Under the pieces are notes generated by a model that had not been told where the DNA came from, did no database searches, and was given only the letters and a program-made list of their open reading frames with translations. A stretch of DNA of 64,000 nt from an uncultured Mycoplasma sp. (GTDB taxonomy: Bacteria > Bacillota_I > Bacilli_A > Mycoplasmatales > Metamycoplasmataceae), in NCBI GenBank assembly GCA_947040455.1, contig CAMRBN010000003.1:62001-126000 (forward strand), written 5' to 3'. Below, piece by piece: positions 1 through 64,000 of the stretch. Numbering within the stretch: the stretch's first letter is position 1; every line of letters starts with the position of its first letter. A program made the translations under genes and the position numbers.

Positions 1-147
1 ACCAATTTTATCAAATTCATCATTATATGAAGATAGGGGCACTCTTCCGTCCAATAGCACAATAAAACAATCAACAATTTCTTGTTTATCTTTTATATCG
101 TTAAATGCCTTTGCCATATGGCCAGGAAATCAATTTATTAAATCCAT
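1..147 (-). CDS. ylqF: Ribosome biogenesis GTPase YlqF/RbgA, N-terminal part
   Basis: The first 49 codons of a leftward gene that runs off the window edge. The protein opens with MDLINWFPGHMAKA, the typical start of YlqF/RbgA, a circularly permuted GTPase acting in late 50S subunit assembly. The Trp in NWFPGHM is encoded by UGA, so this needs table 4. The following IVDCFIVLLDGRVP segment fits the conserved VDARIP region. Everything beyond it, including the P-loop, is outside the window. It lies 61 bp downstream of the Nif3-like gene, on the same strand. Confidence 0.85.
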
Positions 148-208
148 TTTTTAATTATATATTAATATATATGTAATTGTTGGTTTGTTTGAAAGAACAA
201 ATATATAA

Positions 209-991
209 TTAATATTTTTTTAAGTAATCATTTTTATAATCTAAAATTATTTCTGTCTCATTTGATAACTTATCTTTTAAAAATTCATGAATTCCTTCAA
301 TAAAGACTTCTTCAACTTTATGCGATACAATCATAAAATTAATTCCTAAATTTTGTAACACCACTTGTTCATTTCATTTGATGTCTGAAGTAACTAATAA
401 ATCACAATTGTCAATTTTATTGTGCTCAATAAATTCATAGATATCTCCAGCTCCAGGGGCAAAATAAATTTTTTGAACCAAAGATCCAATTGGTTGAGAT
501 CAATTAGAAATAACATAATCTAAATTCATTTGCTTTTTAATTAATTCCACTAATGAATTAAATGAAGAAGAATATTTGATAATTGAATTAAATTTATAAC
601 GCTTGATAATGTTGTCCAATAAATTTAATTTTTTTAACAAGTAGTAATCAGTACCCATGGTATGAATATCAAATGCTGTGTGAAGACCATAAGTTGCAAT
701 GTTGTTTTCTTCAATTAAATCAAATAATTCTTTTTTAGCAGGATCTAATATAATAGCTTCTAATTTTGAAGGAGCAAAGCAAAATGGGTGATGGGAAATA
801 ATTATGGAAACATCTTCTCTAATGGCTCTTAAAATTGTTTTTTTATCAACATCAAGAGTAATAATAATTTTCAATCTTTTATTTTTGGATTCAGAAAAGG
901 AAAAACCACCAAAATCTCACACTTCTTGAGATTTCAATGGAAATTCTTTTTCCAATAATTTAATTAAATTTGCTTGGTTATTAATTTTCAT
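209..991 (-). CDS. Nif3-like dinuclear metal centre protein (YqfO family)
   Basis: A 260-aa protein starting [18 protein letters not shown]. The Nif3 signature is visible: VWDFGGF near residue 28, then IIITLDVDKKTI, IIISHHPFCF (metal-binding His pair) and TYGLHTAFDI. Near the C-terminus come APGAGD and DLLVTSDIKWNEQ. Nif3 proteins bind two metals in a toroidal hexamer; the biochemical role is unsettled. The start overlaps the last 11 bp of rpoD, so the two are probably translationally coupled. In Firmicutes this gene also sits beside rpoD and dnaG, often with the tRNA methyltransferase trmK in between; trmK is absent here. UGA codes for Trp in three places. Confidence 0.87.
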
Positions 992-2639
992 TTTGGTAAA
1001 AATCTTTTAATTTCTTTCTTCTTTGAGGGTGTTTTAATTTTCTTAAAACTTTTGTTTCAATTTGACGAACTTTTTCTCTAGTATAACCTAATTCCAAAGC
1101 AATCTCATCTAATGTATGAGATTTAATTCTTTCGCCATTAGCATCGATTCCAATACCATATCTTTTTTGAATAATTTCTTTTTCAAAATCATCTAAATGA
1201 GATTCAATCATTTCTTCTAAAATAGCTGACAGTTCTTCTTGAGCTGCAAAATCAATTGGAGATATAACATTATTATCTTTAATAAAATCACTGAATGATG
1301 AATCATCTTCTTTTCCGATTGGCTTATCTAATGAAATAGGATCAATATTTATACGACGAATATATTGAACTTTTTCTGCAGTAAAATCTTCACCATATCT
1401 TTCGGCAATTTGTTGGTCTGTAGGTGTTTCATTTAATTCTTGTTGTAATTCTCTTTTAATCTTAATAATTTTATTAATTGTTTCAACCATATGTACTGGA
1501 ACTCTGATTGTTCTTGCTTGATCAGCAACAGCTCTTGTGATTGCTTGTCTAATTCATCATGTGGCATAAGTAGAAAACTTAAATCCTTTTCTTCAATCAT
1601 ATTTTGACACAGCTTTAATAATTCCGGCATTACCTTCAGAAATAAGATCTATAAAAGAAAGTCCTCTATTTTTATATTTTTTAGCATTATTAATAACAAG
1701 TCTTAAATTTCTTCTAATCAATATTTCTTTTGCTTTTTTTCCGTCACGTCCACCTTTTTCAATACGTTTGGCAAGTTCAATTTCTTCTTCAGCTGTCAGT
1801 AATTGCCCATATTTACCAATTCAACGCATATATCACTTAACAATATCACTTGTTTCAGATAGTTTGTTTTTCATATTTTTATCAGAAACTCTAACATGTT
1901 TAATATTGTCGTTAATATCCAATTCATCTGTATCATCATAATCTTTCAATTCTAAATCATCCATGGCATCAAAATTTTTCAATTCAAATTCATCAGTATC
2001 AGGAGAAATATCTTCATCCATTAGATCATTTAAGTGAGCAGGAATCATATCTGACATATCTGCTTCTTGCGAAATAATTTTTGTTTCCATAAGGTGCAAA
2101 ATTAAATCATCAAGATCATTATCCTCGATTTCTAATTTTTTCTTTTCAAGGAACTTAAAAACTTTTTCTTGAGAAATATGTTTATTTTTAGCATCTTTTT
2201 TGATTTGTTTTTTTAACTCTACTTCTAGCAAACCAACAATAAAATCAAATTTTGGATTAGAAATAGTTGGTGTGTCTTTTTTTGCTTTTGGTTTAGCATC
2301 CGTTTTTGCTTTTGTTGCCTTTGCTTTTGGTTTAGCTGTTTTGACCTTAGGTTCAGTTTTGGCTTTAACTTCTGCCTTTGCTTTTGTTTCTGGTTTTGCT
2401 TTAACTTCTGGCTTTGCTTTTGTTTCTGGTTTTGCCTTAGATTCGATTTTGGGTTTCGACACTTTTGGAGTAGGTTCTGCTTTAATTATTGGATCTTGTA
2501 AAATAGCGTCTATTTGTATGTTTTCAGGTTTATTATCGTTTGAAAAATTTGCTTCAATTGCCTTTTTTCTAATAATTGATTGTGATTTTGATATTGTTTT
2601 TTCGTGTATTACACTACTTCTTTTTTTAAATAACGCCAT
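981..2639 (-). CDS. rpoD: RNA polymerase primary sigma factor (sigma-70, RpoD)
   Basis: A 552-aa housekeeping sigma factor. The C-terminal half has region 2 ([16 protein letters not shown] onward, then [26 protein letters not shown] for -10 recognition and melting), region 3 ([12 protein letters not shown]) and region 4 with the helix-turn-helix ([20 protein letters not shown]), ending [14 protein letters not shown]. The N-terminal third (about residues 60-130) is an unusual Lys/Pro/Ala-rich stretch of near-repeats such as [12 protein letters not shown], followed by an acidic segment; this is probably a disordered linker specific to the lineage. It starts 3 bp after the dnaG stop, the classic dnaG-rpoD pairing. 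Confidence 0.96.
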
Positions 2640-2641
2640 TT

Positions 2642-4369
2642 TTACTTCCCTTGTTTCTTGTTTTTTGTTTTTATTGAACTTTGTATTATTTTTGAAATAA
2701 AATTATCATCTGGATTTTTATCAATTGTTTTTTCTAATTTTGATTTATTTTGACTTAATTTTATGTCCAATTTATCTTTTTCCAGATTATGAATTGTTTC
2801 CATAAATTCTTCTTCTGTATTGGGGGGGTTTTTCGTTTTTTCAATTTCCTTTAATTCTTTTTCTAATTCTTCATTTATAATAAAATCTTCTTTATTTTTT
2901 TTCATTATTATATATTTTGCTAACTCCATATATTTTGAAGTTCCTAAAAAAATGTTTTGAGATAAAAAAATTGTTATAAGTTTAGGGTTCTTCAACATTC
3001 CTAACAATAATCTATTAATATTAATAAATATGTAAGTACCTTTTATTTTAGTTGTTTTTTGATCATTTGTAACATAATTTTTAGCAATTATTTTATTTTT
3101 TTCCATTTTTGGTGTCTTTATTTGAAGAATTTTATTTATTTGATTTGTTTCTATATTCAATAAATCAGAAATTTTGTTAGAATATTGTGATTTAACAATT
3201 GGATCACATAAAACTAAGTAGTTGTTTAGTTTTTTTAGAAATGGTTGAATATTATTTGAATTATTAATATCAATTGAGTTAATTAAATATTGATAAATAA
3301 ATTCAATTCCTGACATTCTTTCATTTAACAAGTTGATGAATTTCTTGTCACCTTCATTATTTAAATATTCATCAGGATCATAACTGGAATTATTTTTGAT
3401 AACATTAACATCAATGTTAGCCTTCATCAACAAAAAAATTGATTTAAGAGTGGCTTTTAATCCAGCTTCATCACTGTCAAAGAAAAGCACTATTGAATGA
3501 TTTCTTAATTTTGATGTGTGAATCTCAGAGATGGAGGTCCCCATCAAAGCAACTGCATTATCTAGACCAACTCTTGCAAAGGCAATAACATCCATAAACC
3601 CTTCAACCAAATAAATTTCTTTACTAATCTCTTTTGCTCTTCAAAAATTATAAATAATTGCTGATTTATTAAAAACTATTGAATCACCTGAATTAATATA
3701 TTTATAAACCTTTTCATCTTTGTTGAGAGATCTTGAAGAAAGACCCACAATATCTCCAAATTCATTTTTGATAGGAAAAATTATTCTATCTGAAATTGTT
3801 TGATTTTCTTTTTCATTAACTAGCGAAGCATTAATCATTGTTGAGATATTATTGTTTTTCTTTAAAAGAAATTCTTTATAACTTTCTATTTTTTTTGATT
3901 TTGCATAACCTAAAGAAAACATACTTTGAATTTTCGAATTTAAATTTCTATCTTTTAAAAACTTTAGGGCATTTACATTTTCTTTGAATGTCAAATCATA
4001 AGAAAATTTTTGTGTGATGTCATTAAAAACCTTGATGATATCTTTTTGATTTTGATTGTATCTTGAATCCTCAATGTATTCGAAATTTTTGTAATCTATG
4101 TCATATTTTTGCGCCAGAAAAAGAATGGCATCTTTTTTGGACATTCCTTGAAATTTTTCTAAGAAGGTGATTACATTTCCGGAAACCCCACAAGAAAAAC
4201 ATTTAAAGAATTGTTTTTCTTGAGAAATCGATAATGATGGAGATGTGTCGTTGTGGACAGTGCAAATACCTTTATAATTTTTGCCGACCTTGGCAAGGTT
4301 AATAAATTCTCCAACAATTTCAACAATGTCTGATTTTTGCAATATTTCATTAATTGTTGATGAACTCAA
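2642..4369 (-). CDS. dnaG: DNA primase DnaG
   Basis: A 575-aa primase that makes RNA primers for Okazaki fragments. The N-terminal zinc ribbon is visible (CTVHNDTSPS then FFKCFSCGVSGN; ligands C, H, C, C). The RNA-polymerase core follows (GRIIFPI-type segment DRIIFPIKNEFGDIVG), then the TOPRIM domain with the catalytic Glu in VEGFMDV and the acidic motif in VLFFDSDEAG. The C-terminal helicase-binding part is Lys/Asn-rich and poorly conserved. The gene has a run of seven C residues on its coding strand (window 2821-2828 region) encoding Pro-Pro, in frame here. It lies between glyS and rpoD on the same strand. Confidence 0.95.
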
Positions 4370-4379
4370 AATTGCTCCT

Positions 4380-5747
4380 TTATTTTTTATTTATATATTC
4401 TTTGATATCTACAATAGATATTCTTTCTTGCTTCATGGTGTCTCTATTTCTAATGGTTACTTTTTTATCTTCCAAAGAGTCATAATCAAATGTAATGGCA
4501 TAATATGTTCCAATTGAATCTTGACGTCTATATCTTTTACCAATTGATCCCGTTTCATCAAAAGAAGTTGCTATATCATCTTGCACAAGTGCTAAATATA
4601 TTTTTTTAGCTTCAGGAGATAATTTTTTTACCAATGGTAATATCGCTACTTTATATGGCGCAATATCCTTATCTAGTTTTAAAATAATTCTTTCATCATT
4701 TTCAAGCTTTTCAACTTCATATGAATCAACTAAGATAGCCAACAACAATCTATCAACACCCACAGATGGTTCAATAACGCTTGGAATAATAAATTCGTTT
4801 GTTTCCGGGACTAAATATTGTAATTTAGTATTGGCCAATTTATTGTGTGAAGATAAATCAAAATCTTGACGATTAGAAATACCCATAACTTCACCTCAAC
4901 CAAAAGGATAAAGAAATTCAATATCACTTGTACCTTTTGAATAATGTGCTAGTTCATCTTTTTCATGAACTCTTATTAACAATGATTCTTTTTTAATTCC
5001 TAAAGACAAAATGAAATCATGCGACTTTTGAACATAATAATTATAATCTTTTTCACTTCTATCTGCAAAAGTAAAAAACTCTAATTCCATTTGTTCAAAT
5101 TCTCTAGTCCGAAAAATGAAATTTCCAGGAGTAACTTCATTTCTAAAAGATTTTCCAATCTGACCTACTCCAAATGGAAGTTTCAATCTTAATGATCTTT
5201 GAATATTATTAAAATTTACAAAAATACCTTGAGCAGTTTCTGGTCTTAAATAAATAGAACTTTTTGTTTCTTCAACAACTCCTTGAGATGTTTCAAACAT
5301 TAAATTAAACTGTTTGATATCAGTTCAATCAGTTTTTGACCCATCATATTCTTTCACATTATCTTTTAGGAATTTGGCTAAAAGTTCATTACTCATACCA
5401 TTTGCATTCTGTTTACTCATTTCTTCATAAATATGATCTGCCCGATATCTTTTGTGATTAATTTTATTTTCTATTAGTGGATCAGAAAAATTAGAAATAT
5501 GTCCGCTCGCTTCTCAAATTTTAGGATTAAGTAAAATTTTGGAATCAAGTCCAACATTGTTAATTTCTAAATTAATAAAATTCTTTCATCATTTTTGTTT
5601 AATTTTATTAATTATCGTAATTCCTAGAGGTCCATAATCTCAAGTATTTGAAAGTCCTCCGTAAATTTCTGAACTTTGAAATACAAATCCTGAATTTTTT
5701 AAATGGTTAACAATATCTTTCATGCTTTTTTTATTATTTTCAATCAT
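4380..5747 (-). CDS. glyS: Glycyl-tRNA synthetase (single-chain, class II)
   Basis: A 455-aa class II synthetase of the alpha2 type that charges tRNA-Gly. It begins [20 protein letters not shown], then [21 protein letters not shown]. Motif 2 is seen around [13 protein letters not shown] and [28 protein letters not shown], and motif 3 in [13 protein letters not shown]. The C-terminal anticodon-binding domain has [12 protein letters not shown] and ends with the [11 protein letters not shown] segment. A ribosome binding site (AAAGATGGAAT) precedes the chosen ATG. It is the first gene of the leftward glyS-dnaG-rpoD-nif3 series, with dnaG starting 10 bp after its stop. Confidence 0.95.
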
Positions 5748-5881
5748 ATTCCATCTTTCCCATAAATTTATTATGTATATATTTATAATTTTATATTAAT
5801 ATATCTTAATTATAGTAATATTTAGTATTTGTGTTGTTCTTTGGTGAGTTTTTTAAAAAAATTATGATAGAATTTATTATT

Positions 5882-6871
5882 ATGATTAACAACTTTGAAC
5901 AATTTAGTCGCTCTTTGCCAGATCGTGTCCCTAGTGGTATTTTTAATTTTTCTTTTTTATCTTGACAAGGTAATGCCATGACTTTTAAAGAATCTTTATG
6001 AATGGTATATTTGATTTATGCTCTTTTAATAGTTGGTTGCCTTCTTGTTTTTATCTTTAAAGATAATGTTAGAAAATTTTATTTAAGAAATGCAAAAACT
6101 GTTACAAGTGTTAGTCAAGGTTTAGGAATTTTTATTATTTCTTTATCTATTTTTCGAATAACAATATTAGCAGTTGGTGGTTATCCCAATTTATGAGAAC
6201 TGGTTCCTTTTCATTTTTGTAGATTATTCATTCTTTTAATATCATTATCGCTAGCCTTTAGACAAATAAACTTAGTAAAATATTTTAGTGTATTTGCAAT
6301 AGGTGGGGGAATTATGGGATTATTAATTCCTGATTTAAATAATTCAGAATATTGAACAGAATTTGGTGGAGCGGATTTAGGACTTGATAGTTATGTATTT
6401 TGAGATTATTTCTTTATTCACACTTCATCTGTTTTTCTAAGTGTATTTTTATTGACATCACTAAAACCTGTGTTTTATAAAAGCGAAATGGCTTATACAA
6501 TTATTACGATGGCTTCATTTACAATTCTTTTATTCTTAACTAATTTGGCACTTGCAAATGTAACTGATTCAAGATGAAGATCTAATTGATTTTATCTAGG
6601 AATTCCTTCAGTGAATGGAATAGATGATATATTGGCGCCGTTTTTAGGACCATTAGTTTCTTATCCAGCAATCTTATTTACCTTCATGACTATTGGATCA
6701 ATCATTTATGTAGGAGTAACAATGATTTACATTAACTCTGATAGTATCAAATTCGTTTTATGAGATGAAGAAAAATCTGCTCATACTTTCAAAATAAAAT
6801 TCGTGCCCTCAGAGAATATGTATCAATTTAAAGTTGGTCCTCTAAATTATCGTGAAAAATATAATTTATAA
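5882..6871 (+). CDS. YwaF/TMEM164-like multi-pass membrane protein
   Basis: A 329-aa integral membrane protein with about seven hydrophobic segments. After a short N-terminal region containing FSFLSWQGNAMTFKESLW come helices such as MVYLIYALLIVGCLLVFIF, and further on LVPFHFCRLFILLISLSLAF and DYFFIHTSSVFLSVFLLTSL. The His in PFHFCR and the FIHTSS segment match the TIGR02206/YwaF family, whose function is unknown. It stands alone on the plus strand, divergent from glyS. A TATGAT -10 box at 5863 lies only about 13 nt before the ATG, so the leader is very short. Confidence 0.75.
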
Positions 6872-6987
6872 AAACATTAGCAAATTATTTGTTGGTATAT
6901 TTTATTAATTAAATCAAGTTACTCAAAATAAATTGTGAGAGAAAATTATTTTTTAAATTAATGAATACATTAATTTTATAAAACAAA

Positions 6988-7013
6988 AAAACCTTTATTT
7001 GATTAAAGGTTTT
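6988..7013. terminator. Bidirectional intrinsic terminator
   Basis: A perfect 10-bp stem (AAAACCTTTA / TAAAGGTTTT) with a 6-nt loop, flanked by A-rich sequence on the left and T-rich sequence on the right. It lies between two convergent genes, the YwaF-like gene (plus) and tsf (minus), and so can serve both. Confidence 0.85.
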
Positions 7014-7035
7014 ATTTTATTGTTTGTCAAATTTA

Positions 7036-7908
7036 TTATTTAGACATTTGAGCTTTAACTTCAGCTGCAAAATCAACAGATTCCTTATTGATTCCTTCAC
7101 CAACTTCAAAACGAACCATAGCTATTTCAGTTGCATTTTTTTCACCTAAATATTTAGCGATAGTTTTCCCACCTTCAACAACATATTCTTGTTCAGTCAA
7201 TGTGTCTTCTGAAAGTGATTTTCTAAGCATTCCTTTTAGAATGTTTTCTTTAATAGCTTCTGGTTTTCCTTGCAAGGCAGGAGAGTCGGCAAATTCAGCT
7301 TTTAACTTATTCACTCTTTCAGCAGGAACTGAAGATTCATTTAAAAATTCTGGATTCATCGCAGTGATGTGCATTGCAATACCTTTCAATGCTTCATCAC
7401 TTGAACCTTTAGCTACAAATAAAGCAGCTTTTTGTCCATCTGAGTGAGTATAGTTACCAATGAAAATTCCATCTTCTTTAACAAATTTTATCGCTCTTCT
7501 GAATGAAATTTTTTCACCGATTGTTGATGTTGCTAAAGTTGCAAGTTCTTCAATTGTTTGCCCTTGAGAGTTTTTTAATTTTGAAGCTTCTTCATCTGTT
7601 GCAAATTCATTAGAAATTAAAATGTTTCCAATTTCATTAACCAAAGCAATAAATTTATCATTTTTAGCAACAAAATCTGTTTCTGAATTCACTTCATAGA
7701 TAACACCAAACTTGTCATTAACAAGTGTTGATACTAATCCTTCAGCAGCAATTCTTCCTGATTTTTTAACAGCCTTAGCAATTCCGTTTTCTTGTAATCA
7801 CTTAATTGCTTCTTGGATATTTCCACTAGTAGCATCTAAAGCTTTTTTACAATCAACAAAACCACTTCCTGTTAATTCTCTTAATTCTTTAATTGGATTT
7901 CCAGACAT
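7036..7908 (-). CDS. tsf: Translation elongation factor Ts
   Basis: A 290-aa nucleotide exchange factor for EF-Tu. It begins [24 protein letters not shown], matching the N-terminal UBA-like module, which contacts EF-Tu. The core has [16 protein letters not shown], the signature segment for EF-Ts. Its start codon shares one base with the rpsB stop (TAATG), so rpsB-tsf is a coupled operon as in most bacteria. Confidence 0.96.
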
Positions 7909-8882
7909 TAAATATCTCCTTCTTTTTTAGTTTTAACTTCAGGTGTTGCAGGTTTATCTTTATTTGCATAAAGAGGTCTTGGAACTCAACCTTCAGGTCT
8001 TTCTCTGTTTTCTCATGGTCTTTTTTTGTATTCTCCACCTTCAAAGTTTCTGTTAGGAGTTCTAGTAAATTGACGTCTCTCTTTATTAACATCAACTGGT
8101 AATACAATTTTATCATCAGGTTGGTAAGCAAATTTAACTGTTCCATTTTTAGCTTCAACAATAGCATCTGCCAAAATAGTAATAATCAAGTTTAATGATT
8201 TTACAGAATCATCATTTGCTGGTATTCCTAAATCTACCAATTCAGGATCACAATCAGTATCAATAATTCCAATAATTTTAATGTTTCTTTTTCTTGATTC
8301 TTTAATAGCAATTAAATCATCCATTGGATCAGCAATAATCATAAATTGTGGAGCTGAATTCATGTTTCTAATACCTTGTAAGTTTTTTTGTAATTTATCA
8401 AGTTCTTTCTTTTTAAGAATTCCTTCTTTTTTAGTATATCCTTCAAAATTTCTTTCTTCAAGTTTTTCTAAATCTTCCATTGCTCTAACACGAGAAAAAA
8501 TAGTTTTATTATTAGTTAAAGTTCCACCCAATCATCTTTCACTTACATAAGCTGAATTTGTTCTTAAGGCTTGTTCTTTAATTACTTCTTTTGCTTGTCT
8601 TTTAGTACCTACAAAGATAAAGTTAGCACCTTTTTGAGCAGCTTTAAATATTAATTTATAAGCTAATTCTAATGATTTTTGTGTTTTTGAAACGTCAATA
8701 ATATGAGTATTCATTTTTTGTGTATGGATATATGGAGCCATTTTTGGATTTCACTGAGATTTTCTGTGTCCAAAATATGTTCCTGCCTCCAATAGTTTTT
8801 TTGTTGAAACAATTTCACCTGTTCCAGAAGCACTTAAACTTGTTTGTTCAAGAGAAGCTTCTTTTTGTTGGTCTTCTGACAT
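7908..8882 (-). CDS. rpsB: 30S ribosomal protein S2, extended
   Basis: A 324-aa S2 protein. Conserved parts are [42 protein letters not shown] and [11 protein letters not shown]. It is longer than the roughly 230-250 aa of other bacteria: there is a short N-terminal extension ([13 protein letters not shown]) and about 60 extra C-terminal residues rich in Arg, Lys, Pro and Glu. Such tails are common on mycoplasma S2. In-frame UGA encodes the Trp of ERWLGG. A good ribosome binding site (AAAGGAA) precedes the ATG. Confidence 0.95.
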
Positions 8883-8893
8883 ATATTTTCCTT

Positions 8894-8992
8894 TTAGTTT
8901 GTTGTTTTTCTTCCTAAAACTTCAAATCAACTAGCATCATGTTTTCACATGACACACCCAATTGAATCCGTAATAGTGCGTATTTTTTTCAT
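8894..8992 (-). CDS. 32-aa leader ORF ahead of rpsB
   Basis: A short ORF (MKKIRTITDSIGCVMWKHDA...), open under table 4 with two UGA Trp codons, ending 11 bp before the rpsB start. The residues look protein-like (WKHDASWFEVLG), but I recognise no family. Its reading frame contains a small perfect hairpin (TCATGT-GAAA-ACATGA at about 8943-8958). It could be a real small protein, a leader peptide, or just untranslated rpsB leader RNA. Evidence is limited to an intact frame and position. Confidence 0.4.
8943..8958 (-). promoter_or_regulatory. Small GAAA-tetraloop hairpin in the rpsB leader
   Basis: On the minus strand the leader reads TCATGTGAAAACATGA, a 6-bp perfect stem capped by a GAAA tetraloop, a stable RNA motif. 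It lies about 65 nt upstream of the rpsB start. S2 leaders in other bacteria carry autoregulatory structures, so a regulatory role is possible but not shown. Confidence 0.35.
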
Positions 8993-9136
8993 TTTAATTA
9001 TTTAATGATTTAAATATCTAAAATAATTTTATCATAATTAAGAGAATTTTCTTTGATAAATCTAATACTAAATCTAGTTTTTAAAAAATTATTAAAAACA
9101 TTTAATTGCTGAAAATGCTGATTTTTACTGTTATTT

Positions 9137-9167
9137 TTGCAGCAAACATAAAAAAACAGTCTATTAT
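9137..9167 (+). promoter_or_regulatory. Likely promoter of the methyltransferase operon
   Basis: TTGCAG at 9137 and TATTAT at 9162, 19 bp apart, end about 10 nt before the first good ATG at 9178. No ribosome binding site precedes that ATG, so the transcript is probably leaderless or nearly so. Confidence 0.45.
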
Positions 9168-9177
9168 TTTATATACT

Positions 9178-10468
9178 ATGAAGCAAAAATTAAATGATTC
9201 ACAAAATAAACCAAGTAGATATAAAAAATTAAATGTATTTGAAACATTCTCCGGAATAGGTTCGCAACACAAGGCATTAAAAAATGCTTTTAAACCTGAT
9301 AAATTTGACATTATAGCTACCTCTGAATGAGAAATTTATGCCATTATAGCATACGATGCCATTCATCACGGACCAGTCAGCAAACAAGCTTTAAAAGACC
9401 TTTTAAATAGGGGGGGGGATTGTTTCTGTTGATGAGTTATCCACATTTCTTTCAAAATTCTCTTTCTCCAAAAATGGAGAAAAACAAACCGATATAAATA
9501 AAGTTATTCATAATGAAATAGAACTTGCACAAAGATTAGCTGTTGCAATGTTAAGAAATAATAACATTGGCAGTATTTTAGATTTTGATAAAAAGAATGT
9601 CAAGAAAAACATTAATTTATTAACATACTCTTTTCCTTGTCAAGATTTATCAATTGCAAATATGGGTCGAGGAACAGGAATGGCAAAAGGAATTGAAAAT
9701 CGTTCAGGACTTCTTTGAAAAGTTTCGAATATTTTAGAATCATATTCACAAAATAATCTTCCTGAATTTTTGTTATTGGAAAATGTACCAAATATGCTGT
9801 CAAAAAATCATAAAAAGGATTATCAAGAATGAGTTAAATATCTTAAATCCAAGGGTTATAAAACAATAACAAAAATATTAGATGCAAGAAAGTATGGAAT
9901 TCCACAAAGCAGAAGAAGAGTCTTCGCTATTTCTTTCAATATTAATAAATTAAATATTGATAATTTTGATGAACTTCAAGGAAGATATGAAGAGCATTTA
10001 TTAAAATCAGAAAATAGATATATATATGAAGAGAAACCAAAAAAAGTTAATCAAATTTTACAAAATTCTTTCTTATCATTAGATAAACATGAGGATGAAA
10101 CATATGAATGTTTAATGAAAAATACTCCATCAAGAGTCAAAATGGTTAATGATAACAAAGATTTATTGTCTAATGATTTGCTTTTTTTCAGAACACTAAC
10201 TAAAAAACAAGATAGAAATCCCAATGTAGGTTTTGTTAAAACAAATTTTGATAAAGAAAATTATTTAAAAGAAAGATTTATCACACCCAGAGAAGCTTAT
10301 AAAATCATGGGTTTTACAGATAAAGATTTTGAAAATACAAAAAATGATTTATACAAATTTTCAAAGGAAAAATATTATAGCCAAGCAGGTAATTCTATAG
10401 TGGTTCAAGTTTTGGAAGTAATATTCAAATTTATAATGGAGGTGTGAGATGAAAACAATAGGAAATAA
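9178..10468 (+). pseudogene. DNA cytosine-5 methyltransferase, phase-variable, OFF (frameshift in G9 tract)
   Basis: Two frames together encode an about 429-aa m5C methyltransferase. The first frame has motif I (NVFETFSGIGSQHKAL). The second has motif IV with the catalytic Cys (SFPCQDLS), motif VI (LLLENVPNML), motif VIII (GIPQSRRRVFAIS) and motif X (YYSQAGNSIVVQV). The join is a run of nine G at 9410-9418. With nine G, translation ends at 9501, giving a 107-aa stub. Eight or eleven G would restore the full frame, so the gene is OFF in this sequence. This is slipped-strand phase variation rather than ordinary decay, since everything after the tract is intact. The 3' end overlaps the next gene by 20 bp. 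The recognition sequence is unknown. Confidence 0.88.
9410..9418 (+). repeat. Poly-G tract (G9), phase-variation switch
   Basis: Nine consecutive G in a genome of very low GC, placed inside the methyltransferase coding region between motif I and motif IV. The upstream frame reads agg ggg ggg g, and the downstream frame needs one G fewer. It is the longest G/C homopolymer I noticed in the window. Confidence 0.9.
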
Positions 10469-10979
10469 ATTTTCAAAAATAGGAACAAATCCTAGTAAAT
10501 ATATTGAAAATTATAAATTGTATTTTTTAAATATTGATAAACAAGAAATTTTAAAAATAGACAAAGAAAATTTTTCAATAACGCACAATGGAGTGCAAGT
10601 CATTAAATTTAATAGCGATGCAACATTTAGGCAAAATATTGATTGTTGAGTAGGATTGGGTCTTTTTATAAAAAAAGATAATAGACTTGTAAAGATATTT
10701 GAAAACATTAATGAAAGTGATTTTTATCAATATCTGAGAGGAATTATATTAGTTCAAACAAATGTTGAAAAAATTAATATTTATAGAGATACTATAATAA
10801 TAAAATTGATGAATTATATAAACTTAGAAACTATTGAAAAATATAATCTTTCATGCAGAACCAAAGTTATAACAAAAAAAGATATTGAAGATGAAACTGG
10901 TCAATTTGAAAAAGAACTAATAAAAGATAAAGTGTTAAAAAAGACAATAAAAATAATATGGGAGAAAAAATATGAATAA
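10449..10979 (+). CDS. Unknown 176-aa protein between methyltransferase and DUF262 gene
   Basis: Starts MKTIGNKFSKIGTNPSKYIE within the end of the methyltransferase gene and ends inside the start of the DUF262 gene (8-bp overlap). A UGA encodes the Trp in IDCWVGLGLF. I see no signal peptide, membrane segment or recognisable motif; it is Lys/Ile/Asn-rich with a charged C-terminus (IKIIWEKKYE). The overlapping ends on both sides show it is part of one operon. It could be a specificity, effector or nuclease component of the system, but nothing in the sequence decides this. Confidence 0.8.
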
Positions 10980-13395
10980 ACTAATAAATAAAAACTTTGA
11001 ATTTTTAACTAAGGATGATTTAAATTTTAAAAACAAAAATCTAGTAATAGATTCAATCATGAAAATACATCACTCTATATCACAAGAGACTTATTCTAAT
11101 GCATTAAGTGAATTAAGAAAAATAGTTGAACTAATTTTAGGTCAATATTTAATACTTAATGGATATAAGGAAAATCAAATATCAAGTTTGTCTTTATTTG
11201 AGCGAGCTAAACTTATTCAAGACCAATATGGTTCTCAATTTAATGAACAAATAATGGACGCCATTCATATTGTAAGAAAATGAGGAAATAAAGATATTCA
11301 TAATTTCAATCAAAATTTTTTGAGCGAAATAATTGTGGCACTTAAATCAACAAGAGAAATTATTTGATATTGTTTTGGAGATAAATCCGACTTAAATAGA
11401 TTTGATGAGAAAATATATTATGCACAAGGAAATTTCGAAAAAATTAAACCCATCAATATAATAGAAGAAAATGAAAATAGTGCATATCAATCTTTAAATT
11501 CTAATCCCGATATATTAATACAAAAAAATAAATTAAAAGATTGAGTTTCATCAAATAAAATAATACTAATACCAATTTACCAAAGAGGATATACTTGGAC
11601 AGTTGATCACATAGAGACTTTGTTTAAAGACATAGTAAACAGGAATGAAGATGGATCTTCTCATTACTTTGGAATAATTGCGGGAAAAACGATAATAGGT
11701 TCTAATTTAATGGGTAAAGAGAAAATAAAAATTATTGATGGTCAACAAAGATTAACAACTTCTTTTTTATTTTTTTGCGCAATAAGAGATGTTATGTTAG
11801 AAAGAGGTTTGGAAGATATAAATAACGAAAGAATTTTATCAAATATTTTAAAAACTAATTCTAAAGAAAAAATTGAAGATTATTTTCAAAATCCAGGAGG
11901 AGATATTAATTTAAATGAAGCTTTTAGGAAAATATTAAGAGGAGAATTAAGTGAAATAAACAACCTTAATGCTAAAAGTGATTTTTATAAAAACTATAGT
12001 AAATTCAAAGAATTATTAAATAAAGAATTATTAAATAAAGAAGTATTAAACAACCCTGAAATTTGTTTTCCAAAATTAAGAGATCTGTTACATACTTTTT
12101 TAACTAAATTTGAATTAGGGACAATTTCTTTTGATAAAGACAATATCTCTAACAAAAAAGAAATGGAAATATTTGAAAATTTAAACTCTAAAGGTAAAGA
12201 ATTATCTGTAGAAGAATTGATTAAAAATTTTATATTTAATCTTTGCTCAGATAAACTCTTAGAACAATATGACGATAAAGAAATATCAAGAAATTATATT
12301 ATATATATTACTAATGAATTAAATAATGATAAATTGTCAATACAAGAATTTTACAAAACATTAGTGCATTATAATACAGGAGAAGAATTTAAAGACAATA
12401 AACAAACTCACTTATCAGAATTACAAAAAGCCATTTATAACTTATTTAATTTAAATTCAAAACAAGAAATTAGTAAATTAGAAAAATACAATGATTTATT
12501 ATTAAAGATTAAAAACTATGCAACTATTTTTTATGATGTTTCTGCTCAAAAGTGAAAAAAGATAATGCAGTGGATGGGTGTTGAAAAAATAATTAATCTT
12601 TGTAATGATAAAAATAAACAAAAATTGTTTGTAGGATTAACATATTTAATTTATGAGTTTTTAAGTAGAAATAAATTATATGATATTAATACTAATTTGA
12701 CTGAAACTATAAAAAAAGATATAAAGAAAATTTACTTAATACTAATGAAAGCAATTATAAAAAATTCAATAGTTACAGGTCAAGGAGATTCATCTTTCAA
12801 AAGATTGATATTAAAATCAATATACACTGTTAGACAAGAGTTTTTAAAAGATGAAAATATAACAATTAACATAATGAGTTCAATGCTAAAAAATAAAATT
12901 AATACAACATTAAATACAGATCAAGCATTCAAGATTTCGCTTACAGCAAATCACAAGGCTTCTAAATCCATTATATGACTTTTGGTATTGACAGAATGGG
13001 AAATGAGCGATAAAATAAATTCTGGTCAAGCACTTTACTATGATTCCCCAAGCATAGAACACATTCTTCCGCAAAATACCAATTATTGAATGGAAGAAAC
13101 GAAATTTAAACCTGAATATAATGAATCAGAATTTTTAGAAAAAAAAGATAGATATTTAGAAAAAATAGGTAATTATTTTGTCATTAACAGACCTAAAAAT
13201 TCATCTGCCAGTAATAAAATTTTTTCAGAAAAGAAAATAATATATAAAGCAAATACATCACCTTTATACAATAATTCCCATGATATTGATATTGATATTT
13301 CTAGAAAAAATAAATGAGATTTCTCAGATATTGAAAAACGCACTGAAAAATTAATAAATTATATTTGCGAAAATGTTATAAGAGATAATAACTAA
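10972..13395 (+). CDS. DUF4145-like + DUF262 + DUF1524 protein (GmrSD/SspE-like nuclease)
   Basis: An 807-aa protein with three regions. Residues about 20-125 resemble DUF4145 (ALSELRKIVELILGQYLI, then IVRKWGNKDIHN), a domain often attached to restriction subunits. From about residue 190 comes a DUF262/ParB-like NTPase part with IPIYQRGYTW and KIIDGQQRLTTSF (about residues 198-260). Near residue 693 comes the DUF1524 HNH nuclease: SIEHILPQN, then KIGNYFVINRPKNSSASN and a downstream Lys/Tyr motif. DUF262-DUF1524 proteins include GmrSD and BrxU, which cut modified DNA using NTP, and SspE, which senses phosphorothioate DNA. Its operon partner is a phase-variable methyltransferase. It has several UGA Trp codons and no internal stop. 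Confidence 0.88.
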
Positions 13396-13441
13396 AATTT
13401 GACTTATATGTTAAAAAATAAACCTTAGATAAATTAAATAT

Positions 13442-15127
13442 TTATTTTTTGTGTTTAATATTGTAATCTATTAATTGTTCATCATTTACAACTGAAGGAG
13501 ATTCTGACATAACATCAATTCCGTTGGCGTTTTTCGGAAAGGCAATAACATCTCTGATTGATTTAGATTTTGATAAAATCATTAAGATTCGATCAACACC
13601 AAAAGAAATTCCTCCGTGTGGTGGAGCCCCATATTTAAATGCTTCTAAAAAGAAGCCAAACTGCGACATAATTTGTTCGTCTGATAGTTGAAGTGTTTGG
13701 AAAATTTTGGTTTGCAATTCACGATCATTAATTCTAATTGAACCCGAAGATAATTCATAACCATTTAAAACTAGGTCATATGCTCTTGCGTTTACTTTCA
13801 ATGGTTCTTTATCCAAATACTTTAAAGTTTCACTTGTAGGGTGTGTAAATGGATGGTGCATTGAAGATATACGACCTTCTACTTCTTCAAACAAAGGTCA
13901 ATCAACAATTCACACAAATTTATATTCATCATCGTTTGCATAGGTAAACAATTCGTTAGCTTTAGTTCTAATAGCACCTAATGATTGATTAGCATTTTCT
14001 AATTTATTAGCAACAAAGATTAATGTTGAATTGGTTATTTTAAATTGTTTAATAACTTCATTCAATTCATTAGCAATAATAGTGTTTAAATTATTATCAT
14101 TAAATTTCCCATCAGTAATTTTAATCGCAATAATTTTTTCTGCCTTATTTTTAAGAGCGATTTCTTCAAGTACTTTAATTTCTTTTGAAGATAATGGGTG
14201 CTCAAAGTTAAGCATTTTGACAGATTCTTTTTGGAAGATTTCTGATTTGACATTTTTAAAGATACCTGATACTTCTAAAAGTTTTAAATCAAATCGTAAA
14301 TCTGGTTTGTCGCAACCATAAGTATTCATCGCATGTTGAAAAGTCATTCTTTCAAATTTTGGGCTTAACTTATATCCAACAACACTCATAATTTCAATTC
14401 AAAGATTTTCCATTACTGAAAATAGTTCTTCTTCATCGATAAAAGACATTTCCACATCAAGTTGAGTAAATTCTGGTTGACGATCTTTCCGCATATCTTC
14501 ATCACGAAACGCTCTAGCTACTTGAAAATATCTTTCAAATCCTGAAATCATCAACAGTTGTTTATATAATTGTGGTGATTGAGGAAGGGCAAAAAATTTA
14601 CCATCATTTCTCGTTGGAACTAAAAAGTCTCTTGCACCTTCTGGAGTTGATTTAGAAAGTACAGGAGTTTCGATTTCTAAAAACCCATTGTCATCAAAAA
14701 AGTTTCTAGCCGCTCTTAAAACTTTATGCCTTAGCAATAAGTTTGCATACATTTTCGGTCTTCGCAAATCTAAATATCTGTGTTTTAATCTTGTGTCTTC
14801 TTTGGCATTTAAATCATCTTTAATTTCAAAAGGTAATTCATCAGATTTACTTAAAATTTCATAACTTGTAATATTGATTTCATAATTACCCGTTGGTAAA
14901 TTAGGGTTAGGAGATTTACGCTTAACAATAGTTCCAATAACTTGTAAAACTGATTCTTTACTAAAGTCAATTTTGTTAGGAAAAACCAGTTGAACAAATC
15001 CAGTTCTATCTCTAAAATCGACAAAAGAAATTTGGCCCATTTTTCTAATATTAGAAACTCATCCATAGAGAGTGACGGAATCATTTTCTTTTAATTTTAA
15101 TATATCTATATTATTTATTTTTTTCAT
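13442..15127 (-). CDS. aspS: Aspartyl-tRNA synthetase
   Basis: A 561-aa bacterial-type class II enzyme charging tRNA-Asp. The N-terminal OB fold reads VTLYGWVSNIRKMGQISFVDFRDRTG. Motif 2 is in YFQVARAFRDEDMRKDRQPEFTQLD, and the flipping-loop/QSPQ segment is FALPQSPQLYKQLLM. A bacterial insertion domain follows, then motif 3 (GGISFGVDRILMIL) and a C-terminal IRDVIAFPK. The start overlaps the 3' end of hisS by 17 bp, so hisS-aspS form an operon. UGA is used for Trp, including GWVSN. Confidence 0.95.
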
Positions 15128-16385
15128 TTTTAATTCCTTCTAAAATGACATTCATGACTTGGTTATTTTCAACTTCAATTTTAACATTTTTAATTATATT
15201 TTTGATAGTTATTAGTTTGTTTGATGGATTTTCAAATAGTTCATAATAAACTATTTGTTTTGCTCCAAAAAGATTAGCATCAGCAAAAATCTTTTTTTGT
15301 TTTAAAAATTTCTTGTTAAAATCAACAATGATATTTTGTTTTCTTAACTCACAAATAACGGGAAATAGCGTTGCAAATTCTTCTTGATTATTAATCATAA
15401 AATAAACATCAACCTCATCTTCTTCAATATCAGCACTATCTTTTAAAATTTCGAAAAATCTTTCCACACCAACTCCGAAACCAACACCAACGATATCTTG
15501 ACCTGAATTTTGAATTAAATTATCATAACACCCACCGCCTATGATAGTCGATTTAGTTCCTAATGATTTTGAATCAGATTCAAATTCAAAAACAACATTG
15601 GTATAATAATCAAGTCCTCTTACTAACACGGGATCCACTTCATACTTAATTCCAAAACTTTTTAATAATGATAAAAGTTCTTCAAAAGATTTTCTAGACT
15701 CTTTTGAAAGAAAATCATTAATTTTGGGAGCATTTAAAACAACTGCTTTTTTAGAATCAATTTTGTCATCTAAAATTCGCAAGGGATTACTATCAATTCT
15801 TGAAATTGATAAGTTAGAAAGTTCTTTTTGATTTTTGGAAAAATAACTGGATAATTCTTTGGTAAAAGCGATTCTCTCTTCTTTTGTACCAATATTATTG
15901 ATTTTTAAAGTTCAATCATTTATTTTTAAGACTGTTAAAAATTGTTCAGCAAGTTTGATAATTTCAATTGTGGAATAAATATGGTTATCACCAACAAGTT
16001 CAGCGCCAATTTGGTAAAACTGTCTCATTCTTCCTTTTTGAGGTTTTTCATACCTAAACATTGGTCCAATGTAAAAAAGTTTATTAAACTTCTTATCCAT
16101 TAAAAGCTTGTTTTCCACCATTGCACGAGCAACAGGGGCTGTTCCTTCGGGTCTTAAGGCCAATTCTCTATTTGATAAATCTTTAAATGAATAAAGTTCT
16201 TTAACAATAATATCACTTGTTTCTCCTGAAGTATCCTTAAATAAAGATAGTGATTCAAAAATTGGTGTAGTTATCTTTTGAAAATTATATGATTTTGCAA
16301 GCGATTCAAAGGAATTGAAAATCAATGAATAAATTTTTTGATCATTTCCATATATATCTTTTGTTCCCTTTGGTCTTTGTATCAT
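15111..16385 (-). CDS. hisS: Histidyl-tRNA synthetase
   Basis: A 424-aa class II enzyme charging tRNA-His. Visible: MIQRPKGTKDIYGND at the N-terminus, LALRPEGTAPVARAM, motif 2 in FYIGPMFRYEKPQKGRMRQFYQIGAE, HisA-type DPVLVRGLDYYTNVVFEF, and motif 3 GFGVGVERFF. A longer frame extends upstream to 16433 but would cross the secDF terminator, so I chose the second of two adjacent ATGs (16385), 6 nt after GAAAGG; 16388 is the alternative. A tRNA-His gene lies 4 kb upstream. Confidence 0.94.
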
Positions 16386-16397
16386 CATATTCCTTTC

Positions 16398-16424
16398 AAA
16401 AAATAAAAACCCACTTGGGGTTTT
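16398..16424 (-). terminator. Intrinsic terminator after secDF, just upstream of hisS
   Basis: On the minus strand AAAACCC and GGGTTTT form a 7-bp stem with a 5-nt loop, followed by a T-rich run (TATTTTTT). It sits only about 13 nt before the hisS start. It could also act as an attenuator for hisS-aspS, but no T-box elements are visible. Confidence 0.75.
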
Positions 16425-16479
16425 CATTTTCAATAATTAATCCCTTATGTAAATTAATTTTATCAAATAAATATTTGTT

Positions 16480-18975
16480 TTATTTAATATCATTAATACC
16501 TAAGAAAATTTGTTCTTGAATATTTTGTGTTTCTCAGTAATTATTAAGAATTTTTTCTCTTTTTCTTCGACTTTTGAAAGCTTTAAAAACAGTGAATAAA
16601 TAAGGCAATATTACTGTTGATATCACTAATGACATTAATATAAAAATCATTAGTGGTATTGTGAAAAATATATTTTGGGCACCTGGAAATATTGTAAATA
16701 ATAATAAAGTAATCATTAATATACCATTAGAAATTAATAATCTTTTAAAAGAATCTTTAACAACTAAATCAGTTATTCCAGTTAACTCCGCTTTTGTTAA
16801 CTCTTCTGTTTTTTTATTCTTCAATTTTTCTTTAATTCTAAACAAGATAGATAGATTATTTGATACAGCAATTAAAATAGCTGATGATAATCCAAAGATA
16901 AAGAATGTATTGAATGTAAAGATTTGGAATGTGAATAATACTATAAATAAAATGATTGCTGCAATTAGTGAGAAGAACATTGTCAATGCATATGATCAAT
17001 CTGTTTTAATTAGCACAAAGATAGTCATAATTATTATTGTAGCCAAGGCAATATACATTACATGTAAGATTGATTGGTTTGCATCTTCTGCCAAAATCGA
17101 ATAATTTATTAAAAATAGTCCTTGATTACGCAATTCCAAGATTTTTTGATCATCAATTATTTTATTGGTAAATACTTCTAAAACATATGGTTTTGGTGAA
17201 TTTTCTGTTTTATCAGCTAATTTTAATGTTATTTCATTACTAGCAATGCCAAGTTCTTCTTGTAGGATATCTGCAAAATGTTTAGCTTGTATTTCACTCA
17301 TAGAATTTGTTGATTTTAAAACAGTAGGATTAGTTAAGGCTCCATTAGAATGAAAACCATGTACTCAACTAGAACCCAAAAGACTAAATGTTGTAAATAA
17401 TGTTGCTCCTACAACAGCGAAAATTCCTAAGAATAAAGCTGATGCTTTTTTACAAATTCCTACTTTTCTTGAATTTGAAGTTGAAGTATCAATTATCAAC
17501 GTTTGTTCCAAAGGATTGATTTGTTTTTTTTCCAAATCCATTTTTAAATTAATTGATTTTATTTTTGATTTATTTCTTTTTTTGTAAATACCAAATAAAT
17601 AAATTTTATCATCAAATACTTTTGTACCTAATATCAAATTTGTCAAAATTCTAATTAATGCAAGCATAACTATCGATATAAAAATTGACATAATTAGTAC
17701 CAAAGCAGAAAAGGTTCCTAAATATAAAGATCCGGCAACATAAATTATAGTTGAGGTTAACACAAGGGCCATTGCTTTAGCGATCGAAGAGGAGATGGTT
17801 AGTTTGTCGGCTTTTTTCAAAGATTTTTGCAAACCATTTCCAAGCTTTAATTCTTTTTTAAATCTTTCGAAAAAGACAATATTGAAATCTAATCCGATTC
17901 CTACCGCAAGCATTAAGGCGGCAATTGCTTCTGCTGAATAATCACCTCTAAATACAGTTATCATTAATAGACCAAGAAATATCAAAAAGGCAGCACATAT
18001 TGTTGACAAAGCACCTAATAACCCATAATTAATAATTAAAAATATGGCAATAAAAGAAAATGCCACAATTGCTGCAATCATTAAAAATTGTGAAGCATTA
18101 TTTCCAAATGTCGGAGAAATAAAGTTGTATGCTTGTATATTCAATAAATATGGTGATACTGAAAAGTCAAGATTATAGAAAATCTCTTCTTTTTGTTGCT
18201 TTGTGATTTTTGGAGCAAAAGCAAAATCTAAATTTAATGAAGTAGAAAATACTCCATCTTCAGGAGCGGTATTTTTTGATATCAAGTAATCTGTAGCATC
18301 AAATCCTCCAAAAGATTCGGTTTTTAAAATCGCTTTAGGACCATTTTCTACATCTTCTGTTATTCCGTTAATATACAAAAACTTATAAGGGTCTTTGTTC
18401 ACTTCTGCAGATGTTCATTCATTATTATATTCAGCGACAGCTAATTTCATCAATCCTGATAAATTTTTTCAAACCAAAATATTTTCTTTTGAATATGAAG
18501 GAGTTTTTAAATCCAAAGATATTGAATCATTTGTCATAGTTGCATTACTAAAATTAAAACTCAATTCTTTTGGTTTGCCATTTAATCCTAAGCTTTGTGT
18601 AGTTACAGTTGTTTTATCTTTACTTGAAATAAATGATTTGAAAAAGTTCATTTGTTCATTTGTATCAACGTTAGTTCCGGTAATTGTTAAAAAATCATTG
18701 GAATTTAATGTAACCGCATAACTAGAATCACTTGGAAGACTCAGTTTTAACCTTTGTTCAACTTGTCTCTTAATAACTTCAGGAGTATCATCAAGATCAG
18801 TTATCTTAAGAACTACTTCTGCTCCTGATTTATAATTTATTGTTGGTTTGTTGTTTGTTACACCATAAACTGAACCTAGAGCAATACCAAGCGTCATAGA
18901 AACCAAAGAAATAGATGAAATAGCTCATCTTTTTCAATTAGATAATTTGAAAATTTTCTTAACCTTGTTAAACAT
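16480..18975 (-). CDS. secDF: Protein translocase subunit SecDF (fused)
   Basis: An 831-aa fused SecD-SecF protein that uses the proton gradient to assist Sec export. It starts with a cytoplasmic MFNKVKKIFKLSNWKRW and a first membrane helix. The SecD periplasmic region includes NYKSGAEVVLKI and DDTPEVIKRQVEQRL. The SecD helices contain the conserved ALMLAVGIGLDFNIVFFERFKKEL. The SecF half follows, with five more helices and the conserved ITDLVVKDSFKRLL segment. In-frame UGA codons code for Trp. It lies downstream of ruvAB on the same strand. Confidence 0.9.
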
Positions 18976-19004
18976 AATATAAATTATACTAAAAAGTTAT
19001 TAAA

Positions 19005-19979
19005 TTATTTAATTTTAGAAGTATTGATATTATAAGTAAGTAAATATTTACAACCTTCAGAAGTCATCTTTCTGCCTCTTGATGTTTTTGATATCAATTT
19101 AAGAGACAAAAGAGATGCTTCAATATCATTGACAATAACTTCTTTTGATTCATTTAAAATACTGACTATTGCATCTAAAGATACTGGTTTCATATTAAAA
19201 ACTTCTTCTAATATCTTCATGTATTCAATATGAAGAATATTCAATCCATATTTAAATAAAGAAAGATAATCAAATGTTTTAAAGATTATTTTGTCAGTAA
19301 TAATACCTTCGTTGTAAAAATATGCAAAATCAATAATTCTTTTCAAAAGTCTATTTGCGATTCTTGGAGTTCCATTTGAATAAGTAGCGATTTTTATTGC
19401 TTGTTCTTTTGTTATTTTGCAATTTAACAATTTTGAAGAATTAATAATAATTTGCGACAATTCTTGTTCGCTATATTTTTCTAATTTTGATAAAATTCCA
19501 AAACGATCTTTAATTGGTTGACTTATTTTGGAAATATTAGTTGTTGCTCCAATTAAAGTAAAATCTTGAATTTTCATTCGAATTATTTTTTTGTCTCCTT
19601 CGGGTCCTATTGAAATATCAATCACACTATCTTCAAGCGCTGAATATATTAATTCTTCCAAATTTTTATGAATACTATGAATTTCATCAATAAAAATAAT
19701 GTCCCCTTTATTAATATTTGCAAAAATTGCCAAAATATCTGAACGCAATACTAATAAAGATCCTTGCACAAAAACTATTTGGCGATTAGAATATATTGAT
19801 ATTAATTCCGCCAAAGTTGTTTTTCCTAAACCCGGAGAACCATAAAACAACATATGGTCAGGATATTTTTTTTGCTCTTCAGCTGATTTAATCATAACTT
19901 TTAATGTTTGTACAAGTTTCTTTTGACCAATAAATCCAGAAAAACTATGAGGTCTGAGTGATTTTTTTGTGTTGTTCAT
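19005..19979 (-). CDS. ruvB: Holliday junction branch migration helicase RuvB
   Basis: A 324-aa AAA+ motor. It starts MNNTKKSLRPHSFSGFIGQK, then Walker A (MLFYGSPGLGKTTLAEL), Walker B (IIFIDEIHSIHKN), sensor 1 (FTLIGATTNISKIS) and the arginine-finger region RFGILSKLEKY. The C-terminal winged helix is shorter and less conserved than in E. coli but has TSRGRKMTSEGCKYL in the expected place. It overlaps ruvA by 35 bp. Confidence 0.95.
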   Translation of the reverse strand: MNNTKKSLRPHSFSGFIGQKKLVQTLKVMIKSAEEQKKYPDHMLFYGSPGLGKTTLAELISIYSNRQIVFVQGSLLVLRSDILAIFANINKGDIIFIDEIHSIHKNLEELIYSALEDSVIDISIGPEGDKKIIRMKIQDFTLIGATTNISKISQPIKDRFGILSKLEKYSEQELSQIIINSSKLLNCKITKEQAIKIATYSNGTPRIANRLLKRIIDFAYFYNEGIITDKIIFKTFDYLSLFKYGLNILHIEYMKILEEVFNMKPVSLDAIVSILNESKEVIVNDIEASLLSLKLISKTSRGRKMTSEGCKYLLTYNINTSKIK

Positions 19980-20526
19980 TCGAGATTACTTTAATCGCTT
20001 GTTCCACCATATCTTCAATAGGTGAATTAATGTCGATGTTATTTAATGCAAGAGATATTTGTTTTTTTGTAAAACCGAGAACTTTTAAAGCATCTACTAA
20101 GTCACCCTCATTTTTATTAACTGGATTTTTCGCAAGAATGTTGTTGTATTTAGATTGAAATTCAAAAACTAATTGCTTGGCTGACCTTTGGCCAAGATGA
20201 GGCATTTGCGCCAATCTTTCTCAATCTCCTAATGCAATTAAATCTAATGCAATTTTTCATCCTTCATTTAAAATTGCAATTCCGGTTTTAGGACCAATTC
20301 CTTGAATTGATAAGAGATCTTCAAAAAATAATCTTTCTTTAAATTCTTTAAAACCATAATATGCATCTATATAATCATTTTTATGATGATACATAAATAC
20401 TTTTTGAAATTTATCTAATTCAAACCTCTCTATTTCTGGTGCATAAACTACAAATCCTGTATAGTTTGATTCAAACAAAAAATAATTTTTAGCAACGGAA
20501 ACTATCTTTCCTAATTTATATAACAT
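19945..20526 (-). CDS. ruvA: Holliday junction DNA-binding protein RuvA
   Basis: A 193-aa protein partnering RuvB. Domain I (OB fold) begins MLYKLGKIVSVAKNYFLFES. Domain II has the helix-hairpin-helix motifs LLSIQGIGPKTGIAILNEGW and LAQMPHLGQRSAKQLVFEF, in line with the family's GVGKKTAERL. Domain III, which contacts RuvB, is ALKVLGFTKKQISLAL. A UGA encodes the Trp after ILNEG. Confidence 0.94.
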
Positions 20527-20628
20527 ATTTCTTCCTCCATATATATATGTTCAAAAATAGATAATTTTTAAAAAATAACAATATTTTAATAATATAAGTT
20601 ATTTCTTGGCAAAAAAAGCAAAAAAAAA

Positions 20629-20705
20629 TGGGGTAGATAACGGGATTCGAACCCGCGCATAACGGCACCACAAGCCGCAGTGTTAACCGCTTCACCATAT
20701 CTACC
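20629..20705 (-). tRNA. tRNA-His (GTG)
   Basis: Read on the minus strand, GTAGATA pairs with TATCTAC as acceptor stem. The anticodon loop holds GTG (GGCTTGTGGTGCC), the T arm has the standard GGTTCGAATCC, and CCA is encoded. The extra 5' G (G-1) opposite the discriminator C73 is the identity mark of tRNA-His. It stands upstream of ruvA. Confidence 0.96.
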
Positions 20706-20737
20706 ATGATATGTTTAATAAATATTATACTAAAAGA

Positions 20738-21040
20738 TTAGTGTCTTCCTTGATAATTCATTAAAATATTATAAGGTTTTAAATCAAACAAAATAACAAT
20801 TGTTTCAATAATATACTTTTTAATTAAATTCATTGTGATAAAAAGGTCTAAATTTTTCGTAATTGTAAAATTAAAAGATATTTTAACGTTTTTCCCTTTT
20901 CTAACAATAATGATTTCTGGTTCTCCCTGTACTTTCACTCCTTTTACCTTGGATGACATTAAATTAACAATATCTAAAAAAACTTTTTTATGAATATTAG
21001 TAGTTTGGTTGATATTGTTTTTAATATTGATATATTCCAT
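20738..21040 (-). CDS. Small Asp23/YqhY-like protein downstream of efp
   Basis: A 100-aa protein (MEYINIKNNINQTTNIHKKVF) whose start overlaps the efp stop (TAATG). The KVFLDIVNLMSSKVKGVKV segment and the following beta-strand pattern (VKISFNFTITKNLDLFI) resemble Asp23-family proteins, which sit near efp in Firmicutes (YqhY). The C-terminus is divergent. The assignment rests on position and weak pattern; call it a conserved mycoplasma protein of unknown role. Confidence 0.6.
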   Translation of the reverse strand: MEYINIKNNINQTTNIHKKVFLDIVNLMSSKVKGVKVQGEPEIIIVRKGKNVKISFNFTITKNLDLFITMNLIKKYIIETIVILFDLKPYNILMNYQGRH

Positions 21041-21603
21041 TATTTTTTACCTTTTCCAACGTATTTCCCGGTTTCAGTGGCAACAGTAATAACTTCGCCC
21101 TCTTTAATAAACATTGGTACCTCAATTTCAAATCCAGTAACTAAAGTTACTTTCTTTTGAGGGTTTGTGGTTGTATTTCCCTTAACTGCATCAGCAGCTT
21201 CAATAACTTCAAGATCAATATTTAGTGGGATTTCTAAATCTAAAATTTCTGATTCAAATTTACGAACTTTAACTTCAGTTCCTTCATTTAAAAAATTAAG
21301 TTCTCATTTTAGTTTTTCAGAACTTAATTCAATTTGTTCGAAGGTTTCATTGTCCATTAAAACACAATTGATACCATCATTATAAAGAAAGTTCATTGCT
21401 ACTCTTTCAATATGAGCTTTTTTAACTTTATCTCCACCAGTAAAAGATTTAATTACTGTTGAATTACTACGTAAATCTTTTACTTTTGCTTTAACATTAG
21501 CTTGACCTCTTCCTTGTTTAGAATGAGATGCTTCAAGCACAATATATAAACTACCATCCATTTGGAAGGTAATTCCTGGTTTAAAATCATTAACACTAAT
21601 CAT
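21040..21603 (-). CDS. efp: Elongation factor P
   Basis: A 187-aa EF-P, which relieves ribosome stalling at polyproline. It starts MISVNDFKPGITFQMDG. The loop that reaches the peptidyl-transferase centre reads KQGRGQA, so the tip residue is Arg32 rather than the usual Lys; no modifying enzyme such as EarP, EpmA or YmfI is seen in the window. Domains II and III follow (ERVAMNFLYNDG, then GFEIEVPMFIKEGEVITVATETGKYVGK). The window also encodes a proline-repeat lipoprotein that could depend on it (inference). Confidence 0.95.
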
Positions 21604-21615
21604 AAATTATCCTTT

Positions 21616-22656
21616 TTATTTTCTTGAGAGAACTAAGTGACCCGAATCAGTAACTAATACATCATCTTCAATTCTTGCTCCACCAAGATTTTCGATATAA
21701 ATACCTGGTTCAATAGTAATAACCATTCCTGGTTCTAAAATCATTGGCATTTTAGATGAAACACTTGGTATTTCATGAACATCAATTCCCAAACCATGTC
21801 CTGTGCTATGGATAAAATGATTTCCATAACCCATTTCAGTAATATATTGTCTACAAATATCATCAAGTTCTTTAGAACTAATTCCTGGCCTAACTGCTTC
21901 ACGGCCTCTTCTTGCAGCTTCTTCAACAATCTTAAGGATTTCTACAAGTTTTTGATCAACTACTGTTGCTTCTGATTTTTTATAAATCAAAGTTCTAGTA
22001 ATATCAGATGCATATCCTTTGAAAAAACATCCAAAATCAACTTTCACAATGTCACCATCTTTTAACAATTTATTTGTTGGGTGATGATGCGGCATCGCTG
22101 AATTAGGACCAAAGGCCACAATTGATTCAAAAGATTCTTTATCAGCTCCCAATCTTTTCATCAAGTAATTTAATTTATTATCAAGTTCAATTTCTGAAAC
22201 ACCTTCCACAATAAAAGTTTGTAGTTTGTCAAAAGCTTCTAAAGAAATATTTACTGCTTTTTGAATTTTTGAAACTTCACTAGAATCTTTCAACATTCTC
22301 AATTCTTGACCCTTAATATTAATGATTATTGCATTAGGTAAAGTGTTTTTTAATCTATTATAATGAGTAACTTCTAAGTAATCACTTTCAATAGCTATTT
22401 TTCCAAAATTCTTAGCTTGAATAAAATTATTAAAAGATTCTCCTTCCAATAAAACAACTTCAACATTTTTGGCATTATTTTTAGCATATTCAAAATATCT
22501 TCCATCTACAAAAAGTGTTGCTTTATTTTTTTCTATTATAATATAACCTTCAGAAACCATTATTTCTGAAAATCATAATTTTGTTTGGTAAGATTTTGAA
22601 ATTATTGCATCTAATTCAAATTGAATAAAAAATTCATCTAAAACGCTTCTATTCAT
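21616..22656 (-). CDS. pepP: M24 Xaa-Pro aminopeptidase
   Basis: A 346-aa metallopeptidase removing N-terminal residues before proline. All five metal-ligand motifs are visible: VDFGCFFKGYASDITRT (two Asp), HSTGHGLGIDVHEIPSV (His), ITIEPGIYI (Glu) and GARIEDDVLVT (Glu). The N-terminal creatinase-like domain is short. The start at 22656 was chosen over an internal Met because the upstream residues are conserved in type and 12 codons include a UGA Trp (KLWFSEIM). It is 12 bp upstream of efp. Confidence 0.92.
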
Positions 22657-22658
22657 AA

Positions 22659-22811
22659 TTATTTTTTCTCCTTGTGAGTTGTGTGAGTGTTACATTTATG
22701 ACAATGTTTTTTAATCTCTAATTTCTCTACTTGATTTTTTTTGTTTCTTGTTGTGATGTAATTTTCCATTTTGCACTCATCACATCTCATTGTAATTCCA
22801 GTTGCAGCCAT
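22659..22811 (-). CDS. rpmG: 50S ribosomal protein L33
   Basis: A 50-aa protein starting [20 protein letters not shown]. Two CxxC pairs (CDEC and CHKC) form the zinc-binding L33 variant. The ATG follows GGAGACAAA. The stop is 3 bp before the pepP start, so rpmG-pepP-efp-Asp23-like are one leftward unit. Confidence 0.93.
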
Positions 22812-22906
22812 TTTGTCTCCTATTTGTCATTAAAGTTTTGACACTTAATTTATATTTTATAAATAAAATTATATCAAAAAAATATAATAAATTACTATTT
22901 AGACCT

Positions 22907-24694
22907 TTAAATAATATCCATTAATTTAATCGTTGTACCAAAGTCTACATCAATAGACTGTGTTCCTTCCATATAATTTACTTCAAAAAAGATTTTATGA
23001 GAAATTTTGTAATCTCCATTACTTTCTTTGCTAATTTTAACTAAATTAGTATTTTGACTACTAGAAATACCTAATGTTTTAATTAAAAAGTTATTAAATA
23101 AAAACCCTCTATTACTCAAAACATTCAGTAATGAATATGTTGGATTTAACAAACGCAAATTAAATCCACTTGTTTCCATGGTAGCTAATTCTAAAAAAGG
23201 ATTAATCATATCGCCACCTTCTATTCAAGGATTGTTAAAAATATTTGAAGAAGGTCTTAAAAAATTAAAAGATGATAAAAAATTATCTTGATTAAATGTT
23301 TTGCTTTGACCAATTTCTAGAGAACTTATTTCATGATTAATTATAGGTTTTTTCATATCGCGAATAATGTTTTTCTCAAAATCGCCACCTTTAATAATTG
23401 TTACTTTATTATTGTTATGAGATAAATTTTCTGGAGAAAAAAGTTCTTTAGTTGTTTTGAAGTTAGATATTGTTAATTTAGGTGATTGGGCAAAATTATT
23501 AACATTTTGTGAATCAGATATTTTAAAAGTTCCTTCTAAAGTTCCATTTATATCATTTACACTCAAATCTATCCCAGAAGTAATTTTAATAACCGAATCA
23601 GGAAAGTATTTTCTACTTATTTCCTCATTAACTTTAATGTAATTTGTTCAATCAGCATTATTAATTTTAGATCTTATAAATAAAGTTGATGCGTAGTTTG
23701 ATTTGTCAGTATTAGATAAGATAGTTAATTTTTGCGCCAAAACCTGAATGGCAGCTTTAGAAGTATCCAATTTTACCTTATAATCATTCAATGGTAGAGT
23801 TAATTCATCATCTAAAACTCATTGGTTATTAAGGTATTTTTTTTCAATAAATTTTATGCTAATATTTCAAGGTTTATTAATTAAATTAGTATTTCGAAAT
23901 GACATCTCAGTCATAAATCCATTAGCATAAATTTCATTTAAATCTCATGTCAATGATTCAAAGTCTATAGAAAATCTTGCAGTTACATGCTTAATATTAT
24001 ACTTAAAAAAATCACTCATATTTAACGTTGATATGTTTGCCTGATCTTTCAAATCACTAATAAAATTTAATTTATCAATCTCAGGCCTACTATCAACTCT
24101 TATGCTTGAATTATTTGAATAAATTTTAGGAAAATTAGAAATGGTAATTGTTTTATCATTAATTGAATTATCTAAATAAACACCATTCAAAGATAAGATT
24201 AAAGTTCTATTTTTTTGAGAAGAACCTTCTGAAATTGCTAAATTTAAAGATTGAAATTTGGGGTTATTATGCAAGAGTTCATTTAATTTATCATTTGTAT
24301 AATTTGAAATATTGGTATATCTATTAAACCCTAATTGTTGAACGACAGACAAATAACCATCAATGTTTAGTACAAATTTATTTCCAACATCCAAACTAAT
24401 TTGTCCGCCTTTTGAAAATTCTGTAATATCAATAGGAGGAACTATTGGTGGCGGATCTGGAGTAATCGGTGGAATTATTGGTGGTTCTGGAGTAATCGGT
24501 GGAATTATTGGTGGTTCAGGAGTAATTGGTGGAATTATTGGTGGTTCAGGAGTAATTGGTGGTTCAGGAGTAATTGGTGGTTCAGGAACTACTGTATTGT
24601 TGTTAGATTTAGTACACGAAATCATAATTAAGGGCAAGGTAATTGCACTCATTAATCCAAATAATAACAGTGTTGATTTATTTAAAAATTTCAT
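22907..24694 (-). CDS. Lipoprotein with variable-looking proline-rich repeat
   Basis: A 595-aa surface lipoprotein. The signal peptide ends in the lipobox LIMISC (Cys27). Residues about 36-88 are proline repeats: two PEPPIT units, then three copies of the 10-residue PEPPIIPPIT, then PDPPPIVPPI. The DNA repeats are near-identical 30-bp and 18-bp units, so copy number could vary by slippage. The rest (about 500 residues) has no recognised domain; it is rich in Asn, Ile and Ser as in other mycoplasma lipoproteins. It is the last gene of its unit, with nothing on the same strand for 95 bp downstream. Confidence 0.85.
24430..24600. repeat. Tandem 30/18-bp repeats encoding Pro-rich units
   Basis: Near-perfect copies of GGTGGTTCTGGAGTAATCGG plus GGAATTATT (30 bp) are followed by 18-bp versions lacking the GGAATTATT part. 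All units are multiples of 3, so gain or loss keeps the lipoprotein frame. Confidence 0.85.
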
Positions 24695-24826
24695 AATAAT
24701 ATTCCTTTTTATTTAAAATAAATATAAACATTTAAAAAATGAGATATATTAAATTATACACCCTTACAAAGAATTATAATAATTTTTGAATTATCTAGAA
24801 TGTACTCAATTAATCATTTAAAAATA

Positions 24827-25186
24827 TTATTTTGAATCAATTAATGTAATTTTAGGATTAATGTCTGAAGTGTTTTTTGTCTCTTTTTGATTATTTTCCA
24901 TCGCTATTTTATTATTGGCTTTTTCAATTATTTTATTAGCAAAAATCAATGAAGCAATGTTACCGATTAAAAGCAAAGACAACAAACCTCAAATCATTTT
25001 TTCGCCATTTAATTCTTCATCCTTATAATCACTAGTTAAAAGTTTAATCGCTAATACTATTGCGATAATCACACTAGGAATTATTCCAATAATTGTACAA
25101 AACAAAACAATTCCAGCGATACTTAATTTTTTCATCGACAAACCTTGCTCTAATAATGTTTGATTTTGAGATTTAATATCATTCAT
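24827..25186 (-). CDS. Small two-helix membrane protein
   Basis: A 119-aa protein (MNDIKSQNQTLLEQGLSMKK). Two hydrophobic segments are clear: LSIAGIVLFCTIIGIIPSVI with its extension, and GLLSLLLIGNIASLIFA, separated by a short charged loop (TSDYKDEELNGEKM). The C-terminal tail is polar. I do not recognise a family. It has a ribosome binding site (AAGGAGAAAA). It is separate from the lipoprotein gene downstream. Confidence 0.7.
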
Positions 25187-25282
25187 TTTTTCTCCTTATA
25201 TTTGCAAAAATATTACTAATTAAATTATACTATTTTCAAAATTTAATTTTCATTTTAAAAACCAATTTCTTCAAAAGTAATT

Positions 25283-25954
25283 CTAGGCACTAACTTTTAA
25301 CCCCAACTGAGTTAATTGCATGATTTCATTTTCTTCACTTACCAATCTACTAAAAACAATATTGATTCCACTAAACAATTTAATAACATCATCGCGATTT
25401 TCATTATCATAAACCATTTTGGAAGAATGTATAGAATCATTAGAAATATTTTTTAAATTTATTAAATAATTAAAAATATTTCTTCCTAAACCAATTTTAA
25501 CTTCTGGTCTATTTAAGATTATTCCTAAATTGGAGTCTGGAATCTCAAACAATCTCTTTAAAAAATTTTCTAAAAGTCCTCTTAATAATGCAGAAGCAGC
25601 TCTTGGTGAATCTTCAAAAATCCATCTTGCTTCATTATATAAATCTAAATCATTACCTTTGATGTCTTTGTTAGGCATTGGAGCAATTGACATTCTTGGA
25701 AAAATGATTCTGCTTTCTAATAAATTCAATCTATTTCCAAATCGATCTAATGAATGATCTGATGTTCATAAAATATTGTTATTACAACGTGAGCATCTTG
25801 ATTGTAAATAAAGTACCTTAATCGCCCCTTTGTCTATTGTTTTAGTTTCAGAAAATGGTAATTCTACAAGTGGTGAAAAAGTAGATGCAACAAAACAGAC
25901 AGGACATGTAAAGTGGTTTGATGATAAGTTGGGTTTGATATAATTATTTTCCAT
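25283..25954 (-). CDS. Zinc-ribbon DUF4145-like protein
   Basis: A 223-aa protein. Two Cys pairs (FTCPVCF at about 17-20 and SRCSRCNN near 56-59) suggest a zinc ribbon. The second half matches the DUF4145 pattern: EARWIFEDSPRAASALLRGLLENFL, a linker, and HSSKMVYDNEN. DUF4145 is common in restriction and defence proteins; the DUF262 protein at 11 kb carries a similar domain. Here it stands alone, and its role is unknown. Confidence 0.72.
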
Positions 25955-26018
25955 AAAATTCCTTATTAATTAAGTTTATTTTAATTATAACAATATTTAT
26001 AAAAAAATAAATTATCTA

Positions 26019-26780
26019 TTATTTTTTATTTTTGTAAATTATTTCATTTTTATCATTTACAGCTTTTAATAAACTTAAATCAGTTAATTTATTGGATTGA
26101 TAAATTAAAGAATGTAAATCTTTTGGCAAACAACTTCCTGAAAAACCCCTTTTATCTTCAAATACAAAAGTGTGGCTTCTACCAATCCTTTCATCAGCCA
26201 ATCATATTTCTCGAGATAAATTATAATCAACATTTAAAGATTTAGAAATATCATACATTTCATTACAAAAAGTTACTTTCGTTGCCAAAAAACAATTTTC
26301 CATATATTTTGCAAATTCAACTTCTTTGGCATTTCCTATATGTATTTTAACATTGGAATTTATAATAGTTTTATATGCATCAATAACATGATTGACTCCC
26401 TTAGGGTTGCCACCAAATGATAATCAAGTCCTATCACTTAGATCGCTATAAGGATGATTGATTGTTTCTCCATAATACTCAGGATGAAAAACAATTTCTT
26501 TATTATATTTTTCCATCATTTCATTGGTATAACCCACATAAACTGTAGAGCGCAAAACAATGGTTTTAACGTCTAATTTTTTAATTAACGAAGTAACAAT
26601 GGAGGTATCACAACTTCCGTCTTGTTTTTCAGGAGTAGGAACACACAAGAAAACTAAATCACACTTGTTTATTTCCTCAAATATTCCTATATTTAAATTT
26701 TTATCATAAACATATGCATCAACAAACAATTTATTCATTGCAGAACCTACATGACCTTTACCTATAATTCCTATTTTCAT
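26019..26780 (-). CDS. Sugar-nucleotide (UDP-glucose-type) 6-dehydrogenase, short form
   Basis: A 253-aa member of the UDP-glucose/GDP-mannose dehydrogenase family, oxidising the sugar 6-OH to a uronic acid with NAD. The Rossmann motif is KIGIIGKGHVGSAM. The family segments FLCVPTP and VLRSTVYVG follow, and the catalytic Cys is Cys217 in GFSGSCLPKD. It ends about 35 residues later, so the C-terminal UDP-binding domain of typical 390-450 aa enzymes is missing. The stop is a genuine TAA. It overlaps the upstream glycosyltransferase by 10 bp. It may be a truncated or unusual functional form. Confidence 0.8.
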
Positions 26781-27769
26781 ATCAATATATCCTTTTGCAT
26801 TTTTTTTATTATATCTATATTCATAAATTCTTTTATTTCATCAATAACTTTTTTTTCGTCACCAGTAATATTTATTATATCTATTTTCTTGAATAGTCCT
26901 TTTATGAAATAAAATAATTCTTTAGTATGTAAAATTATTGAATTTTGATTTCATTTATTGTCAATTCTTGACATGTATAAATTTAAACCACTTATGTACT
27001 TTATTACACTATCTCAAGATAATTGAATTGTTTGATTTTCTCGATAATGATTTACAAAAATTGGTACTTTTGCAAATCTAAATATCTTGGATAACAAAGC
27101 TGTCCTATACGAATCATATCAAGGTAAAGAATAATTTTTATATGTTTCTCATTCAAACTTATGTTTTAAAGCATTTTTATTAAAGTAAATTGTTGCACCA
27201 CCTGTTGTAAAGTCATTTTCATCAACAATGCTAGTGAATTCACCTATATCTCTAGCATAAGATCTTCCTTTTAATATATCTGAAAAATCTTTATTTATTT
27301 TATAAGAATTAATGGATGAATAAGTAGAATAATTGAATTCTGAATCATCAAAAAATGGATTTTGTAAATCTGAATAAATCTTTAATTTATGATTTAAAAA
27401 ATCATTCAATGATGAAGCCAATGTATAAAAAGCGGGTATAGGAGGATCTAGTTTATAATACATTGATATAAAATCATATTTATCTTTGTATTTAATTAAT
27501 TTTTCAATAACATTTTCTTGCGGCAATTGTATATCGCTATCTAAAATAAAGTAAATGTCAGCATCATATTTAGCAGCTTCTTCCAACAAGGTGTGACGTG
27601 AATTCTTCATATCAGAAATTTTATTAATTATGTGAGTTGCATCTACTTTTAAATCTGTATTTGCAATAGAAATTAAATCATTACTTCAATTGCTCAATTT
27701 TTTAACATTATCAATAAAGTTAGCCGGATTTTCATTATTCATAATTGTTGTAGCCAAAACTATTTTCAT
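26771..27769 (-). CDS. Glycosyltransferase (GT-A type)
   Basis: A 332-aa protein starting MKIVLATTIMNNENPANF. The first strand, then HTLLEEAAKYDADIYFILDSDIQLP with the DxD-type nucleotide-sugar motif at residues 77-79, and later EFTSIVDENDFTTGGATIYF, resemble glycan glycosyltransferases. No membrane segment is seen. It overlaps the genes on both sides (10 bp each), placing it inside the sugar operon. Donor and acceptor are unknown. Confidence 0.72.
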
Positions 27770-28509
27770 GTGATAACCTCTTTAATATTATGTAGTTCAT
27801 CATGTCTATCATTAATTTTTTCTACCTTACTAGAATCAACATAACCATCAAAATGCTTATAAAAACTTCTCAAATCTTCTATCCTATTTTCATTATTGGA
27901 TATTCTTTTTCTATTTGAATCTTTATTATAAATAACTAATGATTTTGGGATAACCGCCACTTTAATTTCCGGGTGTGATAATAAAGCAATATTTAATGAT
28001 CTATCTGTTGAAGCATTGATATGTTTCGCCATCATTCCAGTTTCTAAGGATATATCTAAATTAAAAATTTTATTAGAACCTTGAACTCCAGGGTTTCCAA
28101 TTATGAAATTTTGAATGTTAATATCTTCAACTGTAAATTTAAATTCATCAATTACCAAATTATTATCCCAAACTTCCATTCAACAAGTGATGAAATTATA
28201 ATCTTCTTGAATTCATTTAAACGCAAGTTCAATATAATCTTCTTTTCAATAGTCATCATCATCAATTGTTGCTATATATACATTTTCATTGGGATATAAG
28301 TCCTTTATTCTAATCAATGATTGATTTGTATTTCTTGCAAGCCCTTTCTTATAAGGATTAACAAAAACTTTGTGTTCAATAAATAGTTCTTTTTCAGAAG
28401 CGATAATTATCTCATCCACTTTTCTTTTTTGATTTTTAATAGAAGTAATTGTTTTTGTTAGATCTCTAGTTCCATCAGTTACAATAAGTGCAATTATTTT
28501 CTTATTCAT
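27760..28509 (-). CDS. Family-2-like glycosyltransferase
   Basis: A 249-aa protein. MNKKIIALIVTDGTRDLTKT and ITSIKNQKRKVDEIIIASE form the typical GT2 opening, and YIATIDDDDYWKEDYIELAF carries the DxD metal site at residues 83-86. A further acidic/Asn segment FIIGNPGVQGSNKIFNLD and ASTDRSLNIALL fit the acceptor side. Overlapping ends tie it to its neighbours. The product is probably a surface glycan or capsule sugar (inference from context). Confidence 0.78.
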
Positions 28510-29873
28510 CTTATAGCTCCATTAATAAATTCTAAATTTTCAGATAATTCTCTAACATCTTCATGTTTAATGAAATTAATGTCATCAAAATTATCTCCAC
28601 ACTCATAAACTTTATTGCTTTTCATTTCATAAACTCACTTCTTATCTGAAACATACTTTATTTTTCTGTTCATTGTATTTGATTTTCCACAAGTATAAAT
28701 AACATCATATATGCTTAAATTTTCCAAAACTGTTTTATCATGACAAGCCATTGGCATTAATCTATATTTTTCCATAACAAAATTGTAAAATCTTTCAAAT
28801 TTTTCATCAGCAAAAAGTTCTCTTGTCGTTTTAGTTCTTTTAGAAAAGATGATATTTCTATGATTAATTTTTTGCTGATTTTTAACTAAAAAATAAACAT
28901 CTCTAATAATTCCCTCCTTAAAACTTGTATTTTCAGTCTTAACAAAAGAATTGCCTAAATCATTATAAATGATTTCAAAAAAAGGAGTGTCTTTAAACCT
29001 GATTTTTCCATAGTTAATTACTTTGTTATCATCAATAAATATACTTGTTTCCCATTGTCTAATTAATAATCTTGCTAATGAAACAAAATTCAAATTACTT
29101 ACAGGAGAAATGATGTTAGAGTATTCAAAAATTCTCTTATCACCTTTTTCTTTTGCTACAATTTTTAGTTGACTATCTTCATAAAATCTAGGAATATCGT
29201 TTTTTAGGCAATTTGTCACTTGATATTTTTCATAAAGGATTGCTATATCTTTAGGATACTTGGGTTCAATATTTGTTATTTTTTCAATTTTAGTATAATT
29301 TTCTTTTCATACTAAAACACCTTCATTACCTGCATTGATAAAATTTTTATTTTTAATAACATGATTATAAATTTTTTTAATTTTTAGATCTTTTGAAAAA
29401 ATATCGGACTCTGTGCATGAAGTACTTGGTTCCATGTTTTTTTGTATGTTTTGCAATAATCAAAGCCATGATTCAATATATTTATCAACATGATGTAAAA
29501 CATTTTTATCATAAAAAGAGTTGGTTGGTATTCTAATATAATCCAAATTTTTAACAACTATATATTTATCCTTAATTTCAATTAATTTAATATCTTTGTA
29601 TTTTGATAAATTAATTTTTTCGCCATGATAAATGATAATTTCCTTAATTTTTTTATTCGGTCTTTGCATATCTCTTCTAATATTAATTATTCAAAAATAT
29701 TGATTCATTAATGTTGCTTGTCCAAATATTGATGAAAAAAATACCACTTCTTTGACAGTTTGGTTATTTGCAAATTCTAAATCCCTATATGGAGACAAGA
29801 CTAAATCAAAAGAATTAATTTCATTTTCAATATATATTTTGAAATTATTTGATAAATTAATTAGTATTCTCAT
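28494..29873 (-). CDS. Unknown protein in the sugar operon
   Basis: A 459-aa protein reassembled across three UGA codons (MRILINLSNNFKIYIENEIN). No signal peptide or membrane helix. I recognise no domain with confidence; parts such as FINAGNEGVLVWKENYTKIE and FIKHEDVRELSENLEFING look glycosyltransferase-like (GT4-type ends), but this is weak. It overlaps the GT2 gene by 16 bp and the GTP cyclohydrolase-like gene by 17 bp, so it belongs to the same operon. Confidence 0.7.
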
Positions 29874-30840
29874 ATTTGTGCCCCATGTACTTCTTTTTTT
29901 CCTCCATATACTTTTTAGCTTCAGGAGAAAGTTTTTTATTTATTATACGTTTTTCAACGACATCTATCCTTCTAGATTTAATTGGTTCTATTTTCAATGG
30001 ATTATTTGTTCATAAATTTATTTTATTAATATTCATTTGATATAGAATATCGGCAGGAATTTCAAATGACCTATCTTCTGATTTACCAGCTATTTCATTC
30101 ATTGCATTATAAGTATCTATCCCTGTATCATTTGTAAGTTTATATGCATTTATTTTATTAAATAACCCCAACCCTCTGCCTTCTTCATTAGCATAAATTA
30201 ACATTGAGTTTGGCTCTTTATGTAATAAATCCATAAAAAAATTCAGTTGTTCTCTACAGTCACAATGAAGAGAATATAAAATTTCAGAAGTTTGACATTG
30301 ATAATGAATTCTAACATTTACTCTTTTTGCTAAATTTAAATTTTTAAATACAACAAGAAATTCCTTATCATTAGAGAAACACTTAACTACTTTAGTATTT
30401 AAGATGCCAAATTTTGTTTTTAAAATAGTTTCTTTACTATATTGCAGTTTAGTATAGAAATCAATATTGAAAATAATTCCTTCTGGAACATTATGTCAAT
30501 TTTTTATTATTGATGAATCTTTTATTTTTTGTCAGAAAAAAATATTTTTTAACAAAACACCATCATGATTTGAATATTCTTTAATCGGTTTTACATCTAT
30601 AACAATATTAAAATTTAAATTAATAATATTTGTGTTTTTTTCAATTAAATCATCAATGTATTTTACAGTTCGTAAAAGTTTGAGATAATCATTACCTTCT
30701 ATAAGAACTTGATCATCAATTCATTTAAATTTATATGTTTGTTATTTTGAATTTTTAATTCCTTCAAATTCATTAATAATTTTTTTAAATTCATCACTAA
30801 ATTTTTTGGATTCAGAGAATAATTTTATGTATAAAATCAT
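29857..30840 (-). pseudogene. GTP cyclohydrolase II (RibA)-like gene with in-frame TAA near its start
   Basis: From ATG at 30840 the frame is open for 32 codons, meets TAA at 30742-30744, and continues in the same frame for 294 codons. The C-terminal half matches RibA: QCQTSEILYSLHCDCREQL (three zinc Cys), YANEEGRGLGLFNKINAYKL (substrate loop, catalytic Arg region), DTYNAMNEIAGKSEDRSF and LWTNNPLKIE. No ATG lies between the stop and residue 203, so an intact zinc site needs readthrough, an alternative start, or a correction. RibA opens the GTP ring in riboflavin synthesis, a pathway mycoplasmas usually lack. Its place in a glycosyltransferase operon suggests another product. Confidence 0.8.
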
Positions 30841-30969
30841 ATATTTAAATTATACAATAAAAAATAATTTAAATATTTATATATGAAAATAAAATTATGT
30901 AAATAAATATCAATTTAAAAAATTTTGAATCATAGTAATAACGATAAGCAAAAAAGTGAGTTTATATAA

Positions 30970-31981
30970 TTAAGCATTTGGTTGTATTAAGTTGACTGTT
31001 ATACTTACAATTTCTGGTAATTTATTAACATCTTTGAAATTAACAATAATTTTATAAATACCTTCAATTGGGGCCCTACCTCATGGATCTGAAACAACAA
31101 TATCTTTAACTGTAGATATCATTTCACTATTCTTTGTACTAGGTATTAATATTGATAACAATTCCTCGGGAGTAGTCATCTTTAATATTTCGTTATCAGT
31201 AAGTTTAACCAATGCCTCAGTATTAAAATTATAATCCAAAGAACCTGTTGAAGAAGGATAAGCGAATGTATTATTTCATGATATTGATGGAATGTATATA
31301 CTTTCTCAACCACCAACTATATCCTGAGGTGTAGTCATCAAATATGGCAATATTTGATTAAGAGCAATATTATATCCAAATAATCCACCTAGTGATCCTA
31401 GGTCTTTTTCTTCTTGAAACTTAGATAATTGGTCAAATATACCTGTAGTTTTTGCTAAAAAATATTCATTTAATTCAGGAAATTCTTTTACAGCTGACAT
31501 AAGTGTAGTTTCAAATTGATTTAGTTCAACTTTAGTACTAATAAATGACATAATCATTCAATCAACGTTTTTATTTTTTATTTCTGTTGATTCACCTTCA
31601 ATATACGAAACAGAAAGCGTTGCTAAATGCTCACCTATCCCGCCTTCAGGATAATGGATGCTTAACGTCTTGGATTATTTTAACTGGTGTTTTTATTTTG
31701 TTTTGATTGATAAGATAAAGTGGTGTGATTACTGAATCAAAATCTTTTTGTAATTCATCTACAGTTAATTTAGACTTTTTCTCCATCATATTTTCTCAAA
31801 TATTATGGTTGAGTGATGTTGAAATAACATTAGCCTTCTCTATTGAATCAAATATATCAAATGATACAGGTGTTAATTCACATTTGTGCGTTGGTTCAGA
31901 AGAACATGAGGTCATTACCAATAATGGTAAAATAGGTAACGACACCACCCCTAATCCTAATAATAATTTTTTAGTCTTCAT
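30970..31981 (-). pseudogene. Frameshifted lipoprotein gene
   Basis: Begins MKTKKLLLGLGVVSLPILPLLVMTSC, a lipoprotein signal with Cys26, closely like the signal peptides of the LRR lipoproteins upstream. The first frame runs to about 31660 (ending ...NKIKTPVKIIQD). The continuation (TLSIHYPEGGIGEHLATL) is in another frame and runs to TAA at 30970. A single-base change near 31660-31690 breaks it. The C-terminal half (about 200 residues) has no known domain. There is no long homopolymer at the break, so decay or sequencing error is more likely than phase variation. Confidence 0.72.
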
Positions 31982-32119
31982 TTCTTCTACTTAACAATTG
32001 CTATTTGAACATTGAATTTGATAATATATATTAAAATATAATCAAGCATTTTAAATAAGTTAAAAATAGTGTATTCTATAATTATAACATATCTTAAATA
32101 TTGATCTTTGATAGTATTA

Positions 32120-32480
32120 ATGGATTTTATTAATAAATAATTTAGAATAAGTTTTCATACTCTATTAGTAAATATTTGTTTTAAAGAAATACTGTCATAT
32201 AGGTTCTGTTGTTAATACCAGAGGAAAATTATAATAATCATTTTTGACAATTAATGTACGATAAATATTTAAATCATCACTTAATTGGATTCCTGGATTA
32301 ATAACATTACCTAATAAGTCATATATTATAATCACTTTTGCCGGATTTATTTTATTACTTGTAGATTTAACTAATTCAAGTTCTGGTTGATTATAAATTA
32401 TTTTTTTATTATCATTAGGTTTTGACAATGATTCATTAAAGTCATATACCTAAGAAAGAAATTCTCCATAGTCTAAAAAT
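32120..32480 (-). pseudogene. Collapsed LRR-array unit: 842-aa-gene fragment joined to an LRR gene end
   Basis: Contains the KKIIYNQPELELVKSTSN segment found at the end of the 842-aa protein, but with a frameshift near its start and loss of about 18 codons (between SDDL and NIYRT). It then joins, at about 32195-32120, a degraded copy of the LRR lipoprotein 3' end (ACAAATATTTACTAATAGAG). The LRR gene body between is gone. This is the last unit of the array and shows that units can be lost by deletion. Confidence 0.7.
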
Positions 32481-32570
32481 GGTCAAATGGTAATAATTTA
32501 TTTGCAGTTATTTTTTAATTTTTAAAATTCAATAGTTTATAAATTAGTTGAGAGAAGTTTTCGTACTTTA

Positions 32571-33518
32571 TTAGAATATTTGTTCTGGAGAAATTCCACC
32601 ATTGTTTGCTGTTGTTAATCCAGGTGGAAATTGAGGAATATTTTCACCAAAATTATTTAAAGTAAAAGCTTCTATTCCAATACTACTTATTTTACTATTA
32701 GTTGGTCAAATAATTGATGATATTTGATTAAATTGAAATGCATATTTACCAATAATTTCTAAATTTATTAAAGGATTGAGAATTAAACTTGTTAATTCAT
32801 TACCATTAAAAGCACTTTCACCAATTGATTTAATTTTACTGTTATTAATTGGTCATAAAATATTTTTAATTTTATTATCAGCAAAAGCATTAATTCCAAT
32901 ACTTTCTAAATTATCACAATCTTCAAAATCTATTGAAGTTAATTTATTATAATTAAAGGCAGAATCATCAATATTTTTAAGATTATTAACACCTTTAAAA
33001 TTAACTGAAGTAAGTCCAAGATGAGTAAAAGAACTTCATCCAATTTCTGTTAATTTAGTTAAACCACTTAAATTAAGGTCTATATTTAGATTTCTAGTTT
33101 TATCATATTCCATTTCAAATGCATTATCACCTATGGATTCTAAATTAGTTAAATGTGATAAATCTCAAGGAGTAGAAATATTTTCTGTTTTTTCAACAGG
33201 AGACTTGATATTTTTAAAAGCACCATCATATATTCTTGTTAAAGTTTTCGGTAAAACCAACCCTTCTATTTGTTCACCATCAAAAGCAAATCAACCAATA
33301 CTTGTGATAACAATATCATTGTATTCTTCTTTAATTTCAAGTGGCCCAACATGTGTGTTTTTTGACACAAAACCCGATATTTGACCATCAGACCTTATTC
33401 TTAAACCTTCAGCTTCAAAGCTATATAAATCATCCGGTTGTGTTGAACATGATATAGTTATTAATGGAATAATTCCAATCGGTAATAATGCTAATGGTAA
33501 TAATTTTTTTGTTTTCAT
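32571..33518 (-). CDS. BspA-type LRR lipoprotein (array copy 6)
   Basis: A 315-aa lipoprotein: signal peptide with lipobox TISC (Cys24), a short spacer (YSFEAEGLRIRSDGQISGF), then about 10 leucine-rich repeats of the Treponema/BspA class with units like LTEIGWSSFTHLGLTSVNF and NLESIGINAFADNKIKNILW. It shares the STQPDD spacer type with copies 3 and 4. It ends PEQIF; other copies continue TNKVRKLLSTN, and a 2-base difference (ATATTCTAATAAAG) has made an early stop here. Ribosome binding site AAGGAGAAG. BspA-type repeats are known in adhesins; function here is inferred. Confidence 0.87.
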
Positions 33519-33527
33519 TTCTTCTCC

Positions 33528-33995
33528 TTAAACACTTACTCTTTGAGCTTCTAAACTAATAATATCTCTTAAATATAATCAAGCATCTTTATAAGTTAAA
33601 AAATAGTGTGTTTTATTATTATAACTTAATTTATAAACAAAGTTTGTTTCATAATCTAATAAGGTATAAGTTTGATTATCATTTTTATAATAAATCTTAT
33701 TAGGATCATTTTTGACGATTAATGTTCGATAAATATTATCTAATATGGTTCTTTCAGAATCATACATGGCATCCGAAGTTGTTTCCATTGCTAAATCATC
33801 ACTTAATTGGATACCTGGATTGATAACATTACCTAATAAGTCATATATTATAATAACTTTTGCAGGATTTATTTTATTACTTGTAGATTTAACTAATTCA
33901 AGTTCCGGTTGATTATAAATTATTTTTTTATTATCATTAGGCTTTGACAATGATTCATTAAAGTCATATACTAAAGAAAGAAATTCTCCATAGTG
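33528..33995 (-). pseudogene. Fragment 1 of the 842-aa gene 3' end
   Basis: About 155 codons matching the C-terminus of the 842-aa protein, from YGEFLSLVYDF to LEAQRVSV, with the frame intact but no ATG or ribosome binding site at its head. Its translated part from KKIIYNQPELELV onward is identical to fragment 2. It lies directly upstream of LRR copy 6 and contains that gene's ribosome binding site just after its stop. Probably a duplication scar, not an expressed gene. Confidence 0.75.
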
Positions 33996-34070
33996 TAAAA
34001 ATGGTCAAATGGTAATATTTATTTATTTTTCTTTAAATTCTTGCCACAAGTTCTAAAACTCAATAGTTTA

Positions 34071-35420
34071 TTAATTAGTTGAGAGAAGTTTTCGTACTTT
34101 ATTAGTAAAAATTTGTTCTGGAGAAATTCCACCGTTAGTTTCTGTAGTTAATCCAGGTGGAAAGTTTGGCATACTTGTTCCAAAATTATTTAAAGCAAAT
34201 GATTCTAATCCAATACTGTTTATTTTACTATTAGTTGGTCAAATAATGGATGATATTTTATTATTATAAAATGCCTTTGTTCCAATGCTTGTTAAGTTAG
34301 TTAAGTTAGTTAAGTCTAATTCTCCAGTAATTTCATTATTACTAAAAGTTGATTCATCAATAATATTTATTAAACTATTAGAAGGTCACTTAATTGATGA
34401 TATTTTATTAAATTTAAATGCACTTTTCCCAAGATTTTTTAAATTTATTAAATTAGTTAAGTCTAATTCTCCAGTAATTTCATTGACTTCAAAAGCAGAT
34501 TCATCAATATTGTTTATTTGACTATTTGTTGGTCAAATAATGGTTGATATTTTATTATTATAAAATGCATGTTTACCAATTATCTCTAAATTTATTAAAT
34601 CATGTAAATCTAATTCTCCAAATAATTTATTACCACTAAATGCAAAATCATCAATTGTTTTAATTTTAGAAGAGTTATTTCAAAGAATAGATGTAATTAA
34701 ATTTGCTGAAAAAGCACTATCTCCAATATTTTCTAATTTATCAAAACCAACAAAACTAAGTCAAGGTAATTTGTTACGTGTAAAAGCTGAAGAACCAATA
34801 GTTTTTATGTTATTGTTGTCTTCAGATCAATAAATTTTTGAAATTAAATTATCACCAAAAGAAAGTGTTCCAATAGATTCAAGACTGATTAAACCTCTTA
34901 AGTCAACAGAGTTAAGTCCTATTCCATAAAAAACAGAGTCATTAACTTCTTTTAATTTGCTCAAACCGCTTAAATTAAGATCAAGATTTAATTTTTTTGG
35001 ATTAGAAAAAACATCACTAAGGTTAAAAGCACCTTCACCAATATATTCTAAGTTTGTTAAATGTGATAGATCTCAAGGCATAGGATTTTCTCCGATGTTT
35101 GCAACAGGAGAAACTATATCTCTAAAAGCATAATCCCCTATTTTCACTAATGTTTTAGGTAGCGTTAAACCATCAATTTTTTGACCTTGAAATGCACCAC
35201 TTTTAATTTCAATAATTTTAACTCCATTGTATTCTTCCTTAATTTCTAATGGTCCTGATTTAATGCCTTCATCAGCATAGCCCATAACCACACCTTTTGA
35301 ACTTATTTTAAGGCCTTCAGCCTCAAAATAAGTAGTTTCATTCGAACTACATGATATAGTTACTAACGGAATAATTCCAATTGGTAATAATGCTAATGGT
35401 AATAATTTTTTTGTTTTCAT
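34071..35420 (-). CDS. BspA-type LRR lipoprotein (array copy 5)
   Basis: A 449-aa lipoprotein, the longest of the array. Lipobox TISC (Cys24), spacer type SSNETTYFEAEGLKIS, then about 14 repeats. Internal duplication is clear: units LDLTNLINLKNLGKSAF and LDLTNLTNLTSIGTKAF are near copies, as are the IIWPTNSKI segments. It ends with the shared tail GGISPEQIFTNKVRKLLSTN. The spacer and first repeats resemble copies 1 and 2 rather than 3, 4 and 6, so the array has two subfamilies. Confidence 0.88.
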
Positions 35421-35429
35421 TTTTTCTCC

Positions 35430-35897
35430 TTAAACACTTACTCTTTGAGCTTCTAATCTAATAATATCTCTTAAATATAATCAAGCATCTTTATAAGTTA
35501 AAAAATAGTGTGTTTTATTATTATAACTTAATTTATAAACAAAGTTTGTTTCATAATCTAATAAGGTATAAGTTTGATTATCATTTTTATAATAAATCTT
35601 ATTAGGATCATTTTTGACGATTAATGTTCGATAAATATTATCTAATATGGTTCTTTCAGAATCATACATGGCATCCGAAGTTGTTTCCATTGCTAAATCA
35701 TCACTTAATTGGATACCTGGATTGATAACATTACCTAATAAGTCATATATTATAATAACTTTTGCAGGATTTATTTTATTACTTGTAGATTTAACTAATT
35801 CAAGTTCCGGTTGATTATAAATTATTTTTTTATTATCATTAGGCTTTGACAATGATTCATTAAAGTCATATACTAAAGAAAGAAATTCTCCATAGTG
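35430..35897 (-). pseudogene. Fragment 2 of the 842-aa gene 3' end
   Basis: Same stretch as fragment 1 with an identical translated core (about 123 residues), open frame and no start codon of its own. Identity between fragments 1 and 2, against several differences from the parent gene, points to a recent duplication or gene conversion. It carries the ribosome binding site of copy 5. Confidence 0.75.
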
Positions 35898-35963
35898 TAA
35901 AAATGGTTAAATGGTAATAATTTATTTGCAGTTATTTTTTAATTTTTAAAACTCAATAGTTTA

Positions 35964-37091
35964 TTAATTAGTTGAGGGGATTTTTCGTACTTTATTAGTA
36001 AATATTTGTTCTGGAGAAATTCCACCGTTAGTTTCTGTAGTTAATCCAGGCGGAAAATTTGGCATATTTTCACCAAAACTATTTGAAGAAAATGCTTCTA
36101 ATCCAATACTATTTATTTTGCTATTGATTGGTCAAATAATGGATGATATTTTATTATTACGAAATGCTTTTGTTCCAATGCTTGTTAAGTTAGTTAAGTT
36201 AGTTAAGTCTAATTGTCCTGTGATTGCATTAGTTATAAAAGCTTCTTCAGCAATACTTGTTAATTTGTTATTAGTTGGTCAAATAATGGATGATATTTTA
36301 TTTCAGGAAAAAGCATAATGACCAATACTTTCTAAATTTATTAAAGGATTAAGGATTAAGTTTGTTAATTGATTGCTTGAAAAAGCACTTTTACCAATCG
36401 ATTTAATTTTACTATTATTAATTGGTCATAAAATATTTTTAATTTTATTATCAGCAAAAGCACGACTTCCAATAGTTTCTAAATTATCACAATCTTCTAA
36501 ATCTATTGAGGTTAATTTATTATTATCAAAGGCAATATCACCAATATTTTTAAGATTATTAACACCTTTGAAATTAACTGAAGTAAGTCCGAGATTATTA
36601 AAAGCTCAAGATCCTATTTCCGTTAATTTAGTTAAACCACTTAAATTAAGGTCAATATTTAGATTTCTAGTTTTATCATATTCAATTTCAAATGCATTAT
36701 CACCTATGTATTCTAAATTAGTTAAATGTGATAAATCCCAAGGAGTAGAAATACTTTTTGTTTTTTCAACAGGAGACTTGATATTTTTGAAAGCACCCCA
36801 ATTTATTTTTCTCAAAGTTTTAGGTAAAATCAATCCTTCTATTTGTTCATTTTCAAAAGCAGAATTAGCAATACTTGTAATAACAATACCGTTATATTCT
36901 TCTTTAATTTCAAGTGGTCCAATATGTGTTTTTTTTGAGACAAAACCTGTTATCTCACCATCAGACCTTATCTTTAAACCTTCTGTTTCAAAGGAATATA
37001 TATAATCTGGTTGTGTTGAACATGATATAGTTACTAACGGAATAATTCCAATCGGTAATAATGCTAATGGTAATAATTTTTTTGTTTTCAT
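35964..37091 (-). CDS. BspA-type LRR lipoprotein (array copy 4)
   Basis: A 375-aa lipoprotein with Cys24 and the STQPDYIYSFETEGLKI spacer of the second subfamily. Repeats include LTEIGSWAFNNLGLTSVNF, LESIGHYAFSWNKISSIIW and LTSIGTKAFRNNKISSIIW. The tail is FTNKVRKIPSTN. It is close to copy 3 in order and sequence of repeats. A spacer of only about 90 bp separates it from copy 3. Confidence 0.88.
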
Positions 37092-37182
37092 TTCTTCTCC
37101 TTAAATACTTACTCTTTGAGCTTCTAATCTAATAATATCTATAAGATATTTATTATTTCAATATCTAAAATTCAATAGTTTA

Positions 37183-38313
37183 TTAGCTAGTTGAGAGAAG
37201 TTTTCGTAATCTATTAGTAAATATTTGTTCTGGAGAAATTCCACCATTGTTTGCTGTTGTCAATCCAGGTGGAAAGTTTGGCATACTTGTTCCAAAATTA
37301 TTTCGAGCAAAAGCTTCTAATCCAATACTATTTATTTTACTATTAGTTGGTCAAATAATTGATGATATTTGGTTAGATTTAAACGCATCTAATCCAATGC
37401 TTGTTAAGTTAGTTAAGTTAGTTAAGTCTAATTCTCCAACTATTGCATTATCTCTAAAAGCATATTTATCAATATTATTTATTTGACTATTTGTTGGTCA
37501 AATAATTGATGATATTTTATTTTTTCAAAAAGCTCATTCACCAATACTTTCTAAATTTATTAAAGGATTAAGGATTAAGCTTGTTAATTGATTAAAAGCA
37601 AAAGCACTTTTACCAATCGATTTAATTTTACTATTATTAATTGGTCATAAAATATTTTTAATTTTATTAGATTCAAAAGCACTAATTCCAATATTTTCTA
37701 AATTATCGCAATCTTCTAAATCTATTGAGGTTAATTTATTTTCATAAAAGGACCTACTATTAATATCTTTAAGATTATTAACACCTTTTAAATTAACTGA
37801 AGTAAGTCCAAGAAGACGAAAAGCATCAACTCCTATTTCTGTTAATTGAGTTAAACCACTTAAATTAAGGTCAATATTTAGATTTCTAGTTTCATCTATT
37901 TCCATTTTAAATGCATTATCACCTATGTATTCTAAATTAGTTAAATGTGATAAATCCCAAGGAGTAGAAATACTTTCTGTTTTTTTAACAGGAGACTTTA
38001 TATTTCAGAAAGCATCATGATTTATTCTTGTCAAAGTTTTCGGTAAAATAAGCCCTTCTATTTGTTCGTCTTTAAAAGCTTCGATACCAATACTTGTAAT
38101 AACAATACCATTATATTCTTCTTTAATTTCAAGTGGACCAAAATGTGTGTTTTTTGAGACAAAACCCGTTATCTGACCATCGGACCTTATCTTTAGACCT
38201 TCAGCTTCAAAACTATATATATGATTATCTTGTTGTGTTGAACATGATATAGTTACTAACGGAATAATTCCAATCGGTAATAATGCTAATGGTAATAATT
38301 TTTTTGTTTTCAT
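37183..38313 (-). CDS. BspA-type LRR lipoprotein (array copy 3)
   Basis: A 376-aa lipoprotein with Cys24, spacer STQQDNHIYSFEAEGLKI, and about 11 repeats such as LTEIGVDAFRLLGLTSVNL and LENIGISAFESNKIKNILW. Tail FTNRLRKLLSTS, slightly diverged from the other copies. About 40 bp upstream of its start remain from the 842-aa gene end (up to the RDII-LEAQRVSV segment), so the fragment here is nearly lost. Confidence 0.88.
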
Positions 38314-38404
38314 TTCTTCTCCTTAAACACTTACTCTTTGAGCTTCTAATCTAATAATATCTCTAAGATATTTATTATTTCAATATCTAAAATTCAATAG
38401 TTTA

Positions 38405-39460
38405 TTAGTTAGTTAAGGGGATTTTTCGTACTTTATTAGTAAATATTTGTTCCGGAGAAATTCCACCATTGTTTGCCGTTGTTAATCCAGGTGGAAAATT
38501 TGGCATACTTGTTCCAAAATTGTTTGAAGCAAAAGCTTCTATTCCAATACTGTTTACTTTACTATTAGTTGGTCAAATAATTGATGATATTTGATTATTA
38601 GAAAACGCTTCTGATCCAATACTTTCTAAGTTTATTAAATCACGTAAATCAAATTCTCCAGATAATTTATTTGAACCAAATGCCCTATCACCAATTGATT
38701 TAATTTTAGAAGAGTTATTCCAAAGAATAGATGTAATAGAATTTCCTGCAAAAGCACCAGAATCAATACTTTCTAATGAATTCATTGAAACAAAACTTAA
38801 TTTTGTTAGTTTGTTTTGATTAAATGCCATATTGCCGATTGTTTTAATTTTATTGTCTTCTTCAGGTCAATAAATTTTTGAAATTGAATTTTCAAAGAAA
38901 GAAAGTTCTTCAATAGATTCAAGGTTTATTAAACCTCTTAAATCAATAGAAGTAAGTCCTATTCCCTGAAAAGTACCAATATTAATTGATTTTAATTTAC
39001 TCAAGCCACTTAAATTAAGATCAAGATTTAATTTTTCTGGATTAAAATAACCATCACTAAGGTTAAAAGCACCTTTACCAATATATTCTAGGTTTGTTAA
39101 ATGTGATAAATCCCAAGGCATAGGAGTTTCTCCAGCGTTTGCAACAGGAGAAACTATATTCTTAAAAGCATAAAGCCCTATTTTCACTAATGTTTTTGGC
39201 AAGGTTAAGCCGTTAATTTTTTGGTTTTGGAATGCACCGTTTTTAATTTCAATAATTTTAACTCCATTGTACTCTTCCTTAATTTCTAATGGTCCTGAAA
39301 TTAATCTTCCTTCTACAGGACCATAAACAATACCTGTTGAACTTATCTCAAGACCTTCAGCTTCAAAATAAGTAGTTTCATTTGAACTACATGATATGGT
39401 TATTAATGGAATAATTCCTAATGGCAATAATGCTAATGGTAATATTTTTTTTGTTTTCAT
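38405..39460 (-). CDS. BspA-type LRR lipoprotein (array copy 2)
   Basis: A 351-aa lipoprotein of the SSNETTYFEAEGLEIS subfamily, signal MKTKKILPLALLPLGIIPL with Cys24. Repeats include LKSINIGTFQGIGLTSIDL and LESIDSGAFAGNSITSILW. Tail FTNKVRKIPLTN. It lacks the LDLTNLTNLTSIG units found in copies 1 and 5, so it is shorter. Confidence 0.88.
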
Positions 39461-39469
39461 TTTTTCTCC

Positions 39470-39940
39470 TTAAATACTTACTCTTTGAGCTTCTAATCTG
39501 ATAATATCTCTTAAATATAATCAAGCATCTTTATAAGTTAAAAAATAGTGTGTTTTATTATTATAACTTAATTTATAAACAAAGTTTGTTTCATAATCTA
39601 ATAAGGTATAAGTTTGATTATCATTTTGATAATAAATCTTATTAGAATCATTTTTCACAATTAATGTACGATAAATATTATCTAAAATAGTTCTTTCAGA
39701 ATCATACATGGCATCTGAAGTTGTTTCCATTGCTAAATCATCACTTAATTGGATACCTGGATTAATAACATTACCTAATAAATCGTATATTATAATCACT
39801 TTTGCTGGATTTATTTTATTACTTGTAGATTTAACTAATTCCAGTTCCGGTTGATTATAAATTATTTTTTTATTATCATTAGTTTTTGATAATGATTCAT
39901 TAAAGTCATATACTAAAGAAAGAAACTCTCCATAAGATCT
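39470..39940 (-). pseudogene. Fragment 3 of the 842-aa gene 3' end
   Basis: From SYGEFLSLVYDF to LEAQRVSV, with an intact frame and several synonymous and amino-acid differences from fragments 1 and 2 (for example SLSKTNDNKK). A GTG-start frame beginning within the end of LRR copy 1 could in principle express it, but I see no ribosome binding site for that. It joins directly to the LRR copy 1 3' end. Confidence 0.72.
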
Positions 39941-39956
39941 AAAACTCAATAGTTTA

Positions 39957-41294
39957 TTAATTAGTTGAGAGAAGTTTTCGTACTTTATTAGTAAAAATTT
40001 GTTCTGGAGAAATTCCACCGTTAGTTTCTGTAGTTAATCCAGGTGGAAAGTTTGGCATACTTGTTCCAAAATTATTTAAAGCAAATGCTTCTAATCCAAT
40101 ACTGTTTATTTGACTATTGGTTGGTCAAATAATGGATGATATTTCGTTACCATGAAATGCTTTTTTTCCAATACTTGTTAAGTTAGTTAAGTTAGTTAAG
40201 TCTAATTCTCCAGTAATGTTATTAATGCTAAAAGTAGATTCATCAATATTATTTATTAAATTATTAGAAGGTCACTTAATGGATGATATTTTATTATTAT
40301 AAAATGCCTTGGTTCCAATGCTTGTTAAGTTAGTTAAGTTAGTTAAGTCTAATTCTCCAGTAATTTCATTATTACTAAAAGTTAATTCATCAATATTATT
40401 TATTAAACTATTAGAAGGTCAAATAATGGATGATATTTGATTATTATTAAATGCATATTTACCAATTGTCTCTAAATTTATTAAATCATGTAAATCTAAT
40501 TCTCCAAATAATTTATTACTACCAAATGCCCCCTCTCCAATTGTTTTAATTTTAGAAGAGTTGTTTCAAAGAATAGATGTAATTAAATTTCCTGAGAAAG
40601 CACTAGAATCAATACTTTCTAATTTATCAAAACCAACAAAACTAAGTCGAGGTAATTTGTTGTCAGCAAAAGCTAAAGAACCAATTGTTTTGATGTTATT
40701 ATTGTCTTCAGATCAATAAATTTTTGAAATTGAATTTTTATAGAAAGAAAATTCTTCAATAGATTCAAGGCTGATTAAGCCCCTTAAATCCACAGAAGTA
40801 AGTCCTATACCCCGAAAAGCACTATCATTAATTACTTTTAATTTACTCAAACCACTTAAATTAAGATCAAGATTTAATTTTTTTGTTTCTTGAGTATAAA
40901 AAGCATTATCACCAATATATTCTAAGTTTGTTAAATGTGATAAATCCCAAGGCATAGGGGACTCTCCAGCGTTTGCAACAGGAGATTCTATATTTCTAAA
41001 AGCATTATTTCCTATTTTAATTAATGTTTTAGGTAGAGTTAAACCATTAATTTTTTGCTCAGAAAAAGCAAGTGATTTAATTTCTGTAATTTTAACTCCA
41101 TTGTATTCTTCCTTAATTTCTAATGGTCCTGTTTTAATGCCTTCATCAGCATAACCCATAACAATACCTGTTGAACTTATCTCAAGACCTTCAGCTTCAA
41201 AATAAGTCATTTCATTTGAACTACATGATATTGTAATTAATGGAATAATCCCAATTGGTAATAATGCTAATGGTAATAATTTTTTTGTTTTCAT
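39957..41294 (-). CDS. BspA-type LRR lipoprotein (array copy 1)
   Basis: A 445-aa lipoprotein, the first after the 842-aa gene (10 bp spacing) and so probably the original copy. Lipobox TISC (Cys24), spacer SSNEMTYFEAEGLEIS. About 14 repeats, with four similar units around LDLTNLTNLTSIGTKAF and LDLTNLTNLTSIGKKAF. Tail GGISPEQIFTNKVRKLLSTN. The ribosome binding site AAGGAGAAG is in the spacer. Confidence 0.88.
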
Positions 41295-41303
41295 TTCTTC
41301 TCC

Positions 41304-43832
41304 TTAAACACTTACTCTTTGAGCTTCTAAACTAATAATATCTCTTAAATATAATCAAGCATCTTTATAAGTTAAAAAATAGTGTGTTTTATTATTATAA
41401 CTTAATTTATAAACAAAGTTTGTTTCATAATCTAATAAGGTATAAGTTTGATTATCATTTTTATAATAAATCTTATTAGGATCATTTTTCACAATTAATG
41501 TACGATAAATATTATCTAAAATTGTTCTTTCAGAATCATACATAGCATCGGAAGTTGTTTCCATTGCTAAATCATCACTTAATTGGATACCAGGATTAAT
41601 AACATTACCTAATAAGTCATATATTATAATAACTTTTGCCGGATTTATTTTATTACTTGTAGATTTAACTAATTCAAGTTCTGGTTGATTATAAATTATT
41701 TTTTTATTATCATTATGTTTTGACAATGATTCATTAAAGTCATATACCAAAGAAAGAAATTCTCCATAGTGTAAATTAGATGTTTTTCTATTTGAACCCG
41801 AAGCAGCATGATCCGTTAAAACTAAAATATTACTTGTATTCTTTATTAATTTATCATCAATTATAACTGGTAGTTTATTTGAATATTTTGATTTTAATTC
41901 TTTCAAATTTTCATTATAAGAATTAAAGGCATAATCAAAATTATTGTATATAGGATTTGGATCATCTTTTGTAGGAGATAAAGCACCTGCATATTCTCCT
42001 TGTGACATAGAGAAAATACCCTCTGTTGTTAAGGTTGTTTTTACAAAAGCATTATTACTAGAAACATTCTTACCATCTATAGAAATATTATTTGAAATAT
42101 TCAATAAATTTTCTAAATCTTTATTTCCTTCAAATTTATTTAAATATTGTTCATAAAAAAGTGTTTCTCCTAATACGAAAAGAGTTCATAAGTCGGAATC
42201 TTTCATTTGAAAAATAGGACTATTTTTATATGTTAAGAAATAATCCATTTTTTGATATAATTCTAAAAAAATGTTTTTAATTTCAGGAATAAAAACATCT
42301 TTTTCTTCTTTAAAAAATTTATCTAAAATTAATTTTGAAGAAAAACTTAAAGAATCAACTTCATTATTTTTACTATACTTAAATATATCAAAATAGTCAT
42401 CATTAATTTTATAGTAATTATTTTCATTTAAAAACAATTTATCTATCACTAACTTAATTATTTTGTTTGCAAATTCTTGCTCGATTATTCTTGTTGGATT
42501 TTGTTCGATTGTATTTATTTTTCATTTTTTAATCAATTTATCTTTTATTGAAGTTACGAATTGTTCTTCATTTTGTAATTCAAAATTAACATTGAAAGAT
42601 AATTCATTTCCATTTGAAGATCCTGGTTGTAAAATTGTGGTATTGGTATATGCAGTAATCCCTCAACCATCATCACCTACAGAATATAATTTGAATTTGC
42701 TAATTTTATTATTAAAGTCTGTAAATATCAAATTATCTGCCTGAGCTCGACCCATTGAATCCCTTTGAGTCGTCAACTCTACTCCTGGAGTTGTTTTTAA
42801 TTTTTCTCTTTGTAAAAAAACATCAAAATTATTAAGATAATTATAATTTATATCTTTAAAAATTAGTTCATCCAATACTTCTACATTATTTGAATTATTA
42901 GTAGTAATAAAATTAGGATGTTCTCCAGAAATTTTTTCTATCATATATCCCAACTCAGGACGAGAATAATTTAGTTTTACTCTTGCAGTAAAAATAGAAT
43001 CATTAAAACTTGTTTCTAATATATTGGTAAAATCTGTAATAATTTGATTAGAAAAATCTGAAATTTTTTGTGTAAATAAATTATTTAGTCATGATGAATC
43101 TGGAAGAGCTACAAAATTATCACTTTCATTGTTTTTGGCGATATTAAGCATAGGCATCAACCCGAAAGTATTGGTTTTGTTATTTGGATCTACAACTTGA
43201 TTTTTTGCATTTTCTAAAGTTATTTTTTTCATGTTGTTTATATCATCTTTGTTTAAGGGATTTATTTTTACATTCTTATTATTGACTTGATCAAATACTT
43301 CATAGAAAACAGTTTCATCAACTTTGATGCCTTTAAGGATTTCTCTTTGGGCTTCAGCATAAGAAGAGTGCAAGACACCTTTGGTATCTTGGTATTTGTA
43401 TTTAACTAGTCCTTCATTCACAAAAGATTTTTTTGCTTTATTAAAATCTTGTTCATGAGTTCCAAATGCATTTAAATAGGCTGAAGAAATTCTGTTTTGA
43501 TCAAACTTTTTTAATTCATTAACATTTAATTGATTTGTTTGATGATCGAAAATGGCATTCAAAGCATCTCCATAATATAAATCACTATTAATAAATGGAT
43601 TGTTATTAACTAATTCATTGGTAATATCATCTAGTGAGTCATAGTAACTTCCATTAAATAAATATTTAAATTCATTGTTTCCAGTACCGGCATTAATGTT
43701 ATTTGCATTTTCATTTTGATTGATAATTGATATTCCTTGACCTTGAGTAGCAACTACAGAAATACTCGCTATTGCAACAGAAGTAAAAAGTAACCCAGAA
43801 CCTATTATTTTAAATTTATTTTTATTTTTCAT
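41304..43832 (-). CDS. Exported 842-aa surface protein
   Basis: Full-length parent of the fragments in the LRR array. An N-terminal hydrophobic anchor or signal (IIGSGLLFTSVAIASISVVA), without a lipobox Cys. About 800 outside residues with no known domain. Its start overlaps the stop of the 1189-aa gene (TAATG), and it begins the mature part with YLFNGSYYDSLDD (from residue 57). The C-terminus has YNNKTHYFLTYKDAWLYL (from residue 812); both are versions of a short motif repeated in the 1189-aa protein. Probably an extracellular partner of the ABC transporter upstream (inference). Confidence 0.82.
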
Positions 43833-46800
43833 TATTTATCCTCCAAAGTTGCATTTTCTAAGATGAAATTAATAAATTCATCTTTTGAATTAAATATTTG
43901 CCCTTCATATTCATAAATGTGATTCTCTGTATTATAACTATAAAGAGTAAAGTTCTCTTGAACTAATAATCAATTCATTGCATCTGATTCATTGAAGAAA
44001 TATTTTTTTAAATTATTACTTAATGTTGCTTCATAAATGTAATTAGAATGAATATAAGAACTTAATTCACTAAACATATTATTATTGTTTATTTCATTCT
44101 TAATAATCGTCTTAGAATCAATATCAAAAGAACTATGGAACAATTTTCTAACATTGTCTTGCGCTTCTCCATCTGTTATGACTTTCTCAGAATCTAATTT
44201 TTGATTCGGATCAAAAACTATATATTGATTATTTGTTCTATTGACATTTATTCCTTGAGCACTTCATGATGTTGATGGTAAAGTGTATTCAGAAATAGAT
44301 CCATCTTCTTCATTAGAACCATCAATCGCTTTGGGTTTATTATTTTTCAAATTTGGTTTTAATGCTATCTTAACACTTTGGATGTTATCTACAACTTGAT
44401 TGATAAGCATAGTTATGTTGTCATCAGGGTGATTAGCAACACTTCCATTGGCAAAAATAAATTTTTTGGCATGATACATAGGATTCATTCCATCTTTAGT
44501 GTAATAAATTTGATTGTAAACATGTTGAGACAAAGAATTATAAGGTTGATCAGCAGGTTGAATTGACAAATCATTAATATCTCCAAATTTATCAAAAACT
44601 CATTTATTTCTATTAATAGTTGGAAGGTTGCTTTCGATTGTTGAAATATTATTAAAACTATAAACTACTTTTATATTATCATGTGTAAAGTTTTCATCAC
44701 CATTTAAAATAGATTTTAATTGATCTATTTTTAACGTGGCAATATCTGTTTCTGAATATATTTTTCCATTAAAGTAAAGTCCATCATTTGGTCTTGAATT
44801 CACAATTTTTTGTGGTTCTAATAAAAGCATGTCTTTGATAGTTGTTGAAGAAGTTTCTAATAAACCAAAAAACATCGTGGTTTGTTGTCCGCCATTTCAA
44901 ATAAATTTAGCTCCTTTTTTATCATCAAAAGTATATGAACTATATTTTGTTTTGGGAACAAAAGCTCCAGTAACTAAATCTAAAACCAAAAGAGCTTCTT
45001 GAACATAAGGAACTCCTTTAGAGAATAATTTGATACTTTTATTAAATTTAATTAAGCTAAATAAATTTTTCGCATCTTGTGCATTACTCATACTATTATC
45101 TTTGAAGATTTTTTCTAAATTTTTAATTTGTTTAGTTAATATGGGTGTTATGTTTTTATTTAATCATTTATTAGCTTTAAGATAAGAATCCGCAAATTTC
45201 ACACTGGCTCCAGTTAAATTTGATATAACTGCAAAATTATTTACTGTTTTTGGTTCAATTACAAAATTAAGTACATATTCTTCTAAAGATATTAAATTTT
45301 TATTAGTAATTATATTTTGAAGTTGAATATAAAGATTATCTTGATTGCCATTAAAATTATCAATTTGATTTAATTGTTTTCGATCTGCCTTATTAATAAA
45401 TTTGATTAACATAAAGTTATTTCATGATATAGAATCTTTTGCTTCTAAAATTTTTCTTCCAATAGTTGTAAGATCATCATTCATTCTAAAGTCAACTAAT
45501 AAATTATGTTCGTCACGCATTTCACTAACATCTTTAATATTTTCCATAAATAAAAATTCAGCGGCATTAGAAAATAAACTATTTGTTGTTGATAAAGCAA
45601 CTACTATATCATCAATAAAATCATTATCAACTGATTTGGGATTCTTGCTTACAATTGCATCTTTGATAGTTTTCATATCAGATGAAGAAAAAATGTCTCA
45701 AATTCCTTCATACAGTTTTGAATTCTCAATTTTAAAAACCCCTGGATTTTTAGATAATATATTTTCAATAAAATCATTTCTATAAGGTAAGTTACCGCCA
45801 CTATACATAGCATTTAAAGTTGCTTGTGAAAATATATTCAAGACAGCTATAAATTGTTTAAAATTATCTGATATTTTAGTGATGAAGTATTGAATATCAA
45901 CATTTCAATCTAAATCATTATTATCAAAATCAAAAATTTCTTTTAGAGATAAGAAGTCATCGGGATTAGCAGGGTTAGTTGATTTCAATAAATCACGAGG
46001 AAATAATATACCAATTACATAATCCATATATTCAGTAATTGTGATAAAAATTTTCTGAACTTCATTAATAATATTTTGTCCAGCTCTATCTTCCATTAAA
46101 TTTTCCAAAAGAAAGGCATATGAAATTGGCAAGTTGTAAAATGTATTATATTTTTGACCTTTTTTCATTTCATTATTAGTATCAAGTCAATTTTGATAAA
46201 CTCTTGGATGCTTGGATTTTAATAATTTATAAAATGGTTTTAAGTGAGTTTCATTTAAGTACTTGATATTAAAAGGTAGTTCGTTATCAAAATCAGTTTC
46301 TTCAATTAAAATTAAGTTCATTAAATTTGAAATCAATGTGCTATTTTTCTCTTGAAATATAAAAGGATCATCTTTGGCAGTTGGAATTCAATGATCATGA
46401 TCTTTCATTGCAGATAAATCACCAGCCGTTTGCAAGTAATAAGGACCAAAAAGAGTATTTGGGTCTTCTTTATTTAAATCAATCACCACAGAACTTTTTC
46501 CTTGATTAGAATAAACCTTAGTATATGACGGGTTATTAAAAGCATCTAAAAGTTTAGAATAAGGATTATTTAAATCTTCTTGATTGGCATAAAAATATTT
46601 GTTTTGAGAATCTTTAAATTCAATATATTTTTTGGCTTGATTAGACACATTATCCATAAAGTCTTTTTTAGATTGCAATGAATCTGGTGTAGCACCAAAT
46701 AAATCAACTACATTCATCCCAGAAGAAATAATGCCATCAGGACCAATGATTCCAATATTTTGACTTGCATTGGCAGTGTCATAACCATCACCACCCGGAA

Positions 46801-47401
46801 CATAGTATTCTTCACCCAAGTATAATCTTAAATCTTCAATGTTTTTGAAATAAATATTGTTAAAGTAATAGGCATCATGAATTGATAAGTATGAATCTTT
46901 AGCGGCCTCTTCACTTTTGTGAATGGAATTATTTTTTCCACGATATATTTCTGTTTTTAACTGATCTTCACTTTGGTTAAAATATAATTTAGCTAAATCA
47001 TTGCCACTTATTTCACCAATTCCAGAAATATCTTGTGAAAATTTAGAAGAAGAAAGTCCGGTATAACAATTTATTCGTTTAGATAAGTGTTCTCTTAACA
47101 AACTTGGATCATTAAAATAAACCTTTTCTCCTTTGTCATCAATTGATCAACGGAATCTATTATCAACAATTTGTTTACCTTTATAATAATTTGCTTGACC
47201 ATATTCCAATAAATCTTGTGTCGAGTTAAATGTTTGATTATCAAATGTATATCTTTGATTTAAGTTATTAGCTGTTGTTTGTGTAGATAAACCGGTAGAT
47301 GTTGCAATCAAGATTGCAGAAAGACCTAAAAATCCGGCACCACTCATTATTGGTAAGACTTTCTTTAATGACATTTTTTTAGTTTGTTTATTTTCTTTCA
47401 T
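43832..47401 (-). CDS. Giant exported 1189-aa surface protein
   Basis: Reassembled over nine UGA codons. One N-terminal membrane segment (VLPIMSGAGFLGLSAILIA), then about 1150 outside residues. It carries a recurring motif of the form Y-x-F-(N/D)-x-x-x-(F/Y)-(N/D)-S-x-x-(D/E): residues 51-67 (YTFDNQTFNSTQDLLEY), 178-195 (YYFNNIYFKNIEDLRLYL), about 875 (LYFNGKIYSETDI) and 1163-1180 (YEYEGQIFNSKDEFINFI). A GPDGIISSG segment near residue 240 may relate it to mycoplasma PDxFFG proteins, which I cannot verify. It sits between the ABC permease and the 842-aa gene. Confidence 0.82.
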
Positions 47402-47413
47402 AATTTCATCCTT

Positions 47414-49240
47414 TTAATTTTTATAATTTTTCTTTTTGAAGATATAGATTGTTAAAATGTTGAGACCCACTGTAACGAAGATAATCGATAAAATGGGTAA
47501 GTAAATATTGTTAAGATATGTTGTATTTTTCATTTCCATAAAATAAGAATATTTGGCAATTGAACTCGAATTTTCTCTAAAATTCATTTTAAATATATTG
47601 GTTAGTGAAGTGTTTAATTTGGCATTTAATTCTATTGCCTTATCAAGTGTAAAAGTTGAAGCATCAACAAAATCATTTCAAGTTTTTTTGTCAATGATGC
47701 TTGGACTAATTTCTTTTAACTTTTCAATAGTTGTTGAAACATATTGTTTATTTAAGTCTAAATAATGAATTGCAGTTCCAGAAAATCTGATTAAATCATT
47801 TTTGATAAATGCAACATCTTTGGCATCAGGAAGATCAACTAAGTTTTTTGATTTGGCACTTGGATAAAGTAAGTTGATGTCTCCAAAAGAACCAAGGTCA
47901 AAAACATTCATTTGAGCAATATCGCTTGTTCATAAAAATGATAATAGTTTAACTAAAGAGGGATTGAACAATAATTCAATTTGTGTCATAATATCTGGTG
48001 CTTTTATTGCTAAAAGATCCTGATTGTTAAAATAATAAAACAATTGACTGAAATTAATATCAATTCCCAGTAATGCCCTAATTGTTAAAAATTCACTTTC
48101 CGACAAGGAGTTAGATTTCCAATCAATAGAATTACTAAGTTTATTATATAATAAATCAATAATTTTTTCATCATTAAGATTAATAAATTGGGTCCCTTGA
48201 TTGACAATTTTGGTAATATTATCAATTAAAAGATTTTGATATTCTACATTATTCATATCTAAAGGAGAAATGTCTTCTGGTCTTGTTGAAAATAAATATT
48301 TATTAGCAAAATTAATGTTGTGCATAGAAATATCAATAAACTGAGTTTTTATCAAAGAATAATTACTATCAATCTTACTATTTTGAAAATTAAGATCATT
48401 CAACAAAGATGAATTCATAGATAGAAGCAATTCTCCAGGGATTAAACTTTGATAAAAAGGTGTGTTATTAAGGGTTTGCAAGATATTAGTATCAATTTTA
48501 TGTTGAGATTCATGATTTATTTCATCAACTAAGAAAGTTTGGTTGTGATCTTGGTCAACAATTGTTAGTTTAGAAAAAGAATTGTAGTTATCGTTGTTAT
48601 ACAAAATGGTGTTATCAAAATTATTGTTTTGTAATGTTCTAGAAAGAACTGGGGCAAAACCAACCAATAACACTACTAAAAAAGAAGATACTCCAAATCA
48701 TAAAGGTTTTAAAACAATCGCCAATAAAACTAATAAAGCTGCAAGAATTGAAAAAATAATGGGAGTAATGAATAAATTACTAATTAATAAGTAAATAATT
48801 CATTGAGCATCATAACTAAAAGATAAAACAAAAATAGATGATATTAAGAATTGAGCAAACATGATCATCACTAGAAAACTAAAGATAATAATCATTCTTG
48901 AAAAAAATAGTCCATATTTAGATATTGGTTTGGAAAACATAATAACATCAATGCTATTCGTTTTGTTTTCAGAAAATAACTTATTAATTAAAAATATTAA
49001 TCAAATCAGCGAAATTATTACAGAAACAATACTAAAGATAAAAGAAAAGTTTAATAAATCTAAATCTATAATAAAGAAGGCAATTAATGTTATTGGTTGT
49101 GAAAACAACAACAAAAATGTCAGGATTCAAAAAGAAATACTTTTTTTCAATAAAAATAAATTAAATTTAACAATTGAATAAAATTGTGGATTGAAAGGGT
49201 TTTTAACCTTATTGGCAAGTTTTGCTTTAGACTTCAACAT
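47414..49240 (-). CDS. ABC transporter permease with large outside domain
   Basis: A 608-aa membrane protein. After a cytoplasmic start (MLKSKAKLANKVKNPFNPQF) come about six helices, for example ISFWILTFLLLFSQPITLIAF and SSFLVVLLVGFAPVL. Then roughly 350 outside residues follow, and a last helix (IYLPILSIIFVTVGLNILTI) with a Lys-rich tail. It overlaps the ATPase gene by 14 bp. It resembles ABC-2-type permeases with an extracytoplasmic insertion; the substrate is unknown. A 13-bp gap leads to the 1189-aa gene. Confidence 0.83.
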
Positions 49241-49946
49241 TAATAATAATCTCCTTGTATTTCTCAATTAAATCTTTCCCCGCTATTTTGCCACTCCATT
49301 TAATCTCTCCTTTTTTAATAAAAGTAACCGAATTAATATATTTTTTTATTTCATCCAAGATATGAGATGAAATAAAAATCGTGACCCCTTTATCATTTAA
49401 GTCTTTTAGTAATTCAAAAAATTGTAATCTAGAAGTCGGGTCTAAAAAAGCCGCCGGCTCATCTAATATAATAATTTCTGATTGCTCTAAGGCTGCCCTA
49501 ATTAAGAGTATTTTTTTAACTTGTCCAGAAGATAACTTGTTGGGATTCCGAGAAATATCTTCTTCAAGTTTAAGTTTTTTAATCCAATCATTAAGTTCAA
49601 TCTTGATCTGCTCTTTATCTTCTCTAACTAATAATGCTAACTGATATAAGAAATCATAAGCAGAAATGTTTAGTGGGAAAGTTGTTTTATCAGGAATGTA
49701 ACATAATTTAGCACGGGCCTTAACATCCGTCTTCACATTTAATCCATTAATTAATAAATTTCCATCAAAATCATTATTTAAACCAGAAATAATTTTAATT
49801 GCTGTTGACTTTCCGGCACCATTTTCCCCAATAAAGGCATGAAAATCACCTTTTACAACATTAAAACCAACATTCTTTAATGTAAAATCTTTGTCTTTAT
49901 TTTTATATTTCATATAAATATTTGTTGCGGATATAATTGTTTCCAT
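49227..49946 (-). CDS. ABC transporter ATP-binding protein
   Basis: A 239-aa ATPase: Walker A (FIGENGAGKSTAIKI), the signature NKLSSGQVKKILLIRAAL, Walker B (IIILDEPAAFLDPTSRL) and the switch His (FISSHILDEIKKY). It is of the CcmA/ABC-2 subfamily. A TTG start 12 bp upstream is possible, but I prefer the ATG giving METIISATN. It drives the permease downstream, and probably export or surface handling that involves the two giant proteins. Confidence 0.92.
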   Translation of the reverse strand: METIISATNIYMKYKNKDKDFTLKNVGFNVVKGDFHAFIGENGAGKSTAIKIISGLNNDFDGNLLINGLNVKTDVKARAKLCYIPDKTTFPLNISAYDFLYQLALLVREDKEQIKIELNDWIKKLKLEEDISRNPNKLSSGQVKKILLIRAALEQSEIIILDEPAAFLDPTSRLQFFELLKDLNDKGVTIFISSHILDEIKKYINSVTFIKKGEIKWSGKIAGKDLIEKYKEIIINVEV

Positions 49947-50054
49947 ATTTCCAATCAATTATAACTTAAAATTAGTAAAAATAACAAGTTAAATTATTAA
50001 TTTTTAAATGGTTAATCACCTAAATAAAAATTTATATTTTCATATTAATAAATA

Positions 50055-50321
50055 TTAAAATCTATTGCCTTTTTCACGATTACAACTAACACATGTTATT
50101 TGTAAGTTGTTGATTTCTCTTGATCCATCTTTCGATTTTGGTTTTATGTGATCTATATTTCAAGTACCAACACTGTTTGGTTGAGAACTAATGTGAGCTC
50201 CATAAATTATTGTTTTCCCACAAATAGAACATTTTTTATGATTAGGGCCACAATCTGTAACACTGCAATTACAATTTCTTCCTTTATCTCAAATTTTATT
50301 TTCTTTATCTGATAAATTCAT
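50055..50321 (-). CDS. Small HNH endonuclease
   Basis: An 88-aa protein, not apparent under the standard code. Cys pairs CNCSVTDC and CSICGK, then TWNIDHIKPKSKDGSREINNLQITCVSCNREKGNR, the full HNH/McrA-like pattern with zinc Cys. The ribosome binding site is AAAAGAGG. It stands alone between the ABC operon and the DUF4238 gene. It could be a defence, homing or mobile-element nuclease. Confidence 0.85.
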
Positions 50322-50367
50322 TTTTTACCTCTTTTGATCTTTAATATATAAATATGTTTATACACAT

Positions 50368-50396
50368 TTGCAATTATATCATTATCTATATATAAT
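50368..50396 (+). promoter_or_regulatory. Promoter of DUF4238 gene 1 (leaderless)
   Basis: TTGCAA at 50368-50373, 17 bp, TATAAT at 50391-50396, then exactly 6 nt to the ATG. The start of transcription would fall at or next to the ATG, and there is no ribosome binding site. Confidence 0.75.
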
Positions 50397-50402
50397 TGAA
50401 GT

Positions 50403-51314
50403 ATGAGCATCAAAAGACACAATCACTTTTATCCACATTTCTTAATTAAAAATTGAATCAAAGATCCTTGATCAAAGAAAAAAAATAAACGGGTTAAATA
50501 TAACAAAAGAAAAGATATGGGAGAAACAAATTATTATCCCGATGAATTAGAAAATGATTTGGCAAAAGTGGAAGGTGATATTAGCCAAATCATCAAATCA
50601 ATTATTTCTGAAGAAGGAACCTTTAAAATCTCTATTGAAGAATGAGAAAAAATAATTTTATATGTCAGAATACAATCAATTAGATTGACTAATGTTTCGC
50701 ACTTTATAACATCTCCAGATTCATATTTTCCTGGCAATAATAATTTCTTATCAGGAATATATACTACAAATAATGATGAAGGAGTTTTGAATGCCACGAA
50801 TTATTTTGTTGACAAATATCTGACTTATACAAAATCAGAAAATTTTATTAAACAATATCTTTCTGATGATGAATTAGGAATTATTATTTGAAACTCTGAG
50901 GATAGCGTTTTTGTTGCTACTGACAAAGCAGTCTTTAAAGAAGTGGATATGGATGGTTTATTTTTGTTTTTATTAATGCCAATTTCTCCAAATAAAGCTA
51001 TATTAATCACTAAAAATAAATACTATGCATCTTTATATAAATTACAAAATAATCTAAATGTTCACAATGACCCGCGCTTGTCCATGTCTTGTGATGATAA
51101 TTTTTTAATTAACCATATCCAGGATAATGCCATTGAAGATTTAAGCTCCAAAATATCAGTTCCCTTTTATGAAGTTAAAAAAGGTGATGTTGAGCAAATT
51201 ATTTGTGCCATGTCACAAGATGCAGAACAACTTGTTTTTTCTGACGAAGATGATGAAACAATAATGAAAAATATAAGGTATTACAATCCACGAAGAAAAA
51301 TATCAGAAAGTTAG
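50403..51314 (+). CDS. DUF4238-like protein 1
   Basis: A 303-aa soluble protein starting MSIKRHNHFYPHFLIKNWIKDPW. The H-x-x-x-P-x-F-L-x-x-(F/W) opening is the DUF4238 hallmark; the middle has IWNSEDSVFVATDKAVF and FLFLLMPISPNKAILI, matching the family's display/phosphoesterase-like core of unknown function. DUF4238 genes are widespread in accessory regions and prophages. It is a clear paralogue of the gene at 52551 (for example IYTTN, LENDLAKVE and FLLMPISP are shared). Leaderless. Confidence 0.82.
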
Positions 51315-51388
51315 CCATCATCTTCAATTATTTATAGTTTAATTAGAAATAGTTAGTGAAATAGTAGTCTTTTCTCTTGATAATTTTT

Positions 51389-52126
51389 TTATTTCAAATT
51401 TACTTTACTATCTAAAAGTTTTATTTTTTTAATTTTTGAAGGTATTGAGAAAATATTTTTAATTTTTTCTGCATATGACATAAGAGGTAAAATGGCAGTC
51501 ATTGATGAAACTATTTCTTCTTTTATTCTACTTATCTCTTCTATTGATAACTCTTTTTTAAATTCATTAAGCTCATCTTTAAGTTTACTATGCGCTTCTG
51601 ATAGTAAATTAAATTTTTCTTCATTGTTATTTTGATAATTAAGCATTTGCTGTTTTATTTCTTTAAAAAGTGTTGTGATGTTGTCTGAATCACTTAAATT
51701 TAATTCCATAGTCTCACCATCAATTTTAAAATAAATTTTTGAAATTTCCCTTAATTCAAATTCATTATAATGGTTAATTAAAAATCTTAATTGTTTAATA
51801 AAATCTTGGATTTTTATACCAATAAGTTCACCAAAACCTTGCCGTTTATTTTGAGTATATAATTTGTATTCAATTTTTAAATTAAAGCAAATAATAGATA
51901 TTTCCATAAAATCAAATTTATTATTATTTTTCACTTCATCAAGATTATTAAGTGAAAACATTTCAATAAATCTCCTCACAATAGTTGCAGAAAAGTCTTC
52001 TTTAGCTTTAGTAATATTTGGATTTTTAGAAAAAGAAATTTTATCAAGATTAGATAATTCAATATTACAAAATTCTATTATTTTTTTTGTTATTTCATCA
52101 CTTAAATTTGTATTAACTTTGCTCAT
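51389..52126 (-). CDS. Unknown coiled-coil protein between two DUF4238 genes
   Basis: A 245-aa protein (MSKVNTNLSDEITKKIIEFC). The last third is a predicted coiled coil (NNEEKFNLLSEAHSKLKDELNEFKKEL) followed by a weakly hydrophobic VSSMTAILPLMSYAEKIKNIF. It has a normal leader and ribosome binding site (AAAGGGAATA), unlike its neighbours. No family recognised. It converges with DUF4238 gene 1. Confidence 0.6.
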   Translation of the reverse strand: MSKVNTNLSDEITKKIIEFCNIELSNLDKISFSKNPNITKAKEDFSATIVRRFIEMFSLNNLDEVKNNNKFDFMEISIICFNLKIEYKLYTQNKRQGFGELIGIKIQDFIKQLRFLINHYNEFELREISKIYFKIDGETMELNLSDSDNITTLFKEIKQQMLNYQNNNEEKFNLLSEAHSKLKDELNEFKKELSIEEISRIKEEIVSSMTAILPLMSYAEKIKNIFSIPSKIKKIKLLDSKVNLK

Positions 52127-52538
52127 TATTCCCTTTTTATTAAATATTTATTTTAAAATTATACCAATTATTTCTTATAGTTGCATAAATAGAAAGTTCA
52201 TTGTAGGGTTTTCAATTGAATCATTAGAAATGAACAAATGTTATTAGAATAATAAGCACTAATGTTCTTACATTGGTATTTAGTAGGTTATGTATTTTTA
52301 TAATAAGATTATAAAGATTGCAAACGCTTGTATCTTTCAATAAAAAAGAAATAAATAGAGAATTAAAATAATTGAAAATTTTAATTAAAATCACTTCTTA
52401 GAACAAAAAAAAGAAATTATTAATCTAATATAGATAAATAAATATGTTCAAATTTCACTAAATATATAGAAATTAAATTAATTCATATTTGTACCCTAAA
52501 AACAAAGTTATCTTTTTTACCAAGCAGTTATATAAGTG
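52127..52538. other. Gene-free stretch between divergent genes
   Basis: About 420 bp upstream of DUF4238 gene 2 and of the coiled-coil gene. I find only very short frames, the -10/-35 of the coiled-coil gene (TATAAT near 52157 on the minus strand) and the promoter of DUF4238 gene 2 at the right end. No RNA structure stands out. Confidence 0.6.
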
Positions 52539-52544
52539 TATAAT
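52516..52544 (+). promoter_or_regulatory. Promoter of DUF4238 gene 2 (leaderless)
   Basis: TTTACC at 52516-52521, 17 bp, TATAAT at 52539-52544, 6 nt, ATG at 52551. The layout is identical to that of gene 1. Confidence 0.75.
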
Positions 52545-52550
52545 TTTTAT

Positions 52551-53444
52551 ATGACACAAAAAAGATATGATCATGTGTTTCCACATTTTTTAATTAAAAA
52601 CTGACATCAAAAACCGTGATCTAAAAATGAAAACAAAAGAGTTAAATATAATAAAGAACAATTCACGAAAATAAAGAATTACTATCCGATTAAATTAGAA
52701 AATGATTTAGCAAAAGTTGAACATGACATTAGCAAAATCATCAAGATGATTTTAACAAAAGAGCAATTCAAATACTCAAAGGAACAATGAGTAAAAATTA
52801 TTTTGTATATCAAAATAAAAGCCATTAGATTAGAAAATGTTTCTCATTATAACAACGCTCCTGAAAAAATTTTTTCAAGAAATCGAGAATTTTCATTTGG
52901 AATATATACCACTAATATCCAAGAAGAAGTATTAAGAGAAACTCAATATTTAGTTAACAAATATTTAAACTTCAAAAGAGAAAAAAGTAAAAATAAAATA
53001 TTTTCGCTAATTTCTGATTTAGGAATTGTGATTTGAAATTCTGATGATGATATTTTTGCAGCTACTGACAAAGTTATTTTTAAAGAAATTGATATAGATG
53101 ATAAATTCTTATTTTTATTAATGCCAATATCTCCAAAAAAAGCTATTTTAATCACTAAAAACAATTACTATTCATCTTTAGAACATCTATACAATACTTA
53201 TGGTGATGATAATGTGTCATTGTCTTGTTCTGATAACATTTTAATCAATAACATTAGCACAAATATTACCAAAGACAAAAATATCAAGATACCTGCTCAA
53301 ATATATCAAGTAAATGAGTGAGATGTTGAAAAAATAGTTTGTGCCATGAGCAAAGACGCCAAGAAACTTATTTTTTCTGAAAAATCAAATGAAGAAATAA
53401 TAGATGACATCAGTTACAATGACTATTCAAGAGACATCATTTAA
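52551..53444 (+). CDS. DUF4238-like protein 2
   Basis: A 297-aa paralogue of the gene at 50403. It starts MTQKRYDHVFPHFLIKNW and shares NYYP-LENDLAKVE, FGIYTTN, GIVIWNS, FLFLLMPISPKKAILITK and the C-terminal pattern. Trp codons are partly UGA. Two such copies flank the coiled-coil gene, which suggests duplication. Confidence 0.82.
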
Positions 53445-53482
53445 TTTTAAGTTCCTAGTCGATCTGCACAACAATATTTTAT

Positions 53483-54871
53483 TTATAATTTATTAGAGAT
53501 TATTTTTTGTATTGTTAGAGATGTTTCTAAGGAAGAATCATTGTCTAAAACTACTATTTTTTTAGCAAATTTTAAAGCAAAATCTTTAAATTCTTTACTA
53601 TTATATTTATTGTTGATATTTTTAAAAAATTCATGATTTTTTGTTTCATATTTTCTATATTCTTCACTTTCAGATCTTTTATTTCTTCTTTCCTCAATTA
53701 TTGTATCACTACAAATTATTAAAAACAAAATATCAAGTTTCTGTATTGATTTTAAATAAGATAAGTATTTTTTTTCTATTACTTTTAATTCCACAATTTG
53801 ATCTTGTGTGAAGTTATTTAATTTTATATGAATTTCAGGAAAGATAAAATCATCTATTAAATGTCTATCAATTATAACGTTTTCAAAATTTGGAAATTTT
53901 TCAATCTCTTTCTTTCTTTGAGCAAACATTTCTTTTTGAAATTCAAAAGCGTGTGTTTTCATATCTTTCATATATTCATCAAATTTTTCATTTATGACTT
54001 CATCTCTTTCATATAGAAATTCAAAATTCTCTAAAGATTCTTCAAGTTTTTTAATGATTGTTGTTTTACCAACTGCGCCTGGACCAATTATTGCTATTTT
54101 CATATTTTTCTTTCTTATTTTTAAGTTATAAGCAGATATTATTAAAAACAAAATGTTCATAATAATTATAGAAATATTTATAACTCCAACTCCCGAAAAA
54201 AAGATAATTCCGAGAATGTTTTTGGTTATTCAAATATATCATGTTTTTTGATAATTTAAAACCATTGTGACAAACGCTACAGTAGATATTGCATTTATCA
54301 AAGTATCAATAACTCGACCGGGTCAATAATAATGGAAATTTTCGCCATATTCCGTTCCTGGAATATTTGCCAAATTTGCTCAAAATACATTTATTATTGG
54401 AGTTAAAAAATAAAATAATACAAATGCAAAAGCAAATATTAAAATTAACATTAATAATGAAGTTAATGACAATCTTTTTTCTTGAATTTTTTGATTATTC
54501 TTCGTTTTTAATAACATAGTTATAAATATTGGAATATAAAAAAGGATGTTAATCAAAAAATCACCTGTTAAATTAATTGATAAACTAAACAGACCAAATA
54601 AAATAGCATTGCAAATACCCCATACATAACCACTTCTTTTATTTTTGTTTATTTGCAATATGGCAATAACTCCCGTAAATGAAGCAAGGCCAGATGTTGT
54701 GCCCAAGATTTTTTGGTAAAGTTCTCCCGACTCTCATATCCAACTATTGGAAGAGATTGAATACAATGAAAAAAAGATACTTACTATTAGAAAGATAAAA
54801 ATCAAAAAATATGAAATATATTTCCTAATTTTCGCATTTTCTTGAAATTGTTTTCATATTCTATCAAAAAT
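53483..54871 (-). CDS. PnuC-family transporter fused to a deoxynucleoside kinase
   Basis: One uninterrupted frame of about 460 codons encodes two proteins usually separate. Residues about 20-250 are a PnuC-type transporter (LASFTGVIAILQINKNKRSGYVWGICNAI, seven helices; the later NFHYYWPGRVIDTLINAI and KTWYIWITKN segments fit PnuC). Residues about 257-462 are a dNK/dGK-type kinase: P-loop IAIIGPGAVGKTT, an acidic ERDEV, HAFEFQKEMFAQRK, VIIDRHLIDD and the lid EERRNKRSESEEY. It may be a single import-and-trap unit for nucleosides. No ATG starts the frame; ATT at 54871, within 10 bp of the ndk stop, is my guess. If the two were separate, the kinase would begin at ATG 54103. ndk lies just upstream. 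Confidence 0.72.
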
Positions 54872-54876
54872 AAATT

Positions 54877-55296
54877 TTACTTCATTTCCATTTCTTCTTC
54901 TGTAAAGTAAATATTAAGCTCATATAAGGCTCTTTCTACTGAATCACTGGTATGAACAATGTTATTTAGGATATCATTGGAGTAATCTCCACGAATAGTT
55001 CCAGGATTGGCTTTTTTAGGGTCTGTAGCACCTGCCAATGTTCTAATGATAGCAACAGCATCGTTACCCTCTAAAGCCATTGCTACCACAGGTCCTGATT
55101 CCAGATTATCAATTAAAGAATCATAAAATGGTTTCCCTTCATGGACATCATAATGATGCCTTGATTGTTTGTGGTTAACATGAAGAAATTTAATGGCAAT
55201 AATATCAATGCCTTTTTCTTCGATTTTAGTAATTACCTTACCAATCAAATGCCTCTTAACAGCATTTGGTTTAATCATCAAAAATGTTTTTTCCAT
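54877..55296 (-). CDS. ndk: Nucleoside diphosphate kinase
   Basis: A 139-aa NDK making NTPs and dNTPs. The catalytic His is in NNIVHTSDSVERA; the phosphate-binding parts MIKPNAVKRHLIGKVI and GDYSNDILNNIVH are present, as is ATDPKKANPGTIRG. It fits the next gene: a nucleoside importer and kinase would feed it diphosphates after a further step. Not all mycoplasmas keep ndk. Confidence 0.95.
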   Translation of the reverse strand: MEKTFLMIKPNAVKRHLIGKVITKIEEKGIDIIAIKFLHVNHKQSRHHYDVHEGKPFYDSLIDNLESGPVVAMALEGNDAVAIIRTLAGATDPKKANPGTIRGDYSNDILNNIVHTSDSVERALYELNIYFTEEEMEMK

Positions 55297-55331
55297 ATCT
55301 TCACACTCCTATATTTTATTTAATTAATTAT

Positions 55332-55369
55332 ATCATTAACAACAAAATTGTTATATTGTTGTTAATGAT
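55332..55369. repeat. Perfect 12-bp inverted repeat upstream of ndk
   Basis: ATCATTAACAAC and GTTGTTAATGAT are separated by 14 bp, which themselves contain a weaker AACAA/TTGTT repeat. A third copy of ATCATTAAC is at 55383-55391. It lies downstream of the AAA ATPase gene and 36 bp upstream of ndk, so it may be that gene's terminator or an operator for ndk. Confidence 0.6.
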
Positions 55370-55468
55370 TTTCTTTTTTTAAATCATTAACAAGATGCAA
55401 TTTACTAATGTTAATTTCGCAAAGAAAATATTCAATTTAAACTTTTGATAAATCAGCATTTTTCAAAT

Positions 55469-57529
55469 TTATTTACTATAAAAATTTTTATTAATTTTAT
55501 CTTCTGATTTTGCTGGAAATTTTAATTGTTTCGTAAAAATATCGATAAATTCTTTAATTAATTCATCTCTTTTAATTTTGATTGTTGATTCAATTGATTG
55601 TTGATCATATATATCAAAATGAGCTTCGTTATTTAACATCTCATATGCATGATACGAAATGCTTATTCTACCTAGAATAGTGTTGAAATAATATTTGTTG
55701 ATTTTTTTATCAATTTTTAAAAAATGACTTAATTCATTGCTTCCATTCATCACGATTGCTAAACATTCCATAATTTTTCTTATCAAGGGTAATTTTATTT
55801 CGTTGGGAATATTATCATCATAAATAAAATTTAGCAAAGTAAGGATATTTTTATAATTGAAATCTTTCACTTTTAAATAATCTATTTGTTTCATGATCAC
55901 TCGTTTTTTTTCATTACTTTGAAACATGTGATAATGAAAAATATCATTACTTTTACCTTTATGTTTTGCCATCATTATGTTATTTTTTTTACTTTCTTTC
56001 GACAAGAAGTAATTAAAAACAGCATCCCAGTGTGTTAAAAATATAACTTTAAAATTAGGATTATTTACTCTATATTCATTAATAAAATCACTGATTTCCT
56101 TATAAATTAAATCAATAAATTGATAATCCATTGATGAAGTTATATCATCTAATATTAATAAATCAATTGATTTTTTAGTTCTTAATATTTCAATTAAATA
56201 ATATTTAAAAATTATTAATTTAAATTCCGCGGTTGAAGTTCTTATTTTTTTATCATTAAATGATGTGATATATAAATCATCATTAATTACTATCTTATTT
56301 TTTAAAAATGTATTATCTAGCATTTTATTAATTTTTTCTTTTGTTTCTTGCTTATACATATCGGAAATTTTTCTATATTCCGAACACTTTGTTTTAATTG
56401 ATGAAATTTTATCTTCAAAATTTTCATCAAAATGTTCTAAAAATTCATACATCTTTTGATGGCCATTTATAAGCTGCTCATGATTATAAAATCGATATAA
56501 TTCTCTTTGTGCTTCAAAGTAAATATGGAGGTGTGTTATGCCAGTTGATAGACCAGTACCTTTTGATTCGTTTTGTGAATAATTTTTGCTAAAAGTAAAA
56601 AATTTTTCTAATAATAAATGTAAATTTGAAGCGTTTATTTTGAAGTCTTTAATTTGTTTAGCTACACTATTGACAGCTCCTTCTTTTATTTGATCAATTA
56701 AAGAATCATATTTATGAATTTTTGTTTTATTAAATAAAGTATCATTCTTCATTAAAAAAAGGAATTCTTGTTGTAAGCTAAAATGTTTTTCCACTTTTTT
56801 CAAAGCAATCATATAATCTTTGGCTTGATAATTTTTAAAAAATAAGTCTAATTTTATGGCATTAAAGTAATATACAAAAATAAGTTTATACTCTCGTGAT
56901 AAATCTTGTAAATGAGATTTATCAAGATTTATTTTAGCAAACATTTCTAAAAAAATATTTGCAGCATCTTTGCTTTTCGTTGCTATCGTTTTCAAAGAAT
57001 CATCATTATTATTTTTCATTAATTCTTGGTTGTAATCATTAATATATTTTTCAAAATTTTCAAATCTACTAATGATTTTTTCGCCAATAGTAGCCAACTG
57101 AATTTCTTTTGATAAATTTAATAAATCTCGTCCTTCTATATTTCTTAGAGAACTTTTATATGAATAATTTTCATTAAAGAATTCAATATTGGGTTTGGGT
57201 AAATTATTATGGTCTTGACTTCATTTTAAATGTCTATTTTCATCCATTACCAAAGAATTAGTTTCCATTTTTTCATCTTTGTTTAAATACTCAAAAATTA
57301 TTTCTGATTTGTTATTTTCATCATTGCTTCAAAAAGTTAATAAATTCATATTTTTATTCGAATGTGATTTTGAGTTTGGCTTTAAGCCAATTGATTCTGT
57401 CAAGATAGATTTTCCAGTTCCGTTTCCAGCCAATATTAAAGTTAATTTATCAGAAAGAAAAAAATCAGTTTTAACATGTTGACATATATTCTTGATGATT
57501 ATTTTCTTAAGTTCTATTTTGTTATTCAT
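55469..57529 (-). CDS. AAA/SMC-type ATPase, defence-like
   Basis: A 686-aa soluble protein. Walker A is LILAGNGTGKSILTESI (residues 34-41). A long helical middle of about 400 residues separates it from Walker B LLILDDITSSMDYQFIDL at about 455, with a D-loop-like SSMD. The C-terminus (LNNEAHFDIYDQQ) recalls the ends of RloC/PrrC-type AAA_13 proteins. Such ABC-fold ATPases act in anticodon-nuclease or abortive-infection systems, but no nuclease motif is evident. Next to an OLD-family nuclease gene on the same strand, 340 bp away. Confidence 0.65.
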
Positions 57530-57869
57530 AAATATAAATTCCTTTTATTCAATATAAATATTGAGTGATAAAATTATAACAAGTTATAAACCATTAATCA
57601 GTATTTCTCTCTTTAATTGTTGATTTTATATGGCGATAAATGCATATCAGTATGGTTATTTAGAAACTTTTGATAGATTGATTATTGTAATGTTGATGGA
57701 GCAACTTAAGGCTTTAATTCATAGATATATAATGATAATTTTATTATTTATATTTAAAAATAAGAAATTTAACAGGGATCTTTTATTAGGTTTTAGTAAT
57801 TACCTTACTCATGAAGCGCCTTTTAAGTAAATCCTTAATTTATTTAAATTCATCAATATAGGTGTAGTA
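57530..57869. other. Gap between the AAA and OLD genes
   Basis: Apart from the minus-strand promoter and ribosome binding site of the AAA gene at its left end, it holds a 66-codon plus-strand frame (57630-57830, MAINAYQYGYLETFD). That frame has no ribosome binding site and only loosely hydrophobic content, so I do not call it a gene. The OLD gene's 3' end is at the right. Confidence 0.5.
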
Positions 57870-59702
57870 TTAATTTTCTTTTTTAGAGTAAATAAAATCA
57901 AAAACATCAGGATATTCATCTTTATTTTTGTTACTAAAAATTATTGAATTTACTTTTTTATCTGGTGTTTTTTCAATTTCTGTTTTTTCAAACCAAGGAT
58001 CAATTATAGACTCTTCCAAATCTTTTGAATGTGGATAAAAATCTGAATATTTTTTTATATTTTGCTCAATAATATTTGTATTTTTTGTAAATCATTTAAT
58101 TATTCCATTACCAGTATCATCATCATCAACTATCAACTTATAATTTTTATTAAAACTTTCAACATAAGGAACATGATAGACAGCACTTTTCAAATATGCT
58201 GCTCCAAATAAAGGGATAATAAAAACGTTTTTATCTTTTTTTATTATATTATTTATTACATTAAAATCCGCAATACCTTCAACAAAAATAACTTGCTCTG
58301 GTTTTAATGCTTGCAAGTTCGCTTCTAAAAATCTTAATTCTATATGTTTGTCAAGAAAGCCACTTGGAACTCCCAAGCCCTTCGTTTTATAAATAGGTGT
58401 CATAATAGTGGCATTATCCGTTTTATCTCTTCTTAAGCAAAATAAATTTTGATACATTTCCATTTTTATCATAAATGGAGAATGTGTAGAGTAAATGATA
58501 ACTTGATTTATTCGGTTTTTATCAATTGAAAAATTTCGAATAACACTCAATAAATAATTTTGATAAATTGGATTTAAATGTTGTTCAGGTTCATCAATTA
58601 AAATAATAGTAAATTCATTTTTTTGAATTGAATTTAGTTGGAAAATCAAAGAATAAAAAGCTTTTATTCCATCACCCGATAAACCTGCATCATTATTTCA
58701 GATAAATTTATTTTGATTTACATTATCTTTTGTATTCTTTACATTAAAATTTATAAATAAATTATTGCTTGAATCAAAAGTAATATTTATCTCGTTTTGA
58801 AAATCAGCACCTATTTTATCAGATATTTGTTTAATTAAATTATTGCACTTTAATTCAAAATTTTTTAAATACTCTTGTACATCTCTAGGAGTCATTTGCT
58901 TATTTTTTGGAACAACACCAGAAAACATAGGTAAAGAGGTGTTTGGTTCATTGGGATTTTCCCTGAAAAGAAGTCACTCTTTAAAATCTACATCTAAAAT
59001 TTTTTCTCATATTTTTATCATATATATTTGTTGAAGACTGTTGGGGTCGCTAACTGACTCATCTAGTAGCAAACCTAATTTTAAAGTTGTGAACTTAAAA
59101 ATATCTTCATTACTAAAATATTTTATTTTCAATTTTGTTTCGTGTGTATTTAATTTCTGAATATATAATTTCCTAATTTCGTAAACTATTGAAATAATTT
59201 TTTCATCTTCACTTTTTTTGATTGTTTCTAAAAATTTATCATACCTTGGCTTATGGGCGAATGTTCATCAAGGAGTATTGGAGTCCATTATATAGGCTCC
59301 AGTAGATTTATAATTGGTATTTTCTAATTCTTCTAATTTAGATTTCATTTTTAATTCTAATTTTGTTTTGAACTCCTCTGGAAAAGAAATTCTTTCAGAA
59401 ATATTACTTTCATTAATCCCAGTTTTCACAAGATATTCAAAATCATTTTCATTATCTTGGAACAAACAAGAAACATCAATTGATGGTTGAGAAAGTGAGA
59501 TGCCCCCTTCTTTATACGAAGTTTTATCATCCTTGATAAAACGGGAATTGATAGATACTTTTTTAATAACATTTAACAAAGAGGTTTTACCAACATTGTT
59601 TTCTCCAACAATAGCGATTAACCTTGGAGAATTAACATTGATAGACAAGTTAACATCAATTAATGATCGGTAGTTTTTTATTTTTATATTTAGTTTTTCC
59701 AT
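57870..59702 (-). CDS. OLD-family ATP-dependent nuclease
   Basis: A 610-aa protein reassembled over UGA codons. N-terminal ABC ATPase: Walker A IVGENNVGKTSLLN (residues 33-40), signature-like LSGDGIKAFYSL near 345, Walker B IILIDEPEQHLNP (about 366), switch His STHSPFMI. C-terminal TOPRIM: VIFVEGIADFNVI (Glu at 475) and LIVDDDDTGNG (525-531). These are the OLD (overcoming lysogenization defect) nuclease features. Without a following UvrD-like helicase gene it is class 1-like rather than Gabija. It probably acts in defence or DNA repair. Confidence 0.88.
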
Positions 59703-59952
59703 TTTATTAACCCTTTTAAAACTAATCTTTAAAATTATAATAAAATACTTAAAAATACAGTGTTTTGAAATTATATCACTTATTAATAATAATGATAATT
59801 TCTTAAGTAATAAACATTATACAAATTTAAAATAATCCTTAAAAAATTTGAAGAAAACTTAGAACATTATAATTCTAATAATCATTTACACACAAACTTG
59901 ATAAAATTTATAAATTACTGAAAAATGAAAAGAGATAACTAAAATGGCATAA

Positions 59953-60491
59953 ATGAAAAACAACGAAGAAATCAAAACAATATGAGAGAGTGCTCCTTAT
60001 TATAATTGTAAACAGCAAGATCACTGATCATCATTTATACGAAATTTTCTTTGAAACAATCTTGTACAGAGCTCGTGAAAAAAATTGAAGATCAAAGAAA
60101 GAGTCTTGGTGCATGAAACACTGATCACATCATTGCCAAGTCTAATGGTGGTGGAGATGGCACTTTCAAATTGGAAGTTGTTTGTATTAGCAAAAAACAA
60201 TCAATAAAAATTAAATCATTTAGTTAATGAACTAAATGATTATTAATTAACTTAACGACAAAAGCACAAAGAGATCAATGAAATAATGAGTTAATATCTT
60301 TAACACAAGATAAACAAGTTGCCACTAGCTTCTTTAAGCAAACTAGTATTCCCTTAACTAATGCAACATGTAGTTCTTGTACATATGAATCATCTATGAC
60401 CATAGATGATGAACAAGACAAGCTCAGCAACGCTTTTTTCAACACCATGTTCAAAACATGTGCTGTTTGCTTTTTGAAGAACAATCATTAG
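59953..60491 (+). pseudogene. Decayed HNH endonuclease gene with Cys-rich tail
   Basis: Frame one starts MKNNEEIKTIWESAP. Frame three then carries GAWNTDHIIAKSNGGGDGTF and LEVVCIS, an HNH core with the final CxxC degraded. After a TAA at 60225 the same frame continues without an ATG (TTKAQRDQWNNELISLTQDK) and ends with two Cys pairs (ATCSSCTYESS and FKTCAVCFLKN). A frameshift and a nonsense codon mark it as broken. The same Cys-rich tail recurs at about 61110-61205. Confidence 0.6.
60214..60241. repeat. Perfect 12-bp palindromic hairpin
   Basis: AATCATTTAGTT, loop AATG, AACTAAATGATT, followed by AT-rich sequence. The TAA that ends the HNH frame overlaps its loop. It could be a terminator that came with the decay of the gene, or the junction of a small rearrangement. 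Confidence 0.6.
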
Positions 60492-61006
60492 TGATTTGTT
60501 AATGATTTTTTTATATCTTCCACGTCTAAACTTTTAATTAAAAATTTGATTAAATGGGTTTTTGATTTTTCATGAATCGCAAATGCTAATGATTCAAACA
60601 TGTCCGCTTTTATTTTGTCTGAAATATTATTGATATTATCAACATACATAAATCTTTCTAACTTTAGATCATCAAATATCTTTGAAAAATTTTTGTTTGA
60701 TATTAATTTTTGTTTTTTGTCATCCATAAAACAAACATCTTCATCTTTCAATATTTCAGTAATAACAATATAAGTTATTATTGCATCGCCTTTAAATTCA
60801 TTAATATTATAGTCTCTAATTTCATCCTTTGGATCTTTTATCATTTTTGATTCATTATACTTCTTTGCAAATGCAGGGGCAGTCATAGCTTCTAAAAATA
60901 ATGTGTATTCTTTTTTGCTAATTCCTATACCGAATTCTTTATTTAAAAAATCAATATATTGATCATGATTTTCCTTATTAAAATCTTCCACTTTATCAAA
61001 CGCCAT
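60488..61006 (-). CDS. Stand-alone RNase III-like domain protein
   Basis: A 172-aa protein. INEFKGDAIITYIVITEIL matches the RNase III signature (ERLEFLGDAVL...), and IKADMFESLAFAIH matches the second one (LADAFEALIGAIY). The four catalytic acids would be Glu70, Asp74, Asp135 and Glu138, all kept. There is no double-stranded RNA-binding domain. It may cleave RNA as a dimer; it is too divergent to be the housekeeping rnc, and is not Mini-III by motif. Ribosome binding site AGAAGGAGAA. The two Cys-rich remnants flank it. Confidence 0.65.
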   Translation of the reverse strand: MAFDKVEDFNKENHDQYIDFLNKEFGIGISKKEYTLFLEAMTAPAFAKKYNESKMIKDPKDEIRDYNINEFKGDAIITYIVITEILKDEDVCFMDDKKQKLISNKNFSKIFDDLKLERFMYVDNINNISDKIKADMFESLAFAIHEKSKTHLIKFLIKSLDVEDIKKSLTNH

Positions 61007-61028
61007 AACATTCTCCTTCTAAATCAAA

Positions 61029-61057
61029 TTAACTAATATTTTAATTGGTATTATAAT
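61029..61057 (+). promoter_or_regulatory. Leaderless-type promoter ahead of a remnant
   Basis: TTAACT, 17 bp, TATAAT at 61052-61057, 6 nt, ATG at 61064: the same layout as the DUF4238 genes. The palindromic TATTATAATA core can also serve the divergent RNase III-like gene. Confidence 0.6.
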
Positions 61058-61063
61058 ACATCA

Positions 61064-61210
61064 ATGAAGAAAACTATTATAATAACCACTTTATTCAAAA
61101 AGGTTGCAATTCTTGTCTCTATGAATCATCAATTAAAGAAGACAATCCGGCCAACAACTCTTTTTCAACACTATACTTTAAAACATGTGCTGTTTGTTTC
61201 TTTATCTAAT
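61064..61210 (+). pseudogene. Chimeric remnant: DUF4238 start joined to Cys-rich tail
   Basis: The first about 45 bp match the start of DUF4238 gene 3 (62485 onward; AATAACCACTTTATTCAAAA is shared), with a small indel. The rest encodes CNSCLYESS and FKTCAVCFFI, paralogous to the tail of the decayed HNH gene at 60350-60480. The two parts are in different frames. Confidence 0.55.
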
Positions 61211-61378
61211 ATTTTAAATAATAAATATAACCATTTAATAAAATATGCAATTATATAGAAAATTTAAAAAAATATGTTTTGTTTTTCCATTTATATTAAT
61301 GTCTTTTTTAGGTTAATGAGCAGAATCATTTTATTGTTTTTTTTACTATATTTTTCATTTTTGTTGTAAAAAATAATA

Positions 61379-61480
61379 ATGTGTTATAAAGATTTACAAT
61401 CAAATTTATTAGAAAATATGCATGATCATGTTCTTAATGATTGAAATTCTCAATTAAGAAATAAAGGAAGAGGTAAATAA
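61379..61480 (+). CDS. 33-aa ORF coupled to a membrane protein
   Basis: MCYKDLQSNLLENMHDHVLN... ends TAATG, its stop overlapping the ATG of the next gene, whose ribosome binding site (AAGGAAGAGG) lies inside it. No family recognised; it may be a remnant or a translational coupler. Confidence 0.35.
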
Positions 61481-61782
61481 TGAGTTTACAAAATAATAAT
61501 GAAAAATCGACAAGACACCAAGCAAAAGAATTTGTAAAGAATAATGGAAAATTAGAAGATACGGAGAATTGTTTTCGTTACATCGCCTTTTATAGAATAG
61601 GAACTTTTATTATGAGTTTTGCAATATGTTTAACACTATTGGGTTTGATACTTTATTTTGCAATTGCATTTCCGTGAATATTAATATTTGGAGCATGTGC
61701 AGGGAGTTTGGCAATGATCTTCTTTTTACTTGCAATAGTAAATAGTCTTATGCAAATCGCTGATAACGGAAAGAAAAAATAA
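61480..61782 (+). CDS. Small two-helix membrane protein
   Basis: A 100-aa protein (MSLQNNNEKSTRHQAKEFVK). Two membrane segments: FYRIGTFIMSFAICLTLLGLI with extension, and PWILIFGACAGSLAMIFFLLA. An N-terminal charged segment and a Lys-rich C-terminus face the cytoplasm. Good ribosome binding site. Function unknown; context is accessory. Confidence 0.65.
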
Positions 61783-61920
61783 TGGGACTACAAGAAATAA
61801 CTTGTAACTAATGGATGATGAACATTACCGAAATTACACTTAAGATTACAAGGGAAGCGAGATTAAATAGATGTTTCATGTAAAAAATATGAAGGCAATA
61901 ATATAGAAACATGAAATAAA

Positions 61921-62337
61921 CTGAAAAAAAAGTATTTAATAACATCTATTTTTTGCAGTATTTCAAGTTTAATTTCTATTATTTTAATGATTACTACTTT
62001 ATATTTTATTGTGTCAAATCCTAACCAAGAAACAATACAAGATGTATTAACTTCACCAATTTTTATACTTTTTATTCTTACAATAATATTAGGAATAATG
62101 ACATTTATAATTTTATGGATAAATCGTTTTTATCTCAATCAAATTTTTACTTCTCATGAATTTCCCAAAGAATTAAAATTAAAAAATATAAAATGATTTT
62201 TTGAAAACAAAAAAAGATTTTTTATTTTTATATATTTACATATCTCAATCGTAAGTGGACCGCTAGCTATAATAATGTATAAAGAAATTGAAAACAAAAT
62301 AATTAAAGTAGGTGAAGTTGATCAAAATCAAATATAA
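61921..62337 (+). CDS. Membrane protein with unclear start
   Basis: About 138 aa from LKKKYLITSIFCSISSLISI, with three membrane segments, ending GEVDQNQI. No ATG precedes the first helix in frame; the nearest frame upstream (from 61903, after a TAA at 61864) has no usual start, and the first ATG (61987) would cut the first helix. It may have lost its 5' end; a small frame (MMNITEITLKITRE) ending at about 61883 lies just before. Confidence 0.5.
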
Positions 62338-62469
62338 ATAATAAATGATAGTGTAACTTTAGTATTTATATATTTTTTAGATACTTCTTTAATTGCAAGA
62401 CGTACAAATTTTATAATTATTTTATCATTGGAAAGTTGGTTTTATTTTTATATACTTTTAAATAAGGAA

Positions 62470-62475
62470 TATAAT
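62470..62475 (+). promoter_or_regulatory. -10 box of DUF4238 gene 3 (leaderless)
   Basis: TATAAT at 62470-62475, then TCATTC (6 nt), then GTG at 62482. The -35 side at 62447 (TTTATA) is weak. This spacing is the main reason to accept the GTG start. Confidence 0.65.
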
Positions 62476-62481
62476 TCATTC

Positions 62482-63621
62482 GTGAAACAAACTAAAAAAA
62501 CTATTAATAACCACTTTATTCAAAAGGGTTTTGCCAAAAATTTTGCTAATAATGGAATAATCAAATGAACAAGATATCAACCAAATGATGAAATATTGGA
62601 AGATCAAATTTTTAGTATTAATTCTAGAAATGTTGCCAATCAACCAATTGTTATACAAGGATTTCACTCACAAGAAATTGAAGATGGAATGAATGAAATT
62701 GAACAAGATGGGATTGATATCATAAGAAAGATAGCTTATGATGCTAACAATAATTTGGATGAAAAAATAAGATTAAACAGGAAAGATTTATATGCCTTAA
62801 AGTTTTATAAATTATTATCATCAATTAGGACTGAAAAAGCAAGATCTAATTTTGAAAACTTGAATGGTGATAAATTATTTAATTATGTTATTGAAAATAC
62901 AAATAGAACACCGAAAGAAATCCAAGAAGATGAAATAAAAATAATTATAGATGAATATAAAAGATGAAAAAACAAAGAAAAACTTTTATCAAGTAATTAC
63001 AATCCTACAAAAAACTCCCTAAACCACAAAACAATAATTTTTCAACTTATAAGTAATATGTTAAATTCTAGATTGTTATTTATGTCTTTTAAAAAAAATA
63101 AATTATTTCTTCAAGAAACAATAAGTTTTCAAGAAATTTATTCGGTTGTGATTCCTATTTATGAATTTATGTCAATATCTCCAAATGTAGGCATAATGTT
63201 TTATTTTGATCCGGTGATAACGCGAGGAACTATAAAAAGAGAAGATTCTAAAATTTTTAAAACTAAAATTTCAACAAAAATAAATAAAGTAGATTATGTA
63301 AGGTCTAAAGAGATATATCAAGAACTAGATAAATTCATGAAAAATCAGATAAAATTAAATCCAGGATATAGTCAAAATGACATTTTAAAGTGACAATCAA
63401 TGTTTGCAGATTCAGTGTTAAATAACTACTACGAAGAGAATGATATGTATACATATGATATAAATAAAGAATCGGAAGAATCTCAGGATATTTGCAATGC
63501 CATGTCACTCGTTCATAATAAAAATAAAATTTTAATATATCAAGATAAAAGACATATAAAAGATGCAGAATTTTATGTTAAAAAATTTGAAATATCAAGA
63601 ATTGAAGATAGCGAGTATTAA
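62482..63621 (+). CDS. DUF4238-like protein 3 (GTG start)
   Basis: A 379-aa soluble protein starting VKQTKKTINNHFIQKGFAKNFANNG. The NNHFIQKGFAKNF opening fits the DUF4238 N-terminus (H-x-x-x-x-x-F-x-x-x-F), and SISPNVGIMFYFDPV parallels the MPISP segment of copies 1 and 2. The C-terminus has CNAMSLVHNKNKILIYQDKRH, like the ICAMSQDAEQLVFS end of copy 1. It is longer than the other two. UGA Trp codons are at three places. Confidence 0.72.
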
Positions 63622-63744
63622 TTTTTTACTTCAACATTTTGCAAGTCTATTATTTTAATATATAAGTGAAAACCTGTTTTTTGAAAATTTAAATTTTAGG
63701 AATTTGCAAATAAAATATTCACAACCACATTATTATTTTAGTTT

Positions 63745-64000
63745 TTATTTCTCTAAATACATTTTAACAATAATATTTTTTCTGGCAATTAGAAATTTCA
63801 AATAATTCTTTTGATTTAACCCTTCATCAACTATATTTTCATATGATTTCTCAAATTGCTGTGCTAAATTTTCATAGTTGCTTTTTGCTCATTTATAAAT
63901 TCTGTCACCATAAATATTCTCAATTTCTATTGAAGCTGATTTGTGATGATTTTCTATATTTAAAATCAAAGATAAATTAGCAAATGAAGTTACTCCTGTT
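63745..64000 (-). CDS. Unknown protein, C-terminal part
   Basis: The last 84 codons of a leftward gene entering from beyond the window. It is helical and charged (HHKSASIEIENIYGDRIYKWAKSN), ending KNIIVKMYLEK. No family recognised. Confidence 0.6.

Follow-up and report, generated by a model that had tools for sequence, protein, structure and literature searches.

An uncultured Mycoplasma sp. carries a gene in which a PnuC-type membrane domain and a deoxynucleoside kinase (dNK)-type kinase are encoded in a single frame, and this PnuC-kinase fusion is real, conserved and old. The gene lies in a 64,000-nucleotide stretch of DNA (contig CAMRBN010000003.1, positions 62,001 to 126,000), which will be referred to as the window. 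Transport by PnuC and PnuT is facilitated diffusion, and PnuC-type carriers are thought to accumulate their substrate only through trapping by a separate kinase. The reading that we favor, with somewhat better than even confidence, is that this mycoplasma-specific fusion of single origin is a self-trapping nucleoside importer. In this view a nucleoside would cross the membrane through the eight-helix PnuC-type domain, presumably by facilitated diffusion as with PnuC and PnuT, the C-terminal cytoplasmic dNK-type kinase would phosphorylate it with ATP at the pore exit, and the phosphorylated nucleoside, unable to leave, would enter nucleotide salvage. No description of a PnuC-kinase fusion was found in the literature searched, which covered a minority of subscription papers.

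Gene structure, start codon and neighborhood

The original prediction held that one frame encodes both a PnuC-like transporter and a dNK-like kinase, and a search for the two domains and for a missed stop between them bore this out. Under NCBI translation table 4 the frame runs without a stop between the domains for 462 codons followed by TAA, which rules out a missed stop; the TGA codons seen when it is read with table 11 are confined to the PnuC half. With the curated Pfam gathering cut-offs as the threshold for membership, the protein matches PF04973 (PnuC/NMN_transporter) at 68.6 bits against a cut-off of 27.3 (8.4e-19) and PF01712 (deoxynucleoside kinase) over residues 259-449 at 52.1 bits against a cut-off of 27 (9.5e-14). 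An assembly artefact is ruled out by the presence of the fusion in a second genome (86% identity), in G031 (43%) and in the cultured G126, which we take to be Mycoplasmopsis cynos NCTC10142 (record NZ_LR214986.1) and in which the fusion is annotated merely as 'nicotinamide mononucleotide transporter'. The features of the gene and the members of its family are collected in Table 1.

Table 1. Features of the fused gene in the window and members of the fused family
Feature	Positions, loci or genomes	Strand	Remarks
Fused gene, PnuC-type membrane domain and dNK-type kinase	53483..54871	minus	462 aa; stop TAA 53483-53485
Membrane domain, residues 1-252	54116..54871	minus	eight predicted helices; PF04973 match residues 62-249
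Kinase domain, residues 257-462	53486..54103	minus	begins with in-frame ATG, a potential internal start
ndk, nucleoside diphosphate kinase	54877..55296	minus	directly upstream of the fused gene
Complete catalytic fusions	G000 (window), G003, G031, G288, G121, G126, G148, G150, G151, G153		
Pseudokinase copies	G153a, G150a, G159a, G099, G114, G118, G127, G126b, G129 contig 18		
Pseudokinase loci	L071, L073, L075, L083, L084, L085, L057:4723-6021		
Damaged, split or truncated copies	G287, G132, G144, G147, G129		
Kinase-only proteins	G221, G014		

The likely start of the fused gene is the ATT at 54871, which is kept in the 86%-identical relative G003. No in-frame ATG, GTG or TTG is met before the TTG at 54805, and this TTG is a less likely start because it would truncate the first helix. 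The fused gene of G121 has an ATT 6 nt downstream of AAGGAGGT and that of M. cynos has an ATC (record position 460574) 6 nt downstream of AAAGGAGG, both of which are near-perfect Shine-Dalgarno sequences; the PGAP start of the M. cynos protein, an ATG at 460625, is 17 codons downstream of this ATC, inside helix 1. AUU or AUC starts seem to be used in 4 of the 21 family members (window 54871, L065, L069 and L057). Constraint on the first 26 codons is weak (dN/dS of 0.81 between the window and G003, over few codons), so that a true start slightly further downstream is conceivable. The stop codon of ndk ends 5 nt ahead of the ATT, and translational coupling of the two genes is therefore likely.

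It had also been predicted that ndk is the next gene and that it completes the path. Instead, ndk lies upstream of the fused gene and adjoins it only in the window's genus, and the conversion of dNMP to dNDP would still need an NMP kinase. In M. cynos two fused genes flank a dNK-dNK-thymidine kinase (TK) cluster, and dNK or TK genes are found within about 5 kb of the fusion in G114, G118 and G148, with synteny that is partly shared. The fused kinase is accompanied in the window genome by a separate stand-alone dNK, and a second PnuC of that genome, located beside an inorganic pyrophosphatase, clusters with NmPnuC and the PnuC of Bacilli. Elsewhere in the window, a 245-aa protein without a Pfam match lies between two diverged plus-strand DUF4238 paralogues (50403-51314 and 52536-53444), and an AAA_15 ATPase of the OLD/GajA/AriA type (57870-59702; PADLOC AriA 1.8e-22) is a possible anti-phage defense gene.

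Distribution and origin of the fusion

Altogether 10 genomes from four genera and two families carry a complete in-frame fusion in which the kinase motifs are intact, and about 20 additional fused-family loci were found beyond the window. Full-length homologues of the window protein are 43-86% identical to it. All 20 aligned fused-family proteins match PF04973, while a dNK match at E 0.001 is obtained for only 4 of the 20 and 8 of the 20 match AAA_28 (NadR ribosylnicotinamide kinase domain). In the PnuC tree the 20 fused domains are monophyletic (100/100) and separate from the 28 others, the closest outsiders being stand-alone PnuC of other Mollicutes. In the kinase tree a single clade (100/100) likewise unites the fused kinases with the two kinase-only proteins and excludes the 17 stand-alone dNKs. 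Since there is a single fused clade in both trees, the fusion probably arose once. In several lineages the PnuC half persists next to a dead kinase, and a single fusion after which either half or the catalytic activity was lost would fit both trees.

No fusions were seen outside the order in class and phylum samples, which were partial, and a stand-alone PnuC adjoining a dNK was found at none of 11 loci in Bacilli. PnuC frames of about 400 aa at eight loci in other Bacilli were considered and set aside, as they are PnuC-like with an N-terminal insert and without a kinase; the insert of the proteins at L132-L136, L138 and L139 is probably extracellular. Four tandem stand-alone PnuC-like genes occur in a single genome from a related family (L066, G165). 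A phage or plasmid origin was rejected, as there was no phage match and the sole 'plasmid' match was the M. cynos record, which has the size of a chromosome but is filed as a plasmid.

The membrane and kinase domains

AlphaFold, run with a 20-row alignment, predicts eight membrane helices (one N-terminal helix plus the Pfam core) rather than the seven originally proposed, followed by an alpha/beta kinase, with a mean pLDDT of 86. The halves match PnuC (4qtn, by Foldseek) and the deoxyadenosine kinase of M. mycoides. The charges of the loops obey the positive-inside rule if both termini are on the cytoplasmic side, a pattern that would place the kinase in the cytoplasm. The membrane half shares its fold and the WxxWxxxN motif with the PnuC of Neisseria mucosa (PDB 4qtn, PF04973), and W211, W214 and N218 of the window protein are invariant in the fused-family alignment. 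Unlike 4qtn, the fused proteins carry a kinase and a Lys directly before the motif Asn (K217 in the window), which is found in 20 of 20 fused proteins and in no stand-alone protein aligned. Additionally, the polar pore residues of NmPnuC (PxQ, AQ and EQW) are replaced in the fused proteins, including Gln residues and an EQW that 4qtn has in common with several stand-alone relatives. The pore is remodelled in this way, and the replaced residues are putative nicotinamide riboside (NR) binders. PnuN of Lactobacillus acidophilus, a PnuC homologue predicted to transport deoxynucleosides (Rodionov and Gelfand 2005, cited in PMC7749635), is a comparable case but stands alone.

The kinase domain of the window protein has the P-loop GPGAVGKTT (263-271) with the Walker-A lysine K269, E288, Q312, R319, DRH (335-337), D341 and the LID arginines, and the P-loop, catalytic Glu, DR motif and LID arginines are all intact in the 10 complete fusions. 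The expectation that this kinase resembles dGK/dAK was upheld by fold and by profile search. The closest fold is the M. mycoides deoxyadenosine kinase MSC_0388 (2jaq/2jas/2jat, PF01712; VIA-align Z of 22.9 over 186 residues at 2.1 A for 2jaq), Foldseek matches the same three structures, and the profile search finds dNKs (2jaq, 5e-18). MSC_0388 and the fused kinase have in common the fold, P-loop, DR motif and LID as well as the base-recognition Q and R/D positions; the fused kinase differs in being joined to a membrane domain, in the replacement of Tyr43 by Met and of E-P by E-R, and in belonging to a clade separate from the stand-alone mycoplasma dNKs. The dCK/dAK-type Arg/Asp pair of the window (R319, D341) is Gln/Ser in a sister lineage (G150b, G151, G153b and G144), and this coupled change suggests that the lineage may prefer another base. 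Tyr43 of the M. mycoides enzyme has been proposed to block the 2'-OH (PMC6609329), and this position is Met, Ile or Leu in the catalytic fused kinases. Between the window and G003 dN/dS is below 1 for both halves, at 0.11 for PnuC and 0.46 for the kinase, the latter representing only moderate constraint.

Substrate and function of the fused protein

From the pore and the kinase we infer that the substrate is a nucleoside, most likely deoxycytidine or a (deoxy)nucleoside with a purine base; ribonucleosides and pyridine ribosides are also possible. The original prediction was that it is a deoxynucleoside rather than NR. The changed pore residues and a kinase profile search that does not list NadR up to E = 1 suggest a substrate other than NR, but the 'deoxy' part is weakened by the loss of Tyr at the gate, and a deoxynucleoside should be held loosely as only the likeliest substrate. 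An importer-kinase for a pyridine riboside (nicotinamide or nicotinic acid riboside) that feeds NAD synthesis is unlikely. In its favor, the window protein passes the equivalog cut-off of TIGR01528 (NR transporter PnuC; 49.6 versus 42.45 bits) and keeps WxxWxxxN, the loss of the proposed 2'-OH gate might admit ribosides, and the invariant pore Lys could pair with a carboxylate. The fused genomes have NAD synthase, but a search for NAPRTase there gave no match, which leaves the source of NaMN missing. However, NAPRTase occurs in only 15 of 320 order genomes, and no genome of the window's family gave a match, whether it carries the fusion or not; the gap thus does not follow the distribution of the fusion, and NAPRTase loss was rejected as an explanation of it. 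NAD synthase was present in 12 of 12 order genomes tested, though most genomes of the order lack NAPRTase. The pyridine riboside reading is further opposed by the replaced polar residues of NmPnuC and stand-alone relatives, by a kinase profile search in which NadR was not among the matches up to E = 1, and by the separate PnuC of the window genome, whose place in the tree is with NmPnuC and the PnuC of Bacilli.

Other alternatives concern the role of the C-terminal domain. In a pseudokinase lineage the domain is retained with GTSGSGKE and DGH motifs or with the P-loop deleted, and the GKE/DGH domains of G150a, G153a and G159a have dN/dS values of 0.06-0.13, which are rough as synonymous sites are near saturation. 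Values of about 0.1 point to purifying selection, and the dead domain is probably kept for a role, either a non-catalytic one or a chemistry that tolerates an altered P-loop. The pseudokinase model has a pLDDT of 80 and its weak Foldseek matches to dNKs (E about 0.1) are only suggestive of a dNK-like fold. This lineage, together with the presence of one catalytic and one pseudokinase copy in each of G126, G150 and G153, could indicate that the domain is mainly a nucleoside- or nucleotide-binding regulator through which the transporter is gated or assembled, with catalysis secondary or lost; this is quite unlikely, as all catalytic motifs are kept in the window copy and nine others and the kinase is retained alone in G221 and G014. 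It is also quite unlikely that substrate is handed directly from pore to kinase and that the catalytic and pseudokinase paralogues (M. cynos, G150 and G153) form mixed oligomers in which the pseudokinase acts as substrate sensor and channel gate. We would be surprised if internal initiation at ATG 54103 yielded a free kinase beside the fusion, and hence two products: the ATG is in frame right at the domain junction and the kinase-only gene of G221 uses the equivalent ATG, but the junction Met is absent in G031, G121, G126 and G148 and no clear Shine-Dalgarno sequence was found by eye ahead of it.

The self-trapping importer is consistent with the domains, the AlphaFold and Foldseek matches, the kinase profile search, the conserved catalytic residues, monophyly, dN/dS, the positive-inside loops and the dNK and TK neighbors. 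Against it stand the loss of either half in some lineages, the TIGR01528 score, the absent deoxy-gate Tyr, the separate dNK of the window genome and the moderate constraint on the kinase. Of the idea that channel and trap are one protein, the single chain with both domains was confirmed and the function appears plausible. Public annotation names these proteins only as vitamin-B3 transporters. A natural one-chain carrier and kinase makes the coupling of transport to trapping directly testable, and the fusion is a clue to the substrates of orphan PnuC-like proteins. If the importer reading is true, it also offers a defined route of nucleoside entry in mycoplasmas.
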